Made by a program: the position numbers and the translations under genes. A model generated the notes under the pieces. The model was not told the DNA's origin. It was given only the letters and a program-made list of their open reading frames with translations, and searched no databases. From contig PGXV01000007.1 of NCBI GenBank assembly GCA_002839315.1, positions 1 to 64,000 on the forward strand: a stretch of DNA of 64,000 bases. The letters run 5' to 3'. Every line of letters begins with the position of its first letter. Position 1 is the stretch's first letter. Shown here piece by piece: positions 1 to 64,000 of this stretch. Source of the stretch: Spirochaetae bacterium HGW-Spirochaetae-3 (GTDB lineage Bacteria; Spirochaetota; Spirochaetia; Treponematales; UBA12059).

Positions 1-134
1 ATATCTATGAACCGATACCTCGAACCCCTCGACGACCGAGGCTACAAAAATTCGCGATCGCCTAGTCCGGAAAAATGCTCTCGAGTTCCAGGATCCGAGC
101 TGAAATCACTAAGGTTCGTAACACTAGTGAAGGC
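1..134. other. Upstream flank, no gene recognised
   Basis: Only a 44-codon open stretch (start at position 7) is present. It has no ribosome binding site and no recognisable motif. I see no RNA gene, repeat or end of a neighbouring gene. Confidence 0.4.
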
Positions 135-174
135 TTGACAATAGGCTGTGATATAGATAATGATAATCATTATC
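135..174 (+). promoter_or_regulatory. Promoter with a perfect Fur box
   Basis: A consensus -35 hexamer TTGACA lies at 135-140. At 156-174 the sequence is GATAATGATAATCATTATC, identical to the classical 19-bp Fur-box consensus. The best -10 candidate, GATAAT at 156-161 (15-bp spacer), lies inside the box, so bound Fur-Fe(II) would block RNA polymerase. The box stands 35 bp before a small ORF and about 230 bp before feoB. Iron repression of the feo operon is the direct reading. Confidence 0.9.
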
Positions 175-208
175 AAAAAAGGCAATCCGTATCACGCAGG
201 AGAAATAT

Positions 209-394
209 ATGGCCATAGCCATGATCGACGAAGGCGGAGAGTCTATGGCCGAGCTCGTTTGCCTCTGCCGGCAGACGGGTAAGCGACTTCCCGACGATGG
301 CTTCGTCGGGAACGCGCGCGGTCGTGTCGTCCGCAGGGGCTTGAGAGGCGGATCGTTATGGCGATCGTCACGCATGGGCGCATATGAAGGATGA
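209..394 (+). CDS. Small ORF between Fur box and feoB (61 aa)
   Basis: A 61-residue ORF starts at ATG 209 behind a good Shine-Dalgarno (AGGAG, 6 nt spacer) and ends inside the feoB start region, so it could be translationally coupled to feoB. It is the position where feoA normally sits, but feoA products are about 75 residues and this one lacks a clear SH3-like FeoA pattern. A weak echo is the GRVVRRGLRGGSL stretch (about residues 38-50), which recalls the first strand and turn of FeoA. It has two cysteines in CLCRQ (about residues 18-22). It may be a degenerate FeoA, an unrelated Feo accessory peptide, or a leader peptide. Confidence 0.4.
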   Translation: MAIAMIDEGGESMAELVCLCRQTGKRLPDDGFVGNARGRVVRRGLRGGSLWRSSRMGAYEG

Positions 395-407
395 AGGAAA
401 CCCGGAA

Positions 408-2567
408 ATGAGAGATGAAACGAATTCCGTATCGGCGCGGCCGCTGAAGATAGCGCTGGCCGGAAACCCGAACGCCGGCAAGACGACGATATTCAACGCG
501 TTGACCGGCGCGCACCATATGGTAGGCAACTATCCCGGCGTCACGGTCGAGAAACGCGAAGGCTCACGGGTCAGGAACGGCCGACGCTATGACTTTATCG
601 ACCTGCCGGGTATATACAGCCTGACGGCTTATTCGATAGACGAGGTCGTAGCGCGCGATTTCCTGCTGGATCACAAGCCCGACGTGATAGTTGACGTGAT
701 GGATTCTACCAACCTTTCCCGGCACCTCTATCTGTGCCTGCAGTTCCAGGAACTAGGCATACCGGTCGTCGGCGCCCTCAATATGAGCGACGAGGCCGAG
801 GCCAAGGGCATCAAGATAGACGAGCGGGCGCTCGGCGACGTCCTGGGCATACCGATGGTCAAGACCGTCGGCCCCAGGTCCGCCGGGATGGACCGCCTGC
901 TGGACGCGGTCGACCGGATAGCCGATCGCGTGGACGCGGATCCGGATAAGTTCATACGCTACGGTTCCGAGATAGAAGACAAGCTCGAGCGTATCGAAGC
1001 GGGCGTCGCGTCAGACGCGGCCTTCGCGTCCCGCTTCCCCGCCCGTTGGCTGGCCGTGAAGCTGCTCGAGAAGGATTCGCACGCCTTCGAGAAGCTAGCG
1101 GACCACGAGGACGGGGCGCGGATTAAGGCGATGGCCGAGGAGGCGACCGCCTGGATCGACGGGCATTACGGGAAGGACGCCGAGATCGTCGTCTCGGAGC
1201 AACGCTACGGATATATACGCGGCGCCGTCAAGGAGTCCGTCACCGTCGGGAGAAAGCCGGACTTCTCGCTGACCGAGGCTATCGACAAGCTGGTGATGGA
1301 CCGATTCCTCGCCCTGCCTATATTCGTAGGCGTGCTGTGGTCGGTGTTCCAGATCACCTTCGCGCTCGGCGGGTACCCGATGGAGTGGCTCGAGAGCATG
1401 TTCGGATGGCTCGGCGGCGTAGTCTCCGCGTCTATGCCCGAGGGGCTGCTGCGTTCCATGATAGTCGACGGCGTCATCGGCGGCGTGGGCGGCGTATTCT
1501 CGTTTGTACCGCTGATCATTATCCTGTTCTTCCTCTTGTCCCTGCTGGAGGATATAGGCTATATGTCGCGCGCGGCGTTCGCGACGGACAAGATACTGCA
1601 TACCTTCGGCCTGCACGGCCAGTCGGTATTCCCTATGATGCTCGGCTTCGGATGCTCGGTGCCCGCCATCATGGCGGCGCGTACGCTCAAGAGCCCGCGC
1701 GACCGCATCGTAACGATACTCGTCATACCGTTCATGAGCTGCGGGGCGAAGCTCCCTGTCCACGTCCTGCTCGCGGCTGCGTTCTTCCCCGAGAACGCGG
1801 CGAACATGGTCCTGCTCGTCTACGCGATCGGCGTCGCGCTTGCCCTGGGTTCGGCGTGGCTCCTCAAGAAGACGGTGCTGCGCGGCGACGCGACGCCGTT
1901 CGTCATGGAGCTGCCCCCGTATCGATCTCCTACTCTGAGCGGCGTCCTGTGGCACGTGTGGGAAAAGTCCTGGCACTACATCCAGAAGGCCGGGACGATC
2001 ATCCTAGCGTCGTCCATCCTTATATGGGCTATCACGACCTTCCCGGCCTACGAGCCGAGCGCGGCCGAGGTGCGGATAGTCCAGGAAGGCTATCTGGACG
2101 AGCATCCAGGCGCTACCGACGATGAAATAGCCGTTCGGCTCGAGGCCGTCGTCGCGGAGCGGGCGTTGGGCCATAGCGTGGCCGGTTCCCTAGGCAAGTT
2201 CATCGAGCCGGTGTTCAGGCCGCTCGGCTTCGACTGGAAGCTCGGCGTCGCGACTATTACGGGCTTCGCCGCCAAGGAGGTCGTCGTATCGACCCTCGGC
2301 GTGCTTTACAGCGTAGGGACCGAGGGAAGCGACGAGAGCGAAGGCCTCAGGGAGGCGCTCCGGAACGACCCGAACTGGTCGCCACTGTTGGCATTCGTGA
2401 TGATGATCTTTACCCTCGCGATCCCGCCCTGCTTCGCCGCCCTGGCGACTATCAGGGCCGAGCTCGGCTGGAAGTGGCTCGGATTCGCGTTCGCGTTCAT
2501 GATGGCGGTCGGCTGGGCGCTCGGTGCCGCGATCTTCCAGGTCGGCTCGCTGGCGGGGTTGGCATGA
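408..2567 (+). CDS. feoB: Ferrous iron transport protein B
   Basis: Inner-membrane Fe(II) transporter with an N-terminal G domain (719 aa, usual FeoB length). G1 is GNPNAGKTT (residues 19-27), G3 is DLPGIYSL and G4 is NMSDEA. A FeoB cytosolic domain follows, then the polytopic membrane region with the paired gate motifs GFGCSVPAI and SCGAKLPVH. I choose ATG 408 because GAAGGA lies 9 nt upstream; an in-frame ATG at 384 would add eight residues without a comparable site. The stop overlaps the next start by ATGA. The promoter carries a perfect Fur box, so expression under iron limitation is expected. Confidence 0.96.
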   Translation: MRDETNSVSARPLKIALAGNPNAGKTTIFNALTGAHHMVGNYPGVTVEKREGSRVRNGRRYDFIDLPGIYSLTAYSIDEVVARDFLLDHKPDVIVDVMDSTNLSRHLYLCLQFQELGIPVVGALNMSDEAEAKGIKIDERALGDVLGIPMVKTVGPRSAGMDRLLDAVDRIADRVDADPDKFIRYGSEIEDKLERIEAGVASDAAFASRFPARWLAVKLLEKDSHAFEKLADHEDGARIKAMAEEATAWIDGHYGKDAEIVVSEQRYGYIRGAVKESVTVGRKPDFSLTEAIDKLVMDRFLALPIFVGVLWSVFQITFALGGYPMEWLESMFGWLGGVVSASMPEGLLRSMIVDGVIGGVGGVFSFVPLIIILFFLLSLLEDIGYMSRAAFATDKILHTFGLHGQSVFPMMLGFGCSVPAIMAARTLKSPRDRIVTILVIPFMSCGAKLPVHVLLAAAFFPENAANMVLLVYAIGVALALGSAWLLKKTVLRGDATPFVMELPPYRSPTLSGVLWHVWEKSWHYIQKAGTIILASSILIWAITTFPAYEPSAAEVRIVQEGYLDEHPGATDDEIAVRLEAVVAERALGHSVAGSLGKFIEPVFRPLGFDWKLGVATITGFAAKEVVVSTLGVLYSVGTEGSDESEGLREALRNDPNWSPLLAFVMMIFTLAIPPCFAALATIRAELGWKWLGFAFAFMMAVGWALGAAIFQVGSLAGLA

Positions 2568-2761
2568 GCTCCGCGGTACAGGCCGTCGTCGCGGCTATCA
2601 TCGTGGGAGGCGCCGTGGCGTACGCGATCAGGGGCGCGGTCCGGGCGGCGCGCGGCCAGAAACCGGGCTGTTGCCAGTCCGACGACGCTTCCGGCGCCGG
2701 AAGCGTCTCGGGATGTACGGGATGCTCGGGTTGCCCCGGCCGCGCGGACTGCGGGAAATGA
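2564..2761 (+). CDS. FeoB-associated Cys-rich membrane protein
   Basis: A 65-residue protein with one N-terminal membrane helix (about residues 5-22), a basic stretch, then a cysteine-rich tail (CC, C..C..C, C). This matches the FeoB-associated Cys-rich membrane protein family (FeoB_associated, Pfam PF12669), found directly after feoB in many anaerobes and thought to help iron handling at the pore. The ATG at 2564 overlaps the feoB stop (ATGA), indicating translational coupling. Earlier in-frame starts would lie within feoB and are rejected. The exact biochemical role is unknown. Confidence 0.85.
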   Translation: MSSAVQAVVAAIIVGGAVAYAIRGAVRAARGQKPGCCQSDDASGAGSVSGCTGCSGCPGRADCGK

Positions 2762-2770
2762 CGTATCAGG

Positions 2771-2790
2771 CGGCCCCGAGTCCGGGGCCG
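2771..2790. terminator. Bidirectional terminator hairpin
   Basis: A perfect 8-bp GC stem (CGGCCCCG / CGGGGCCG) with the 4-nt loop AGTC sits in the 33-bp gap between the convergent feo operon and the chemoreceptor gene. There is no long T run, so it may act as an mRNA end-protector as well as a terminator. Confidence 0.6.
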
Positions 2791-2794
2791 GCCT

Positions 2795-4972
2795 TCATAC
2801 CTTGAAACGGTCGGTACCTGATTCGACCTTGGCGACCATCTCGGCGTTGCGTACGCCGAGCTCGCTTACCCTGTCGGTGATAGCCTTGATGCCTGCCGAC
2901 TCGTTGCCGATAGATTGCATGCTATGCTTCAGTTCCTCGGTCAGGACCAGGAGCCGGCGCATCTCGTCTCCCGCGGCGACGGCGCCCTGCGTCATCTCCG
3001 CGGACGCGCCTCGGACCTCGTCGGTGATGTCTCGGATCGACGATAGCGATTCCAGTACGAGCCGCGATCCCGTTCCCTGCTCCGCGACGGCCGCCTTGAT
3101 CTCGGCCTCCAGCTCGCCTACCTTGCGTACGTGGCTCACGATATTCTCGAAGGCGCTCACCGCCTCGGCGGTGGATCCGACGACCTTGTCGATGCCGCCC
3201 CGTATGCCGGCGACGCTTCCGGCTATTTCCTTCGACCTGGCCTGGGAGAGTTCCGCCAGCGTGCGTATCTCGTTGGCGACCACGGCGAAGCCCGCGCCGG
3301 CGTCGCCCGCGTGGGCCGCCTCGATGGCGGCGTTCATCGCCAGGAGGTTCGTCTGGGCGGCGATGGACTGTATGACCTTGTTCGCGTCGATGAGGCCCTG
3401 CGATCGCGTCGATATGTCCTTGACCAGCTCCGATACCCCGCCGAGCTTTCCTTTGCCGGCGTCCGAGGCCGTCACGAGCCGTTTCATGTACTCGCCGAAA
3501 GACTCGACGTTCTTGGCTATCGAGCCTATCGCCCCGACCATTTCCTCTATCGACGCGGACGATTCGGAGACGCCGCCCTTCTGTCGCTCTATCATCTTGT
3601 CGAGCGATTCGATATTTCGGGTGATCTGCTCTACCGACGACGAGACTTCCTCTACGCTCGCCGCCTGATTGACGGTACGCTCTATGACGCCCTCTATCGC
3701 CTCGTCGATCCGCTTGACGGCGTTCTTCGTGGCGCCCATTCCCGAATCCAGTTCGATCGAACTCGCCTTGAGCTCGGCTACGGCCGATTTCGCGTCGCCG
3801 ATGATCGTGGCGAGCTTCTCCGCGAATTTATCGAAGGAACGCGCCAGGGAGCCTATCTCGTCGCTTGACTCGATACCGAGACGCGTCGTGAGGTCTCCCT
3901 CGCCTTCGGCAATATTCTGGAGGAGCGCGCCGGCCTTGATCGCGGGCTTGGATACCGCGCCGGCGACCAGCAACGTCACGACGAGCTGCGCGACGAGGAC
4001 CGCTCCGAAGGTGGCGAACAGCATGACCATCAGCGCTGTCGAGCCGGACGCGGAGCGGACGGACGACATCTTCTCCTCCACCATCAGCGACCACGGGGCA
4101 TTGGTATCGGATACCCGCACCGGAGTGAACACCCTCAGGATCGCTTCGTCGCCGTCGGTAGGCGCGACGCGGGCGAGATAGGGCTTGCCCTTGCGTATCG
4201 CGTCCGATTCCTCGGTGCGCGACGAATCCTGGGTCAGTATCGATCGTCCGATCAGGGCCTGATCAGAAACCTCGATATAGACATAGTCGTTATTGAGTAA
4301 CGAGTAGTCGGATCCCGTCTGTATACTCAGGTCGTTGATCATGCGCGTTATGGCGAAGGCTTCTATCTCGACGCCGACAACGCCCATCGACCTGCCGCCG
4401 TAGACGATAGGCGCGGTGATACAGAATACGGGGCCCGCGGCGTCGGCGCTCGGGAGATATGGCCCGACGATAGCCGCTGACAGCGTCGTGTAGGAGGCCA
4501 TATAGCGCTTCTCCGCTCGGATGCTGTCCGGTAGCGTACTCAGCACGAGCCCGTCCACGCCCTTTGTCAGCGCTACGCAAAACGCGCCGCTGACGTTACC
4601 GTAAAGGGTATCGACGTTGAGCATATCCGATCCGTCGATCGCGTCCGGTCCCCACGCCGTCCAAATCGAGATGTAATCGGAATTACGCTCCGCTATCGAT
4701 CTCATCATCCTGACGTAGGAGGATCGGCGTTCAAGGACGGGAACGGAATTATAGCCTTCGAACAGGGTCCCCAAGGTCTTTATCATGGTAAACGGCTTCT
4801 CGAGGAGGGTCTCGAGGCTGTACGCATAGCGTTCGGACGTGGCGACGACATTGTTCTCCGCCGCCGCGACGGCCGTCTTTACCGTGGTCATGACCGCTAT
4901 CGCGCCAGCCGCTGAAAACAGCAGAGCTGAAATTCCTAGCACCGGTGCGAGAATCTTGGTTCTTATGGTCAT
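2795..4972 (-). CDS. Methyl-accepting chemotaxis protein
   Basis: Transmembrane chemoreceptor of 725 residues. TM1 is at about residues 8-32, then a periplasmic ligand-binding region of dCache size (to about 310), TM2 (about 313-337), HAMP, and the coiled cytoplasmic signalling domain. Near residue 545 is the conserved hairpin tip ([16 protein letters not shown]) that contacts CheA and CheW. The start is ATG 4972 behind AAGGGGG; a TTG six codons upstream is rejected. The gene is divergent from the hybrid kinase at 5055 across an 82-bp AT-rich spacer, so the two may be co-regulated. Ligand unknown. Confidence 0.95.
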
Positions 4973-5031
4973 GGTGATCCCCCTTAACAATTCCTCTAAA
5001 ATATCAAGAAAAGCAAATTTGCGCTATTTTA

Positions 5032-5037
5032 TATAAT
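5032..5037 (+). promoter_or_regulatory. -10 box for the hybrid kinase gene
   Basis: A perfect TATAAT at 5032-5037 ends 17 nt before the ATG of the kinase gene in an AT-rich spacer. No convincing -35 hexamer is present at 16-18 bp. Confidence 0.5.
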
Positions 5038-5054
5038 GCCGTATTATAAGGTCG

Positions 5055-7229
5055 ATGGGCTATATAGGCAAAAGAAACCAATCGATCCCTCTTACGGGCA
5101 TACTATTCTTGGTAGCCTTATCTCCTATGAGCGCGCTTGGTCGGGCCGGCGCTTCGACTAACGCCCTCGTGCTACAGCCCACGGAATATATCGGCGCTTC
5201 TCTCGGCGAGCGTACCGTGCGTATCGGCGGCGATTGGAGCTATCCGCCATTGGAATACCTCGACGAGGCCGGTCGGCCTACCGGTTTCAACGTCGACCTG
5301 ATCCAGGGTATCGCCAACAAGGTCGGATTACCTATCGAGATATCGTTATCCTCCTGGACCGCGGCGCGTTCCGGCCTTGAAAGCGGCTCGCTGGACATGC
5401 TTATGGGTATGTACAAGAGCCCCGACAGGGAAGCCGTCGTCGATTTCTCGGTTCCTTTCATCATCAGCGCGTATAACGTATTCGCAGTCAAGGGATCGGG
5501 AATCGACGGCGTCGAAGATCTTAAGGGCAAGCGTATCGCCGTTCAGAACGGCGACCTCGGGCATGAGTTCGTCGTAGCCAACGACCTCGGTACCGTCGTC
5601 GTCGTCGATGAGTGGGTCGATCTTTTCCATACCCTGATATCGGGATACGCCGATTGCGTGGTCTCGTCGAAGCTCCAGGCCTGGCGCGCGATCAAGGATA
5701 GGGAGTATGCCTCGATAGAGGAGACGGGGCCTCCGCTGTTTCGCGCCGAGTACTGCATGGCGGTACGAAAAGGCGACACCGAATTGCTGGCGGTACTGAA
5801 CGAGGGCTTGAGCATTATGCGCTCGACCGGAGAATACGACGATTTATATCGGCAATGGTTCGGCGACCTCGACGGAACGAACAGGAACGACCAGCTCGGT
5901 ATCATCGCCGCGATCATCGCCGCCGCCCTCGTCGCCGTCGCGGTAGCGATGGCCTGGACCATTACGACCCGGAAGACGGTACGGGAAAAGACCGTAGAAC
6001 TGTCCGCTGAGATCCGGAACCGGGCCGCGATCCAGGCCAGGCTACAGGAGGCGCTGACGGCGACCGACGCCGCGAGGGCCGAGTCCGAGCGGGCGGTACT
6101 GGAGAAATCCGCGTTCGTCGCCTGGGTTAGCCACGAGCTCCGGACTCCTTTGCAGGGAATCCTCGGCGCCGCCGAGCTACTCGGAAGGACGAGCCTCGAT
6201 GAGGAACAGACGAAGACGCTGGCGATGGCCGAGTCCTCTGCGCAGCAACTCTACAGGCTGCTCTCCGACCTGCTGGACGTGATGGGCGCCGAGAAGGGGA
6301 CCCTGAGCATAGAGCCGTCGGAGTTCTCGTACAGGGAATTCGCCGACTGGATGGAATCGGTGCTGAGGCCGTCCGCCGAGGAGCGCGGCCTGGCGTTCCG
6401 CTTCGCCGCCGGCGGCGATGACAGGCTCGTGTTCGCGGATAAGAACCGAATCGCCCAGGTCGTGATGAACCTCTGCGCGAACGCGGTCAAGTATACCTCC
6501 CACGGTGAAGTGGTCCTCGCCCTCTCGCTGGGCGACGACGGCCTCTATATTTCCGTCAAGGATACCGGGCCGGGAATCCCGGACCAGTCCAGGGACCATA
6601 TCTTCGAACCCTATTACCGTGCCGAGGGGTACGGCAGGAATACCGTGGGCGGCCTCGGGCTCGGCTTGAGCATCGTCAAGTCGATCGTCGACGCGCTCCA
6701 TGGATCGATTCACTTCGAGACGAATCCGTCGATCGGCACTCATTTCGAGGTCAGCCTTCCCCTCGCGGCCGCGCCTCCCGCGGAGGGACCCGCGGAAGCT
6801 GCCCCGATAGTGACCGAGGTCGCCGCTCCCCCGGAACGGAAAGGCGGCCGGGCTATCGTCGCCGAGGACGAGGCCATCAACCGTCTCTACCTGAAACGCA
6901 TCCTCGAGGCCGCCTCGTACGAGGTCTCGACCGCCGCGACCGGCGAGGCGGCCTTGAACGCCGCGGTCTCGGGGGATTGGGACTTCATCCTGATGGACGT
7001 CAGTATGCCGCAGATGGACGGCCTGGAGGCGACGCGCAGGATACGCGAGATGGAAGCCGAGGGCGGAAGGGCGCGCGTCCCGATAATCGCGCTGACCGCC
7101 CATGCCTACGCGGAGGACAAGGAAGCCTGCGCCAAGGCGGGAATGGACGGATTCCTCTCCAAGCCTTTTACGGAAACCGCGCTCTGGGCGGAGGTGCGCA
7201 GGACGATCGTCGCTATGCGGTCCCGGTGA
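5055..7229 (+). CDS. Hybrid sensor histidine kinase with periplasmic SBP_bac_3 domain
   Basis: A 724-residue membrane sensor. It has a signal sequence (residues 1-32), a solute-binding family 3 domain of amino-acid-binder type (about 55-275), one TM helix (about 284-306), HisKA with phospho-acceptor His360 in SHELRTP, HATPase_c with N box (NLCANAVKYT), G1 (DTGPGIP) and G2 (GGLGLGLS), and a C-terminal receiver domain with phospho-acceptor Asp648 in LMDVSMPQMDG. The receiver and kinase suggest a phosphorelay, but no Hpt or output regulator is adjacent. Its 3' end overlaps the convergent gene by 17 bp. The ligand is probably a small amino-acid-like solute, by family analogy only. Confidence 0.94.
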   Translation: MGYIGKRNQSIPLTGILFLVALSPMSALGRAGASTNALVLQPTEYIGASLGERTVRIGGDWSYPPLEYLDEAGRPTGFNVDLIQGIANKVGLPIEISLSSWTAARSGLESGSLDMLMGMYKSPDREAVVDFSVPFIISAYNVFAVKGSGIDGVEDLKGKRIAVQNGDLGHEFVVANDLGTVVVVDEWVDLFHTLISGYADCVVSSKLQAWRAIKDREYASIEETGPPLFRAEYCMAVRKGDTELLAVLNEGLSIMRSTGEYDDLYRQWFGDLDGTNRNDQLGIIAAIIAAALVAVAVAMAWTITTRKTVREKTVELSAEIRNRAAIQARLQEALTATDAARAESERAVLEKSAFVAWVSHELRTPLQGILGAAELLGRTSLDEEQTKTLAMAESSAQQLYRLLSDLLDVMGAEKGTLSIEPSEFSYREFADWMESVLRPSAEERGLAFRFAAGGDDRLVFADKNRIAQVVMNLCANAVKYTSHGEVVLALSLGDDGLYISVKDTGPGIPDQSRDHIFEPYYRAEGYGRNTVGGLGLGLSIVKSIVDALHGSIHFETNPSIGTHFEVSLPLAAAPPAEGPAEAAPIVTEVAAPPERKGGRAIVAEDEAINRLYLKRILEAASYEVSTAATGEAALNAAVSGDWDFILMDVSMPQMDGLEATRRIREMEAEGGRARVPIIALTAHAYAEDKEACAKAGMDGFLSKPFTETALWAEVRRTIVAMRSR

Positions 7230-7935
7230 TCGGCGCGAGCCGCGCTGAGAACAGCCGTTCCAGTCGTTCCCTGGCCAGCAGCTGTTCAGCCAGGCCGTTC
7301 TCCAGCTCCAGCGAGGCCCAGCCGCTCGGCATGCTCCATCGGTACGCTGCCAGGTAGTCCAGGTCCGACGGGTCGGCGAATTCGTGGTGATCCCACATCC
7401 CCGCCCAGTGGTTGGGTACGCCTATCCGTATGGCGGACAGGTGGCAACAGCCGACGGGGAAGCGCATGAGTTGCGCGGAGAAAACCCGAACGTACTCCGT
7501 CATGCCGTGGAGCCGCGCGTTCTCGAGATGGGAATAATCCGGGCACAGGCCTCCTGGCGCAAGGCAACCGTCGCCTTTCAGTTCCGCGTCTTCCGGTGGC
7601 TGCTCCACGTTTTCTATGAAGATCCTCCGCGCGAAAGCCGGAGGCAACGGCCCGAACGCATGGACGCTCGCACGGGGATGTATGTTAAAGGCCTCGGTCC
7701 CGAAACGATCGGACAGGTACGAGAGCTCGTCGGGGCCGCAGTCGGATCGCAGGTGTACGTGAGGTATACGGAGGCCTGGGATAGCCTCAAGTTCGTTATA
7801 GAGCGCCTTTCGCTCGTTCGACGAGAGGCAGGTAGGGAATAGCGCTATCATGCGGACGTCCGAGCGCCGAAGCGCGTCTATGAACGCCGGGATCCGCTCC
7901 TTCCTGGTACTGGTAAGGCCGGGCAGTATGGTCAT
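7213..7935 (-). CDS. Xylose isomerase-like TIM-barrel protein
   Basis: A 240-residue protein with motifs of the AP_endonuc_2/xylose isomerase-like fold: HVHLRSD, FNIHP, IENVEQPP, CHLSAIR, DHHEFADP and a C-terminal SLELEN. The spaced His/Glu/Asp residues look like a metal site, so a sugar epimerase/isomerase or hydrolase is possible; the substrate cannot be named. ATG 7933-7935 is preferred over a TTG at 7971 because a TTGACC-17-CATCCT promoter ends 7 nt upstream of it. The gene converges on the hybrid kinase with a 17-bp overlap. Confidence 0.7.
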   Translation of the reverse strand: MTILPGLTSTRKERIPAFIDALRRSDVRMIALFPTCLSSNERKALYNELEAIPGLRIPHVHLRSDCGPDELSYLSDRFGTEAFNIHPRASVHAFGPLPPAFARRIFIENVEQPPEDAELKGDGCLAPGGLCPDYSHLENARLHGMTEYVRVFSAQLMRFPVGCCHLSAIRIGVPNHWAGMWDHHEFADPSDLDYLAAYRWSMPSGWASLELENGLAEQLLARERLERLFSARLAPITGTA

Positions 7936-7942
7936 GGCCGAC

Positions 7943-7971
7943 AGGATGGCGCTACCGGCCGATAGGGTCAA
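7943..7971 (-). promoter_or_regulatory. Possible leaderless promoter of the TIM-barrel gene
   Basis: On the minus strand TTGACC (7971-7966) is separated by exactly 17 bp from CATCCT (7948-7943), which ends 7 nt before the ATG. The -10 is weak (3 of 6), so this is the least certain of the leaderless-type promoters. Confidence 0.4.
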
Positions 7972-8075
7972 GCCGGCCGATCGGGTTCTACGTCCGGGGC
8001 CGTTGACCGAAGGAGGTCGTCCGGGCGAGACTTACGGCATGGCGACGCGCCGGCCCGGACCGGCGGAGGAGAACG

Positions 8076-8474
8076 ATGTACCATCCTAAGATGAAGGAAT
8101 GGGACGACTGTCTCAAGTCTATGTTCGACCGTATCGACCGCATCCTCGAGGATAGGTACGGCGGATCGTGGAAGCTCAGGCGCAATAGGCCGGAGCGCGG
8201 CTCGACCGCCAATCCGGAGGCCGACGGCTTATTCAACGTCGGCGTGTTCTTTACCCCGGGCTACGGTAGCGAGCACGGCCGGGGATACTTGGTCGAGATC
8301 ATACTCGCGACCGAGGACGCCGTGCCCGCCAGGAAGCGCGAAGAGATTGAAGAATCCGTCCGCGACCTCCTCCTCGAGTTCCTGCCCGAGTACTTACCCG
8401 ATCGGAAGCTCTACGTGGACCGCGACGGATCGATGTACAAGATCCATGGCGAGACCGGGCTCGGTAACCTATGA
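8076..8474 (+). CDS. Conserved hypothetical protein (132 aa)
   Basis: A soluble acidic protein of 132 residues with a clear Shine-Dalgarno (GGAGGAGAACG before ATG 8076). No catalytic motif, membrane helix or signal peptide is visible. The pattern of helix (residues 1-30), strand-rich middle and a C-terminal LEFLPEYLPDRKLYVDRDG segment looks like a small alpha/beta fold. I do not recognise the family and give no function. It stands alone between the TIM-barrel gene and the HAD gene. Confidence 0.7.
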   Translation: MYHPKMKEWDDCLKSMFDRIDRILEDRYGGSWKLRRNRPERGSTANPEADGLFNVGVFFTPGYGSEHGRGYLVEIILATEDAVPARKREEIEESVRDLLLEFLPEYLPDRKLYVDRDGSMYKIHGETGLGNL

Positions 8475-8571
8475 CGAATCGGCATCGGCTTATTCCGAGA
8501 GCGGCGTACAGGCAGGCGATTATGGTCATCGATACCTCTTTTATTAGTCTGTAGCGAATACTAGCATGATG

Positions 8572-8577
8572 TATAGT
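8572..8577 (+). promoter_or_regulatory. -10 box 6 nt before the HAD gene start
   Basis: TATAGT at 8572-8577 lies 6 nt before ATG 8584, consistent with a leaderless transcript. The -35 is poor. Confidence 0.45.
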
Positions 8578-8583
8578 AGAGCG

Positions 8584-9396
8584 ATGATACCGATGGCGAT
8601 CTGCTACGATTTCGACGGTACCCTGGCTCCGGGCAATATGCAGGAGTACGACTTCATTCCTTCGGTAGGCGTTTCACCGAAGGATTTCTGGGAGGCGTCG
8701 TTCGCGCTCGCGGAGAAGAGCGACGCGGACACGATCCTCGCCTATATGAGGCTGATGCTCAGGAAGGCCGAGGAGGCGGAGGTGAGGGTCACCCGCGACT
8801 CGTTCCGCGCCTTCGGGTCGACGATAACGTTCTTCCCGGGCGTCGAGGCGTGGTTCTCTCGTATCGACGCGTACGCCCACGAGCGCGGCGTGCTCGTGGA
8901 GCATTACATCATATCGTCGGGCCTGCGCGAGATGATCGAGGGCACCGCCATCGCCGGCGAGTTCAAGAGGATATACGCGTCCGGTTTCATGTACGACGAG
9001 AACGACGTCGCCGTGTGGCCGGCGCTCGCCATAAACTACACGACGAAGACCCAGTTCCTCTTCAGGATAAACAAGGGTAGCCTCGAGGTATACGACAATA
9101 CGCGAATAAACAAGTACGTCCCCAAGGGCGATCGCCCGCTGCCTTTCACGAATATGGTCTATATAGGCGACGGGGAGACGGATATTCCATGTTTCAGGCT
9201 CGTGAAGAAGGAGGGGGGGTACGCGATAGCGGTATACCCTCCCCGTAAGCCGGCCTCGAGGGCGCTTACGGAGCGGCTTCTCGAGGAAGGCCGCGCCAAC
9301 CTGATAGCTCCGGCCGACTATACCGAGGGGTCGAGGATAGACCTGAGCGTCAAGGCCATCGTCGACAGGATAGAGGCGACGGCCCGGATAGGCTAG
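8584..9396 (+). CDS. HAD-family phosphatase
   Basis: A 270-residue haloacid dehalogenase-superfamily hydrolase. Motif I is CYDFDGTLAPG (residues 7-17) with the nucleophile and acid/base aspartates, motif II the serine of YIISSGL, and motif IV IGDGETDIPCF. An insert between motifs I and II acts as a cap. Substrate unknown. ATGs at 8566, 8569, 8584 and 8593 are possible; 8584 is chosen because TATAGT ends 6 nt before it. The 3' end overlaps the convergent membrane gene by 4 bp. Confidence 0.85.
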   Translation: MIPMAICYDFDGTLAPGNMQEYDFIPSVGVSPKDFWEASFALAEKSDADTILAYMRLMLRKAEEAEVRVTRDSFRAFGSTITFFPGVEAWFSRIDAYAHERGVLVEHYIISSGLREMIEGTAIAGEFKRIYASGFMYDENDVAVWPALAINYTTKTQFLFRINKGSLEVYDNTRINKYVPKGDRPLPFTNMVYIGDGETDIPCFRLVKKEGGYAIAVYPPRKPASRALTERLLEEGRANLIAPADYTEGSRIDLSVKAIVDRIEATARIG

Positions 9397-9827
9397 CGGA
9401 GCCTGGCCAGCGCGCGGGCGGCCCAGGTCCCGGGCCATAGCCCCTCGAACGCGAGCAGCGCCAGCGCGAGGCAACCCTGTACGGCACCCAGGCAGAAGAA
9501 GATGACGTGCAGCGCCACGACGGCCTCCAGCATGACGCACTGGACTAGTATCCAGCCCATCAGGACGCAACCCATGGCTCCGCTGGCGTAGCCGAGCCAA
9601 CGCCGCTTGAGAGGCGTCAGGGCGGCGACCGTGATATTGCCTAACCCTATGAGCCCGAATAGAAGCAGCCCCGGGATCAGGTACGTATCGAACGGCGCGT
9701 TGACCAGGGCGTCCGCGGGCATACCCAATGGGCTGGTCGGGTCGAGTATCGCCGCCAGGCCTCCGGCCATGGCGCCGACGCCGACGAGAAGGTGCAACGC
9801 TACCAGGAAACGGCGTATGATGCGCAT
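9393..9827 (-). CDS. Four-helix membrane protein (hypothetical)
   Basis: A 144-residue protein with four predicted membrane helices (about residues 7-28, 49-71, 79-97 and 103-128) and short loops. It has a good Shine-Dalgarno (GGAGG, 7 nt spacer). No motif is recognised, so no function is assigned. It lies downstream of the GNAT gene (18 bp gap, same strand), so the two probably share a transcript. Confidence 0.7.
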   Translation of the reverse strand: MRIIRRFLVALHLLVGVGAMAGGLAAILDPTSPLGMPADALVNAPFDTYLIPGLLLFGLIGLGNITVAALTPLKRRWLGYASGAMGCVLMGWILVQCVMLEAVVALHVIFFCLGAVQGCLALALLAFEGLWPGTWAARALARLR

Positions 9828-9845
9828 CGGGGCCTCCGTACTAGT

Positions 9846-10343
9846 CTAGCGGTCCCGGGGCAGGCGCGCCTCGGCCGGCGTAATACGCGTACCGTCCGGC
9901 ATGACGCGGTCGGGAAGGGCCGCGAATCCGCAGGCCGCGTAGAGTCGCGCGAGGTAGGGCCTGTCGGCGTAGTAATCGAGCCGTACGGCGTCTATGCCGC
10001 GGGCCTCGGCGAAGTCGAGTATCCATCCCAGGGCCTCCTCGGCGTAGCCCCTGCCGGCGAACCGCGGCCTGACGACGAGCTTGTGCACGTAACACGCGTC
10101 CTCGCCGCCGCGTTCCTGCCAGGCTTCGTCGCGGTCGACCAGGATGAATCCGCCAACGGCCTCGTCGCCGTCACGGAAGACGAAGCAGGCCGGATCTCCG
10201 TAGCGGGCGACGAAAGCGTCTCGCTCCAAGTACGTGGGGTCCCACATGGCCATGCCCTTGGCCTCCAGCCACGCGGCTCGCTCGCGTAGCATCGATAAGA
10301 GATCGTCGAGGCGGTCGTAATCGAGTTCTTCGACGTCTATCAT
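9846..10343 (-). CDS. GNAT-family N-acetyltransferase
   Basis: A 165-residue acetyltransferase of the GNAT fold. Motif A, which binds the acetyl-CoA pyrophosphate, is RPRFAGRGYAEEAL (about residues 90-103), preceded by the strand YVHKLVV and followed by a motif B-like YLARLYAACGF. The acceptor is unknown. The start is ATG 10343 with GAGAGGA 4-5 nt upstream; an in-frame start at 10394 adds 17 residues without a ribosome site. It probably forms an operon with the membrane protein downstream. Confidence 0.85.
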   Translation of the reverse strand: MIDVEELDYDRLDDLLSMLRERAAWLEAKGMAMWDPTYLERDAFVARYGDPACFVFRDGDEAVGGFILVDRDEAWQERGGEDACYVHKLVVRPRFAGRGYAEEALGWILDFAEARGIDAVRLDYYADRPYLARLYAACGFAALPDRVMPDGTRITPAEARLPRDR

Positions 10344-10477
10344 AGGTCCTCTCTCTTCTCGAGCAGCGAGTAGCCGCCCCGCATCCGACGGCACGGCGAG
10401 GTAACGCGCCCGTACGAACCGAGGGCCGCCCCCCCGTGAAGGAGACGGCCCCGGATCGCATTACGCGCAGCGTTATT

Positions 10478-11866
<1,389 letters not shown>

Positions 11867-11879
11867 TTACTGGCTACAG

Positions 11880-13172
11880 TCAAGGATGAAGGCCGAGTTC
11901 GTCCATTATGCCGTCCGCGACCCGCATCCCGGAGGCCCAGGCCGCCGTGATGCCGCGGCTCGTGCCGGCCCCGTCGCCGGCGAGGTAGAGGCGGGGCGCC
12001 GCGCGGAAGGATGCGGGGTCGAGGAATACCGGCTTGTTGGCGTAGGTCTTGATCTCCGGGTAGTAGAGGACGGTGCTCGGGTGCAGGATGCCGGGCACGA
12101 TCGTGTCGAGCGACTTGAGCGCGTTCCACAGGGCACGCATCACCTTGGCCGGCACCGCGAGCCCGAGGTCGCCCGGCGTGCAGGAGGCGAGGGTAGGAGC
12201 GAAATCGTAGAGGTCGCCCGTGAAGGCGTCGCGGGTCGATCGCTTGCCGAGCCTGAAGTCGCCGATGCGCTGCATGATGGGATGGCCGCCCCCGAGGAGC
12301 ATCGCCTGTGCCCCGAGCGCGCGGGCGTAGTCCTGTCCCGAGGCCAGGGGCTCGGTCAGCGCTATCGTCTTGAGCATCGCGAAGTTGGCCAGCCCGTTGG
12401 CCGGCCGGTCGGCGGACCAGGCGTGGCCGTTGACCGAATACCAGACTCCCGCGTCGTCCTCGTACTTCTCCTGGACGACGTGGGCCGCGCGGGAATTGGT
12501 GCAGAACGTCCTGACCTTCTTCGGGAAGAGGAATTTTGGGTCGTAATAGTCATGGACGATGGGGTAGCGGTCTTCCCGTAGCTCGACGCGGACGCCGACG
12601 TCTACGACGTTATCGACGAACGCGACGCCGTTGGCCCGCATGACGTCCTGCAGGAACGAGAACCCGGCCCGGCCCGGCGCGACGAGGGCGGCGCCGAACG
12701 ACAGCTCGCGCTTGTCGGTGGCCATGACGCCTCGTTCCGCGTGTATAGAGACGACGGTCTCTCCGAGGGACGGCGAGGCGCCGCGATCCGAAAGCTCCGC
12801 GACGAGGCGCTTTATCAGGGCGAGCCCGCCGTCGGTACCGAGGTGGGCCTGGCGTATCTCGAGGAGGCGGGCGCCGAGGCGCTCGGCCCTGTGGGCGTAC
12901 ATGTCAACGCTTTTACGCTCGAGTATATTTGGCGCCAGGAAGCGCTCTACCCGTTCAAGGTAGCGTTCCGCGACCGCCTTGTCCCAGTCGTCCTCCGGGA
13001 ACCCGACGGGCCAGCTGAAGTTCATCTTGCAGTCGTTACGGAGGCCGCCCGAGGAGTATTGATTGCGGTCGATAAGCGCGATGCGGAGGCCGGGCCGCGC
13101 ATCCAGTAGCGCGAAGGCGGCTCCGAGGCCCGCCGGGCCCGTACCGATGATGACGACGTCGTAGTGTTCCAT
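11880..13172 (-). CDS. NAD(P)/FAD-dependent oxidoreductase (COG2509-like)
   Basis: A 430-residue flavoprotein. The N-terminal dinucleotide-binding motif is VVIIGTGPAGLGAAFALL (residues 6-23) and a second FAD contact motif near the C terminus is RLYLAGDGAGTSRGI (about 388-402). Overall layout resembles the uncharacterised FAD-dependent dehydrogenases of COG2509, with C-terminal AAWASGMRVADGI. No partner indicates the substrate. It follows the parA-parB-SRPBCC cluster but a hairpin (13210-13237) separates them, so it probably has its own transcript. Confidence 0.85.
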   Translation of the reverse strand: MEHYDVVIIGTGPAGLGAAFALLDARPGLRIALIDRNQYSSGGLRNDCKMNFSWPVGFPEDDWDKAVAERYLERVERFLAPNILERKSVDMYAHRAERLGARLLEIRQAHLGTDGGLALIKRLVAELSDRGASPSLGETVVSIHAERGVMATDKRELSFGAALVAPGRAGFSFLQDVMRANGVAFVDNVVDVGVRVELREDRYPIVHDYYDPKFLFPKKVRTFCTNSRAAHVVQEKYEDDAGVWYSVNGHAWSADRPANGLANFAMLKTIALTEPLASGQDYARALGAQAMLLGGGHPIMQRIGDFRLGKRSTRDAFTGDLYDFAPTLASCTPGDLGLAVPAKVMRALWNALKSLDTIVPGILHPSTVLYYPEIKTYANKPVFLDPASFRAAPRLYLAGDGAGTSRGITAAWASGMRVADGIMDELGLHP

Positions 13173-13209
13173 ATCCGGTTAAGCACTCTATACGAAACGA
13201 GCCCGCTTG

Positions 13210-13237
13210 GGCTACACCGCGTGCTCGCGGCGTAGCC
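13210..13237 (-). terminator. Terminator-like hairpin after the par operon
   Basis: Inverted repeat of 12 bp with one mismatch (GGCTACACCGCG / CGCGGCGTAGCC), loop TGCT, directly after the SRPBCC gene on the minus strand. A second small hairpin (AGCCC/GGGCT) follows. No strong T run. Confidence 0.5.
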
Positions 13238-13240
13238 TAT

Positions 13241-13948
13241 CTATCGAGACGCGGCGCGCCTGGCTGCCTCGTCGGCGAAGGCCTCGACCTGGCGCTTGCC
13301 TTCGCCCGACGCGAATACGTTGAGCACCTGGAGCATGCCCAGGGACGGGCGCTTAATGCCCGGCCGGTTGAAATACCGGACGAATGTCATCGTCTTTCCC
13401 TCTATCGTGACGGGGCACAGGTACGTCGACGTGTAGTGCTCGTATTCGGCGTCGTCCAGGCTCTCGACGAGCCTGGATCCGACCATGGCGCTACCATCCG
13501 GGGCCAGTTCGACGGTAGCTTCGAAGATAGAATCGTAAGAAACCGATATTCCGAGGAATTTAATGCCCGAATGGTACCTGATACGGCTCGTGGAATCGCT
13601 TTTTGATAGTATCGTAGCCTCGATTATATACGGTACGAACGAGGGGTAGGACGCGAAGTCGTCCGACGCTTCGAGGAAGTACTCCATCGGGATATCGTAG
13701 ACGGCGACGATATCGACGTAGCCGCCGAGTCGGCGCTCGTCCGACGCGGCATCCCTGAAAACGAAGTAATCGGTACTGACGAGACGCGGTTTCCCTACGA
13801 TTCTCTTCAGGTCGACGCCCTCGGGGATACCGTAGAGCCGTTCAGCGGACGCTTCCGGCGCCGGACTCTTGGCGCCCGGGTTTGCCGACGCAGGCATGAC
13901 GATGATAGCCGTGAGGAACGCGGCCGCGACCATGGCGTTCCTCTTCAT
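13241..13948 (-). CDS. Secreted SRPBCC/START-like protein
   Basis: A 235-residue protein with a Sec signal peptide (residues 1-22, cleavage near ASA-NP). It is followed by what looks like a START/polyketide-cyclase (SRPBCC) ligand-binding fold: the middle segment EYFLEASDDFASYPSFVPYIIEATIL and the strands RIRYHSGIKFLGISVSYDS resemble the Coq10/RatA class. A lipid- or hydrophobe-binding role in the periplasm is inferred from fold only. Its ATG overlaps the parB stop by one base (TGATG), so it is translationally coupled to parB, an unusual partnership. Confidence 0.7.
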   Translation of the reverse strand: MKRNAMVAAAFLTAIIVMPASANPGAKSPAPEASAERLYGIPEGVDLKRIVGKPRLVSTDYFVFRDAASDERRLGGYVDIVAVYDIPMEYFLEASDDFASYPSFVPYIIEATILSKSDSTSRIRYHSGIKFLGISVSYDSIFEATVELAPDGSAMVGSRLVESLDDAEYEHYTSTYLCPVTIEGKTMTFVRYFNRPGIKRPSLGMLQVLNVFASGEGKRQVEAFADEAARRAASR

Positions 13949-14829
13949 CAGGAACCGGAGCCGGCTATGATACCGTAGACCCGATCGAGGTCGTCCATGG
14001 AGAAGTACTCTATCGTGATGGCGCCGCGGGAGGAGTCGCCCTTGATGGCGACCTTGGTGCCGAGCCGGCCGATGAGACCCTGCTCGATGACGGCGAGGTC
14101 CGGGTCGATCCGCCGGGGTTCGTCGCGCTTGGCGGGCTTGGGAATCGCGCCTCGGCCGCCCTTGTTGAACGATGCCGCGAGCGCCTCGGCCTCGCGCACC
14201 GAGATGCCGTCGTCGACGGCGCGGGCCAGCAGGATATGCCTGTCCGCCGGGTTGACCGCGGACAGGATGGCTCGCGCATGGCCCGCGCTTATGGCTCCCG
14301 AACGCAGGGCTTCCATCGCGTCGTTGGGCAGGCCGAGCAGCCTGAGCGCGTTAGCTACGGCGGGGCGGCTCTTGCCGACGCGCTCGGCGACCTGGTCCTG
14401 CGTCAGGCCGGTCGCCTCCATCAGCTGGCGGTAGGCCTCCGCCTCGTCTATCGGATTCAGGTCCTCGCGCTGGACGTTCTCGACGAGGGCTATCTCCATC
14501 CGCTCCTCGCGGCCGTATCCCTTGAGTATCGCCGGCACCTCTGACAGCCCGGCGACGGCCGCGGCTCGCCAGCGCCGTTCCCCCGCGATGATGCGGTAGC
14601 CGCCGGATCCGTCGTCCTCGACGACGAGCGGCTGGATGACGCCGTGGCGCTTTATGGATTCCGCGAGTTCCGCTATCGACTGGTCGTCGAAGCGCTTGCG
14701 CGGCTGGTCCGCGCCGGGGGAAACCCGCGCCACGGGCACCATCAGGATGCCGGGGACGCCCGACCCGGAGGCGGGGGCGCTTTCCGGTATAAGCGATTCG
14801 AGGCCCTTGCCCAATCCGTACTTAGCCAC
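13948..14829 (-). CDS. parB: Chromosome partitioning protein ParB
   Basis: A CTPase DNA clamp of 293 aa that loads at parS sites and recruits SMC. It has the ParB/Srx N-domain with CTP-binding box GERRWRAA and ENVQREDLNPIDEA, then an HTH domain (TQDQVAERVGKSRPAVANALRLL) and a C-terminal dimerisation region. Translation starts at GTG 14829, overlapping the parA stop by 8 bp. Chromosomal parAB usually sits near the replication origin, but no dnaA, gidA or rnpA is visible here. No consensus parS was found in the window by eye. Confidence 0.96.
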   Translation of the reverse strand: MAKYGLGKGLESLIPESAPASGSGVPGILMVPVARVSPGADQPRKRFDDQSIAELAESIKRHGVIQPLVVEDDGSGGYRIIAGERRWRAAAVAGLSEVPAILKGYGREERMEIALVENVQREDLNPIDEAEAYRQLMEATGLTQDQVAERVGKSRPAVANALRLLGLPNDAMEALRSGAISAGHARAILSAVNPADRHILLARAVDDGISVREAEALAASFNKGGRGAIPKPAKRDEPRRIDPDLAVIEQGLIGRLGTKVAIKGDSSRGAITIEYFSMDDLDRVYGIIAGSGS

Positions 14830-15577
14830 GGGCGATGACCTCCGCGGCCAATTTCTCGTAGCTCTTGGCGCCGATGCAGTTGGGGTCGTACAGGCAGACG
14901 GGGACGCCGTGCGACGGCGCCTCGGATAGCCTGATGTTGCGCGGTATGATCGTCGAGAAAACCCTCTCGCCGAAATATCCGGAAACCTGCTGGACGACGT
15001 CCTGGGCCAGCCTGGTCCTGGAGTCGTACATGGTGAACAGGATGCCGGAGATCTTGAGCCTCGTATTCATGCCCTTCTGGACGAGCTGTATCGTCTGCAG
15101 TATCAGGGACAGGCCCTCGAGGGCGAAATACTCGCATTGCAGCGGGATCAGCACCTCGTCGGCCGCCGATAGCCCGTTGAGCGTCAACACGCCGAGCGAG
15201 GGAGGGCAATCGATGAGCACGAAATCATACTCGTCCTTGACCGCCGCGAGCGCGTCTTTCAGGTAATCGTCGCGGCCTTCCTTGTCGACGAGCTCGACGG
15301 TCGCGCCGGACAGCGCTATGGACGACGGCGTGAGGAAGAGACCCTCGACGGCCGTCGGCTTTATCACGTCGCGCATCGTAGCCGCGCCCGATATGACCTC
15401 GTAGGCTCCCTTGGCCTTCTTCTCGCCGCCGACGCCGCTCGTCAGGTTGGCCTGCGGGTCGAAGTCGACGAGAAGGACGCGCTTGCCCGAGCGGGCGAGG
15501 TAGGCTCCGAGGTTGATTACGGTCGTCGTCTTGCCGACGCCGCCTTTTTGATTAACGAATACTATTATCCTGGACAT
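14822..15577 (-). CDS. parA: Chromosome partitioning ATPase ParA (Soj)
   Basis: A deviant-Walker ATPase of 251 aa. The P loop is NQKGGVGKTTT (residues 9-19) with the signature lysine, Walker A' is LLVDFDPQANL, and Walker B is VLIDCPPSLGVLTLNGL. It lacks the N-terminal DNA-binding domain of plasmid ParA, so it is the chromosomal Soj type. ATG 15577 follows AAGGA with proper spacing; the longer frame to 15616 is rejected. It forms an operon with parB and the SRPBCC gene. Confidence 0.96.
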   Translation of the reverse strand: MSRIIVFVNQKGGVGKTTTVINLGAYLARSGKRVLLVDFDPQANLTSGVGGEKKAKGAYEVISGAATMRDVIKPTAVEGLFLTPSSIALSGATVELVDKEGRDDYLKDALAAVKDEYDFVLIDCPPSLGVLTLNGLSAADEVLIPLQCEYFALEGLSLILQTIQLVQKGMNTRLKISGILFTMYDSRTRLAQDVVQQVSGYFGERVFSTIIPRNIRLSEAPSHGVPVCLYDPNCIGAKSYEKLAAEVIARG

Positions 15578-15650
15578 TGCTCGTCCTTGACGTTCTGGTG
15601 TGACGAAGGATAGCACGGAACGCCGCGCAAGGGCTACGGTCTTCGCCGAA

Positions 15651-17669
15651 TCATGGTCTTAGGCTGGACGGGAGGCCGGGAGCTATTCCCTGTAGCGCGC
15701 CCGCTCCGATCGACTTGGCCCTGTCCTCGAGCGCCTTGAGCTTCTGGTCGAGCCTTCCCTGTATTCCGTCCGCCTTCGTTTTGTCGCCCTTCGCCGCGGA
15801 GAACATATCGTCGAGTCCTTCCTTCGAGGAGAGCTTACCGTCCAGCTCGTCGGCGGCGTACCCGCGCATGGCCGCTTCTACGTCGCCGAGCGCCTTGTCC
15901 GCATAGCGCTTGGCGATCGACGACAAGGCGTTTCCTACGATGTCGTCCAGGTTCGTCCTAAGCCCGAAGCTATCGTCCCCGCCGGTCGTCTTCTCGTACG
16001 CTATGCTCGCTTCTATCGTGTCGACGCCGGATACCGCTTCGGCGAGCGCCGTCCCGAAGGTACCGGAAGGGGAGCCGACTCGGGCCTTCGTAAGGCGCAG
16101 GTCCAGGGCGAGCCTCGCGTTTCCGCCGTCGGAGCCGCGCGCGGCTCCCGAGCCCGCCAGGTCGGCGCTGAAAGAGCCGAGCCCGACGTCCGCCAAGGCG
16201 TCGCCCAGGTCCAGCGCCAGTCCGGAGCCCTTTAGCTCCGCGTTCCAGGAGGCCTCGTCCGCTTCGCGCAGGTCGACCACGGCGTCTACGCCTACGCTGG
16301 ATCCGCCCTTCGTCGCCGACAGCGACAGGGAGGCGGGCTCGGCGACGAGTCCCGGCTCCGTGGATAATTCCCGTAGCTCGAAGGCCCAGTCGGTTCCTCC
16401 CGCGGCGAACGTGGATCGCAGGAGCCCGAGGCGGAATCCTGGATAGGCGGCAGACGGGAATCGAACGTTACGACCGCGATACTCCGGGGGCTTCGGTGCG
16501 TCTTTCTCTTTTCCGGCGGCGTCGGCAGTCCTTACCTTGCGGAGTATTTCGAACGCCCTGCCTGCATAATAGAGGTAGCGTTCCGCCTTGTCGGAGAGTA
16601 TCTCGCGCACGGACGGCTCAAGGGCGGCCATCGCGGCGCCGCTGGACGGGTCTACGAGTGACTTGAGGTAGGCCGTATCGTCGGCAACGGCGGATTCGGC
16701 GGCTTTTTCAAGCCTCGCGACGTTATCCATATCGGCCTTGAGGCCCGCCTGGATAGCCTCAGCCTCCTTGGAGACCGTCTGCACGGATGCCATCGCGGTC
16801 TTTACGCTCGAAATAGCCTTCGCGATGGCGTCGGGCGTAGTGAGCTTCTTGGCGTCTATCGCCAATACCGTACGGGTCGAAGCCTCCAGACCGTCGACGG
16901 CGGCGCCTGACGATGCGGCCCTCGCCTTCCATCGCTCGCTCGCTTCGTCGTAGGCCCTGCCCGCCTCCTCGTACGCGGCGGTGGACGACAGCCTTGACTT
17001 CTCCCGTTGTAATAGAGCCTTCGCGTCGAAGGCCTTCAGATCCACCATTGGCGGCGCGGCTTCTTCCTCGGCCCTGGCCGCCTTCTCGCGGACGGGCGCT
17101 CCGGGCAGGGCGCCCGACGTGGCTCGGGCCGTGCCTGCGGCCAGCGATTCCGCCGAGGCTTCCTCTATATACACCGTGCCGCGTAGGGCCGCCGCGGGAT
17201 TCAACCTCAGTTCCAGGCGACCCGTCTCCACCAAGTTGGTCATCGGCTCGTCGCGGTCGGCGATAGCCAGGCCGGCGACCGAGATCCTCATGCCGAACGG
17301 CGAGAACCGTAGCGTATCGATCTCGGCCTTGGCGCCGAACGCGGTTGAAAGGCCCGCTTCCGCCGCTTTTTCCAACGTCGGATTCATGAAGAACAGGCCG
17401 AATACGACGGCGCCGCCGCCTATAAGCACGAGCGCTATCGTCGGGCCGGCCTTGAAGACGCCGCGGTTGGCCTTTATCGCCTTGACCAGCCCCTTGAGCC
17501 TCTTCGCCGCCTTGTCGTCGAGACTGGCTTTGACCAGTAACTTTCCATCCTGTTCCTCGAAGCAGGAACGGAAGAAGGCTATATCCTTGTCCTGCTCCAG
17601 CATGCCGGCGAATTTCTTCTCGAAGGCCTTCGCGGATATCGGTTTCTTGATAGACGACGGTATTTTCAT
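15651..17669 (-). CDS. TIGR03545 family protein
   Basis: A 672-residue protein of the uncharacterised TIGR03545 family. A cytoplasmic N terminus (residues 1-75) is followed by one membrane helix (about 80-105) and a long periplasmic part rich in Ala, Glu and Lys with coiled-coil stretches, reminiscent of AsmA-like proteins in its first strands (GLSTAFGAKAEIDTLRFSPFGMRISVAGL). Its start overlaps the TIGR03546 gene by 4 bp, the pairing known for these families. A role in envelope assembly or lipid handling is only inference. Confidence 0.85.
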   Translation of the reverse strand: MKIPSSIKKPISAKAFEKKFAGMLEQDKDIAFFRSCFEEQDGKLLVKASLDDKAAKRLKGLVKAIKANRGVFKAGPTIALVLIGGGAVVFGLFFMNPTLEKAAEAGLSTAFGAKAEIDTLRFSPFGMRISVAGLAIADRDEPMTNLVETGRLELRLNPAAALRGTVYIEEASAESLAAGTARATSGALPGAPVREKAARAEEEAAPPMVDLKAFDAKALLQREKSRLSSTAAYEEAGRAYDEASERWKARAASSGAAVDGLEASTRTVLAIDAKKLTTPDAIAKAISSVKTAMASVQTVSKEAEAIQAGLKADMDNVARLEKAAESAVADDTAYLKSLVDPSSGAAMAALEPSVREILSDKAERYLYYAGRAFEILRKVRTADAAGKEKDAPKPPEYRGRNVRFPSAAYPGFRLGLLRSTFAAGGTDWAFELRELSTEPGLVAEPASLSLSATKGGSSVGVDAVVDLREADEASWNAELKGSGLALDLGDALADVGLGSFSADLAGSGAARGSDGGNARLALDLRLTKARVGSPSGTFGTALAEAVSGVDTIEASIAYEKTTGGDDSFGLRTNLDDIVGNALSSIAKRYADKALGDVEAAMRGYAADELDGKLSSKEGLDDMFSAAKGDKTKADGIQGRLDQKLKALEDRAKSIGAGALQGIAPGLPSSLRP

Positions 17670-18205
17670 TCCAGGGCTCCTCGTAGCTTGGTGACCGCCG
17701 ACGTGGCCTTGGACAGCCTTGCCACGAGAGGGATCTTCATGAAGGCCCCGTATGCCTTGCTGCCCGCGATCCTCGGGGCGAGCCTGGCGCGATACAGCGC
17801 GACGAGCGCGCGGAACGCGAAGAATAGCGGTAGCCAGAGCGCTATCCCGGCTACGAGGCCTCCCATGACCACGGTGTTGTTGAACCTGGTAAGCGGAGCG
17901 ATCGGCGCGTCGGCGAGCGCGACGAAAAACGGCTGAAGCGGATCCGAATGCAATACGGCCCAACCCAGGGCGTCGAGTCCGGACGCGAACAGGGGCGCCG
18001 CCAGCTTGCATGCGGCCAGCGCTATAATCTGCAGTCCGTAGTGGATCTTGAAGAAGAAGAACAGGCCGAAAAGGAATATCCAGAGGAGGTTGCCGGAGGG
18101 CACCAAGGCCAGCAGGACTCCGCAGGCGATTCCGGCGGCTATCTGCTCCTTCTTTGCATTCGAATTCAACGCCGCGAGCGCTCGCGCTATCCACTTCATG
18201 AACAT
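17666..18205 (-). CDS. TIGR03546 family membrane protein
   Basis: A 179-residue DUF2062-like membrane protein, the standard partner of TIGR03545. It has three to four hydrophobic helices (about residues 22-38, 40-55, 60-80 and 110-140) and the typical opening in which a short basic helix precedes the hydrophobic GIACGVLLALVPSGNLLWI. ATG 18205 has a strong GGAGG; the second ATG two codons later is also possible. The stop overlaps the next start (ATGA), so both are made together. Confidence 0.85.
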   Translation of the reverse strand: MFMKWIARALAALNSNAKKEQIAAGIACGVLLALVPSGNLLWIFLFGLFFFFKIHYGLQIIALAACKLAAPLFASGLDALGWAVLHSDPLQPFFVALADAPIAPLTRFNNTVVMGGLVAGIALWLPLFFAFRALVALYRARLAPRIAGSKAYGAFMKIPLVARLSKATSAVTKLRGALE

Positions 18206-18359
18206 CGCTTTCCTCCATGTGCGGCCGACGATCAGGCCTCGGGTCGACTTTCATCCTTGCCGAGACGCTTGTCAAGCGTACGCGGTCTTTCCCCTTGCAT
18301 CGGGCGAGGTTATACTGCCGTGTCCCGCGGGCCCGGCCCCGGAAGAAAGGCGCGATCCC

Positions 18360-19112
18360 ATGACCCCAAAAGCATTCTCCCGGTACAAGGCGATTCGGGA
18401 TGAGTTCCGGGACAGGACGGCAGGATGGTCGGTCGCTCTGCCCGGGCTCGCCGACGCCCAGCGACGTCTCGCGGCCGATCGGGGCGAGGATGGCTACGAT
18501 ATCGAAACGCCTATCGTCTATAACCGCGCCCTCGACGATATCGTTCCCGAGTCGCGCATCGCATGGGTAGTCGTCGCGGACAATCCCGGCAAGCGAGAGC
18601 AGGAAGCCGCCATGAACCGCTACCTGGTCGGCCGTTCCGGGATGGTCGCCGAACGATTCTTCGCGCGGGAACTGGGCGTTGACTTCCGTCGGGAGGTCGC
18701 CATAATCAACAAGACGCCCGTGCACACCCCGAAGACGGCCCAATTGCGGACGCTCGGCCGCATGTATCCCGAAGCCCGGGCCGTCATCGACGAGAGCCAG
18801 CGTTTCATGGCTTCCATGGTTCCGGCGCTCCAGGCCTGCTTCGGCGCCCGCGTGTGGGTAATGGGCCTGTCGGAACTACGGCCCAAGGGTATTTTCCAGC
18901 CATGGATGAACGCGCTGGCGGAAGCGTACGAGGGCGACGAGGCAGGGATGTCCGAGGTCTACGGCTTCAATCATTTCTCCATGGGGAGCTTCGCGACCGA
19001 CCTCAAGCGCCGTAGGCTACCCGACGAGTCGACCGGGGAAGCGGTGATGCGCATCGGCGCCGAGAACCGGATCCGCGTATTCGCCCTATCCACGCCCGCC
19101 GGTTTTTTGTAG
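18360..19112 (+). CDS. Hypothetical protein with UDG-like features
   Basis: A 250-residue soluble protein. The segment WVVVADNPGKREQ (about residues 65-77) followed by INKTPVHTPKT (about 117-127) and a later VWVMGLSELRPKG recall the layout of the uracil-DNA glycosylase superfamily (motif A G-D-P-G, a central strand, then motif B). The match is weak and catalytic residues cannot be assigned. ATG 18360 lies behind GAAAGG, with TATACT at 18311-18316 upstream. It is divergent from the TIGR03546 gene. DNA repair is a suggestion only. Confidence 0.6.
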   Translation: MTPKAFSRYKAIRDEFRDRTAGWSVALPGLADAQRRLAADRGEDGYDIETPIVYNRALDDIVPESRIAWVVVADNPGKREQEAAMNRYLVGRSGMVAERFFARELGVDFRREVAIINKTPVHTPKTAQLRTLGRMYPEARAVIDESQRFMASMVPALQACFGARVWVMGLSELRPKGIFQPWMNALAEAYEGDEAGMSEVYGFNHFSMGSFATDLKRRRLPDESTGEAVMRIGAENRIRVFALSTPAGFL

Positions 19113-19164
19113 TATCGCGGGGAGTGCCCAGGGCCTCGATCACTACGTTCACGGAGAATGCCCC

Positions 19165-21309
19165 ATGCGATCGTCCGCGCCGCGCATCCTGATCCCGCTC
19201 CTCCTCTCGCTGGTCGCCTCCGTCCAGTCCCAGACCCTCGTAGGCGCTTCCGACGGCCTGTATCGCATGGACGGCGCTGCCCGTTCCGTGCGCCTGCTCG
19301 CCGGGACGGAGGTCCGCAAGATAGTCAGGGCGGGCGACGACTACTTCTTCCTGACGAGCCGCGGCGTGCTTCAGAGCCGCGACCTCGTATCGTTCCAGGA
19401 ACGCAACGCGGGTATTCCCGTCAAGACGGTAAAGACGTACGCGGGCGGGATAAAGGGCTTCGTGATAGAGGTACAGGAGCTGAAGGACCTGGAGGCCGAC
19501 CCCTACGACTCGGCGACTCTGGTCGCGTGCACCAAGGACCGGGTCTTCCTGACCCGGGACTCCGGGCTGAGCTGGGAGTCCATACCGTCTCCGGCTACGC
19601 AGCCGGGCATGAAGGCGGTAGCCGTTACCAGCCGGCCCGAGCTGCTCGTATTCGCGTCGCACGCGATCAAGGGGCCGTTCGTGAAGGCCGGCGCCGGCGC
19701 GTGGCTCGAGATCGGCGGCGACCTGGGCCGGAGCGACCCGGCCGCCAGCGCCGACGAGGTGTCGGACATCGTCGTCGAGGCGCGCGCCGACGGTCCCGCC
19801 GTATGGGCGGCTAATTCCTTCCTCCCGCGGCTCTATCGCTACAATTTCGAGACGAGGGTATTTCGCGCGCAGTACAGGGGATCCGAGGAATTCGCGTCGT
19901 TCGACTCTCTGTCGCCCCGGGCGGGAGGGCTCTTGTTCGTCACCGACGGCGCCGTGATGCGCCTGGATACCGACAGGGGCTCGGTCTCGGTCGCGGCGGC
20001 CGAGACGAAGGCCGTGACGGCCGCGGCCGCGCTCGTAGGCACCCAGCTCGAGGCGCTCTACGTACCCGCCTCGGCGTCGACCCCGGCTCTCAATCTGTGC
20101 GAGCTGTGGCTCGCGTCGTTCCGGAGCGACAAGCCATACCGCGCGGCCGCGGACGGCAGGCACGGCATATACTTGCAGACCGGCTTCATGGTCGACCCGG
20201 ACAGCCGGGCCAAGTACGACGCGCTACTGACCGAACGCGGGCTCGATACGGTCGTCGTAGACCTGAAGGACGATCATGGCAGGCTACGCTTCGAGCCGAA
20301 GGATCCGCTGGTCAAGGCGATCGGACGGACGGTAAACCCGCTCGACGTCGAGGCGTACGTCAAGGAGATGAAGGCCAAGGGCCGGTACCTGGTCGCCAGG
20401 ATCGTCGTGTTCAAGGATCAGCGCCTGTACGAGCACTTAGGCGGCGCGTACGCGGTCTGGGACGGTAGGGAAGGCGGCCCCTGGCGCGGCTATGAGACGG
20501 AGACCGTCGAGGAGCCCGTGCCCGTACCGCCCGGCGCCCCGCCGTCGGCCGCGGCCCCGGCTACGGTCAGCGTCACGCGGCGCAAGCTTAACGGCGAGTA
20601 CTGGGTCGATCCGTATTGCGAGAAGGTCTGGGAATACAACGTCGCGATAGCCAGGGAGATAATCGCCAGGGGCTTCGACGAGGTGCAGTTCGACTATATA
20701 CGCTTCCCGACCGACGGGGCCAACCTCGACGACGCCCGCTATCGCTGGAAGGACGCCGGCATGGACATGGAGAGCGCGCTGATGTCGTTCCTGTCGTACG
20801 CGCGCGCCAATATAGCCGCGCCCATCAGTATCGATATCTACGGCGCCAACGGCTGGTACCGTTCGGGCGTCAGGACGGGCCAGGACGTGGAGCTACTAGC
20901 GCGCTACGTCGACGCGATATGCCCGATGTTCTATCCGTCGCACTTCGAGCAGGGTTTTATGGGTTTCGCGCCGGCCGAACGACGGCCTTACCGTATCTAC
21001 CGCCTGGGGACGCTACGGAATTCGTATATTTCCAGGAAACGGGTAGTCGTCAGGCCTTATGTCCAGGCGTTTTACCTGAACGTCCGCTACGACCGCGAGT
21101 ACTATTCGCCCGCCTACGTGGCGCTGGAGGTGGACGGCGTCCGCGACGCGTCCAACGAGGGGCTTCTCTACTGGAACAACTCCGGAAGGTACGACGATCT
21201 TCCGACCATCCGGACGGGCCCCGATCGCAGGATGCTTCCGTTCGGGGCGCCGGGAGGCGGGGCCGAGGCCGCGTCGGCGTCGGCCCCCACCAAGGGAATA
21301 CTCGACTGA
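19165..21309 (+). CDS. Secreted glycoside hydrolase-like protein (DUF4015/GHL13)
   Basis: A 714-residue exported protein with a signal peptide (residues 1-22). The N-terminal half resembles a beta-propeller with YCF48/sialidase-like repeats (FLTSRGVL, TKDRVFLTRDSGLSWESI). The C-terminal half (about residues 335-690) is a putative glycosyl hydrolase TIM barrel of the DUF4015/GHL13 type: GIYLQTGFM, VVVDLKDDHG, VQFDYIRFPTDG, SIDIYG and ICPMFYPSHF. The acidic residues of DYIRFPTDG are candidate catalytic residues. Substrate unknown. ATG 19165 follows GGAGAA. Confidence 0.85.
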   Translation: MRSSAPRILIPLLLSLVASVQSQTLVGASDGLYRMDGAARSVRLLAGTEVRKIVRAGDDYFFLTSRGVLQSRDLVSFQERNAGIPVKTVKTYAGGIKGFVIEVQELKDLEADPYDSATLVACTKDRVFLTRDSGLSWESIPSPATQPGMKAVAVTSRPELLVFASHAIKGPFVKAGAGAWLEIGGDLGRSDPAASADEVSDIVVEARADGPAVWAANSFLPRLYRYNFETRVFRAQYRGSEEFASFDSLSPRAGGLLFVTDGAVMRLDTDRGSVSVAAAETKAVTAAAALVGTQLEALYVPASASTPALNLCELWLASFRSDKPYRAAADGRHGIYLQTGFMVDPDSRAKYDALLTERGLDTVVVDLKDDHGRLRFEPKDPLVKAIGRTVNPLDVEAYVKEMKAKGRYLVARIVVFKDQRLYEHLGGAYAVWDGREGGPWRGYETETVEEPVPVPPGAPPSAAAPATVSVTRRKLNGEYWVDPYCEKVWEYNVAIAREIIARGFDEVQFDYIRFPTDGANLDDARYRWKDAGMDMESALMSFLSYARANIAAPISIDIYGANGWYRSGVRTGQDVELLARYVDAICPMFYPSHFEQGFMGFAPAERRPYRIYRLGTLRNSYISRKRVVVRPYVQAFYLNVRYDREYYSPAYVALEVDGVRDASNEGLLYWNNSGRYDDLPTIRTGPDRRMLPFGAPGGGAEAASASAPTKGILD

Positions 21310-21319
21310 TGACTCGGTA

Positions 21320-21961
21320 CTAGTAGCCCATCTCCTCGCCGACGATGATCACCGTGAAGTCGGTGCCGCCGGGCCGCTTGCGCAGTATCTGGTAGATGCG
21401 GCAGATACGCGTATCGCCGTCGCAGTCCATGCAGACGCCGGCCTTGACGCAGGGGTTGGGCCTGTCCAGGCGCTTGTTGTTCATGGGGGCCGCGTACGAC
21501 TCGACGCGCGCGAAGGCCTCGTCGAGGTCTCGCACGATCTTGTTGACGCCTACGACCACGACGGTCTTCGTCGGGCCGAAGCTGAGCGCGGCGACCCGGT
21601 TGCCCGTGCCGTCTACGTTGACGATCTCGCCTTCGAGCGTGATCGCGTTGGAGCTCGACACGAACAGGTCGCAGGTCAGCTGCCGCTTGAGTATCTTGGT
21701 CTTGGCCTCCGGCGCGAGCCCGGGTACGTTATGGTCCAGCACCTCGCACCCGGCTGCCGCGGCCTTCTCCTGGATACCCAGGCCCTTGACCGTCATAGAG
21801 CCTCCGAACCCGACGGTCGCGCCCTTCTTGAGATGCTTGGACACGAGTTCCGCCGCCTCGGCGCCCGTCTTGACGTAGACGGCGTCGAACCCGTTCTTCT
21901 TGAGCGACCTAGCGGTCGATTCGCCGATCGTATCGTTTCTCCACGACGCTACTGTATCCAT
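21320..21961 (-). CDS. LUD domain protein (LutC/DUF162 family)
   Basis: A 213-residue protein of the LUD family, related to LutC of lactate utilisation. Key segments are GATVGFGGSMTVKGLGI, DLFVSSSNAITLEGEIVNVDGTGNRVAAL and a C-terminal cysteine set (CVKAGVCMDCDGDTRICRI, about residues 171-189) that may bind metal. The short single-domain form with this Cys tail is widespread in anaerobes and its reaction is not known. A GAGGAGG site precedes ATG 21961, and TATACT lies about 30 nt upstream. It follows the YkgJ gene on the same strand. Confidence 0.85.
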   Translation of the reverse strand: MDTVASWRNDTIGESTARSLKKNGFDAVYVKTGAEAAELVSKHLKKGATVGFGGSMTVKGLGIQEKAAAAGCEVLDHNVPGLAPEAKTKILKRQLTCDLFVSSSNAITLEGEIVNVDGTGNRVAALSFGPTKTVVVVGVNKIVRDLDEAFARVESYAAPMNNKRLDRPNPCVKAGVCMDCDGDTRICRIYQILRKRPGGTDFTVIIVGEEMGY

Positions 21962-21998
21962 GAAAGCCCTCCTCGAATGATTCTGCCGGTAGTATAGA

Positions 21999-22253
21999 CT
22001 ATGGAGCGGTTTCGCGCTCCAATAAAGCCAGGTATGCCAGCGCCTGGGCCCGCGACGAGCCGCACATCGACGGCTCGGGACGTAAAGCGGAACATATGGC
22101 GGGGCGTTCGGGGCGACCGTACAGGACGCAGCGGTACCGTTCGTCGAGGTAGGGGCATCGAAGGCCGGACGGCTTGCCGCCTGGATGACCGGGGAGTGGA
22201 GACGATATGGACGGCGCCTCGCAACAGGCGCCGCAAGCGGGTCTGCAATCCAT
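21999..22253 (-). CDS. YkgJ-family cysteine cluster protein
   Basis: A small protein of 84 residues with the UPF0153/YkgJ pattern: CGACCEAP near the N terminus, RCPYLDERYRCVLYGRPERPAIC in the middle and a last Cys in SMCG. The eight cysteines are expected to bind Zn or an Fe-S cluster; the biochemical role of the family is unproven. ATG 22253 lies 20 nt after the tRNA-Leu gene on the same strand, so both may be processed from one transcript. Confidence 0.8.
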   Translation of the reverse strand: MDCRPACGACCEAPSISSPLPGHPGGKPSGLRCPYLDERYRCVLYGRPERPAICSALRPEPSMCGSSRAQALAYLALLERETAP

Positions 22254-22273
22254 GGGCGCCCCCGTCGTTATAG

Positions 22274-22356
22274 TACCGGCAGAGGGGCTCGAACCCTCAC
22301 GCCCTCGCGGGCAGCAGATTTTGAGTCTGCCGTGTATGCCATTTCACCATGCCGGC
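22274..22356 (-). tRNA. tRNA-Leu (anticodon CAA)
   Basis: An 83-nt class II tRNA on the minus strand. The acceptor stem GCCGGCA pairs with TGCCGGT, the anticodon stem-loop GCAGA-CTCAAAA-TCTGC gives anticodon CAA (codon TTG), the long variable arm is GCCCGCGAGGGC, and the T arm loop contains GGTTCGAGCC. The discriminator is A, as expected for leucine. The CCA end is not encoded (CTA follows). Confidence 0.95.
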
Positions 22357-22444
22357 GATGAAAGCGTCGGCCTTTTGTACTACGGTCCCGGACGGCGCGT
22401 CAAGGCGACCTTACGGGATGACGTCGTCGGCGACCCTTTTCCGC

Positions 22445-22473
22445 TTGCTCCTGCAGGCGCTCCCGGTTACACT
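22445..22473 (+). promoter_or_regulatory. Leaderless-type promoter of the GGDEF-EAL gene
   Basis: TTGCTC (22445-22450), 17-bp spacer, TACACT (22468-22473), ending 6 nt before ATG 22480. No Shine-Dalgarno is present. Confidence 0.6.
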
Positions 22474-22479
22474 ATCGCA

Positions 22480-24239
22480 ATGAACGGCAAGGCCGCCCGC
22501 GCCGCGGGCGAAGATATCCGCGGCGCGCCAGAGATTCTCGAAGAAGCGGCTAACGCCGAATTGCTGGAATTCATCCCGCCCGTAGAGCCCGCTCCGCCGG
22601 ATCGTCTGCCTTCGTCCTCCGAGCGTAATTCCGCCCGCCGCTACGAGGCACTGTTCAGGGGGCTCGTCCAGCACGCGTCGGACGTCGTGATGATCCTGGA
22701 GGCCGACGGCTGGGTCCGCTTCTGCGGCCCGAGCGCCAGGTCGCTGCTCGGGTACGCGCCGGAAGAAGTAGAAGGCATGGATTTCTTCTCGTTGCTGGGC
22801 GAGGGCTTCTCCATCGAGCAGCGCGCCATGTTTTCCTCCAACCTGGTCGCCGAGCACCCCACCTTCACCGCCAGCTTCTCTATCCTCCGCTCCGACGGCC
22901 AGGAATTGCCGGTAGAGGCCTCGGTATCGAACTATCTCCATAATCCCGATATCGTCGGCGTAATCATGACGTTGCGCGACGTCTCCAGGCAGAAGAAGGC
23001 CGAGGAGCGCGCGCTCTTCTACGAGTACTTCGACCCGCTTACGACGCTTCCCAACCGCGAATCCTTCATACGCGAAGTCGAGCGCAACATCACGATAGCG
23101 ACGAACCGCGGGCGCATCTTCGGCGTGATGGCCCTGGGCCTCGACCGGTTCAAGGTCGTCAACGACATGTACGGCACGAAGACGGGCGACGAGGTCCTGA
23201 AGAGCGTGGCCGCCGCGCTCCGCGGCTCGTTCAGGGACGACGATTTCGTATCCCGCTACCGCGGGGATAAATTCTTCGCGCTGTTCCCGGACATCAAGTC
23301 CCAGGATCACATCAAGGAGATCATCGCCAAGGCGCGCACCGCTTTCGTAGACCCCGTCAATATCGGCCTCGGCCAGCAGCTCAACCTGTCGGCGTCGATG
23401 GGCGTCGCCTTCTACCCGAACGACGGCAAGGACTCCGCCGAGCTCGTACGCAACGCCGAGACGGCGCTGTACATGGCCAAGGAGTCCGGCCGCGACGGGT
23501 ATCGCCTGTTCGACGCCCGGCTCAACGGGGAGATCCTGGAGAGGCAGCGGATCGAGAGCGACCTGGGGCGGGCGATAGGGGAGCGTCGCTTCGAGCCGTT
23601 CTTCCAGCCCAAGGTCGACCGCTCGGGCTTCATCGTAGGCGCCGAGGCGCTCGTCAGGTGGCGGCTGGCCAACGGCGACATCAAGGGGCCCGCCGCGTTC
23701 ATAGACGTCGCCGAGCGCTCGGGCAACATAGACCGTATAGGCTCCATGATCATACTCAAGACCTGCGAGCTCGCGGCCGAATGGAGCGCCCAGGGCCTGC
23801 CCGAGATACCGATATCGATCAACCTGTCCCCGCGCCAATTCGGCCAGGAGTTCCTCGTCGACGATATAGCGGCGATAATCCAGTCTACCGGCGTCGATCC
23901 CAGGCGCCTCGAATTCGAGATAACCGAGAGCGGCATCATGACCAACGAGCGCGAGAGCATACGTAAGCTCCTCGAGCTCAAGGACCTCGGCGCCGCCATC
24001 TCCATAGACGACTTCGGTACCGGATACTCTTCGTTCTCGAAGCTCAAGGACTACCCGGTGGATACCATCAAGATGGACAAGTCGTTCATCGACCCGTTGC
24101 CCTCCGACAGGAGGGCGGCCATCATCGTACCATCTTCTGCGACCAGTTCCAGGGATATCTGTTCTCGAAGCCGGTGCCCGAGCAGGACTTCAGGCGCCTC
24201 CTCGCGGAGGGCGCGGCGTTGTTACCCCGATCGGCCTAG
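22480..24239 (+). pseudogene. PAS-GGDEF-EAL protein with an internal deletion and frameshift
   Basis: This encodes a PAS domain (about residues 45-165), a GGDEF-like domain with a degenerate motif (SRYRGDKFF instead of GG[DE]EF, so probably no cyclase activity) and an EAL domain. The EAL domain is well conserved (AEALVRW, INLSPRQF, EITES, DDFGTGYSS, DTIKMDKSF) until about 24126. There roughly 30 codons, including the expected AEGVE glutamate, are missing and the frame changes. From 24132 another frame gives IFCDQFQGYLFSKPVPEQDF and stops at 24239, the expected end. The unshifted frame runs on to 24333 into the next gene. It is probably an inactivated c-di-GMP phosphodiesterase, or a sequencing/assembly error. 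Confidence 0.8.
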
Positions 24240-24263
24240 CGGGCCGGGTTCAAGGAGTCAATC

Positions 24264-25166
24264 ATGGACGAAGTGCTTACCTGGGGCGTGGACGTCATCC
24301 GGGCCATCCAGACCGTATCGAGCCCGGGGCTGACCTCGGCGATGAGGATCCTGACCCTGGCGGGTTCCGAATATTTCTACATGCTCTTCCTGCCCGTCCT
24401 CTTCTGGTGCGTGGACGAGCGTTTCGGGGCCCGTTTCGGCATCGTGTTCCTGCTCTCGACCTTCGTGAACGGGTGGCTCAAGGTCGTCTTCGCCCAGCCT
24501 CGCCCGTATAACCTCGATCCGTCGGTCGGGCTGTCGAGCGAGACGAGCTACGGCCTGCCGTCGGGCCACGCCCAGGGATCCTCCACGTTCTGGGGACTGC
24601 TGGCTCCGAGGATCCGCGTGCCGTGGGGCCTCGCGCTGGCGATCCTCGTGCCGCTGCTCATCAGCTTTACCCGGCTGTACCTGGGCGTGCATTTCCCGAC
24701 CGACATCTTCCTCGGCCTGGCGCTCGGCTGGAGCTTCGCCCTCGCCGGCCTCCTGTTGGGCGACAGGGTCGAGCGACTGCTGGCCTCATGGAATATTCGC
24801 GTTAATATCCTGCTCGCGGCCGCGTTGGCCCTGACGATGAACGCGCTCAACATGCGCGACACGAACCTGTCCGGCGTATTCTTCGGCACGGCGGTAGGCG
24901 CGGCCTTCCTGTTCGACAAGCTTCGCTTCGACGCGTCCTCCGGTACGCGCGGGCAGAAGGCGGCTCGCTACGGGCTCGGGCTCGCCGGCATGGCGGTCAT
25001 CTACTTCGGCGTCAAGCTGGCGGCGCCGAAGGACGGCGCCCCCCTGTACGCGCTGTTCCGCTTCCTCCGGTACGGGCTGGTAGGCGCCTGGGTCTCGTTC
25101 GGAGCTCCCTGGGCGTTCCTCAGGCTGGGGCTGGCCGGATCGCATCCAGAGGAGGCCCGCTCGTGA
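24264..25166 (+). CDS. PAP2-family membrane phosphatase
   Basis: A 300-residue polytopic membrane phosphatase with the three PAP2 signatures: KVVFAQPRP (about residues 73-81), PSGHAQG (about 98-104) and RLYLGVHFPTD (about 136-146) with the catalytic histidines. The N-terminal part resembles PAP2 proteins acting on lipid phosphates or undecaprenyl pyrophosphate; an additional set of five or so helices extends the C terminus. The substrate is not determined by sequence. It ends with GTGA overlapping the molybdoenzyme gene. Confidence 0.9.
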   Translation: MDEVLTWGVDVIRAIQTVSSPGLTSAMRILTLAGSEYFYMLFLPVLFWCVDERFGARFGIVFLLSTFVNGWLKVVFAQPRPYNLDPSVGLSSETSYGLPSGHAQGSSTFWGLLAPRIRVPWGLALAILVPLLISFTRLYLGVHFPTDIFLGLALGWSFALAGLLLGDRVERLLASWNIRVNILLAAALALTMNALNMRDTNLSGVFFGTAVGAAFLFDKLRFDASSGTRGQKAARYGLGLAGMAVIYFGVKLAAPKDGAPLYALFRFLRYGLVGAWVSFGAPWAFLRLGLAGSHPEEARS

Positions 25167-27436
25167 GGCCCGATACCGCCTTCAGGAACGACGCGCGAGC
25201 CAAGGTGACGGGCCGCGCCACGTACGCCGACGACGTATCGTACGCCGGCATGCTGCACGCGGTTCCGGTATACGCCGACTACGTGGCCGCGAAGGATATG
25301 CTGGTAGACGCGTCGGAGGCGTTGGCCTATCCCGGCTGCGTCCGCGTCATCACCGCGGCCGACGTTCCGGGCCAGGCGAACTTCGGGCAGATAGAGAAAG
25401 ACTATCCGATCATAGCGTCGGGACGCGTTCGCTCGTGTGGCGACGTCTGCGCCCTGGTCGTCGCCGACACGCGGGAGGCCGCTAAGGCCGCCGCGGCCCT
25501 GGTCAAGGTAAGCGCGACGCCTATCAAGCCGGTATTGACCGTCGACGAGGCGCTCCTGCCTGGAGCGCCGGTCGTGCCGTCCTACGGCGATTCCAATATC
25601 GTTACCCATCACCGCCTGCGCCACGGCGATCCGGAACCCCTGTTCGCCGGCTGCGAGCTCGTGCTGGAGGAGGAATTCCGTACCCAGGCGATAGAGCACG
25701 CGTACATGGAGCCCGAGGCGGCGGTCTGCGTGCCGCGGTCGGACGGCGTCGTCGAGATATACGGTAGCATGCAGCACCCGTTCAGCACGCGCCGCTTCGT
25801 GGCGGCCCTGCTCGGCGAGCCGTTGTCGAACGTCGAGGTCTATACGATAGCGGTGGGCGGCGGATTCGGCGGCAAGGACGACAACGCCGCCGCCGTATGC
25901 GCGCGCGCGGCGCTGGCGGCGAGGCTGACGGGACGGCCGGTCAAGTTGCGCTACGACCGGGAATGGTCGTTCCGCGAGACGTACAAGCGCCACCCCTACC
26001 GTCTGCGCTACAAGGTCGGCGTCTCCAGCGAGGGCAGGGTGCTCGCGGTAAAGACGACGATGCACGCCGATTCCGGCGCCTACCTGTCGGTGACGCCCTG
26101 GGTGACGTGGCGCTCGACCGCCCAGTGCTTCGGTCCCTATTCGATAGATAACATACACGCCGACGTGTACGGCGTCGCTACTAATAACGTCTTCTCCGGG
26201 GCCATGCGCGGCTTCGGTTCGCCGCAGGTCAACTTCGCGGTCGAGCAGATAATGGACATCGCCGCGCACAGGCTCAAGATACACCCGCTGGGCATGCGTC
26301 GCATCAACATGGTCAAGCAGGACTCGGTGACCGTTACCGGCCAGAGGCTCGACGGCCATACGGTCAGCCTGGAGGACGTGATGAACCGCGTCGTCCATGA
26401 AATCGGCTATCGCAAGAAGTACGAGCAGTGCTCCTTCGGAAAGGCCGAAGGCGGCGAGCCTGGCTCCGGCGAGCTGTACGGCATAGGCCTCGCGATCAGC
26501 TATCGAGGGGCCTCGCTGGGCGCCGAGGGCATGGACTTCTGCTCGTGCATACTCAACGGCCAGAACGACGGCTCGATACTCCTCGAGACGGGCATCCACG
26601 AGAACGGCCAGGGTTCCGAGTCGGCGATGACGCTGATACTCGCCGACGAGCTCGGCATGGACCTGAAGCGCATACGCTACCGCCGATCTTCGACCAGCTC
26701 GATACCCGATTCCGGCACGACCGTCGCGACCCGCGGCACCATCATGGGCGGCTCGTCGGTCGTCGTCGCGGCCAGGCAGTACCGCAAGCTCCTGTCCGAC
26801 CACCTCGCCGAGCGGCTCCGCTGCAGGCCCGAGGACGTCACGTTCCACGACGACAAGATATGGGGCCTCAACTACGAGTACAGCCTGAGCTGGGAAGAGG
26901 CGATGAGGGAGCTGTTCCTGCAGCGCGTCACGCCGTACGCGTTCGGCACCTTCCAGGCGCCGCCCGTCAGCTGGGACGACACGAACGGCCAGGGCGACGC
27001 GTACTTCACCTTCGTGTACTCCTGCCAGGCCGTCGAGCTGACGGTCGACAGGAAGACGGGAAACGTGCGGCTGCTCAACATCGTCGCGGGGCACGACATC
27101 GGCAAGGCGATCAACAAGGCGATGCTGCTCGGGCAGATGTACGGCGGCGTCGCGCAGGGCGTCGGCATGGCGCTGACGGAGGATTTCGCGCGCGAGGACG
27201 GGAAGCCCGTCTGCCAGAACTTCGACAAGTACAGGATCCCGCGCATCACCGATATGCCGGAGATGACCGGCGTCATAGTCGAGAACAGCGACCCCAACTC
27301 CCTGACGGGCGCCAAGGGCATAGGCGAGCCGGCCCTGGAGCTTATAGCGCCGGCCATAGCCAACGCCGTGTTCAACGCGACCGGCGTCCGATACAACGAG
27401 CTACCCATACGCATCAAGCCGGAGGACCTGGCATGA
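25163..27436 (+). CDS. Xanthine dehydrogenase-family molybdopterin-binding subunit
   Basis: Large molybdenum hydroxylase subunit (757 aa). The aldehyde oxidase/XDH a/b-hammerhead domain (about residues 12-120) precedes the molybdopterin domains with VGGGFGGKDD, GAMRGFGSPQ, GSSVVVAARQY and the C-terminal GAKGIGEPAL, whose Glu is the usual catalytic base. The substrate could be a purine, an N-heterocycle or an aldehyde. GTG 25163 overlaps the PAP2 stop. The 2Fe-2S subunit follows with ATGA overlap. No FAD subunit is encoded nearby, so electrons must leave by another partner. Confidence 0.92.
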   Translation: MRPDTAFRNDARAKVTGRATYADDVSYAGMLHAVPVYADYVAAKDMLVDASEALAYPGCVRVITAADVPGQANFGQIEKDYPIIASGRVRSCGDVCALVVADTREAAKAAAALVKVSATPIKPVLTVDEALLPGAPVVPSYGDSNIVTHHRLRHGDPEPLFAGCELVLEEEFRTQAIEHAYMEPEAAVCVPRSDGVVEIYGSMQHPFSTRRFVAALLGEPLSNVEVYTIAVGGGFGGKDDNAAAVCARAALAARLTGRPVKLRYDREWSFRETYKRHPYRLRYKVGVSSEGRVLAVKTTMHADSGAYLSVTPWVTWRSTAQCFGPYSIDNIHADVYGVATNNVFSGAMRGFGSPQVNFAVEQIMDIAAHRLKIHPLGMRRINMVKQDSVTVTGQRLDGHTVSLEDVMNRVVHEIGYRKKYEQCSFGKAEGGEPGSGELYGIGLAISYRGASLGAEGMDFCSCILNGQNDGSILLETGIHENGQGSESAMTLILADELGMDLKRIRYRRSSTSSIPDSGTTVATRGTIMGGSSVVVAARQYRKLLSDHLAERLRCRPEDVTFHDDKIWGLNYEYSLSWEEAMRELFLQRVTPYAFGTFQAPPVSWDDTNGQGDAYFTFVYSCQAVELTVDRKTGNVRLLNIVAGHDIGKAINKAMLLGQMYGGVAQGVGMALTEDFAREDGKPVCQNFDKYRIPRITDMPEMTGVIVENSDPNSLTGAKGIGEPALELIAPAIANAVFNATGVRYNELPIRIKPEDLA

Positions 27437-27933
27437 ACCAGATACGCATCAACGGGAAGGCGTTCGACGTCAGCGACGACGAGCTGGAGCTGTCGCTCCT
27501 CGAGTACCTGCGCGAGCGCAGGTTCCTGACGGGTACCAAGAACGGTTGCGAGAAGGGCCTGTGCGGCTCGTGCACCGTCGTCATAGACGGTAAGGCCCTC
27601 CGCGCCTGCAAGACCCCCGTCGGCAAGGCCGTCGGGACGTCGGTCGTCACCATCGAGGGCATGGAAGGCCCTAACGGGGCGCTGCACCCGATCCAGCAGG
27701 CCTTCATCGACGCGGGGGCCATACAGTGCGGTTTCTGCACGCCGGGCATGGTGATGAGTTCGTACGCATTGTTGCTACGCGAAAAAGAACCGAGCCGCGA
27801 CGATATCCGCAAGGCGCTGCGCGGGAACCTGTGCCGCTGTACCGGCTATCAGCAGATCGTAGACGCGGTGGAGCTGGCGGCGAAGGTCATCCGCGAGCAA
27901 GCCCTGCCCGCGGACGCGGGCAGCCTACGGTAA
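27433..27933 (+). CDS. Xanthine dehydrogenase-family 2Fe-2S subunit
   Basis: A 166-residue small subunit with two [2Fe-2S] clusters. The plant-type ferredoxin motif GCEKGLCGSC plus ACKTP binds the first, and CGFCTPGMVMS with GNLCRCTGY binds the second. It passes electrons from the molybdenum site of the large subunit. ATG 27433 overlaps the stop of the large subunit gene (ATGA). The 3' end overlaps the convergent apbE gene by 9 bp. Confidence 0.94.
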   Translation: MNQIRINGKAFDVSDDELELSLLEYLRERRFLTGTKNGCEKGLCGSCTVVIDGKALRACKTPVGKAVGTSVVTIEGMEGPNGALHPIQQAFIDAGAIQCGFCTPGMVMSSYALLLREKEPSRDDIRKALRGNLCRCTGYQQIVDAVELAAKVIREQALPADAGSLR

Positions 27934-28995
27934 TTCGGAGACGGAGAACGACGGGTCGCCGAGCTTGAACACCGCGGCGGCTCCGGAGCTCATGTAGACC
28001 CGTCTGCCCTCGTCGATGAAGACGGCCTCGACGTGATCCAGCGATTCGGCGAGCGCCATGCCCCGCTGCAGGCCGAGGGAGAACAGCGTCGTCGATAGCC
28101 CGTCCGCGTCCACCGATGACGAGCTTACCACCGTTACCGATACGAGGCCGTTGCGTACCGGGTAGCCGGTCGCCGGATCCAGGATATGATGGTAGCGCTG
28201 GCCGTCCTCGCCTATGAAGTAGCGCTCGTAGACGCCGCTCGTGACGACGGTCGAGCCTCCCTGCAGGCTGGCTATGCCGATATGGGCTCCGCGATCGTCG
28301 AAGGGATTCTGTATGCCGACGCGCCATGACGAGCCGTCTGGCTTCTTTCCGGTGACCATGACGTTGCCGCCCAGGTCTATGACGGCGGCCTTGACGCGCT
28401 TCTCCCGCAGCACGCGCGCCACCTCGTCCGCCGCGTAGCCCTTGGCTATGGCGCCGAGATCGAGCAGCATGCCGGCGCGCGGCAGGTAGACGGTTCCCGC
28501 GGCTTCGTCGACGCGTACCGAGCGATAGTCGACGAGCGGAAGCGCGGCCCGTATTTCTTCGTGAGACGGTATTCGCTCGCCGTCAAGCCCGATATTCCAT
28601 AGCTTGACGATGGGGCCGATGGTCGGGTCGAAGGCGCCGCCGGACATCGCCGCGTACTGGAGCGCCTTGCCAGTGACGTAGCGTACGTCGGCCGGCGCGG
28701 CGACCGGAGATCGGCCGGCGCCCGCGTTGATCGCGGCCACGACCGTGCCGTCGGCGTTGGCGCTCATCTCCGCCTCTATTTCCCTGAGCCTGGCGAAGGC
28801 CGCGTCGAGGGCCGCCTTGGAGCCGCCGTCGAGCAGACGGATGGAGCAGACCGTGCCGAGCACCAGGTCCGTCCTGTCGACGGGCTTCGCGGAACACGAT
28901 CCCGTCGCGAGCGTCATTGCGACCATGGCCGCGACGGCGAAGGGCGATCCCCGGCGGGATCGGCGTATAACAGGTGCTTTCATGGCGGCGTTCAT
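27925..28995 (-). CDS. apbE: FAD:protein FMN transferase ApbE (lipoprotein)
   Basis: A 356-residue flavin transferase that attaches FMN to threonine of Rnf/Nqr-type proteins at the outer face of the membrane. It has a lipoprotein signal ending ATGSC (Cys near residue 34), the ApbE core with SGGAFDPTIGPIVKLW, LDLGAIAKGYAADEV and VIDLGGNVMVTG, and HHILDPATGYPV followed by the metal-binding region SVDADGLSTTLFSLG. ATG 28995 has GGAGG 7 nt upstream. Target proteins are not in this window. Confidence 0.94.
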   Translation of the reverse strand: MNAAMKAPVIRRSRRGSPFAVAAMVAMTLATGSCSAKPVDRTDLVLGTVCSIRLLDGGSKAALDAAFARLREIEAEMSANADGTVVAAINAGAGRSPVAAPADVRYVTGKALQYAAMSGGAFDPTIGPIVKLWNIGLDGERIPSHEEIRAALPLVDYRSVRVDEAAGTVYLPRAGMLLDLGAIAKGYAADEVARVLREKRVKAAVIDLGGNVMVTGKKPDGSSWRVGIQNPFDDRGAHIGIASLQGGSTVVTSGVYERYFIGEDGQRYHHILDPATGYPVRNGLVSVTVVSSSSVDADGLSTTLFSLGLQRGMALAESLDHVEAVFIDEGRRVYMSSGAAAVFKLGDPSFSVSELP

Positions 28996-29011
28996 CCGCG
29001 TGCCTCCGGTA

Positions 29012-29677
29012 TCAGTGGTAGTAGCGCTTCTCGTGGCCGATGGTCGTCTGCTCGCCATGCCCGGGCCAGACGCGAACGGCCTCGGGCAGGACGCACAGGC
29101 GCTCCCGGATCGACTGTACGATGGTCGCCTCGTCGGCGTCGAAGTTGTCGGTGCGGCCGCGGCCGTCGCGGAACAGCGTGTCGCCGGCGAGGAGGGACGA
29201 TCCGCCCTCGACGAGCAGGCACGACGAGCCGCGGGTGTGCCCCGGCGTCGATATGGCGACCATATCGGTATCGGGGAACCTGAAACCGTCGCCGAAGTAC
29301 TCGTCGGCTTCCGGTATCTCCGTCCATTGCTTGCGGAAGAAGGCAATCGCGTTGATGCCCTTGAATACGCGCTCGTTCGTCTCCATGGCCGCCGGCCCGA
29401 AGTAATCGCGGTCGCCGTCCGGGGCGTACGTCCTGAATCGGACTCCGTTGGCCTCGAGTCCCGCGAGCAGGCCGGGCAGGCCGGCGACGTGGTCCAGATG
29501 GCCGTGCGTCGCGACGACGAGCACCCGCGGCGCGGCCGAACGGCCGAAGGCTTCGAGGGTCTCCTCGAGCACCCGGTCCGGCTCGGCGCCGGGATCGACG
29601 ACGACGAGAGGGGCGCCGGCGTTCTCTACGATATAGACGTTTTCCCCTATGGGGCCTACACTCAGGCGATGGATCAT
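29012..29677 (-). CDS. Metallo-beta-lactamase fold hydrolase
   Basis: A 221-residue MBL-fold enzyme of the glyoxalase II-like group. Motifs are THGHLDH (HxHxDH), a later His in STPGHTRGSSC, the bridging Asp in LLAGDTLF and the last His in VWPGHGEQTTIGHEK. A thioester or lactone hydrolase is likely; the exact substrate is open. It starts at ATG 29677, only 8 nt after a TAATAT box, so the mRNA is probably leaderless. It lies 16 bp upstream of apbE on the same strand. Confidence 0.88.
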   Translation of the reverse strand: MIHRLSVGPIGENVYIVENAGAPLVVVDPGAEPDRVLEETLEAFGRSAAPRVLVVATHGHLDHVAGLPGLLAGLEANGVRFRTYAPDGDRDYFGPAAMETNERVFKGINAIAFFRKQWTEIPEADEYFGDGFRFPDTDMVAISTPGHTRGSSCLLVEGGSSLLAGDTLFRDGRGRTDNFDADEATIVQSIRERLCVLPEAVRVWPGHGEQTTIGHEKRYYH

Positions 29678-29685
29678 GCCCGGCT

Positions 29686-29714
29686 ATATTACCGGCCGGG
29701 CTCAACGATGGCAA
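29686..29714 (-). promoter_or_regulatory. Leaderless-type promoter of the MBL hydrolase gene
   Basis: Minus strand TTGCCA (29714-29709), spacer exactly 17 bp, TAATAT (29691-29686), ending 8 nt before ATG 29677. No ribosome site is possible in the gap. Confidence 0.65.
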
Positions 29715-29729
29715 GCGGAGCGCCGATAG

Positions 29730-30617
29730 ATGTTCGTACCGGTTTACCTGGCCGCGCTGTCGGCTTTCGTCTTCTACGCGTTGCTGCCGGTCATCGGCGC
29801 CTTCGCGGTACGCCGTCAATGGAGGCAGTTCCGGAAAGCGGTCGCCGACGCGAGCGCGCTGCCCCCCGTCGAGTCGTTCTCGGCAGGGGCTTCGGCATCC
29901 GCGGCGGTTCGGTACCGAGCCCAGGGAGAGGCCGACGCGATAGGCGGCCGCTACGAACTGTGGGTATCGTGCCGCGACGCGACGTGCGTCATCGATCTGA
30001 AGGATGCGTGGGTGTACCTGCTGACGAGCCGTTCCGGCGATGACGGAATCGAGCGGCGCAGGTGGAGCGACCTCCCGTCTATCGGTCCCGGGGCGAGGGT
30101 CTTCGCCGCGGGAAACGCCGCGATCCGCGGCGCCAGGCTCACGATGGGACCGATGGGCCGCGACTACCCGTTGGTCATACTGCACGATGGCGAAGATAGC
30201 ACGGTCGTCAGGCGGGCCGTATGGGCGGGGCGCCATGAAAACGAGTATTGGAATCCGCTGACCCAGATTTCCATGGCGCTCGGCGTCGCGACGATGAGCG
30301 CCATCCTGCCGTCGGCGCTGAAGGCCGGGATCCCCTCGCTCGTCGGCGCGCTGACCCTGACGGCGGCGTTCTCGCCGATCCTGCCGTTTCTGCCGCCGGG
30401 CGTCGTGGGTTTTTTCGGGTATAGAAAATTCTGGAGGAACGCTCGCTACTGCCGAGCCAGGCGCGATACGGAGCGGCTGTGCGGAGGCGACGGCGCCATG
30501 GCCGACGCCTGGCACCGTCGCGCCTATGGAGCGACCGCGGCCAGCGCTCTCGCTCTCGCGGGCGCGCTGGCCGTCAACGGATGGTTGCTGATCTTCGCTC
30601 TCAGGCGCGTTCTATAG
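29730..30617 (+). CDS. Conserved membrane protein (hypothetical, 295 aa)
   Basis: A protein with an N-terminal membrane helix (about residues 4-24), a soluble beta-rich domain (about 45-165; two cysteines in SCRDATCVIDL) and three further helices (about 180-240 and 265-290). The layout is a cytoplasmic or periplasmic sensor-like domain set between membrane anchors. The family is not recognised and no function is given. AGCGGAG precedes the ATG by 8 nt. The last 17 bp overlap the convergent RRM gene. Confidence 0.7.
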   Translation: MFVPVYLAALSAFVFYALLPVIGAFAVRRQWRQFRKAVADASALPPVESFSAGASASAAVRYRAQGEADAIGGRYELWVSCRDATCVIDLKDAWVYLLTSRSGDDGIERRRWSDLPSIGPGARVFAAGNAAIRGARLTMGPMGRDYPLVILHDGEDSTVVRRAVWAGRHENEYWNPLTQISMALGVATMSAILPSALKAGIPSLVGALTLTAAFSPILPFLPPGVVGFFGYRKFWRNARYCRARRDTERLCGGDGAMADAWHRRAYGATAASALALAGALAVNGWLLIFALRRVL

Positions 30618-31437
30618 GATCGTCGCTGGTTTCGCCATCGTCGCTGGCTTCGCCATCGTCGCCCGGCTGCTCCGGGTCGTCGGACGCGAATTCGTCGACG
30701 GGAGCGGCGCCGAAGGGCTCGAGGTCGGGCTGGTCAGAGTCGTCTTCGGCGATGGATTCCTCGATGTCCTCGTCGCGGGCCGGAGCGGGTTCGCCGCGCT
30801 TCCTGGCGCGATTGGCCGCGAGGGTCCTGCCCTTGAAATCGTAGCCGCTGAGCGCGGCTATGACGGCTTCCTCGACGGCGGGATCGACGACGATGAAGCT
30901 GTAGTTATCCATGGTCCGGATGTCGCCGACGCTCTCTTCGGTTACGTTGGGTACGTCGAGCAGGATCTTGATGGCGACGCGCGCGTAGAAGCGCTGCCGC
31001 CGCCCCGCGCTGACGAACAGCGTGACGCCTTCGCCGCGATAGCGGTTCTCGCGGCTTTCGACGGGCTCCTTGTTCTCACGGGGTTCCGGTTCCCGCCGTT
31101 GCTTCTCGGCCTTCTTCGTGACGGGAGCCTGCCGGGCTCCTTGAACGGTCCCCTGCGGTTGCCTGCCGTCCTTGCGGGCGTTGCCGTTCCCCTTCGCTTC
31201 GCGGCGGCCTTCGGTCGCGGCCCGGCCGCGCCTGTCGGATGGCAGCGCGCCGCCTTTGAGGGCGAGCGTGGCCGCTACGTACGCGCGGAGGTTTAAAGGA
31301 ACCCGCTTTCTAAAAATCGCGCGGCATTCCTGCAGCAAGGCGACGTCGCCCGCCGCCCGAACCTCGGCGAGCGCCTCGTCGAACGCGGCCTCGATGGCTA
31401 CGCGACGGGATTCTGGGAGTATCGAATGAGATGGCAC
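30601..31437 (-). CDS. Stand-alone DbpA-type RNA-binding domain protein
   Basis: A 278-residue protein with an N-terminal helical region (residues 1-65), a basic low-complexity linker rich in Arg, Lys and Glu (about 70-125), and a C-terminal DbpA/CsdA RRM-like domain (about 130-205: VTLFVSAGRRQRFYARVAIKILL, then YSFIVVDPAVEEAVIAALSGYDFKGRTLAANRA). A strongly acidic tail follows, with a short repeat of SDDGE type. That RRM normally ends a DEAD-box helicase, but no helicase domain is present. It starts at GTG 31437 behind AAGGAGT, so a longer frame to 31485 is rejected. It probably binds structured rRNA. Confidence 0.75.
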   Translation of the reverse strand: MPSHSILPESRRVAIEAAFDEALAEVRAAGDVALLQECRAIFRKRVPLNLRAYVAATLALKGGALPSDRRGRAATEGRREAKGNGNARKDGRQPQGTVQGARQAPVTKKAEKQRREPEPRENKEPVESRENRYRGEGVTLFVSAGRRQRFYARVAIKILLDVPNVTEESVGDIRTMDNYSFIVVDPAVEEAVIAALSGYDFKGRTLAANRARKRGEPAPARDEDIEESIAEDDSDQPDLEPFGAAPVDEFASDDPEQPGDDGEASDDGETSDDPIERA

Positions 31438-31520
31438 GTTAGACTCCTTAAGCCAACCATAATCGAAAGGAGAGCCTTTCCTCAACCCCGCCAGAGGACA
31501 CGGCGATCGTTTCCGCGGGC

Positions 31521-31550
31521 TTGCGGCGTACCCGGCGGCTCAGGTACAGT
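31521..31550 (+). promoter_or_regulatory. Leaderless-type promoter before the gene at 31558
   Basis: TTGCGG (31521-31526), 18-bp spacer, TACAGT (31545-31550), ending 7 nt before ATG 31558. An overlapping TATAAA (31550-31555) is a weaker alternative. Confidence 0.5.
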
Positions 31551-31557
31551 ATAAACG

Positions 31558-32043
31558 ATGAAACGATCCCCGTATTTCGCCACGGTGCTGGCGTTGCTCT
31601 CCGCGATAGGTTCCTACGCCCAGGCGGAAACGTCCGCCGTCGCCGCGGCGGCGATCCCCGACGACCCGGCCGTCTTGCTCGGCATGAGCCCGGCGCAGGC
31701 AATCGAGCGATTCGGCCCGCCGGTCGACGTGTTCGCGGTTCGCGGCGCCGAGGCCTGGCAGGACGACGTCGTCTTCGATTACGGCGGGGGATTCTCCCTG
31801 TTCCTGTTCATGGGCCGGGTGTGGCAGGTCCGCGTCGCCGAGCCCTACGACGGTCCCGTGCTCGGGTTCATCGTCGGGTCGACCGCCGAGAGGGCCGCTT
31901 CCGCGCTCGGTTCGCCGTCGCTCGAGTTGCCCGGGGCGTACGAATGGGCCTTGCCCGGGGAAGCCTGGCCGGTCAGGCTCCGGGGTATCGTCGATTCCTC
32001 GGGAGCCATACGCGAGCTCTACGTCTACCGGGCCGATTTCTAG
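31558..32043 (+). CDS. Small secreted hypothetical protein
   Basis: A 161-residue exported protein with a signal peptide (residues 1-23, AQA). The mature part contains two similar segments: LGMSPAQAIERFGPPVDVFAV (about 42-62) and VGSTAERAASALGSPSLELP (about 107-126), each a helix then G-x-P. This resembles the SmpA/OmlA (BamE-like) helix-turn pattern, though I cannot assign it. It is followed after 8 bp by aroDE, which has its own ribosome site, so the two may form an operon. Confidence 0.7.
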   Translation: MKRSPYFATVLALLSAIGSYAQAETSAVAAAAIPDDPAVLLGMSPAQAIERFGPPVDVFAVRGAEAWQDDVVFDYGGGFSLFLFMGRVWQVRVAEPYDGPVLGFIVGSTAERAASALGSPSLELPGAYEWALPGEAWPVRLRGIVDSSGAIRELYVYRADF

Positions 32044-32051
32044 GAGGGCGC

Positions 32052-33554
32052 ATGCCTAAGATCTGCCTGTGCCTGACGGGTTCCACCATAGCCCAGAATC
32101 TCGTGGCCCTCGAGCGCTACCGCGACAAGGTGGATATGGTCGAGCTTCGCGCCGACTATCTCGACGCCAGCGAGTTGTTCCACGTACGCGCGTTTCCCGA
32201 GAAGGCGGGCTTGCCGAGCATCCTGACGGTCCGCCGCAAATGCGACGGAGGCCTGTTCGACCTGGGCGAGGGCGTGCGCCTCGTCATCTTCGCGAGAGGG
32301 CTGGCCTTCGCTGACTCCGACCAGCGCAGGAATTTCTCCTACGTCGACGTCGAGTACGACTTCCATATCCCCTCGATACAGGAAGCGGCCAGGACCTTCG
32401 GCACGAAGATCATCCGGTCCAAGCACTGCATGGACGGCATGCCGTCCGATATCGACAAGGTGTGGCGCGATCTTTCCGCGAGGCCGTACGAGATACCGAA
32501 GCTGGCCGTCGCGGCCAGGGGCCTGGGCGACGTGGATTCGGTATTCAGGCTGTTCGAACGCGACGACTCGGGGCCTGAACGAGTCGTGGTCAGCATGGGC
32601 GCGTACGGGTTCTGCACGCGGGTGCTCGCCGAGAGGCTCGGCAGCACGCTCGTCTACGCGAGCGCGGCGGGCAACGGCCTCGATCCGGCGGCGCCGGGGC
32701 AGCTCGATCCCACTACGCTTATCGATTCGTTCCGGGCCAAGGAATACGGCCCGGATTGGAGCCTCTACGGCATCCTGGGCGGCCCGGCGGTGCTTCATTC
32801 GCTTTCTCCGTCCATCCATAACGCCGGATTCAGCGAGCTCGGACTCAGGTCCCTGTACCTGCCTTTCCCCGCAGACGACCTCGAGCCGTTCCTCGCCTTG
32901 GCCGACAGGCTCGATATCCGGGGATTCTCCATCACCGTGCCGTACAAGGAGAAGATACTCCCGTACCTCGCGAGGCGATCCGCGGAGGTAGAGGCCATAG
33001 GTGCGTGCAATACCGCGATAAGGGACGGCTCGGAATGGGTCGGATACAACACCGACGCGTACGGCTTCTCGACGGACGTGCGAAGGTTCCTCGGCGTCGA
33101 GTCGCTCGAGGGCGTCAGGGCGACGATCGTCGGCGCCGGCGGGGCCGCCAAGGCGGTGGCGTACGTCCTCCATTCGCTCGGCGCGAACGCGTGCGTCATC
33201 AACCGCAACATGTCCAAGGCCAAGCACCTCGCCGAGGCCTACGGCTTCGAGTGGTCGGGGATGAGCGAGCGCGCCGCCGAGCTGATGGAGCGGTACAACG
33301 ACCTGATCGTCCAGACGACCTCGGTGGGGCTCGAGGGCGGACAGAGCGGCGACCCCATTGAATGGTACGAATTCTCCGGCCGCGAGGCCCTCTATGAAAC
33401 GATCTACAACCCGCCGGAGACTCCGGTCATGGCCCGCGCCGAGGCGGCGGGATGCCGGGTTTCCAACGGCCTGGGCATGCTCTACGCCCAGGCCGAGGCG
33501 CAGTTCTCGCTTTTTTCCGGAATGGATTACCCCACGTCATTACGCCGCGCCTGA
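32052..33554 (+). CDS. aroDE: Fused 3-dehydroquinate dehydratase / shikimate dehydrogenase
   Basis: A bifunctional shikimate-pathway enzyme (500 aa). Residues 1-215 form a type I dehydroquinase with ELRADYLD, the Schiff-base lysine in YEIPKLAVAARG and the catalytic His in IIRSKHCMDG. Residues 236-500 form AroE: HSLSPSIHNAGF binds shikimate, TVPYKEK carries the catalytic lysine, NTD follows, and GAGGAAKAVAYVLHSLG binds NADPH. ATG 32052 follows GGAGGG. The fusion channels dehydroquinate through dehydroshikimate to shikimate. The order AroD-AroE matches the plant-like and some spirochaetal and chlamydial fusions. Confidence 0.95.
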   Translation: MPKICLCLTGSTIAQNLVALERYRDKVDMVELRADYLDASELFHVRAFPEKAGLPSILTVRRKCDGGLFDLGEGVRLVIFARGLAFADSDQRRNFSYVDVEYDFHIPSIQEAARTFGTKIIRSKHCMDGMPSDIDKVWRDLSARPYEIPKLAVAARGLGDVDSVFRLFERDDSGPERVVVSMGAYGFCTRVLAERLGSTLVYASAAGNGLDPAAPGQLDPTTLIDSFRAKEYGPDWSLYGILGGPAVLHSLSPSIHNAGFSELGLRSLYLPFPADDLEPFLALADRLDIRGFSITVPYKEKILPYLARRSAEVEAIGACNTAIRDGSEWVGYNTDAYGFSTDVRRFLGVESLEGVRATIVGAGGAAKAVAYVLHSLGANACVINRNMSKAKHLAEAYGFEWSGMSERAAELMERYNDLIVQTTSVGLEGGQSGDPIEWYEFSGREALYETIYNPPETPVMARAEAAGCRVSNGLGMLYAQAEAQFSLFSGMDYPTSLRRA

Positions 33555-33575
33555 ACGGCGCGAAAGGAGGGCCTC

Positions 33576-34460
33576 GTGCCCGACATCCACAAATCAGCCT
33601 TCGTAGCCGTCGTCGGACGGCCTTCGGCGGGTAAATCGACCCTCGTAAACGCCATATGCGGCCAGAAGGTGGCCATCGTGTCTCCCGTCCCGCAGACGAC
33701 GCGCAATACCGTGCGCGGCATAAAGACCGGCGAGGGCTACCAGCTGGTATTCCTCGATACGCCGGGCCTGCACGATTCGGAGAAGGCGATGAACCGTCGC
33801 CTGCGGGACCTGGCCGTGCACGCCCTCAAGGAAGCGGACCTCGTGCTGTACGTTATCGATACCACGCGCGCCCCGGGACCGGAAGAAGAGTCGATCATCG
33901 AGAAGGTCGCGCCGTTCATCGGCAAGACGCTCGTCGCCGTCAACAAGATAGACGCGAGGGAATCGGATATCGCCCGATCGCGGCTCTTCCTCGCCGATCG
34001 CATGCCGGGCGCCCGCGCCTTCGACCTGTCGGCCGAGAAGGGCACCGGCGTAGACGCCCTCGTCGCGGCGCTCGCCGAGGCCTCGCCGCTCGGGCCCGCC
34101 TATTACCCGGCCGAGTTCTATACCGACCAGGAACCCGTGTTCCGCATAGCCGAGACGATTCGCGAGAAGGTCTTCCTGCATACCAGGAACGAGGTTCCGC
34201 ACGCCGTCTACGTCGAGTATACCGCCCACCACACGCTCGACGACGGCACCCTCGTCTACGAGGGCGACCTCGTCGTGGAGCGCGACACGCAGAAGGGCAT
34301 ACTGATAGGCCAGGGCGGGTCGATGATACGGCTGATACGCGAGGAGGCCGAGCGCGACCTCGAAGAAATCTTCGGCTATCCCGTGCGCCTCTCGATCAAG
34401 GTCCGCGTCCAGGCGGACTGGAAGAAAGACGAGAAGACGCTCAAGCGCCTGATACAGTAG
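33576..34460 (+). CDS. era: GTPase Era
   Basis: A 30S-assembly GTPase (294 aa, normal length). G1 is GRPSAGKST (residues 14-22), the effector region contains PQTTRNTVRG, G3 is DTPGLH and G4 is NKID. The C-terminal KH domain contains VERDTQKGILIGQGGSMIRLI, which binds the 3' end of 16S rRNA. It starts at GTG 33576 with a strong AAAGGAGG, 21 bp after aroDE, so it is likely in the same transcript. Confidence 0.96.
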   Translation: MPDIHKSAFVAVVGRPSAGKSTLVNAICGQKVAIVSPVPQTTRNTVRGIKTGEGYQLVFLDTPGLHDSEKAMNRRLRDLAVHALKEADLVLYVIDTTRAPGPEEESIIEKVAPFIGKTLVAVNKIDARESDIARSRLFLADRMPGARAFDLSAEKGTGVDALVAALAEASPLGPAYYPAEFYTDQEPVFRIAETIREKVFLHTRNEVPHAVYVEYTAHHTLDDGTLVYEGDLVVERDTQKGILIGQGGSMIRLIREEAERDLEEIFGYPVRLSIKVRVQADWKKDEKTLKRLIQ

Positions 34461-34479
34461 GTGCCGTCGGGGCCTGCCG

Positions 34480-35055
34480 CTACGCCAGCGCGTTTGACTT
34501 GGCGTAGGCGGCGAGGGCCTCGTCGAAGCCCCGTCCCATGCAGATGTCCAGGGCCGCGGCCGCCCTCGGGAAGATAGAGCAGTCCAGTTTCTCGCGTTCG
34601 TCCCGAGAGAAGTCCGACAGCACGTACCCCGCGACGTCGTCGTGGTTCGGCCGGCCTATCCCGAAGCGTAGCCGCATGAAGTCGGGCGTGCCGAGGCGTT
34701 CCTTCATCGAGCGCAGGCCGTTGTGCCCGCCGAGGCCGCCGCCCTTCTTGAAGCCGAAGAATCCGAAACCGAGCTCCAGCTCGTCGTGGACGACGAGCAG
34801 CTCGGCCGGCTCCACCTTGTAGAAGCGGGCTATCTCGGCGACGCTTTCGCCGGAAAGGTTCATGTAGGTCTCGGGCGCTATGAACCACGCGCGGCCCGCC
34901 TCGGTCTCCAGCTGGGCCCATCGCCCCTTGAAGCCGCGCTTCCATTGCAGCGACGGATAGACGGGTAGAGCCTCGAGGAATTGCCACGCGATGTTGTGCC
35001 TGTTGCCGGAATACTCGCGGCCGTGGTTGCCGAGGAACGCGAAGAGCTTGATCAT
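34480..35055 (-). CDS. pth: Peptidyl-tRNA hydrolase
   Basis: Releases peptides from prematurely dropped peptidyl-tRNA (191 aa). It has the Pth motifs FLGNHGREYSGNRHNIAW with the catalytic His, TYMNLSGESV, VVHDELELGFG and GGGLGGHNGLRSM; the acidic DELE region is typical. ATG 35055 is preferred to extensions into the divergent promoter; no Shine-Dalgarno is visible and TATGCT ends 9 nt upstream. The gene is divergent from the pyrophosphatase. Confidence 0.95.
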   Translation of the reverse strand: MIKLFAFLGNHGREYSGNRHNIAWQFLEALPVYPSLQWKRGFKGRWAQLETEAGRAWFIAPETYMNLSGESVAEIARFYKVEPAELLVVHDELELGFGFFGFKKGGGLGGHNGLRSMKERLGTPDFMRLRFGIGRPNHDDVAGYVLSDFSRDEREKLDCSIFPRAAAALDICMGRGFDEALAAYAKSNALA

Positions 35056-35086
35056 ACGGCGCACAGCATAGCGATTCGGCGGCGGT

Positions 35087-35116
35087 TTGACCATCCGGCG
35101 GGACAGAGGATACACT
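35087..35116 (+). promoter_or_regulatory. Leaderless-type promoter of the pyrophosphatase gene
   Basis: TTGACC (35087-35092), 18-bp spacer, TACACT (35111-35116), ending 8 nt before ATG 35125. No Shine-Dalgarno. Confidence 0.65.
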
Positions 35117-35124
35117 ACGGGCCT

Positions 35125-36780
35125 ATGAACGACACGATCTACGTTATAGGGCACAAGAATCCTGATACCGACTCGGTCGTCTCGGCCGCTGCCTACGCCC
35201 ACCTGAAAAGGGAGCTCGGCGCCGGGAGCTGCGTCGCCGCGCGCGCCGGCAAGATGAGCCCTCAGGCCGAGTACGTATTCGAGCGCTTCGGCGTGCCGTT
35301 CCCCGTCTTCATCCCCGACCTCGTGCCCAAGGTCGAGTACTACATGGGCGGCGACGCCATCGTCGTCGACCGCGGCACGCCGCTGTGGGACGCGCTGTCG
35401 ACGATGAACGAGTCGGGGCAGAAGGCCCTGCCCATCGTCGACGAGGCCGGAAAGTACCGGGCCATGCTCCACTACAGCTCGTTCGCCAAGAATATCCTGA
35501 AGAAGATTAATCCGCACAAGAAAGCCGTCATCCCTACGAGCGTCTCGAGGCTCCAGGCGACGATCAAGGCGCAGCCCGTATGCGTCTTCCGCGCCGACGA
35601 GCAGTTCAAGGCCCGCATGCTCGTCGCAGCGCTGGAGACGGAGAGTTTCAAGCGCCACCTCGACGCGGAGTCGACCGACACCGTCATCGTCATCGTCGGC
35701 GACCGCGTCGACGTACAGCGCTACGCCATCGAGTCGAGGGTCCGCGCGATGATCGTGACGAACGGCGCCCTCCTCGACCGCGACCTCAAGGAGCTGGCCG
35801 AGGCCAACGGCGTCTCCGTGTTGATGTCGCCCTACGACACGTCGAGCACGAGCCTGCTCGTCATATACTCCACGCCGGTGGAGACCATGGGCGACGAGTC
35901 CATACGCCCCGTGCGCAGGCACGAGACGCTACGGCGAGCGCGGGAGGCGATCGCGGATAGCCCGAGCCGGTCGGTACCCGTGCTCGACGACGAGGGCCGG
36001 GTCGTCGGCCTCTTCGACGAGGGCGACCTGATACGGGAGCCCAACGTCAGCCTGATACTCGTCGACCATAACGAGCTGGGCCAGGCGGTAGAGGGCGCCG
36101 AGCATTACCGCATCCTGGAGGTGATCGACCATCATCGCCTGGGCGCGTTCAGCACGCGCTATCCCATCACCTTCATCAATCGCGTTGTCGGCTCGACCAG
36201 CACCATCATCGCCTCCATGTATCGCGACGCGAAGGTGCCCATGCCCAAGCCCGTAGCGTCGCTCCTCCTCGCCGGCATCTTGTCGGATACGCTCATCCTG
36301 AAGTCGGCGACCGTCACCGACGTCGACCGCGAGGCCGCCGAATACCTGTCCAATATCGCCGACCTGGATATCGAGGCGTTCGGCCGCGATATCATGAGCT
36401 CCGCGAGCCTCGTCGGCAAGAAGCCCGTAGAGGAGATCGTCAGGCTGGACATGAAGGAGTATAGCGCCGCGGACCGGACGTTCACCGTCAGCCAGGTCGA
36501 GGTGCACTCGCCCGACGAGATCCTGGAGAGATCTAACGACGTCAGCGCGGAGCTGGAGGCGATCCGGGAGAACGGCGGGCACTACTTCAGCGCGCTGATG
36601 GTAACGGACATCACCGAGCTGTCCAGCGTGCTGTTCGTGGAGGGCGACAAGGACTTCGTCTCGATGCTGCGATTCCCGAGGCTGGACGAGCGGACCTTCG
36701 AGCTCAAGGACGTGCTGTCGCGCAAGAAGCAGCTCGTGCCGCTCCTCATCGAGCTTACGGAGAAGGCGCTCGGATCCTGA
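35125..36780 (+). CDS. ppaC: Family II Mn-dependent inorganic pyrophosphatase with CBS and DRTGG domains
   Basis: Hydrolyses pyrophosphate (551 aa, against about 310 for the core enzyme). The DHH catalytic part is split: VIGHKNPDTDS at the N terminus and VDHNE with IDHHRLG after residue 310. Between them lie two CBS segments (about residues 75-130 and 250-305) and a DRTGG region (about 135-245), which in known enzymes bind AMP/ADP (inhibition) or diadenosine polyphosphates (activation). The C-terminal DHHA2 domain completes the active site. The start at 35125 is supported by the promoter; a longer frame to 34981 would cross pth. Confidence 0.94.
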   Translation: MNDTIYVIGHKNPDTDSVVSAAAYAHLKRELGAGSCVAARAGKMSPQAEYVFERFGVPFPVFIPDLVPKVEYYMGGDAIVVDRGTPLWDALSTMNESGQKALPIVDEAGKYRAMLHYSSFAKNILKKINPHKKAVIPTSVSRLQATIKAQPVCVFRADEQFKARMLVAALETESFKRHLDAESTDTVIVIVGDRVDVQRYAIESRVRAMIVTNGALLDRDLKELAEANGVSVLMSPYDTSSTSLLVIYSTPVETMGDESIRPVRRHETLRRAREAIADSPSRSVPVLDDEGRVVGLFDEGDLIREPNVSLILVDHNELGQAVEGAEHYRILEVIDHHRLGAFSTRYPITFINRVVGSTSTIIASMYRDAKVPMPKPVASLLLAGILSDTLILKSATVTDVDREAAEYLSNIADLDIEAFGRDIMSSASLVGKKPVEEIVRLDMKEYSAADRTFTVSQVEVHSPDEILERSNDVSAELEAIRENGGHYFSALMVTDITELSSVLFVEGDKDFVSMLRFPRLDERTFELKDVLSRKKQLVPLLIELTEKALGS

Positions 36781-36799
36781 TGACGACCCGGGCGGCGCG

Positions 36800-37177
36800 C
36801 TACGCGATCGTACGGGCCCCGCGCCCGAGGGCCGCGACGAAGGCCGCCTTCGAAACGTAGTTGCCCTCGCCGGTAAGTACGCCGCCGCGATAGTAGCGGA
36901 CGTACGGTACGCTGCGGTTCCCGAGGACGTCCTCCTTCCACGCCATGAACGGCTCGTAGAATTCTTCCTCGTCGTACTCGACGTAGAACGCGGCGGATCC
37001 CGCCTCTATCGCGGCTACGTCGAGCCAGGTCGCCATGGACTTCCATTGCGGGCACCAGCCCTGGGTCAGGACTACCGCCACCGACTCTGCCGCTTCCCGT
37101 ATCTCGGGCCCGAAGTCGCCGTCGCGCATGGCCGCGACGCATTGCGCGGTCGTTAGTTTCTTAGCCTTCAGCGTCAT
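36800..37177 (-). CDS. Thioredoxin-like fold protein
   Basis: A 125-residue protein with a thioredoxin-like pattern: strand AVVLTQGWCPQWKSM (about residues 34-48), strand FYVEYD and the cis-Pro segment NRSVPYVRYYRGG (about 87-99). The active-site equivalent is WCPQW, so only one cysteine is present and a disulfide reductase mechanism is excluded. A monothiol or sulfur-carrying role is possible. It lies 12 bp after the ThiS-like gene on the same strand, so the two are probably co-transcribed. Confidence 0.65.
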   Translation of the reverse strand: MTLKAKKLTTAQCVAAMRDGDFGPEIREAAESVAVVLTQGWCPQWKSMATWLDVAAIEAGSAAFYVEYDEEEFYEPFMAWKEDVLGNRSVPYVRYYRGGVLTGEGNYVSKAAFVAALGRGARTIA

Positions 37178-37189
37178 CGCGCTTTCCTC

Positions 37190-37393
37190 CTAGCCGCCGG
37201 ACATGAGATGCGTCGCCTCGACGGCGTCGCCGTCGGCCACGGGCGCGCCGTCCCAGGCGTCCCTGGCGACGAGGACGCCGTTCACCTTCACGACTATAAG
37301 CGGAAACGACCAACCCTTGGCCTTGAGCAGGCCCCTGACCGTCGTCGCCTCCGCGTCGAGGCGCTCCGACAAACCGTTCAACGTAATCGTCAT
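37190..37393 (-). CDS. ThiS/MoaD-like sulfur carrier protein
   Basis: A 67-residue beta-grasp protein ending in the di-glycine required for thiocarboxylate formation (LMSGG). The opening TITLNGL, central VVKVNGVLVARDAW and DGDAVEATHLMSGG follow ThiS/MoaD. No thiF, thiG, moaE or moeB is in the window; the partner gene encodes a WCPQW thioredoxin-like protein. ATG 37393 is 6 nt downstream of TATAGT, so the mRNA is probably leaderless. It could serve thiamine, molybdenum/tungsten cofactor or another sulfur transfer. Confidence 0.85.
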   Translation of the reverse strand: MTITLNGLSERLDAEATTVRGLLKAKGWSFPLIVVKVNGVLVARDAWDGAPVADGDAVEATHLMSGG

Positions 37394-37399
37394 GGTACG

Positions 37400-37405
37400 A
37401 CTATA
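37400..37405 (-). promoter_or_regulatory. -10 box 6 nt before the ThiS-like gene
   Basis: TATAGT on the minus strand (forward ACTATA) ends 6 nt before ATG 37393. The -35 is poor. It is back to back with the promoter of the kinase gene. Confidence 0.5.
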
Positions 37406-37428
37406 GCATAGGCGCACGGTGTTTTTCT

Positions 37429-37456
37429 TTGCAATACGGCGATGCCATCGTATACT
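37429..37456 (+). promoter_or_regulatory. Leaderless-type promoter of the histidine kinase gene
   Basis: TTGCAA (37429-37434), 16-bp spacer, TATACT (37451-37456), ending 6 nt before ATG 37463. No Shine-Dalgarno. Confidence 0.65.
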
Positions 37457-37462
37457 TACACA

Positions 37463-39370
37463 ATGTCGGACAGCGAATCCGGCGCCGGGTACTCGTCCCG
37501 CGGCGACGGTTCTAAAAGCGCCAGGCTCAAGCGCGTTATCATCCTCCCGTTCTTCATCGTCATCGTTGCCGGCTTCGCGCTGTCCTGGCTTATGTATATC
37601 AGCGCGTCGAGGTCCGCGCTCCGCGACGCGGTCGATTCGATAGTAATGGGATCGGCGCATCGTATTTCCGAGGAGGTTCAGTCCAGGCTGGGGATCGCGA
37701 TGCAGGCGGCGTCGGCGAACGCCGCGTACCTCGGCGTTCTCCCCCGGCGGGGCGACGATGCGACCTTTATACGCCGGGCCTTCGTCGATCAGCTGCGCCG
37801 GGAACCGTCCGTCGCGATACTGGCGATCGGGATGGCCGACGGCGAGTATCTGGAGGCGCAGCGGCTATCCGACCATTCGTTCAGGGTTGGGTCGGAGGGT
37901 AAGGCGACCGGCGGGACCTTGGTGCTCGGTCCCGTGCTGGCTGACGGATCCTTCGGGCAGAGCGACTTCGAGGCGTCCGGATACGATCCCAGGGCCCGTC
38001 CCTGGTATCGATCGGCCGTCGCCGCCGGTGGTCCGGCCTGGAGCGAACCGTACTCGTTGTACTCGAACGCGGAGCTCGCCGTCGCCGCGGCCATCCCGGT
38101 CTATGTCGACGGTAGCATCGCGGGCGTAACCACCGCGACCGTCACCCTCGGGTCGCTGTCCGGGTACCTCGCGTCGATGAAGGAAGCCGAGAACGGCCTG
38201 GCGTACGTCGCCGACGCCGGGGGGCGGCTGGTCGCCGTCTCCGAGTCTTCGATCCTGGACGCCGACGGCCGTCGAACCGTCGCGTTCTTGCATCCGGAGC
38301 GCCTCATTTCCGCGACGGCGGAGGCCTTGGCGAAGGCCGCGGCGGATTCGACGGCGCGGGAACGCGACAGGTTCTTTTTCAAGCTTGACGGGAAGCGCTA
38401 CCTGGGTCGGTCCGTGCCGTTCGTTCCCGGTACCGGCCTCGACTGGACCGTGGTCCTCGCGGTCGCGGAGGACGCGTACTCAGGCAAGCTCATGGAAGCC
38501 GACGTCAGGAACATGCTCCTCCTCCTCTGCCTGCTCGGGCTGTCGCTACTGATGGGGTGGATCATCGTCGACTACATCACGAGGCCGATACGCGCCTTGG
38601 CGGACAACGTCGACATCCTCCTGCCCGGGATGCCCATACCCGAGGAATTCGACTCGTACTCGGCCCGCAATAACGAGCTGGGAAGGCTGTCCCGTTCCTT
38701 CGTCGCGATGAAGGAACGCCTGGACGAGAGTTTCCACGCGCTCGAGGCGAGCGTCCAGGAGAAGGACGTGCTCCTTAAGGAAGTCCACCATAGGGTGAAG
38801 AACAACCTGCAGGTCGTATCGAGCATCCTGTCCATACAGTCGGGGACGCTCGAGGACGCGGGCGCCAAGGCGGCCTTCGAAGAATGCCAGAACCGGATCC
38901 AGGCGATGGCGCTCGTGCACGAGGAAGTCTACAGGACGGGCTCTTTCGTGGAGCTCGGCATGTCCGCATATCTGAGCCGGATATGCCAGGCGCTCAACTG
39001 GGGAAGGAGCAGAGGTGCCTGCGAGACCGTAATGGACGTTCGCGTGGACGAATCCTCGGTCCTGCCGATGGATAAGGCGATCCCCTGCGGCCTCGTCGTC
39101 AACGAGCTCGTCACCAACGCGCTCAAGCACGCGTTCGTCGGACGGGAACATGGTGCCATCGTCGTCTCGTTCGGGCCCGCGGACGCCGGTTGGAGGCTAA
39201 GCGTCGACGACGACGGGGTCGGCATCGACGCGACCCCGGCCGGTGAGGGGGCGCCTCTTGACGGTATCGGGGAGCAGCTCGTGTCGGGCCTCGTCGCGCA
39301 GCTCCGCGGTACCATACGCTACGAGACGCCCCCGGGCGGCGGAACGGCGGTCATCGTCGAATTTCGTTGA
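37463..39370 (+). CDS. Sensor histidine kinase (dCache-HAMP-HisKA_2)
   Basis: A 635-residue membrane kinase. TM1 is at about residues 25-48, then an extracytoplasmic dCache-type domain (about 49-345) with PWYRSAV, TM2 (about 350-375), HAMP, and a HisKA_2 dimerisation domain with LKEVHHRVKNNLQ (His about residues 442-443). The C-terminal ATPase has NELVTNALKHAF, DDDGVGID and GIGEQLVSGLVAQLRG. It lacks a receiver; its partner may be encoded elsewhere. The ATG at 37442 would overlap the promoter, so 37463 is chosen. It is followed 25 bp later by a membrane LuxR regulator. Confidence 0.92.
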   Translation: MSDSESGAGYSSRGDGSKSARLKRVIILPFFIVIVAGFALSWLMYISASRSALRDAVDSIVMGSAHRISEEVQSRLGIAMQAASANAAYLGVLPRRGDDATFIRRAFVDQLRREPSVAILAIGMADGEYLEAQRLSDHSFRVGSEGKATGGTLVLGPVLADGSFGQSDFEASGYDPRARPWYRSAVAAGGPAWSEPYSLYSNAELAVAAAIPVYVDGSIAGVTTATVTLGSLSGYLASMKEAENGLAYVADAGGRLVAVSESSILDADGRRTVAFLHPERLISATAEALAKAAADSTARERDRFFFKLDGKRYLGRSVPFVPGTGLDWTVVLAVAEDAYSGKLMEADVRNMLLLLCLLGLSLLMGWIIVDYITRPIRALADNVDILLPGMPIPEEFDSYSARNNELGRLSRSFVAMKERLDESFHALEASVQEKDVLLKEVHHRVKNNLQVVSSILSIQSGTLEDAGAKAAFEECQNRIQAMALVHEEVYRTGSFVELGMSAYLSRICQALNWGRSRGACETVMDVRVDESSVLPMDKAIPCGLVVNELVTNALKHAFVGREHGAIVVSFGPADAGWRLSVDDDGVGIDATPAGEGAPLDGIGEQLVSGLVAQLRGTIRYETPPGGGTAVIVEFR

Positions 39371-39395
39371 CGATAGGGGGCGATAGGAGGCGGCC

Positions 39396-40685
39396 GTGCG
39401 TTATGTAAGCTTTGTCTCCGCCGTCGTATTCACCCTCGCGCTGGCCGAAGGGGCCTACATCCTGGCCGTAGACCCGCGAGGCCGCGTCAACCGCGTCTTC
39501 TTCGGTATGACCCTGTGCATCGCCGCGTGGCTCCTCGGCGCGGGGCTCGGGTACTCGAGCCGGACGGGCGAGGAGGAACGCCTCTGGTTCCGGATCGCCG
39601 TTTCCGGGTTCCTGCTCCTTCACTGCTGTACCCTCCATTTCTCGCTGGCGTACTCAGACGTGCTATCGCGGCGCGCCTATCGCGTCGTCGTTCCCCTCGT
39701 CTACCTCCCGTCGATAGCCTTCCTCTACCTGGCCTGGTCAGGGAATCTCGCGTATCGGGCCTTCATGATGGACGGCGAGTTCCGGGTCGGGGTAACGGGC
39801 GTCGACTCCGTAAGCTTCGTGCTGTTGACGATCGACTACCTGGCGTTCTCCGCGGCGTCCGTCGCCCCGCTCGCGTTCCGGGCGAGGACGAACGCGCGCA
39901 GGCGAGACCGCAAGCAGGCGGCGATCATCGCGTGGAGCATAGTCGCGACCGCGGCGGCGTGCGGGATAGAGTCGTTCGCGCTTCCGTTGCTGACGGCGAG
40001 GAGGGGCCCGACGCTATCCCCGCTTTTCAGTATCGTCCTCTTGAGCGGCATCGCGTTCGCGATTCGCAAGTACGATTTCCTGTCGCTCAACAGGGTGCTG
40101 CGAAGCAAGGATATCCTCGATCACCTCAACGAGGCGGTGATACTCTTCGACGGCCGCATGAGGCCGGTGTTCCGCAACCGGTCGGCCCGGTGGGTCTTCC
40201 CCGAATCCGAGTCCATCGAGGCGCTCGTAAACGAAGCCGCGTCGGTACGCGCGGAATTCCTCGGCGTCGAATCCTCCGGCAAGGCCGACTTCTCATGCAT
40301 CGTCAGCTCCAGGCGGGATCCGGCCCTGCGCCTGGATTGCCGCTTCTCGTTGGTACGCGACGCGCAGGGCGAGACCGAGGGCGTATTGATGGCCGGTAAG
40401 GAGATCAAAGATCGGCGCGCCTTCAGCGGGTGCTTCGCCCTGTCGGCCGCGGAGAATAGGGTCCTGTCGATGACGATGGAAGGCGTCAGGCAGGCCGAGA
40501 TAGCCGAGCGGCTCGACGTCTCCCTGCGAACCGTCAAGGCCCATTGCGCTCACGTCTATGTAAAGCTCGGCGTCCACAATCGCATCGAGCTGTTCCGCCT
40601 GCTCAACGAGTATAACCTGCTTTCCAGGCAGGAGTCCGAGGACAGCGCCACGCCGATGCTCCTGAAGCGTCGCCCGTCCTCCTGA
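39396..40685 (+). CDS. Membrane-bound LuxR-type regulator (7TM-HTH)
   Basis: A 429-residue protein with about seven N-terminal membrane helices (residues 1-230) of the histidine-kinase 7TM N-terminal type, a PAS-like segment (about 235-330) and a C-terminal LuxR/GerE HTH (about 350-410: LSAAENRVLSMTMEGVRQAEIAERLDVSLRTVKAHCAHVYVKLGV). There is no receiver or kinase domain, so it may be a one-component sensor whose HTH remains membrane-tethered. It starts at GTG 39396 behind AGGAGG, 25 bp after the kinase gene, so an operon and functional link to that kinase are likely. Confidence 0.85.
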   Translation: MRYVSFVSAVVFTLALAEGAYILAVDPRGRVNRVFFGMTLCIAAWLLGAGLGYSSRTGEEERLWFRIAVSGFLLLHCCTLHFSLAYSDVLSRRAYRVVVPLVYLPSIAFLYLAWSGNLAYRAFMMDGEFRVGVTGVDSVSFVLLTIDYLAFSAASVAPLAFRARTNARRRDRKQAAIIAWSIVATAAACGIESFALPLLTARRGPTLSPLFSIVLLSGIAFAIRKYDFLSLNRVLRSKDILDHLNEAVILFDGRMRPVFRNRSARWVFPESESIEALVNEAASVRAEFLGVESSGKADFSCIVSSRRDPALRLDCRFSLVRDAQGETEGVLMAGKEIKDRRAFSGCFALSAAENRVLSMTMEGVRQAEIAERLDVSLRTVKAHCAHVYVKLGVHNRIELFRLLNEYNLLSRQESEDSATPMLLKRRPSS

Positions 40686-40786
40686 TCGCTCAGCTAGTCG
40701 CTTTTGCACTTTAGTACAATGTTTTATGTCCGCCGCGGGGCCATACTCCATGAATATCCATGAAGTACGTGTCTTGGAGGCGCTCT

Positions 40787-42841
40787 ATGGCATTGCGCGC
40801 TCGTTTCGGGTTGCTGTTCGTATTCGTCTCGACGGTCGGTACGGCCTTCGGCCAGAGCGCCGACGTTACGCTTTCATTTTTGCCGGGCGTGTCCGTCCCT
40901 ATAGGACCTATGATAGACGGCGATATCGTCGCCTACTCCCTGGGCGGCGGCGGAAGCCTGCGGGGCGAGGTCGTTCCGGGCTTCGCCCGTTTCCTGTTCG
41001 GCCGCGTATCCCTCGATTACGATTACCTGCCCCTCAATAACGCCGATGCCGGCATGTCTTTCGTCGCGGGCGGCGGCTCGATCGGCGCGTCGTTCTCTCC
41101 CAATCCGCGCATCGGCCTCAGGGCCAGCGCGGGCGGCGGCCTGTACATGGCCACGCTCGGCGACGACTCTATACGCAATCCCTTCGTCGAGGGCGGCGGG
41201 GAATTCCTCGTTCGCCTCGGCCCGAGCCTGAGTGTAGGCCTCGGCGGCAGGTACAAGCACCTCTTCATCCCCGAGGGCGCCCTCTACCAGGGCGTCTCGG
41301 TGCAGCTCGGCCTGAGCTACGACCTCGCCGGATCGCGCAAGGGCACCGATATCAGGCTGGTCCCCGACCTGGGCTCCGTATTCCCGCTCTTCTATTCCTA
41401 TTACGACAAGAACCCACTCGGCACCGTAACGCTCTATAACGACGAATCGATACCGTTGGACAACGTGAGAATATCCTTCTTCGCGAAGCAGTACATGGAC
41501 GCCCCGCGCGTCTCGGCCGAATTCCGCAGGATAGCCGTCGGCGAGAAACGCGAGGTGCCCGTCTACGCGTTGTTCAACGACATGATCTTCAGGGTGACCG
41601 AGGGCACCAAGACCGCTGGCGACCTGATAGTCGAGTACTATTACCTCGGCCGCCAGACGGTTAAGACCGTACCGGTGACCCTGGAAGTGCAGAACCGTAA
41701 CGCGATGACCTGGGACGACGACCGGAAGGCCGCCGCGTTCGTCACCGCCAAGGATCCGGTCGTGCTCGGCTTCGCCAAGAGCCTCTCCAGCATGGTCAGG
41801 GCCGACCAGGGGGCCGCCGCGGTATCGCTGGAATTCCGCACGGCGCTCGGCGTCTTCCAGGCCCTGAACGTATACGGCCTCGGCTACGCCGTCGACCCGA
41901 GCACGCCGTTCGCGTCGACGTCGGGCAGCGAGACGGCGGTAGACTTCCTGCAGTTCCCCAACCAGACCCTGGCGTACCGGGCCGGCGATTGCGACGACCT
42001 GACTACCCTGTACTGCTCTCTCCTCGAGGCCGTCGGCATATCCACGGCCTTCATCACGACCCCGGGCCATATCTTCGCCGCCTTCGACACCGGGCTCGAT
42101 CCCGACAACGCCGCCAGGATGTTCATGGAGCCGGGGAACCTGATCGTCAGGAACGGGACCGTATGGATACCCGTGGAGGTCACCGTCGTAAAGGACGGCT
42201 TCGTCCGCGCGTGGACCGTCGGGGCCAAACAGTGGCGCGACGCCGCGGCGGCCGGTACCGAGGGCTTCTATCCGGTCCGCGAGTCCTGGAAGCTGTACGC
42301 GCCCGTAGGATTCTCCGACTCGGGCCTCGGCGTGACGCTCCCTCCTCCGGATCGCCTCGCGTCGGCCTACAAGGCCGAGATGAGCCGTTTCTCCCGTTCG
42401 CAGGTCGCGCCGCGAGTGGCCGAACTGCAGAGTCAGCTTCGTACCGGCAAGGATACCGAGAAGGTAACCAATCGTCTCGGCATCCTATACGCCCAGTTCG
42501 GGCTCCTCGCAGAGGCGCGAGAGCAATTCGCGGCCGCCACGCGCAACGCCGAGTTCGCCCCGGCGCTTATAAACCTCGGTAACGTCGAGTACCTCGGAGG
42601 GGACATGAAGAAGGCGGGCGCGTTCTACGCCCGCGCCCTCAAGGCGGCCCCGGGTAGCTACCTGGCTCTGCTCGGCATGGCCAAGGCCGCCCAGGCCGAC
42701 GGAAACCAGGCGGCCTTCCAGAACGCTATCGCGAGCCTCCAGGCGGTCAACCCGGACGCGGTAGGCAGATACTTCCCTTCGGAGGGCGCCTCGCGCGCCT
42801 CCGGAGCCGACGACAGGACGGTGGACCAATGGAACGATTAA
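40787..42841 (+). CDS. Secreted protein with transglutaminase-like and TPR domains
   Basis: An exported protein of 684 residues, signal peptide residues 1-24. The N-terminal part (to about 195) has alternating strands like a small beta barrel. The central part (about 330-470) has a transglutaminase-like core: the Cys in AGDCDDLTTLYCSLLEA, the His in TPGHIFAAF and a later acidic residue. The C terminus carries TPR repeats (AREQFAAATRNAEFAPALINLGNVEYLGGDMKKAGAFYARAL). A role in surface protein processing or envelope structure is inferred. ATG 40787 follows GGAGG; a start at 40760 is less likely. It overlaps the next gene by 13 bp. Confidence 0.75.
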   Translation: MALRARFGLLFVFVSTVGTAFGQSADVTLSFLPGVSVPIGPMIDGDIVAYSLGGGGSLRGEVVPGFARFLFGRVSLDYDYLPLNNADAGMSFVAGGGSIGASFSPNPRIGLRASAGGGLYMATLGDDSIRNPFVEGGGEFLVRLGPSLSVGLGGRYKHLFIPEGALYQGVSVQLGLSYDLAGSRKGTDIRLVPDLGSVFPLFYSYYDKNPLGTVTLYNDESIPLDNVRISFFAKQYMDAPRVSAEFRRIAVGEKREVPVYALFNDMIFRVTEGTKTAGDLIVEYYYLGRQTVKTVPVTLEVQNRNAMTWDDDRKAAAFVTAKDPVVLGFAKSLSSMVRADQGAAAVSLEFRTALGVFQALNVYGLGYAVDPSTPFASTSGSETAVDFLQFPNQTLAYRAGDCDDLTTLYCSLLEAVGISTAFITTPGHIFAAFDTGLDPDNAARMFMEPGNLIVRNGTVWIPVEVTVVKDGFVRAWTVGAKQWRDAAAAGTEGFYPVRESWKLYAPVGFSDSGLGVTLPPPDRLASAYKAEMSRFSRSQVAPRVAELQSQLRTGKDTEKVTNRLGILYAQFGLLAEAREQFAAATRNAEFAPALINLGNVEYLGGDMKKAGAFYARALKAAPGSYLALLGMAKAAQADGNQAAFQNAIASLQAVNPDAVGRYFPSEGASRASGADDRTVDQWND

Positions 42842-44892
42842 AGCGCTACAAGAGCTTCATGCTCGTATCGATCGCCATAGCCGCCGCGGTCCTCCTCGGC
42901 GCCTGCGACAATCCCGTCGACCTGCTAGAAACGGTAAGCGTCGAGGTGATGAAGGGCAACGACCGGTTCCTCGAGGTGGTGGCGTATGCGCCAGTAGAAT
43001 ATTTAGGACAGGATGTTGATCCCGGAAGTACGATCTTATTGAACTTAGACCGAGCGATAGATCCAGCGGCTATAACAGAGGATATGGTTCAATTCGTGTA
43101 CACAACAAATAGTAATCCTACTCCACAAGTTACGGTTTGGAATGCATCATTTAATGAATCGACAAAAATACTCTCATTACGACCGGAACCCTATTTGGAA
43201 GACGAGGCTGATTATACAATAACTATTGATGGCCTGGTAGCTAGCGACGGTAGCAGAATGCTTGACTCGATTTCTTGGGCTTTCAAGACTGGAATTTCTC
43301 CAAAGGGCTCCGTACGTATTCGTGATGTTTTAGATGTTAGTGATATCGGTTACTCAAATAGTAATAATGTTCGAGTTACGGTTTCCACCTCTAGCAGTGC
43401 CGATAGCTGGTGCGCGTCGACGGAGCCATTTTCTGTGATAAATTCAACGCTACCATGGGTGAACTCGTTAGCAACCCCGATAGACCTTACCTTGGTATCC
43501 CCGTCGCAAGGGCCTATAACTGTATATGTGGCATTCCGTAATAATGGGACTGCCACGTATGGGGTGCAAACCTATGGGACCGTTATTTACGATACGTTGA
43601 AACCAGTCATTCAGCCTGTGACCGCAATTTATACAAAGACCACTAGTACCATTAGCCCTTTGATTACAGAACTGAATCCAAAGACCTATGCGTGGTCTGG
43701 AGCCGGGATTACATTCGGTAGTCCTAGCGTTGCATCCTCTACAGCGTATTCAACCAGCGACGGTTCCAGAGTAGCTCGACTCACAGTCGCCGACAAGGCG
43801 GGAAATGTTGAAAGTAGGGATATTCCCTTTACGTGGGATGCTACAAGCCCAAGTGTGAACCTTGGAGCCGATCGTTTCGTAAAGTCTGCGACGGCTTTAA
43901 GTGCGACTATTACTGAATTGAATGTCCTTTCGTATTCTTGGTCTGTAACCAGCGGAACCGGAGTGACACTATCAACTCCGACGGCTTCTAGCACGAGCGC
44001 TACAGCATCCGGAGATGGAGCGCGTACGATCCGCCTTACCGTGACGGATAAATGTGGGAATTCCGGGTATGACGACATGGTTTTCACATGGGATGCTACC
44101 AGCCCTATAATTAACGTAGGTACAGATTTATTTACTAATGTGAGTAAAACTTTAAGCGCTGCAATCACAGAATCGAATGTGCAAACCTATCAATGGTCTG
44201 TAATTTCTGGATCTGGAATCACCTTGGGTTCTCCGACCAGCTCAACGACCTCAGCCTCAGCATCTTCAGACGGACAAAGAACCATAAGGCTTACGGTAAC
44301 AGATAAAGCAGGGAATACAGGATTCGACGACTTGCTTTTTACGTGGGATTCTACCCCGCCGTTACAGCCAAGTGTATCAGGAACTAGTCCGACCTTTGAT
44401 TCAACTCCAACTTGGACGTGGGTATCAGGAGGAGGTGGTGGTGGAACTACATATCGCTACATTTTATCAGTGGGATGGACTATTGGCACCAATATATTTT
44501 CCTATACGCCAAGCTCAAGCCTAGGGGATGGAGTTTATACATTATCCGTTCAGCAAAGAGATAGTTTATATGATTATTACTCTAGCTCCGGAACTTGGTC
44601 GATTCGGGTTACATCCGTATTGCCGTATCACCTAGAGACGAATGTAAGCCGGACACCCACCCTGACGTGGAGAGACATGGGCATTCTTGCAAGCTATACT
44701 GTTGAGTTTTATAATTCGGTCACTAGGGCATGGACTGCGGTGGCTAGTACTGGCGGAACGGAATCATATAAAGTCACCGTATCCCTGCCAGTGAATACAA
44801 CCGTAAATTGGCGTGTTAAATCAGTTTCCGGCAAAATCACTAGCTATCTGCCATCTTCGTCAGGGGCTCTCTTTAAAACTGTTTTATTTTAA
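42829..44892 (+). CDS. Lipoprotein with tandem Ig-like repeats, mosaic composition
   Basis: A 687-residue surface lipoprotein: lipobox LLGAC (Cys about residue 26), an SbsA-type Ig-like domain (about 50-165), three tandem Ig-like units starting at the DTLK/DATSP motifs at 43591, 43837 and 44092 (82, 85 and 85 codons), and a C-terminal fibronectin-like region. Each unit has SWSV, SDG-R-RLTV-DKAGN and FTWD landmarks. The first 50 codons are GC-rich like the neighbours, but from about 42985 the sequence is clearly AT-rich (TTA, ATA, AAT), which indicates a chimaera with foreign DNA. Likely adhesin or surface-layer role. Confidence 0.85.
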   Translation: MERLKRYKSFMLVSIAIAAAVLLGACDNPVDLLETVSVEVMKGNDRFLEVVAYAPVEYLGQDVDPGSTILLNLDRAIDPAAITEDMVQFVYTTNSNPTPQVTVWNASFNESTKILSLRPEPYLEDEADYTITIDGLVASDGSRMLDSISWAFKTGISPKGSVRIRDVLDVSDIGYSNSNNVRVTVSTSSSADSWCASTEPFSVINSTLPWVNSLATPIDLTLVSPSQGPITVYVAFRNNGTATYGVQTYGTVIYDTLKPVIQPVTAIYTKTTSTISPLITELNPKTYAWSGAGITFGSPSVASSTAYSTSDGSRVARLTVADKAGNVESRDIPFTWDATSPSVNLGADRFVKSATALSATITELNVLSYSWSVTSGTGVTLSTPTASSTSATASGDGARTIRLTVTDKCGNSGYDDMVFTWDATSPIINVGTDLFTNVSKTLSAAITESNVQTYQWSVISGSGITLGSPTSSTTSASASSDGQRTIRLTVTDKAGNTGFDDLLFTWDSTPPLQPSVSGTSPTFDSTPTWTWVSGGGGGGTTYRYILSVGWTIGTNIFSYTPSSSLGDGVYTLSVQQRDSLYDYYSSSGTWSIRVTSVLPYHLETNVSRTPTLTWRDMGILASYTVEFYNSVTRAWTAVASTGGTESYKVTVSLPVNTTVNWRVKSVSGKITSYLPSSSGALFKTVLF
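43591..44346 (+). repeat. Three tandem Ig-like coding repeats
   Basis: Units start at 43591, 43837 and 44092 (246, 255 and 255 bp) and end at 44346. Units 2 and 3 are most alike, sharing DATSP at the start, the ITE-N-L/Q-Y-W-SV core, RTIRLTVTDK-GN and FTWD at the end. They fall within the lipoprotein gene and could recombine. Confidence 0.8.
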
Positions 44893-45230
44893 TGTCTCGC
44901 CCTGTTTCTCATAATAGTTATAGGGCGGGCTATTAATAACAATGTCTAAAAAATTAATTATAAATATTGTCCGTATTTGCATTCTTTATTCTCCGGAGGC
45001 ATCCCCCTTGTACCTCCCGCCCCGAGCATTTCATTTCTCGATGCTTATGTTTCAATCATTTTCGCTATAGCGAGGCTATGATAAAAGTCCATACGGCGGA
45101 GTTCCTTGCCGGCTGTGGTAGAGACAATTGCAGGCGCGTCTGTTGAGGCTGTGGGGCGGCTCAAGAACTACGCCATACGCGAGCATTTCATGTCCTGAGT
45201 GTACCCGCTGGCCTGGTCAGGCGCGTCGCG
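44893..45230. other. AT-rich intergenic region, no intact gene
   Basis: It continues the low GC of the lipoprotein gene. A weak inverted repeat CGCCCT/AGGGCG (44898-44937, loop 28 nt) follows the lipoprotein stop and could be a terminator. Around 45116-45193 an in-frame stretch of about 25 codons without start (ASVEAVGRLKNYAIREH) looks like a relic of a coding sequence. I see no RNA gene. Confidence 0.4.
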
Positions 45231-45590
45231 ATGATCAGCAAGGTGTTGACAAGAATAGGATCTGGCGGTGTCGACTTGTTCAGTCAGCGTTTCGGAGGGG
45301 CAAGCTTCGGAGCTCCGACGACCGCTACCTGGTATACAGTTCCTTTCATACCTGAGGGTAGATTCATGTTCAGTGGCATCGAGCACGATTCAGCTGGCAA
45401 CTACAGTCCTGAAGCAATTATTATCATTGCTATCGATAGGACACCGCTGAATAAACCTGTAATAAGCTATGACGAGGAGACAATACGCGCTATGGGGCTG
45501 AGCCTCGGTACTTATCTTGTTGGTCCTTTGGCTACTGTTTGTACTACTTCGTTATGCTGGAAGGTGGTATGGACTTATACCTTGGGGTAG
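45231..45590 (+). pseudogene. Remnant of an Ig-like surface protein
   Basis: A 119-codon open frame without ribosome site. Its middle (EHDSAGNYSPEAIIIIAIDRTPLNKPV) matches the turn between units of Ig-like repeat proteins, like the DKAGN and FTWD-STPP turns of the upstream lipoprotein. The end drifts into low-complexity hydrophobic sequence. It is probably the relic of a second copy of an Ig-repeat gene, in the same AT-rich block. It could also be a chance frame. Confidence 0.35.
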
Positions 45591-45691
45591 CGCTCTAATT
45601 ATATTCAGTACTTATCAGGTTGGTTAGTGTGAAGAACGAGTTGTAGAGCGGTTTCTTTCAGGAAGGTAGCCTCTCCTTCTATTCTCCCCGT

Positions 45692-45720
45692 TGCGGTTTT
45701 CGTGACGTCGTTATATACTG
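45692..45720 (+). promoter_or_regulatory. Promoter of the ferredoxin-AOR operon
   Basis: TTGCGG (45692-45697), 17-bp spacer, TATACT (45715-45720). Transcription would start near 45727, giving an 88-nt leader to the GTG at 45815. Confidence 0.65.
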
Positions 45721-45733
45721 TTGAGCAGACATA

Positions 45734-45745
45734 CTGATATATCAG
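45734..45745. promoter_or_regulatory. Operator-like palindrome in the AOR operon leader
   Basis: Perfect 12-bp palindrome CTGATATATCAG, with weaker flanking symmetry (AC at 45730 and GT at 45748-45749). It lies just after the predicted transcription start, where a bound repressor would block elongation. The cognate regulator is unknown. Confidence 0.5.
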
Positions 45746-45814
45746 ACTGCATACAGAAAAAGCTACTACACTTGCATCGGCACGATAAGAGACTTAAAAA
45801 GGAGGTCAACTACC

Positions 45815-46288
45815 GTGATCAAGTACCTCAAGCTCGACGACCAGAAGTGCGTCGGCTGCATGAGCTGCGCCACCGCGTGCTCACTGGCGTACGCCAAGGA
45901 AGACAACCCGGCCAAGGCCAGGATACAGGTGAACGGCCTCGGGAACGGACGCTTCCACCTGGTCGCGTGCGACCAGGAATGCCGCAGGTGCGTGGCCGAG
46001 TGCCCCGTCCAGGCCATCACCGTCAACAAGCAGGGCGTCGTGATGATCGACAAGAAGCTGTGCGTAGGCTGCCTCGCCTGCGTCGCCGTCTGCCCGACGG
46101 AGGCGATGCGCTTCTATCCCGCGGAGTCGACGCCGTTCAAGTGCGTCGCGTGCGGCATATGCGTCAAGGCCTGCCCCAAAGGCGCCTTGGAGATAGCGGA
46201 GAAGGAAGACAGCCCCGCCTCCCGCTTCCCGTTCGAGGCGGCCGCCGCCGCGAGGCGCGATTCGACCGATCAAGGAGAGCGATCATGA
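45815..46288 (+). CDS. Four-cluster ferredoxin, partner of aldehyde oxidoreductase
   Basis: A 157-residue electron-transfer protein with sixteen cysteines for four [4Fe-4S] clusters: CVGCMSCATAC, CDQECRRCVAECP, CVGCLACVAVCP and CVACGICVKACP. This is the HycB/AorA type that takes electrons from the tungsten enzyme. GTG 45815 has an AGGAGG 9 nt upstream. The stop overlaps the start of the AOR gene (ATGA), so synthesis is coupled. The acidic/basic tail after residue 130 lacks a known domain. Confidence 0.93.
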   Translation: MIKYLKLDDQKCVGCMSCATACSLAYAKEDNPAKARIQVNGLGNGRFHLVACDQECRRCVAECPVQAITVNKQGVVMIDKKLCVGCLACVAVCPTEAMRFYPAESTPFKCVACGICVKACPKGALEIAEKEDSPASRFPFEAAAAARRDSTDQGERS

Positions 46289-48468
46289 GCCGCGCGTTCG
46301 AAATGAAGGACTTCAAGCTTCTGTCCGAGACCAGGTTCGACAGGAAGCCCGTCAACCGCGGATACGCGATGCGCACGATGCACGTCGACGTCGGATCGCG
46401 AACGATGAAGGAGAAGCCGGTCTCCGCGGAGATGAAGGCCAAGTTCGTAGGCGGCAAGGGTTTCGGGCTCCGCCTCCTCTGGGACGGTACCAAGCCGACG
46501 ACCAAGTGGAACGACCCGGAGAACGAGATCGTCATCGCGATGGGGCCCGTCTGCGGCAATACCAACTATCCGGGCTCCGGCAAGAGCCTCGTCGTAAGCC
46601 TGTCGCCGATGACCGGCGTGCCCATAGACTCCAACGTCGGCGGCTACTTCGGCCCCTACCTCAAGTTCGGCGGCTGGGACGCCCTCGAGGTCCAGGGCAA
46701 GTCCGACCGCGAGACGATCGTGTTCATCGATAACGCGGAAGGGTTCGTGCGCTTCTACGAGGCGCCCGCCGGGCTGCAGGAGGACACGCACCTGCTGGCC
46801 GACGAGCTTACCCGTGCGTTCGCCGGCGGACTCGCCTCCGGCGGCGCTTCGCCCGACCCGACCGAGCTGCAGGCTATATCGGTGGTATCGGCCGGCCGCG
46901 GCGCCGACCATTCGCCGATGGGCGTGCTCAACTTCAGCCTCTACGACAAGCGGCGCGACGGCATACGCGTCAAGCAGGCGGGGCGCGGCGGCATCGGCAC
47001 GGTGCTGCGCGACAAGAAGATCCGCGCCCTCGTCGTCCGGTACAAGGGCGTCACCCAGAACGCCAACGACGCCGCCGACCCGGCCGCGGTACAGCGCCTC
47101 GGCCTCAAGATGCACCGCGAGATCGTCGTCAACGACGACAAGCAGTGCAAGATGCGCAAGCAGGGCACCGCTCACCTGATGGAGGTGATGAACGACTACG
47201 ACCTGCTGCCTACCAAGAACCACAAGTACGGCCAGGACCCCAAGGGCCCCGAGCTGGCCAGCTGGGTCTGGGAGAAGCTGTTCAGCCAGAACCTCCCCGA
47301 CGGTTGCTGGTTCGGGTGCACCCTCGCCTGCGCCCACGCGGTCGACCACTTCAAGCTACAGACGGGACCGTACAAGGATCAGAAGGTATGCGTAGACGGT
47401 CCCGAGTACGAGACCGCCGCGGGCGTCGGCTCGAACCTGTACGTCTACGACCCCAACGGCATCCTGGAGCTCAACTTCTACTGCGACACCTACGGCATCG
47501 ATACCATCAGCTTCGGCACGATGACCAGCTTCCTGATGGAGTGTTGGGAGCTCGGCGTACTCAACGCCGACAGGACCGACGGCATAGACCTGTCCTGGGG
47601 CAACTGGAAGGGCGCGGCGCAGATCCTCCACGACATGGCAGACGGCAAGCGCTTCGGCGTCCTCGCCGGCCAGGGCGTCAAGCGGCTCGCGGAGTACTTC
47701 GCCGCTGAATACGGCGCCGACGCCCAGCTGATGCGCGATATAGCGCTGCACGGCAAGGGGCTGGAGCAGTCCGAGTACGTGTCCAAGGAATCGCTCGCGC
47801 AACAGGGCGGCTATTACCTGACCAACAAGGGCCCCCAGCACGACGAGGCCTGGCTGATCTTCATGGACATGGTCAACAACAAGATCCCGTCCTTCGAAGA
47901 CAAGGCGGAGGCTCTCCACTACTTCCCGATGTTCCGGACCTGGTTCGGGCTGCAGGGCCTGTGCAAGCTGCCTTGGAACGACATCGAGCCATCCGATAAC
48001 GGCAAGTGGCCCGAGTCCAACAAGGTGCCCGAGCACGTGCATAACTATATCGACCTGTACAAGGCGATAACGGGCCTGGACCTGGACTGGGACGGCCTCA
48101 TCCGCCAGTCGGAGCGCGTCTATAACTTCCAGCGCATCTTCAACGTGCGCCAGGGCCATGGCCACAGGAAGGACGACTATCCGCCGTACCGCGCTATGGG
48201 CCCCGTGCTCGAGGACGAGTACCTCGCCCGCGAGGAGCGCTACGACAAGCAGATGAAGGAGAAGATCGGCGTCGACCCCGCGGGCAAGTCGACGGGCGAG
48301 AAGCTACGCATAACGCGCGAGTTCCGCCTGGGGCAGTACGACACCCTGATAGACGCCGTCTTCAAGCGCCGAGGCTGGACCTCCGAAGGCATTCCCAGGC
48401 CCGATCACCTCAAGGATATCGGCATGGACCTGCCGGAGCTACTCGAGGTCGTGGGGCGGCATATCTAG
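46285..48468 (+). CDS. Aldehyde:ferredoxin oxidoreductase family (tungstoenzyme)
   Basis: A 727-residue member of the AOR family (usual 600-650), which oxidises aldehydes to acids and reduces ferredoxin using a W-bispyranopterin. The N-terminal AOR domain has GGKGFGLRLLW and NVGGYFGPYLKFGGWDALEVQG. The [4Fe-4S] ligands are Cys341, Cys345 and Cys349 in CWFGCTLAC, with the fourth Cys560 in GLCKLP; spacing CX3CX3C is as in AOR. It is about 80 residues longer than AOR of Pyrococcus, so another family member (such as a benzoyl-CoA reductase-like subunit) remains possible. It is coupled to the ferredoxin gene. Confidence 0.9.
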   Translation: MSRAFEMKDFKLLSETRFDRKPVNRGYAMRTMHVDVGSRTMKEKPVSAEMKAKFVGGKGFGLRLLWDGTKPTTKWNDPENEIVIAMGPVCGNTNYPGSGKSLVVSLSPMTGVPIDSNVGGYFGPYLKFGGWDALEVQGKSDRETIVFIDNAEGFVRFYEAPAGLQEDTHLLADELTRAFAGGLASGGASPDPTELQAISVVSAGRGADHSPMGVLNFSLYDKRRDGIRVKQAGRGGIGTVLRDKKIRALVVRYKGVTQNANDAADPAAVQRLGLKMHREIVVNDDKQCKMRKQGTAHLMEVMNDYDLLPTKNHKYGQDPKGPELASWVWEKLFSQNLPDGCWFGCTLACAHAVDHFKLQTGPYKDQKVCVDGPEYETAAGVGSNLYVYDPNGILELNFYCDTYGIDTISFGTMTSFLMECWELGVLNADRTDGIDLSWGNWKGAAQILHDMADGKRFGVLAGQGVKRLAEYFAAEYGADAQLMRDIALHGKGLEQSEYVSKESLAQQGGYYLTNKGPQHDEAWLIFMDMVNNKIPSFEDKAEALHYFPMFRTWFGLQGLCKLPWNDIEPSDNGKWPESNKVPEHVHNYIDLYKAITGLDLDWDGLIRQSERVYNFQRIFNVRQGHGHRKDDYPPYRAMGPVLEDEYLAREERYDKQMKEKIGVDPAGKSTGEKLRITREFRLGQYDTLIDAVFKRRGWTSEGIPRPDHLKDIGMDLPELLEVVGRHI

Positions 48469-48486
48469 GATGTCATACGGGCGTCT

Positions 48487-48514
48487 CCCCCTCCTCCGGG
48501 TACGGAGGAGGGGG
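48487..48514 (+). terminator. Hairpin after the AOR operon
   Basis: Perfect 12-bp stem CCCCCTCCTCCG / CGGAGGAGGGGG with loop GGTA. No T run follows, so factor-dependent or RNA-end-protecting use is possible. Confidence 0.6.
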
Positions 48515-48538
48515 CCGCGCTCTCCGCTACACGTCCTC

Positions 48539-48601
48539 GCCTCGTCCCCGAGGCGCGCACGGATGCGCGCCCCGAGCTGTCCCGAACGTTCAACGTTCGG
48601 G
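48539..48601. repeat. Array of three further perfect inverted repeats
   Basis: At 48539-48554 GCCTCG-TCCC-CGAGGC; at 48552-48571 GGCGCGCA-CGGA-TGCGCGCC; at 48581-48601 arms CCCGAACGTT and AACGTTCGGG around a single C. The last is a 21-bp near-perfect palindrome suited to a dimeric regulator. All lie between the convergent AOR and LuxR-type genes. The rest of the gap (48602-48699) shows nothing. Confidence 0.6.
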
Positions 48602-48699
48602 TACGTCATGGATGACGACGAGGCTCCGGGCTTTCCGCTACGATCGCTGACGCGGGATAGACGGCCGCCGGTTCCGGGTCGACCCTTTCTCCCGCTGCT

Positions 48700-49599
48700 T
48701 CAGGACAGCGCCCTGGCGACGAATTCGGCCTTGTTGCGGCAGCCGCACTTCTGGTAGGCGCTGTACACGTGGGACTCTACGGTGCGCGTGGAGATGAAGA
48801 GCGCCTCGCCGATCTCTCGGTTCGTCCTGCCCGCGACGAGGAGCCTCGCCACGTCGGCCTCGCGCGGGCTCAGCCCGAATCGCTCGAAGAAGTCCGTGCC
48901 GACGGGCGTCGGGGTATGCGCGCCTTTGTCGAGCGCGCGGCGGGCCGCCGCCGAGATGATCACCGCGCTCCACGCGAGGCTGAAGAGGCCCGTGATGAAC
49001 GGCGAGGCTACCGCGTCGCTCCATGGCAAGGCTCCGCTGATCAGCAGGACGGACAACGCGACGAAGGCCGCGTACGCCGCCGCGCTCAGTACGAGGAACG
49101 GGAGGCTCTCCCTGCGATCGGCTTTGCCCTTTCCCCGGGCGACCCGGAGCGCGCCGATGGACGCGACGGCGGCCATGACGGTATTGAAGGCGATGTTGAT
49201 CGCGATCGCGAAAGAAACCGACGCCAAGAACACGGAGACGAGGATGGAGAACGCGGTAAGCGCGGCGGGCGCCCACAGGAAGGCTTTGCCGATACGGCTG
49301 GTCTCCATGTCCGCGACCCTGACCACGCAGCCCGGAAACGCGAAGGCGATCAGCACGGAGGAGATAGTATGCGCCAAGCCCAGGAATACGGACAGGGCCG
49401 TCGGCGTCGAGGGTAGGTACTTGACGGCGAAGAAGGCGACCGAGAGCGCGAAGAGGATGACCGCGTAACCCAGGATCGTCAAGAGATAGTAGCCCCGCCA
49501 CGCCTCTCGTTTCCTGAGCCAGGCGAGGAGCTCGGCCGCGAAGCCCGCGGTGAGGAAGGCGAAAGCCAGTATATCCAGCCAGAGGATCAGGATACTCAT
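48700..49599 (-). CDS. Membrane LuxR-family transcriptional regulator
   Basis: A 299-residue protein with about six to seven membrane helices (residues 1-220) and a C-terminal LuxR-type HTH (about 235-297: LSPREADVARLLVAGRTNREIGEALFISTRTVESHVYSAYQKCGCRNKAEFVARAL). It has no receiver or PAS domain. This is the second membrane-tethered LuxR regulator in the window (other at 39396). It is divergent from the CPBP protease gene, with a large inverted repeat between them, so it could regulate itself and that gene. Confidence 0.85.
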   Translation of the reverse strand: MSILILWLDILAFAFLTAGFAAELLAWLRKREAWRGYYLLTILGYAVILFALSVAFFAVKYLPSTPTALSVFLGLAHTISSVLIAFAFPGCVVRVADMETSRIGKAFLWAPAALTAFSILVSVFLASVSFAIAINIAFNTVMAAVASIGALRVARGKGKADRRESLPFLVLSAAAYAAFVALSVLLISGALPWSDAVASPFITGLFSLAWSAVIISAAARRALDKGAHTPTPVGTDFFERFGLSPREADVARLLVAGRTNREIGEALFISTRTVESHVYSAYQKCGCRNKAEFVARALS

Positions 49600-49665
49600 C
49601 GCTTCGGGCCCCCAATAGGCGCAGTCTATACCGGGACCGCGTCGCTCGGAAAGAGCCGCGCGGGT

Positions 49666-49704
49666 ATCCGTACTTCTACCGAGCGGCTCGGTATAAGTAC
49701 GGAT
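49666..49704. promoter_or_regulatory. Long inverted repeat between the LuxR and CPBP genes
   Basis: Arms of 18 bp (ATCCGTACTTCTACCGAG at 49666-49683 against CTCGGTATAAGTACGGAT at 49687-49704) differ by one position and flank a 3-nt centre. It sits midway in the 238-bp divergent spacer, 67 bp from the LuxR start and 134 bp from the CPBP start. It fits an operator or an RNA cruciform; nothing else was seen in the spacer. Confidence 0.55.
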
Positions 49705-49837
49705 TCGGATGGATCGGCGGCGGAATCAGTGTTTTCCGAGATACCGGGGAGCGGCCGGGCCGGGGATACTGCGGCTACGTTCTCCGCCCGCGATGGGACG
49801 GATGCGACGACAGATCCATGACCGTAAGGGGACTCAG

Positions 49838-51043
49838 ATGTCAGACGTATCATCCACCTCGCGGACCGGCGGCGTCGCCTGGCCCGGGATCGCCTCGTTC
49901 CTCGTACTGGCCTTCGGCCTTTCCTGGCTCGCGGACCTCGTCCTGCTCCTGGGCGGCGGCCTCGGGAATCCCGCGTTCGGGCTGATCATGCAGTTCCGCA
50001 TGATGACGCCCGCCTTCGCCGCCATCGTGCTCGGGTTCTTCTTCGATCGGAACTCGGTCATCCACCGCGGGCGCCTGCACGGCCCGGTCCGACTGTTCAT
50101 CCTCTATTTCTTGGGACTGACCCTGCTTCAGGCGGCGGGAGCCGGCATCGCGATCGCGTCGCCCGCGGGCATCGCCCCGGTCAGCCAGGCCCTCATGGCC
50201 ATGAACGTCGTCGGGCTCGTCGCGCTGGTCGTTCTCCGGTCGCGGAAAGGCGGCAAGGAGTCGTTCCAGGGCGCGGGTCTGGCCGGCGGTCGGTGGCAGG
50301 TCTGGGCTCTCTACGGACTCGGGATCATCGCCTTCTACGGCCTCCAGGCCTTCTTGAACTACGTCACGGGGCTCGGGGCCCCGGTCGACCTCGCGACGAC
50401 GCTTCCCCCGAACGCTCTGGGCGCCATGCCAGCGCCGGCGTTCCTCGCGGTCGGCGCCTTCAACGCCGTCGGGCTCGGCCCCCTGCTCGGCTTGGTTATC
50501 ACCTTCGGAGAGGAATACGGCTGGCGCGGTTACCTCCAGGGCGAGCTCGTCCGAATGGGGCGCCGCCGCGGCGTCCTCCTCCTCGGCGTTATCTGGGGCG
50601 CCTGGCACTGGCCGGTCATCTGGATGGGCTACAACTACCCCGGCCATCCCGTCCTGGGAAGCCTGGCCATGGTCGCCGTCTGCGTGATCCTGTCATTCTT
50701 CCTGGCACACGCCGTATACAAGGCGAAGGGTATATGGGTCGCGGCCTACCTGCACGCGCTGAGTAACCAGACCTTGAGCTTCACCTTCATCCTGCTCGTG
50801 AAGCCGGCCGACAACCTGATCTCCTTCGGGATCGGCTTGCCCGGCCTCGCTCTCGGGACGCTCGTCGTCCTGATCCTCCTCCGCGATCCGATATGGAGGG
50901 AAGAGCGTCTCTACCGAATCGGATCATCCGACTGTCTCGTAGGACGGCGCCTCGCGGGAAACAGGGTCCGGAGTCCGCAGGCTGGCCACCCAGGCGCTAC
51001 CCGCTACGGCGGCCGCGACCACGACGATCCGCACCCACGGTAA
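49838..51043 (+). CDS. CPBP-family intramembrane metalloprotease
   Basis: A 401-residue membrane protease of the CAAX-processing/bacteriocin-processing (Abi) family. The motifs are FGEEYGWRGYL (EExxxR), WGAWHWPVIW (FxxxH-like) and a third His in YLHALSNQ. About eight membrane helices are predicted. ATG 49838 follows AAGGGG. The final 40 residues are not hydrophobic, look like read-through and overlap the opposite DUF454 gene by 120 bp. Substrate unknown; some relatives provide self-immunity to peptides. Confidence 0.85.
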   Translation: MSDVSSTSRTGGVAWPGIASFLVLAFGLSWLADLVLLLGGGLGNPAFGLIMQFRMMTPAFAAIVLGFFFDRNSVIHRGRLHGPVRLFILYFLGLTLLQAAGAGIAIASPAGIAPVSQALMAMNVVGLVALVVLRSRKGGKESFQGAGLAGGRWQVWALYGLGIIAFYGLQAFLNYVTGLGAPVDLATTLPPNALGAMPAPAFLAVGAFNAVGLGPLLGLVITFGEEYGWRGYLQGELVRMGRRRGVLLLGVIWGAWHWPVIWMGYNYPGHPVLGSLAMVAVCVILSFFLAHAVYKAKGIWVAAYLHALSNQTLSFTFILLVKPADNLISFGIGLPGLALGTLVVLILLRDPIWREERLYRIGSSDCLVGRRLAGNRVRSPQAGHPGATRYGGRDHDDPHPR

Positions 51044-51358
51044 CGGAATCGCGAAGGCGCCGATCGTCGCGCAGCTCATCATCGCGACTATGGACACGAC
51101 CTTGCCGCTCTTGCGGATCCGGCCTTCCTCCACGAACATACGCACGCCCGGCCCGAAGCGCTTGTTGGCTATGATACGCTCGTACATGCGCCGGTTCGAG
51201 CGGAGGAAGGCGAAGGCGGCGATGATCCAGAAGATAGTCGTGGGTAGCCCCGGCACGAAGACGCCGAGCCAACCTAGCCCGAAAGCCGCCCAGCCGACGG
51301 CCGCGGTCAGCCGGCGCCTCGTGGCGCCGCCGGCCGGGGATGTCCGGGGCTCGGTCAC
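50924..51358 (-). CDS. DUF454 (YbaN-like) inner membrane protein
   Basis: A 144-residue protein of the DUF454 family: [42 protein letters not shown] is the typical first half, followed by two membrane helices (about residues 88-120). The function is unknown. It starts at GTG 51358, overlapping the catalase stop (GTGA), so it is translated from the same mRNA as catalase and peroxiredoxin. Its end overlaps the CPBP gene by 120 bp on the other strand. Confidence 0.85.
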
Positions 51359-52812
51359 CTTGGAACTTCCGATAGCGGGATACCCATCGCGTCTGCCACG
51401 CCCTTGCCGTAGGCCGGATCAGCCTTGAGGCAGTTGCCTATGTGCCTGATCTTGATGTCGCGGGGGGCGTCGCCCATGGCCCTCGACGTATTCCAGAATA
51501 GCGCCGATTTCTGGTCGGGGCTCATCATCCTGAAAAGCGAGCCGGGTTGCGAGTAGTAGTCGTCGTCCTCGCGGTGGTTCCAGCGGCCGGCCGCGCCTTC
51601 CAGGTCGAGCGGCGGCTCGGAGAAGTCGGGTTGTTCCCGCCACTCTCCGTAGCTGTTCGGTTCGTAGCCTATGGCCGAGCCGTAGTTGCCGTCGACGCGC
51701 ATCTGCCCGTCCCTATGGTAGGCGTGGAACGGGCAGCGCGGCGCGTTGACCGGTATGCTCTCGTGGTTGACGCCGAGGCGGTAGCGCTGGGCGTCGCCGT
51801 AGGAGAAGAGGCGCCCCTGTAGCATCTTGTCCGGGGAGAAACCGAGGCCCGGTACGATGTTGGCGGGGTTGAAGGCTGCCTGCTCGACATCGGCGAAATA
51901 GTTCTCTGGATTCCTGTTGAGTTCCAGGACGCCCACCTCGATGAGGGGATAGTCGCCGTGGGGCCAGACCTTGGTAAGGTCGAAGGGGTTATACGAGCAG
52001 GACGCGGCGTCCTTCTCCGGCATCACCTGCAGGAACATGGTCCATCGGGGGAAGTGGCCGCTATCGATGGCTTCGAGGAGGTCCCGCTGGTTGCTCTCCC
52101 TGTCCTTGGCGACGACCGCCTCGGCCTCGAGGTCCGTCAAATTCTTGATGCCCTGCTGTGTCTTCAGGTGATACTTAACCCAGACGCGCTCGCCCTTGGC
52201 GTTGATCATGCTGTAGGTGTGGCTACCGTAGCCGTTCATGTGCCTGTACGAGGCCGGAATGCCGCGTTCGCTCATGGTGATGGTCACCTGGTGCAGGGCC
52301 TCGGGTAACGAGGTCCAGAAGTCCCAGTTATTCTTCGCGCTACGCATGTTGGTGCGAGGGTCGCGCTTGACCGCGTGGTTCAGGTCGGGGAACTTGAGCG
52401 GATCGCGGAGGAAGAACACGGGGGTATTGTTGCCTACGAGGTCCCAGTTCCCCTGCTCTGTATAGAATTTTATGGCGAAGCCGCGGATGTCGCGCTCGGC
52501 GTCGGCCGCGCCGCGCTCTCCTGCGACCGTCGAGAAGCGAACGAAGGTCTCCGTTTTCTTGCCAACTTTCGAAAACAGCATGGCCTTGGTATACTTCGTG
52601 ATATCTCGGGTCACGGTGAAATCGCCGAACGCTCCCGATCCCTTGGCGTGCATGCGCCGCTCGGGTATGACCTCGCGGTCGAAATGCGCCAGCTTCTCCA
52701 GGTACCAGGCGTCCTGGAGCAGCATGGGGCCGCGCTTACCCGCGGTCATGACGTTCTGGTTGTCGGGAACCGGAGTTCCCGTCGCCGTGGTCAAATTTTT
52801 ATCTGCGTCCAT
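51355..52812 (-). CDS. katA: Catalase (monofunctional haem catalase)
   Basis: A clade 3-size catalase (485 aa) that dismutates hydrogen peroxide. The distal His lies in [12 protein letters not shown], the Asn in [13 protein letters not shown], the proximal haem Tyr in [14 protein letters not shown], and NADPH-binding residues in the [11 protein letters not shown] region. ATG 52812 follows GGGAGG. It is 86 bp after the peroxiredoxin gene on the same strand and overlaps DUF454, so all three probably follow one sigma-54 promoter. A catalase is unusual for an anaerobe that also carries a tungsten enzyme. Confidence 0.97.
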
Positions 52813-52898
52813 CGCGAACCTCCCGCCGCCGATGGCGGCTCCGCCAGGATTATCGGTCGCGCGCGACCGCGCGCGGCCCCGACTCGCCTAAAATGACA

Positions 52899-53615
52899 TT
52901 ACTTCTTGATCGTGGCCAGCACCTTCTCCTTGTCTAGCTTCTTCGTGCAGAAGAACCAGTCGTGACAGGTGATTCCCTGCTCCTTGCCGTCCATGCGGTC
53001 CTTCGCGACGCCGCAGGATCCGGGGGGCGGCACGATCACGTCGTCGCCGGGTCGCCAGTCGGCGGGACACGCGACCGAGAAGGCGTCGGCGGTCTTGAGC
53101 GCCTGCACGACGCGCAATAGCTCGTCGAAGTTGCGTCCGATGCTCAGCGGGTAGTAGATGACCGCCCGGACGATACCCTTGGGGTCTATGAAGAAGACGG
53201 CCCTGACGGCCTTGGTCGCGGCCTCTCCAGGCTGGATCATGCCGTACTTCTTGGCTATCTCCATCGTGATGTCCTCGATTAGCGGGAACTTCACCTCCAT
53301 GTTCTTCATTCCCTTATAATCTATCTTCTCCTTGATGGTCCTGAGCCACGCGATGTGGCTATAGAGCCCGTCGATCGAGAGGCCGACGAGCTTGCAATTC
53401 AGTTCCTCGAACTTCTGCTCGAGCGACGCGAACGTTATGAATTCGGACGTGCAGACGGGGGTGAAGTCCGCCGGGTGGCTGAACAGGATGACCCATTTAC
53501 CCTCGAATTGCTTGGGAAAGTCCAGCTCACCCTGCGTCGTAACGGCCTTGAAGGCGGGAGCCTTGTCGCCTATGCGGGGAATACCGGTTACCGTAGTCTC
53601 GATAATATCGCTCAT
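52899..53615 (-). CDS. Peroxiredoxin, Prx6/archaeal AhpC type
   Basis: A thiol peroxidase of 238 aa. The peroxidatic Cys55 is in PADFTPVCTSEF; a resolving Cys is likely in the C-terminal segments SVACPADW and GITCHDWFFCTKK. The size and the SVACPADWRPGDDVIVPP region place it with Prx6-like archaeal AhpC rather than the E. coli AhpC group. No AhpF is next to it, so the reductant is unknown. ATG 53615 follows AAGGAG. It is preceded by a near-perfect sigma-54 promoter. Confidence 0.95.
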   Translation of the reverse strand: MSDIIETTVTGIPRIGDKAPAFKAVTTQGELDFPKQFEGKWVILFSHPADFTPVCTSEFITFASLEQKFEELNCKLVGLSIDGLYSHIAWLRTIKEKIDYKGMKNMEVKFPLIEDITMEIAKKYGMIQPGEAATKAVRAVFFIDPKGIVRAVIYYPLSIGRNFDELLRVVQALKTADAFSVACPADWRPGDDVIVPPPGSCGVAKDRMDGKEQGITCHDWFFCTKKLDKEKVLATIKK

Positions 53616-53663
53616 ATCCACTCCTTGATACTACTGATTGCCTGAAGGGCATAGGTATGAATA

Positions 53664-53679
53664 AGCAATAGTCGTGCCA
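53664..53679 (-). promoter_or_regulatory. Sigma-54 (-24/-12) promoter for the peroxiredoxin operon
   Basis: On the minus strand TGGCACGACTATTGCT (53679-53664) matches the RpoN consensus TGGCAC-N5-TTGC[AT] in every fixed position, including GG at -24 and GC at -12. Transcription would start near 53654, giving a leader of about 40 nt to ATG 53615. A sigma-54 activator gene is divergent. Confidence 0.85.
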
Positions 53680-53693
53680 GGATAGCTGTATCT

Positions 53694-53733
53694 ATATTAA
53701 TTATTTATCTGGAAACAAAATAAGAATTAATAT
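53694..53733. promoter_or_regulatory. Inverted repeat, likely enhancer sites
   Basis: ATATTAATT (53694-53702) and AATTAATAT (53725-53733) form a perfect 9-bp inverted repeat with centres 31 bp apart, three helical turns. It lies between the sigma-54 promoter and the activator gene, close to the -24 element. It could be the upstream activating sequence and also an autoregulatory site. Confidence 0.6.
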
Positions 53734-53746
53734 GAACATCATGCTC

Positions 53747-53775
53747 TTGTCAGGTACCGAAAAATGGCTGATACT
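53747..53775 (+). promoter_or_regulatory. Leaderless-type promoter of the activator gene
   Basis: TTGTCA (53747-53752), 17-bp spacer, GATACT (53770-53775), ending 8 nt before ATG 53784. No Shine-Dalgarno. Confidence 0.55.
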
Positions 53776-53783
53776 ATACCGAA

Positions 53784-55349
53784 ATGTCGGTAGTCAACGA
53801 AAAATCGCTGTACAGCATCGAGCCCCGCGCCACGATGAGGCTCGGTAACGAGATAATGCTCTCGCCGGAACGGACCCTGGATATCGTACTGGAATCGCTT
53901 CGGGAACTCGTGGACTACGAGCTCGCGGTGGTGATGGGGTACTACGGCGACGATAGACTCATAGTCAGGACGACGAAGGGCCCTCTCGCCTCGTCACGCC
54001 TGTCGGGATACTCGATATCGCTCTCTGCGCGCTCCGATATAGCCGACCTGATCGCCCTGGGGAGGCCCCGGCTATTCAGGGACGACGAGGCGCACGAGGA
54101 TATCTATACGGGCGTCCTCGACCTGCCCGCCGGCCATTCCTGCATAGCGGCCCCGCTCATGATCGACGGTACGGCGATCGGGTTGCTGACGCTGGATCAT
54201 CGAACCTGCGGCGTCTTCTCCGAACAGATCCTGAGCTTCATCGGCGTCATTTCGCGGTTGATAGCGGTGGCGCTCGCTCAATCGGAGGCGTCCAGGGCCT
54301 TGCAGGACAGGAACTCGTTGCTCATCGCTGAACGTAACCGGCTGTTGGCACGCGATGACGAGGCCTTCCGGGACCTGGTGGGGTCGTCTCCGGCTTGGCT
54401 TTCGGCCCTCGACTCCATCAAGCTGGTCGCGGCGACGGAGTCGACGGTCCTACTGCTTGGCGAGACGGGTACCGGCAAGGAAGAGGCGGCTAGGGCGATA
54501 CACCGGCTTTCCCCGAGGGTGGATAAGCCGTTCGTCGCCGTCAACTGCTCGGCGATGCCCGCGGCGCTCGCGGAGAGCGAGCTGTTCGGCCACGAGAAGG
54601 GCGCGTTCACGGACGCCCGCTCGCTACGCCGCGGCCGGTTCGAGCTGGCCGACGGAGGGACGCTGTTCCTCGACGAGATCGGCGACCTGCCGACCGAGAT
54701 CCAGCCTAAGCTGCTCCGCGCCCTTCAGGAAGGCAACTTCGAGCGGGTAGGCGGGGAGTCCTCCGTACGGGTCGACGTCCGCGTGATCGCCGCGACTCAC
54801 GCGGACCTCGGCGCGGCCGTCGACGAGGGACGTTTCCGCGAGGATCTTTTCTACCGCGTCGCGGTCTTCCCGATCAGGCTTCCCCCGCTACGCGAGCGTC
54901 ACGGCGACGCGATCGTCCTCGCCGAGTTCTTCGCGTCCAGGTTGCGGTCGCGCCCCGGCTGGGCCCGGCTCTCCTTCGACGCCGAGGCGCTCGAGGCGCT
55001 GGAGGAGAACCCGTGGCCCGGTAACGTTCGCGAGCTGCGCAACGCGGTTGAACGGGCTGGTATCCTGTGCCGCGGCGGTACGATAGGCGCATCGGCGCTA
55101 CTCGCCGGCGACTGGGCCAAGGTTCGCGGCTCTTCGCGGGTTGGCTCGAGGATAACGGAGCGGATCGAGGCGCCATGCGGCGGCGTCGAGACGCTGGCGG
55201 AGGCCGAGCGGCGGTACGTCGCGGCCGCGCTGGAACGGGCCAACGGCAAGATATACGGGCCGGGAGGCGCGGCCGAGGCTCTCGGGCTCAAGCCGAGCAC
55301 CCTGCAGAGTCGCATGAAGAAGCTCGGGCTGAATCGGAAAGGCGACTGA
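53784..55349 (+). CDS. Sigma-54-dependent activator (GAF-AAA-Fis, NorR-like)
   Basis: A 521-residue enhancer-binding protein. A GAF-like sensor domain (about residues 10-170) precedes an AAA+ domain with Walker A GETGTGKE (about 227-234), GAFTDA (about 273-278) and Walker [12 protein letters not shown], then a Fis-type HTH (about 470-515: [21 protein letters not shown]). The canonical GAFTGA loop is GAFTDA here. The domain order is that of NorR. A sigma-54 promoter and inverted repeat divergent from it suggest it controls the peroxiredoxin-catalase operon, with the GAF domain as peroxide or NO sensor; the signal is inferred. Confidence 0.92.
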
Positions 55350-55351
55350 CC

Positions 55352-55975
55352 GTGAACCTGCTCGCCCACGTCCTCATAGCGTACGCGACCCTCCCCGATA
55401 CCGACGGGCAGGAGTGCACCGGCGCGCTGATGGCCGATTACTTCCCCGGACGGGATCTTGCTAGCTATCCGCGCGGGATCCGCGACGGGCTCCTGCAGCA
55501 CCGGGCCGTCGACGCGTTCACCGACGCGCATCCCGCGTTCGTATCGTGCCGGCGCGCGATAGCGGCGGCCGGCGCGCCCCGCTTCACCGCCGGGATCCTC
55601 GCCGACATCTTCTGGGACCACGTGCTGGCGTCCGAATGGCACGTATGGGGCCGACCGCTATGCGGGCTCGGCCTCGATCCGTTCTGCCGCGAGGTCTACG
55701 GTCGGTTAAGCCGCGCCGAGGCGTACCACAGTCCCGGATTCGCGTCCGTCTTCCGTTTCTTGTCGAATGGTTCCTGGCTGTCGTCGTACGCGCGGTTGGA
55801 CGGCATCGAGAAGACGCTGGCCGGCCTGTCCGAGCGTATGAGCGGCCGGCCCGACCTGGCCGCGTGCATAGGTATCCTCGTCGACCTGGATCGGGAGATA
55901 CGCGGCGACTTCGCGGAATTCTGGCCGCGCCTGCTCGACTACGCCAGGGACTGGGCCCGGACCTCCGCGGAGTAG
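55352..55975 (+). CDS. ACP phosphodiesterase-like protein (DUF479/AcpH)
   Basis: A 207-residue HD-fold-like protein related to E. coli AcpH, which removes phosphopantetheine from acyl carrier protein. It opens with NLLAHVLIAY and has GALMADYFPGRD and LQHRAVDAFTDAHPAF, then the metal-region-like GILADIFWDHVLA and a C-terminal long-helix segment. It starts at GTG 55352, two bp after the sigma-54 activator stop, so it is co-transcribed with it. Whether it acts on ACP is not proven. Confidence 0.85.
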   Translation: MNLLAHVLIAYATLPDTDGQECTGALMADYFPGRDLASYPRGIRDGLLQHRAVDAFTDAHPAFVSCRRAIAAAGAPRFTAGILADIFWDHVLASEWHVWGRPLCGLGLDPFCREVYGRLSRAEAYHSPGFASVFRFLSNGSWLSSYARLDGIEKTLAGLSERMSGRPDLAACIGILVDLDREIRGDFAEFWPRLLDYARDWARTSAE

Positions 55976-56006
55976 AGCCTGGCGCCGCGTCCGTCGCGGC
56001 TGCCGA

Positions 56007-56411
56007 CTACGGCGTCTCGTCGCCGGCTGGGCCTTCATCCGGCGCTTGCCGAGACGCTTCCTCCGACGCGCCCGATCCTTCATCTCCCTGCTTGCAGTCA
56101 TGGGCGAAGCGCGCCTTGGCCTCGGCCTTCCACTCGTCGCGGGGCTTGCGGGCCTTGGACCCGTCATGGCCGCCGCTCGGGTAACCGGGCTTGATAAGGA
56201 TGTGCGACAACAGCACGAGTCCCCAGCCTTGCCAGTAGCCGATACGCGGGAGCCCGAAGATAACCGGCATGAGCCAATTCCACAGGAGCATCACGACCCA
56301 TCCGAACAGGAACGCGAACAGCGCGGCGAGCGCCGTTCCGCCTATTACCATGCCGACGATGGCAAGCGGCGCGTACTTGCGCGTCGATTCGCCGAATCCC
56401 CAATGTGACAT
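56007..56411 (-). CDS. Two-helix membrane protein paired with an ECF sigma factor
   Basis: A 134-residue protein with two membrane helices (about residues 15-40 and 58-76), the motif LWNWLMPVIFGLPRIGYWQGWGLVLLSHIL and a charged C-terminal tail. From memory, this family commonly follows ECF sigma factor genes in many phyla; it may hold or modulate the sigma factor, but it lacks the zinc-binding anti-sigma motif. It lies 9 bp downstream of the sigma gene on the same strand. Function is not established. Confidence 0.7.
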   Translation of the reverse strand: MSHWGFGESTRKYAPLAIVGMVIGGTALAALFAFLFGWVVMLLWNWLMPVIFGLPRIGYWQGWGLVLLSHILIKPGYPSGGHDGSKARKPRDEWKAEAKARFAHDCKQGDEGSGASEEASRQAPDEGPAGDETP

Positions 56412-56420
56412 ACGTCCTCC

Positions 56421-56933
56421 TTACTCGTATCCTGAGAGCGCGACTCGAAGCCTGGCGAGCGCGTAGCGCTTACGCGCCGCCAGGGTATCTATCGTAATTC
56501 CGGTCCTCTTCGATATGGACGCGAAGGTCTCGCCGCGTATGGCCTGCGCTATGACGACGTCCCGCTGCTCCGGCGGCAGGGCGTCGATGGACGCGTAGAG
56601 GGCGTCGAGGGTCTCGGCCCGTTCCGCCTCCTCGGGAGCGCCGCGTAGGGCTCCGTCGACGAACGTGTCGAAATCGTCGGCCTCGCTCTCGCCGGCCGCT
56701 TTCCTTCGGGCGCGCCTGCGCCAGGCGTCTGCGGCCGCGTTGCGGGCGGCTCGCCACAGCCAGGCGCCGACGTCCCTCAGGGGCTCCATCGAGTCCAGGT
56801 TGGCGAGCGAGCGCGCGACGAGGTCGTGGAAGGCGTCTTCCGCCTCCTGCGCTCCTATCCTCGAGCCGAGCCATTCCAGTATCGGGCCCCGCTGATCCGC
56901 GTAGCCCGCTTCGAACCGTTCGCTTGTTTCCAT
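56421..56933 (-). CDS. ECF-family RNA polymerase sigma factor
   Basis: A 170-residue sigma-70-type factor of extracytoplasmic-function size. Region 2 is AEDAFHDLVARSL and DVGAWLWRAARNAAADAWRRR; region 4 is IDALPPEQRDVVIAQAIRGETFASISKRTGITIDTLAARKRYALARLR. The region 2-4 linker is acidic. ATG 56933 is preferred to a GTG at 56945. It is followed by a small membrane protein that may regulate it. No target promoter is recognised. Confidence 0.9.
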   Translation of the reverse strand: METSERFEAGYADQRGPILEWLGSRIGAQEAEDAFHDLVARSLANLDSMEPLRDVGAWLWRAARNAAADAWRRRARRKAAGESEADDFDTFVDGALRGAPEEAERAETLDALYASIDALPPEQRDVVIAQAIRGETFASISKRTGITIDTLAARKRYALARLRVALSGYE

Positions 56934-57051
56934 ATCTTTCACCACTATAGACGCGCCGCGGCCCGGAATTGTATAGGCGGAGCGAGTAATTCTCGCGGGC
57001 GGGGCCGGCCGTCCGCTTGACCTGTTTTATGTCTCTATGCGAAGATACGGC

Positions 57052-57387
57052 ATGGTAAGAGAAGAATTACAGGCGACCGCTGGTCTTGCCCACCTCGACT
57101 TGAGCGAGGACGAGGCGGCCGCGGCGCTTCCGGCGTTCGAGCTGATGCTCGAATATTTCGCCGCCATGAAGGCGGCGGACGAGGACGAGGGCGCTTTCGG
57201 CGTCCCCGTCTTGGACCTCCCCCCGACGACCCAGGCGTTCTCCGCCGGTAATCGCCTCCGCTTCGACGCTACCGCTAATAATTCGAATAATACGAACTCC
57301 AATCCGCTTTATAATCTCGCTAACGAGCTCCTCAACCGGAGCCCGGAGAGCGAGAATCGTTTCGTCGTCATACCCAACGTTCTCTAA
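57052..57387 (+). CDS. gatC: Asp-tRNA(Asn)/Glu-tRNA(Gln) amidotransferase subunit C
   Basis: Small subunit (111 aa) that stabilises GatA and links it to GatB. The opening LAHLDLSEDEAAAALPAFELMLEYF is typical; the centre has FGVPVLDLPP. The tail after residue 65 is rich in asparagine (NNSNNTNSN) and longer than in most GatC proteins. ATG 57052 is chosen over ATG 57037. It leads gatC-gatA-gatB-aspS, with 21 bp between gatC and gatA. Confidence 0.85.
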   Translation: MVREELQATAGLAHLDLSEDEAAAALPAFELMLEYFAAMKAADEDEGAFGVPVLDLPPTTQAFSAGNRLRFDATANNSNNTNSNPLYNLANELLNRSPESENRFVVIPNVL

Positions 57388-57408
57388 ATCTCTCCGGAGG
57401 AATCCGCC

Positions 57409-58926
57409 ATGTCGCGAACCGTCTTGCAGGACGGCTTTTCCGCGTATTTAGACGCGTGGGAAGCCAGGATAGGATCATTTCTCGAAAAGGACGCCGAGAC
57501 TATCGCCGGCTCGGCCGTGCTAGGCGCCGATCGAGAGCCCGGCTACGCGTCGGACTCCACGAAGGGAGTCCTTCGTGGGCTACCGTTCGGCGTCAAGGAC
57601 AACATCGCCGTGAAGGACATGAGGCTGTCGTGCGGCTCGAGGCTACTCGACGGTTTCCGCTCGCCGTATTCGGCTACCGCCGTCGCCAGGCTGGCCGCCG
57701 TCGGCGCCATGCCCGCCGGCAAGACCAACATGGACGAGTTCGGTATGGGCTCGTCAACCGACAACTCGGCGTTCATGAGGACGAATAACCCCTGGGACGT
57801 CGAGAGGGTAGCCGGAGGCTCGTCGGGAGGCTCCGCAGCGGCCGTCGCCGCCGGCCTCGTGCCGTTCGCGTTAGGCTCGGATACCGGCGGCTCCGTGCGG
57901 CAACCGGCTAACTTCTGCGGCGTGGTGGGACTCAAGCCGACCTACGGCGCGGTATCGCGCTTCGGGCTGGTCGCGTACGCGTCCAGCCTGGAGACGATAG
58001 GCGTGCTGGCCGATTCCGTCGCGAGGGCGCGGACCGTCTTCGCCGCGATGCGGGGAGCCGATCCTCTGGATCAGACGAGCTTCGACGCTCCTGCGGACGC
58101 GCCTTCGCTGCTACCGCTTGGCGGGAAGCCGGCCGAGCCGCGCGCGATAGGCGTGCTATCCCCGTCGGCCGTCGCCAAGGCTCTGGCATCGACGCTTTCC
58201 GGGCAGGCCGGACCGGCTGGAAACGGCGGGCCGGACGAGGCGGCCAGGGAGGCGTCGGCCGCGGCGATGCTCGAGCCCGAGGTGGCGCTCGGCTTCGAGG
58301 CGGCCAAGGAAGGGCTTCGGGCGCTCGGTCACCGACTCGTCGACGTCGAACTGCCGAGCCTCAAGTACGGGGTCCCCGCGTACTATACGATAGCCACGGC
58401 CGAGGCGAGCGCCAACCTGGCGCGCTTCGACGGCATACGCTACGGCAACAGGCCCGCGTACGCGGAGAACCCCGACGGGCTGATAGACGGCGCGCGCGGC
58501 TCCGGCTTCGGCGACGAGGTCAAGCTGAGGATACTGCTCGGCACCTTCGTGCTCCGCTCGGGCTTCCAGGACCGCTATTACCTGCGGGCCCAGAGGATAC
58601 GCACGGGAATTCGCCTCGACTTCAACCGGGTACTGGCGGGCGTCGACGCCGTGCTGATGCCGGTGTTCCCGACCCGCGCGTTCGGGCGCGGCGAGCGGGG
58701 GCTGTCGCCGTTCGCGCAGAAGGCGGCCGACCTGTTCACCTGCTGCGCCAACCTGGCCGGCCTGCCCGCGCTGGCCTTCCCGACCGGCGTCGAGGGCGGT
58801 CTGCCCGTCGGCGTCCAGCTGGTCGGCAAGGCGTTCGGCGAGGGGCTCCTGCTCGACGTGGCGGAAGGGTACGAGGCGGCGCATCCTATCGCGCGGCCGG
58901 CCGGATACAGGGCTTTCTGGGGGTAA
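57409..58926 (+). CDS. gatA: Asp-tRNA(Asn)/Glu-tRNA(Gln) amidotransferase subunit A
   Basis: Amidase subunit (505 aa) that releases ammonia from glutamine or asparagine for transfer to misacylated tRNA. The Ser-Ser-Lys triad is present: GVKDNIAVKD (Lys), GGSSGGSAAAVAAG and GSDTGGSVRQPA. ATG 57409 follows a CCGGAGGA ribosome site. An insertion rich in Ala and Gly (about residues 265-290) is longer than usual. The stop overlaps the gatB start. Confidence 0.96.
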   Translation: MSRTVLQDGFSAYLDAWEARIGSFLEKDAETIAGSAVLGADREPGYASDSTKGVLRGLPFGVKDNIAVKDMRLSCGSRLLDGFRSPYSATAVARLAAVGAMPAGKTNMDEFGMGSSTDNSAFMRTNNPWDVERVAGGSSGGSAAAVAAGLVPFALGSDTGGSVRQPANFCGVVGLKPTYGAVSRFGLVAYASSLETIGVLADSVARARTVFAAMRGADPLDQTSFDAPADAPSLLPLGGKPAEPRAIGVLSPSAVAKALASTLSGQAGPAGNGGPDEAAREASAAAMLEPEVALGFEAAKEGLRALGHRLVDVELPSLKYGVPAYYTIATAEASANLARFDGIRYGNRPAYAENPDGLIDGARGSGFGDEVKLRILLGTFVLRSGFQDRYYLRAQRIRTGIRLDFNRVLAGVDAVLMPVFPTRAFGRGERGLSPFAQKAADLFTCCANLAGLPALAFPTGVEGGLPVGVQLVGKAFGEGLLLDVAEGYEAAHPIARPAGYRAFWG

Positions 58927-60452
58927 TGATGAAGTATCAGTCGTTCATAGGGCTCGAGGTCCATATTCACCTGCTGACGAAGTCAAAGGCCTTCTGCTCG
59001 TGCAGGGCGGCCTTCGGCGACGAGCCTAATTCCAACGTATGCCCCGTATGCATGGGATATCCGGGCGTGCTGCCGGCGCTCAACGGCGAGGCCATGCGCA
59101 TGGGCGCCGTAGTCGCGCGCGCTCTCAACTGCACGCTGTCTCCGAAGACCTGGTTCGAGCGCAAGCAGTACTTCTATCCGGACATGCCGAAGAACTACCA
59201 GATATCTCAGTTCGCATCGCCCCTGGGCGTCGACGGCTGGGTGGACATCCCGGCCGGCGGCGGCGGCCCGGCCTCCTCCGCCGCCGGTACGGCGACGAAG
59301 CGGATACGCATAAAGGAATGCCACCTCGAGGAGGACGCCGGCAAGATGATACACGCCGGCAACGTCTCGCTGGTCGACTACAACCGCGCCGGCACGTCGC
59401 TCCTGGAGATCGTCACGGAGCCGGACTTCGAGACCGGCGCCGAGGCCGAATGCTACGTACAGCAACTCCGGCGCACGGTCCGCTACCTCGGCGTCTGCGA
59501 CGGCAACATGGAGGAAGGCTCGCTTCGCTGCGACGCCAACGTCTCCGTGAACCTCCGCGGCCAGGGTCTCGGCAGCAAGGTGGAGATAAAGAACCTGAAC
59601 TCGTCGCGCTTCGTGCGGCTGGGCCTGGACTACGAGATAGAGCGCCAGGTAGCGCTCGTCGAGAAGGGCGGGATGGTACGGCAGGAGACTCGGCTATGGA
59701 ACGAGAACCGCGACCAGACCGAGACGATGCGCGTCAAGGAAAGCTCCAACGACTACCGCTTCTTCCCCGAGCCCGACCTGCCGCCGTTCTCGGCGGACGC
59801 CGGGTTCATCTCGTCGGTGGAGGCTGGCCTCGTCGAGCTGCCCTTCGACAGGGAGCGCCGCGTCGGTTCCGAGTTCGGCCTGTCGCGCGAGCAGGTAACG
59901 ATAGTCTGCGAGGAGCGCGCGTTCGCCGACTACTTCGAGGCGGCCGTCGCCGAGGCCGAGCGGCTCGGCATGGACAAGAAGGTCGCGGCGGAGCGCGTCG
60001 CGATATGGATGACCGGCGAGCTGAAGCGCGTCATGAACCGCGACGGGCTGGGCGCGGCGGACGTCGGCGCCCTTAAGGTAACGGGCGCCAGGCTGGCCGC
60101 TATCGTGGCGCTCGTCGCGTCTGGCCGGATATCAGGCAAGATAGCCAGGCAGTTGTTCGACGCCGCGCTCGTAGAGGAGGCGGAGCCCGCCGACATCGTC
60201 GCGGCCCGCGGGTGGGAACTCGTCGTCGACCCGGCGAGGATAGCCGCCGCCGTCGAAGAGGCCATAGCGGCGGAGCCTTCCGCCTTCTCCGGCGCCGCGG
60301 CCGCGACGGCGGGCGGGGACGTGGGCAAGGCCCGCACGCTGTCCGCGTTCCTGGTAGGAAAGGCCATCGGGGCGTCCGGCGGCAAGGCCGAACCGGGTCT
60401 CGTGAAGGCGGCCGTAGAAGCGCGCGTGACAGCGGCGGCTACGGCCCTCTAG
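58926..60452 (+). CDS. gatB: Asp-tRNA(Asn)/Glu-tRNA(Gln) amidotransferase subunit B
   Basis: Kinase/amidotransferase subunit (508 aa) that activates the tRNA-bound acid with ATP and adds ammonia. It opens with IGLEVHIHLLTKSKAFCSC and contains CPVCMGYPG, RIRIKECHLEEDAGK, DYNRAGTSLLEIVTEPD and SLRCDANVSV. The C-terminal YqeY-like tRNA-binding tail follows about residue 300. The first ATG (58926) overlaps the gatA stop by one base; a second ATG 3 nt later is equally possible. Confidence 0.96.
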   Translation: MMKYQSFIGLEVHIHLLTKSKAFCSCRAAFGDEPNSNVCPVCMGYPGVLPALNGEAMRMGAVVARALNCTLSPKTWFERKQYFYPDMPKNYQISQFASPLGVDGWVDIPAGGGGPASSAAGTATKRIRIKECHLEEDAGKMIHAGNVSLVDYNRAGTSLLEIVTEPDFETGAEAECYVQQLRRTVRYLGVCDGNMEEGSLRCDANVSVNLRGQGLGSKVEIKNLNSSRFVRLGLDYEIERQVALVEKGGMVRQETRLWNENRDQTETMRVKESSNDYRFFPEPDLPPFSADAGFISSVEAGLVELPFDRERRVGSEFGLSREQVTIVCEERAFADYFEAAVAEAERLGMDKKVAAERVAIWMTGELKRVMNRDGLGAADVGALKVTGARLAAIVALVASGRISGKIARQLFDAALVEEAEPADIVAARGWELVVDPARIAAAVEEAIAAEPSAFSGAAAATAGGDVGKARTLSAFLVGKAIGASGGKAEPGLVKAAVEARVTAAATAL

Positions 60453-60472
60453 TAGGATCATAGGAGTGTACG

Positions 60473-61768
60473 ATGCGAATACTGGCGAAGGATATTATAA
60501 CCGGGATGGGCTCAGGAGAGGTCGAGCTGAAAGGATGGGTACACCGCGTGCGCGAGCTCGGCGGCGTATCGTTCGTGATGCTCCGCGACCGGTCCGGCAT
60601 CGCCCAGGTGGTCGTCGAGGGCAAGGCCGACCTCAGCCTCGAATCGGTCGTGACCGCGGTAGGCGTCGTCGCCGATAACGACAAGGCGCCCGGCGGCGCG
60701 GAATTGCGCGCGTCGAGGATCGACGTCATCGCGCGCGCAGAGCCGGACCTCCCGTTCCCGGTCAACGGCGACGTATCGAAGATAGGCCTCGACGTGATAC
60801 TCGACAACCGCCCGCTATCGCTGCGCAATCCGAAGATACGCTCCATCTTCTCGGTGCAGTCGACCATCATCGACGCGTTCGGCTCGTTCCTGCGCGGGCG
60901 GGGCTTCACCGAGATGAAGACCAGCAAGCTGATAGGCTCCGGCACCGAGGGCGGCACCGGCCTCTTCGAGGTAGCCTACTTCGACGCGAAGGTGTACCTG
61001 GCGCAGTCGCCGCAGTTCTACAAGCAGACCATGGTCGCGAGCGGCATGGAGCGCGTGTTCGAGGTCGCCCCCGCGTACCGCGCCGAGAAGCACGACACGC
61101 CTCGTCACCTTAACGAGTACGTGTCGATGGACCTGGAGATGGCTTTCATCGATTCAGAGCGAGACCTCATCGCGCTGGAGAAGGAGCTGCTCGCTTCCAT
61201 ATTCGAGGCGGTCTCGAGCCGTAACGCCGACGACCTGGCCGCGTGGGGCGCGACCGCGCCCGATCCCGAGTCCGTGGCGCGCTCGCCCATCGTGGCCCAC
61301 GACGACGCCGTCGCCATCGCGGCCGCCGAGCTGGAGCGAGCCGGTTCCTCGTCGAAGAAGGCTTACGAGATAAGCCCCGAGGTAGAGCGACTGATATGCG
61401 CGTGGTCGGCCCGGGAGCACGGCAGCGAACTCGCGTTCATAAACGAATTCCCGCGCCGCCACCGGCCCTTCTATACGTTCCCGCTGAACGCCACCCATAC
61501 GATGAGCTTCGACGCAATATTCCGCGGCCTGGAGATAACGACCGGCGGCCGGCGCCATAACGAGTACCGGGCCCTCCTCGACGTGCTACCGAAGTTCGGC
61601 CTCAAGGCGGAGGACCTGACCGACTATCTCAACGTATTCAAGTACGGCTGCCCGCCTCACGGCGGATTCGCGATAGGTTGCGAGCGCCTGACCCAGAAGA
61701 TCCTGGGGCTCGCGAACGTGAAGGAAGCTTCATTGTTCCCCAGAGACCGTAAACGAGTACGGCCATAG
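60473..61768 (+). CDS. aspS: Aspartyl-tRNA synthetase, archaeal-type (probably non-discriminating)
   Basis: A class IIb synthetase of 431 residues, the compact archaeal/eukaryal form without the bacterial GAD insertion (bacterial AspRS is about 590 aa). The OB-fold anticodon domain is residues 15-110, motif 2 is RVFEVAPAYRAEKHDTPRHLNEY, and motif 3 is GGFAIGCERLTQKIL. Linked to gatCAB, it is probably non-discriminating and makes Asp-tRNA(Asn) for conversion to Asn-tRNA(Asn). ATG 60473 follows AGGAG. Its 3' end is duplicated 119 bp downstream. Confidence 0.9.
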   Translation: MRILAKDIITGMGSGEVELKGWVHRVRELGGVSFVMLRDRSGIAQVVVEGKADLSLESVVTAVGVVADNDKAPGGAELRASRIDVIARAEPDLPFPVNGDVSKIGLDVILDNRPLSLRNPKIRSIFSVQSTIIDAFGSFLRGRGFTEMKTSKLIGSGTEGGTGLFEVAYFDAKVYLAQSPQFYKQTMVASGMERVFEVAPAYRAEKHDTPRHLNEYVSMDLEMAFIDSERDLIALEKELLASIFEAVSSRNADDLAAWGATAPDPESVARSPIVAHDDAVAIAAAELERAGSSSKKAYEISPEVERLICAWSAREHGSELAFINEFPRRHRPFYTFPLNATHTMSFDAIFRGLEITTGGRRHNEYRALLDVLPKFGLKAEDLTDYLNVFKYGCPPHGGFAIGCERLTQKILGLANVKEASLFPRDRKRVRP

Positions 61769-61887
61769 CCAAGCTATGCCACAGTCGTTTAGCTTGCCCT
61801 GTCCGGGGCCGGGGATACCCCGGACCCTGCGCTCCTGCGCACTGCTCGGATCGCATCCCCAGAGACCTTAAAAGGGTGCGGCCGTAG
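61738..61887. repeat. Imperfect direct repeat duplicating the end of aspS
   Basis: The last 31 bp of aspS (61738-61768) recur at 61857-61887 with 26 of 31 positions identical, including the final TAG. The 88 bp between contain a perfect 8-bp inverted repeat (GTCCGGGG at 61801-61808, CCCCGGAC at 61818-61825). The downstream hydrolase region has lower GC. It looks like a duplicated gene end at an insertion boundary. Confidence 0.6.
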
Positions 61888-61898
61888 CGCCATATAAC

Positions 61899-62675
61899 TC
61901 AGCGTTCTCCGAATAACCATCCCATAACGGTCTCGTCGTACGCGAACAGAGCGCCGCCGCCATGTTGATTCGTCGTATCACGCTCCGCGAAATATGATCC
62001 GCTCTTTATATCCAAGACCGCGAGCGTAGCGATCCGCCGGTCCGAGAGCCCGGCCTTTTTATACGCAGCCCTTAGCGTGCCGTATGCGTCCGAGGCCGGG
62101 CGACTGGAATAGTACTCGTCCTCTTCTCCGATGACGAAGTATATCGGGGTCATCTCAGCGACGATCCTGTCGAAGCCCCCATCCCACCGCGAGCTTACGT
62201 GCAACGCGGAGGTGAACAGATCCGGTCTCTCCGCTACCACCAGAGACAGTGTCTCTCCGCCGCCTGAGTAACCCGAAATATAAACTTTCTCTAAGTCGAC
62301 GTTGAACTGCTTAAGAAGATGCTCCGTCAAGGCGATAATCTGCCGCTTGCTGTTCTGCCCCCAGTCGTTTGGTTGCGGCGCGGCGATAATCATTTTTGGG
62401 TTATATTTCTTAGCCTCGGTAGCGAATCGCTCGTTGCATAGATTGGTCCCGGCTCCCTGGAAATAATAGCCACCATAACCAGGAAGGGAAATGTAGAAGG
62501 CGTATGGTTCCGCGCCGTCATAGCTGTCCGGTACGTACAGGTGATAGTGCAGATCCGATGTCGCGCCGTCGACATGGAGTATCTTATCAATTTCGAAACC
62601 GTCATGCTTCGAAAAATCAGCAAAGGCGACTGCGCCCAAGAACGCTCTCATTAGGATGTAGTAAATCTTCTTCAT
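61899..62675 (-). CDS. Secreted alpha/beta hydrolase (esterase/peptidase-like)
   Basis: A 258-residue protein with a signal-like N terminus (residues 1-20). The nucleophile elbow is GYSGGGE (Ser about residue 136), the oxyanion region LPGYGGYY is near residue 67, and the catalytic Asp and His are likely in GEEDEYY and NQHGGG. It resembles dienelactone hydrolase/prolyl oligopeptidase-like esterases. Substrate unknown. GC content is lower than in the tRNA-amidation cluster next door. Another hydrolase gene lies 92 bp upstream on the same strand. Confidence 0.8.
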   Translation of the reverse strand: MKKIYYILMRAFLGAVAFADFSKHDGFEIDKILHVDGATSDLHYHLYVPDSYDGAEPYAFYISLPGYGGYYFQGAGTNLCNERFATEAKKYNPKMIIAAPQPNDWGQNSKRQIIALTEHLLKQFNVDLEKVYISGYSGGGETLSLVVAERPDLFTSALHVSSRWDGGFDRIVAEMTPIYFVIGEEDEYYSSRPASDAYGTLRAAYKKAGLSDRRIATLAVLDIKSGSYFAERDTTNQHGGGALFAYDETVMGWLFGER

Positions 62676-62717
62676 AGGACAGCTTTCCGATTATTTTCTA
62701 CGCCATATAATGTATGG

Positions 62718-62748
62718 AAGGCGGAGCCTCGTCATGAGGTTCCGCCTT
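62718..62748 (-). terminator. Hairpin between the two hydrolase genes
   Basis: 13-bp stem with one G-T wobble position (AAGGCGGAGCCTC / GAGGTTCCGCCTT), loop GTCAT, located 20 bp after the upstream gene ends. There is no T run on the minus strand, so termination may be partial. Confidence 0.5.
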
Positions 62749-62767
62749 CGGCGCTAGTTCAGGGTCT

Positions 62768-63820
62768 TCATTTCCTCAATTTGCGATCTATGAGCCAATC
62801 GTTCAGGTGTTCCGCGATTACATCGCTGTTATAATCCTGGAACATGAAGTGCTCATTGCCGAAAATGCCGATTTTAGGGAGATCGATCACGGCGCTGTCC
62901 CCGCCGACCGCGGCGTACGCCTTGGTAAAGGCATAGCAAGACTCGCGCATCATCTTCCACATCGAGGTAGCGATTATTTTCGGGTCGCCGTTATCGATAT
63001 AATCCCCGAAGTAGAAGATGACGGGAATTTCCTGGCCGACTATCTCCTTGTACTCCGCCGAATCGGGGGCGGGCGCGCCGCCCGGTTCGACCGCGACGAT
63101 GGCGGCTACGTTCTTCGTATATTGGGGGACTAGCCAGCCAGCCCGCCCGCCCTGCGAGTGCGTAACCATAATGGATTTCTTGCCGGTGCGCGCGAATACT
63201 TCGTCTATGGTGGCGGCCATAGCCTTCGCTACGATATCGTAGGCGAAGTCGCCTCCCATATCGCTCTTCATGCCCGTATCCGGCGTCATCTGGCGGAAGA
63301 ACTGGTCTACCGACTTGTTGTCGTTAGGGAACTGGCTTCCGGTATTAACCACCGATTTCCCGTTCACCCAGCGTCCAATCCTGAACTGGGTGTACCATCG
63401 CTGATCCAGGGTCTTTTCGCTGATTATGCCGGCGATAGAAGTCGAGCCGGCCTCGCCTCGATGGGGCTCGTCTACCAGGTAAATTGGATGGCCCCTTCGC
63501 AGGAAGAAATTGGACCAGCCTTCCCTTCCGTCGGGAGTCGTCATCCAGCCCATCCGGCTCTGGCCATAGCCGTGAAGGAAAACGATGGGCAATCCGGTTA
63601 CCTTAGACGGAATTTGGTACAGGACGTTAGCGTGGTCTACGTGAGTGGTCTGGCCGGCCCCGGTTTGCTCCCATTGGTCTTCGGGGTTAAAGGTTCCCTC
63701 GGAGGATTTTACGATTCCCCCGACGGAAAAGATACCCTGCTCCTTGATCTCGATATCGCCCTTCGCGAATGCTGAGGTGGCGATAAGGAACAAGGCTAAA
63801 AACGCGATCGTCTTTTTCAT
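62768..63820 (-). CDS. Secreted alpha/beta hydrolase, esterase-like
   Basis: A 350-residue exported hydrolase with signal peptide (residues 1-19, SAFA-K). The oxyanion/HG motif is FLHGYGQSR (about residues 82-90), the nucleophile is in VTHSQGGRAGWL (Ser about 220), the acid may be in IFYFGDYIDNGD and the His in GNEHFMF near the C terminus. It resembles the family of bacterial esterases close to polyester and feruloyl esterase-like hydrolases; substrate unknown. ATG 63820 follows GAGGAGAAG. It probably belongs with the next hydrolase. Confidence 0.8.
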   Translation of the reverse strand: MKKTIAFLALFLIATSAFAKGDIEIKEQGIFSVGGIVKSSEGTFNPEDQWEQTGAGQTTHVDHANVLYQIPSKVTGLPIVFLHGYGQSRMGWMTTPDGREGWSNFFLRRGHPIYLVDEPHRGEAGSTSIAGIISEKTLDQRWYTQFRIGRWVNGKSVVNTGSQFPNDNKSVDQFFRQMTPDTGMKSDMGGDFAYDIVAKAMAATIDEVFARTGKKSIMVTHSQGGRAGWLVPQYTKNVAAIVAVEPGGAPAPDSAEYKEIVGQEIPVIFYFGDYIDNGDPKIIATSMWKMMRESCYAFTKAYAAVGGDSAVIDLPKIGIFGNEHFMFQDYNSDVIAEHLNDWLIDRKLRK

Positions 63821-63903
63821 GTCGTCTTCTCCTCGTGCGGAAAAATTTGCGCATCCAACGGATACTCGATATCAAATATTCAGGCTGTGCCCGTAATCGC
63901 GAA

Positions 63904-64000
63904 TTATTTCGCGCCTGCCGGCTTTGTAGTAAGCACTTCGCTTCCGCCGAATACGGCCGACATGTCCATCCGGCTTAACGCGATGTCTATTGCCAGTACA
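63904..64000 (-). CDS. C-terminal end of a gene running off the window
   Basis: On the minus strand an open frame enters at the window edge and ends with TAA (63906-63904), giving a C terminus of 31 or more residues (LAIDIALSRMDMSAVFGGSE then a basic tail). The gap of 83 bp to the hydrolase gene and the same strand suggest an operon. Too short to assign a family. Confidence 0.4.
   Translation of the reverse strand, partial: VLAIDIALSRMDMSAVFGGSEVLTTKPAGAK

Follow-up and report, generated by a model that had tools for sequence, protein, structure and literature searches.

Sigma-54 control of a peroxiredoxin–catalase operon by a dedicated, divergently encoded NorR-like activator, as the original prediction had it for this locus, is well supported and very probable: promoter, divergent linkage and a three-site array that co-occurs with the activator are all conserved, and the genome encodes rpoN. 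At the level of sequence, our analysis of the window (the whole 64-kb stretch of DNA) and its relatives establishes the promoter, three sites and their conservation, an array confined to genomes that have the activator, and targets limited to oxidative defence. The best reading is that a NorR-like activator has been re-aimed at oxidative defence, and the locus probably works as a self-contained module of array-bound activator, sigma-54 promoter and oxidant signal. We lean slightly towards a wider proposal, in which this activator family would fill the place of the missing OxyR or PerR in many spirochaetes, Treponema denticola included, its NorR-like GAF domain turned peroxide or oxygen sensor and its three-site enhancer marking a regulon of peroxiredoxin, catalase, Dps and flavodiiron protein. 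Peroxide defence is the textbook territory of OxyR and PerR; new here is the application to it of NorR-type machinery.

Table 1. Features of the operon, its control region and the divergent activator gene in the window
Feature	Position	Strand	Basis and remarks
DUF454 small membrane protein	50924..51358	-	Pfam PF04304, 1e-28
Catalase, operon gene 2	51355..52812	-	Pfam PF00199, 1.3e-190
Peroxiredoxin (AhpC-TSA with 1-cysPrx_C), operon gene 1	52899..53615	-	NCBIfam NF009668 over cut-off; Pfam
Sigma-54 promoter TGGCACGACTATTGCT	53664..53679	-	Perfect consensus; also kept ahead of peroxiredoxin or Dps in relatives
AT-rich stretch with ATATTAATT inverted repeat	53694..53733	.	Not conserved
Candidate enhancer site 1, promoter-proximal	53756..53769	+	ACCGAAAAATGGCT, 8/10 consensus bases
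Candidate enhancer site 2	53778..53791	+	ACCGAAATGTCGGT, 10/10 consensus bases; includes called start codon
Candidate enhancer site 3, distal	53796..53809	+	AACGAAAAATCGCT, 8/10 consensus bases
GAF-AAA+-Fis (HTH_8) sigma-54 activator	53784..55349	+	521 aa from called ATG 53784; Pfam
GAF sensor domain with linker	53856..54347	+	Alignment of NorR and 26 orthologs; AlphaFold2; Foldseek

A perfect sigma-54 promoter upstream of peroxiredoxin

Pfam bears out the predicted gene identities, peroxiredoxin, catalase and DUF454 with a divergent GAF-AAA-Fis activator (Table 1). The DUF454 gene shares 4 bases with the end of the catalase gene, the order catalase then DUF454 recurs at L112, L113 and L115, and a conserved AAGGAG precedes the peroxiredoxin gene in an alignment of the intergenic regions. 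The activator carries Sigma54_activat (2.9e-68), GAF (1e-11) and HTH_8 (1.3e-5) domains, with PF00158, PF25601 and PF02954 all over cut-off. Its sigma-54 interaction AAA+ domain, GAFTGA-type loop (here GAFTDA) and C-terminal Fis-type HTH are those of a bEBP, and the locus matches, with candidate enhancer sites upstream, a -24/-12 promoter and rpoN in the genome. Also in the neighbourhood of the activator is an ECF-like sigma factor gene (56421-56945(-)), with a small membrane-protein gene (56007-56411) after it.

The element TGGCAC-N5-TTGC, predicted at 53679-53665(-) upstream of peroxiredoxin, catalase and DUF454, is present exactly there. The 16-mer shows zero mismatches to the consensus TGGCACGNNNNTTGCW, and the peroxiredoxin transcription start is predicted near 53653. 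Absence of rpoN had been named beforehand as refuting this assignment; a genome search finds the gene, which closes that route. Searching likewise for the same promoter elsewhere returned five exact matches in the 3.88 Mb genome, the peroxiredoxin promoter among them. With one mismatch allowed, the whole genome holds 22 matches against 24 for a reversed control, that is, no enrichment. Since this frequency is at chance level, we dropped the genome-wide count as evidence, and the case for the promoter rests on conservation at orthologous loci: 9–12 of 12 positions are kept in activator-linked spirochaete loci.

A conserved three-site array beside the activator start

An alignment of eight intergenic regions reveals two conserved features, the sigma-54 promoter and palindromes beside the activator start. 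In the window these palindromes are three copies of ACCGA-N4-TCGGT beginning at 53756, 53778 and 53796 (spacing ~22 then 18 bp), an array (53756-53809) that lies partly inside the first called codons of the activator gene. Loci across the phylum repeat the pattern, with three sites, a proximal pair ~22 bp apart, a distal pair ~18 bp apart, and the promoter usually 70–130 bp beyond the proximal site. No such array arose in 5,000 shuffles of the region, the 64-kb window holds no second one, and the genome as a whole has no other good one. A profile (R2) built without the window and without its nearest relative recovers the array of the window with a score of 40.2 bits (E=1.7e-11). The array is the likely enhancer of the operon. 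Two other single perfect palindromes in the genome (C14:179680 and C18:236749) were taken as chance because they lie within coding sequence and have no array or promoter.

Because sites 2 and 3 overlap the first called codons, the true start of the activator may be ATG 53835 instead of ATG 53784. A sigma-70-like match for the activator gene (53747-53775, 9/12, of a quality expected about once by chance) spans site 1; because of this, and because site 2 covers the called ATG, binding would probably repress the activator's own expression. NorR is known to repress its own.

Two readings of the intergenic region compete with this assignment. The sigma-54 match could be fortuitous, with the operon under a sigma-70 promoter and another regulator, and a motif frequency equal to that of the reversed control would fit; but the same element occupies the same place in ~15 loci, where a sigma-54 activator and a conserved enhancer array lie next to it, and a sigma-70 scan gave one weak site only, on the opposite strand, so that we regard coincidence as very improbable. 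Similarly improbable is a role as the activator's binding site for the 9-bp inverted repeat ATATTAATT/AATTAATAT, which the original prediction had offered as its sites. The repeat itself is there (53694-53702 and 53725-53733, 31 bp start to start), and its 12-bp arms are 92% complementary; yet none of seven aligned relatives has it, the nearest included, 69 of 2,000 shuffles (3.5%) hold as much, and the different, strongly conserved ACCGA-N4-TCGGT array lies nearer the activator. The AT-rich stretch would be at most a bending site.

Array, activator and oxidative-defence genes across the phylum

We sampled 393 genomes of the Spirochaetota phylum, calling the activator at E<=1e-100 and the array at E<=1e-4. 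The activator occurs in 21 and the array in 17, all of them within the 21 (Fisher p=2e-26). With training genomes left out, the array is found in 4 of 8 genomes with the activator versus 0 of 372 without (p=8e-8). Activator orthologs in the phylum share 50–77% identity. Within the family, other genomes encode activators 57–77% identical that diverge from the same peroxiredoxin, several followed by catalase and DUF454, and the divergent linkage extends beyond the family. Six orthologs lack both a linked target and an array nearby. A further observation concerns the much reduced 1,139,633-base Treponema genome G078, which keeps an ortholog (L202, 50%) with no linked peroxiredoxin or array.

For array matches outside the training set, the following genes were read blind. 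These proved to be peroxiredoxin (G041, G147 and G014), a Dps–peroxiredoxin pair (G053 and G193), Dps (G214 and G283) and, also in G283, a flavodiiron protein of the NorV family. In genomes further removed, the activator has as its divergent neighbour Dps (L191 and, in BRH_c32, L003) or Dps with catalase (L002, a Bacteroidetes MAG). With peroxiredoxin, Dps–peroxiredoxin, Dps, flavodiiron protein and catalase as targets, the regulon is therefore one of oxidative defence. Weak array matches in the activator-less genomes G022, G021 and G112 precede no oxidative-defence gene and were rejected as noise, as was a match at G147:1434979 (E=0.001) that lies inside a gene, again with no oxidative-defence gene after it.

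Genome G186, which we take to be T. denticola ATCC 35405, carries the array upstream of a peroxiredoxin near its contig start (three sites at L231:15282, 15298 and 15319, then TGGCATGAAATTTGC at 15438), with the activator far away, near 2.35 Mb. This array belongs to the training set of the model, and was first located by prior prediction from linked loci. The T. denticola peroxiredoxin TDE0011 is induced 38.6-fold by oxygen; the same study reports no OxyR homologue and, for control of the gene, considers regulators induced by oxygen or 'a yet unidentified transcriptional regulator' (PMC2965109). The species has no known OxyR (PMC2965109, PMC12724145). Deletion of TrtA lowers peroxiredoxin expression, of which TrtA accounts for part only, and TrtA has yet to be confirmed as binding that gene's promoter (PMC12724145). 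The response to oxygen stress that TrtA and OxtR1 are connected with would be that of the activator too, but they are small XRE-type and TetR-type proteins, unlike the GAF-AAA+-Fis activator.

A NorR-like sensor domain with changed metal-site residues

The relation of the activator to NorR was judged by features. Its best NCBIfam match is NorR, at 383.5 bits against an equivalog cut-off of 476. The NorR system of E. coli (norR-norVW) shares the GAF-AAA+-HTH order, an activator divergent from its target, a perfect sigma-54 promoter and three tandem enhancer sites. Read in the same way as the window, norVW shows TGGCACGCAATCTGC as its promoter, and its three GTCA-N3-TGAC sites are spaced by 21 and 24 bp, so the architecture of the locus is NorR-like while the site is different (ACCGA-N4-TCGGT, spaced 22/18); the targets also differ, being peroxide-defence genes here.

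When mixed activators were aligned loosely, NorR was misplaced relative to the activator clade, and residue claims therefore rest on the ortholog alignment. Numbered from ATG 53784, the conserved GAF residues are D85, D106, Y108, H118, C120, D138 and C142. All 27 orthologs keep NorR positions D96, Y98, H111, C113 and D131 and have an extra invariant Cys (Cys142 in the window); the H-x-C motif is absent from the other sampled GAF activators. The iron ligands of the NorR GAF domain are R75, D96, D99, C113 and D131 (PMC4601167). Three of these, D96, C113 and D131, are kept, whereas R75 is Asp in 27 of 27 and D99 is variable (Thr in the window). An AlphaFold2 model of the domain (pLDDT 88.9) is a GAF fold by Foldseek, which returned generic GAF domains only and no pointer to a ligand. 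The domain probably contains a metal or redox site akin to that of NorR, with changed chemistry. Target genes and altered metal-site residues together make peroxide or oxygen a likelier signal than NO. The NO-responsive NorR and this sister-like sensor, which differs from it in two of five metal ligands, offer a natural comparison.

The loop reads GAFTDA (Asp277) in place of GAFTGA, as the original prediction noted, but the altered RpoN contact that it proposed has been discarded, because the variant is common and NorR G266D keeps sigma-54 activation intact while escaping GAF repression fully (PMC2941729). Of 93 other activators sampled, 20 have GAFTDA, among them an entire paralogous GAF group from the same family; so does ortholog L203, whose array is a textbook one. 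L112 reads GSFTDA, and most orthologs GAFTGA, GSFTGA or GAFSGA. Almost all genomes in the family encode that paralogous group (L091-L111), which shows GAFTDA throughout.

Two other readings of the sensor were weighed. The activator could be a true NO sensor like NorR, its operon directed against nitrosative stress with peroxiredoxin as a peroxynitrite reductase. Domain order, best NCBIfam match, three enhancer sites as at norVW (PMC4601167) and the five conserved NorR positions all agree with this, as does a NorV-family flavodiiron protein among the targets; peroxynitrite can also be a substrate of peroxiredoxins, and NO one of flavodiiron proteins. Against it, two of the five NorR iron ligands (PMC4601167) are not kept, R75 being an invariant Asp and D99 variable, the score falls short of the NorR cut-off, the targets are mainly catalase, Dps and peroxiredoxin, and published work describes induction by oxygen for the peroxiredoxin that bears the array in the T. 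denticola-like genome; we consider an NO sensor unlikely. Less likely still is an activator that is constitutive in this genus, with GAFTDA equivalent to the NorR G266D escape mutant and the operon following the abundance of RpoN or of the activator. The complete escape of that mutant (PMC2941729), and the presence of GAFTDA in the window and GSFTDA in its nearest relative L112, unlike most orthologs, speak for it; the frequency of GAFTDA among other activators and in the paralogous GAF group speaks against it, as do the still conserved GAF residues of the window protein, since a disused sensor should not keep them.

Comparison with known peroxide regulators

By inspection, we recognised no OxyR or PerR in the window genome, which is 98% complete. 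The activator is not a LysR protein, and the sole OxyR-like LysR protein (24% identity) has no Cys at the place aligned with Cys199. A PerR is a Fur-fold protein in which a PerR-type Asp replaces the Fur-type Glu. Of two FUR-family proteins in the genome, one reads HHDHLTCVECGAIVEF (Fur-type Glu) and the other is Zur-like and sits beside an ABC metal-transporter operon; neither is PerR-like by residues read by eye. OxyR and PerR regulons have the same target set, namely peroxiredoxin, catalase and Dps, but use a LysR activator or a Fur-type repressor where this locus has a sigma-54 activator and enhancer. In the prxS-rpoN2 system of Rhizobium etli and Mesorhizobium loti (NifA-RpoN), peroxiredoxin is likewise expressed from a sigma-54 promoter (PMC3538637), though under NifA control within symbiotic nitrogen fixation, in contrast to a dedicated oxidative-defence activator; prxS is not needed for symbiosis.

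In the mechanism that we favour, a re-aimed NorR-like activator would bind the three palindromes ~75–120 bp upstream of the sigma-54 promoter and assemble on the array as an AAA+ ring. A non-haem iron centre like that of NorR, but with altered ligands (D85, D106, C120 and D138 with H118, plus Cys142), probably sits in its GAF domain and would sense peroxide or oxygen instead of NO. Relief of the GAF domain by an oxidant would allow ATP-driven promoter opening and transcription of peroxiredoxin, catalase and DUF454, the activator thus doing the job of OxyR or PerR elsewhere. Weighing against this mechanism are the chance-level frequency of the -24/-12 motif in the genome, the degenerate window sites 1 and 3, the TAGCAT variant and the poor -12 elements of the two non-spirochaete loci described below, the six orthologs that lack target and array, and the activity that peroxiredoxins and flavodiiron proteins can have on peroxynitrite and NO, respectively. 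With a candidate regulator, binding sites, promoter type and regulon now named, the question is directly testable.

Variant promoters and sites at related loci

Several loci depart from the window in detail. Upstream of the flavodiiron protein (L269:4780-4960(-)), the array is accompanied by a -24 element (TGGCATG) and a poor -12 (ATGA). The two non-spirochaete loci (L002:5770-6010 and L003:5740-6010) have the activator, sites and Dps with degenerate promoters (TGGTAT-N5-TTGA and TGGTAC-N5-TTGT, respectively), a good -12 missing in both. At L193:4511-6956 (G375), activator and peroxiredoxin are linked and the promoter is good (TGGCATGTTTATTGC); the sites are weak and apparently within the activator reading frame. 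Finally, four Treponema-type relatives of G186 (L263, L264, L265 and L266, from G041, G147, G053 and G193) have TAGCAT rather than TGGCAT as the -24 element, at the same position in the array-linked promoter, a sequence unusual for sigma-54.
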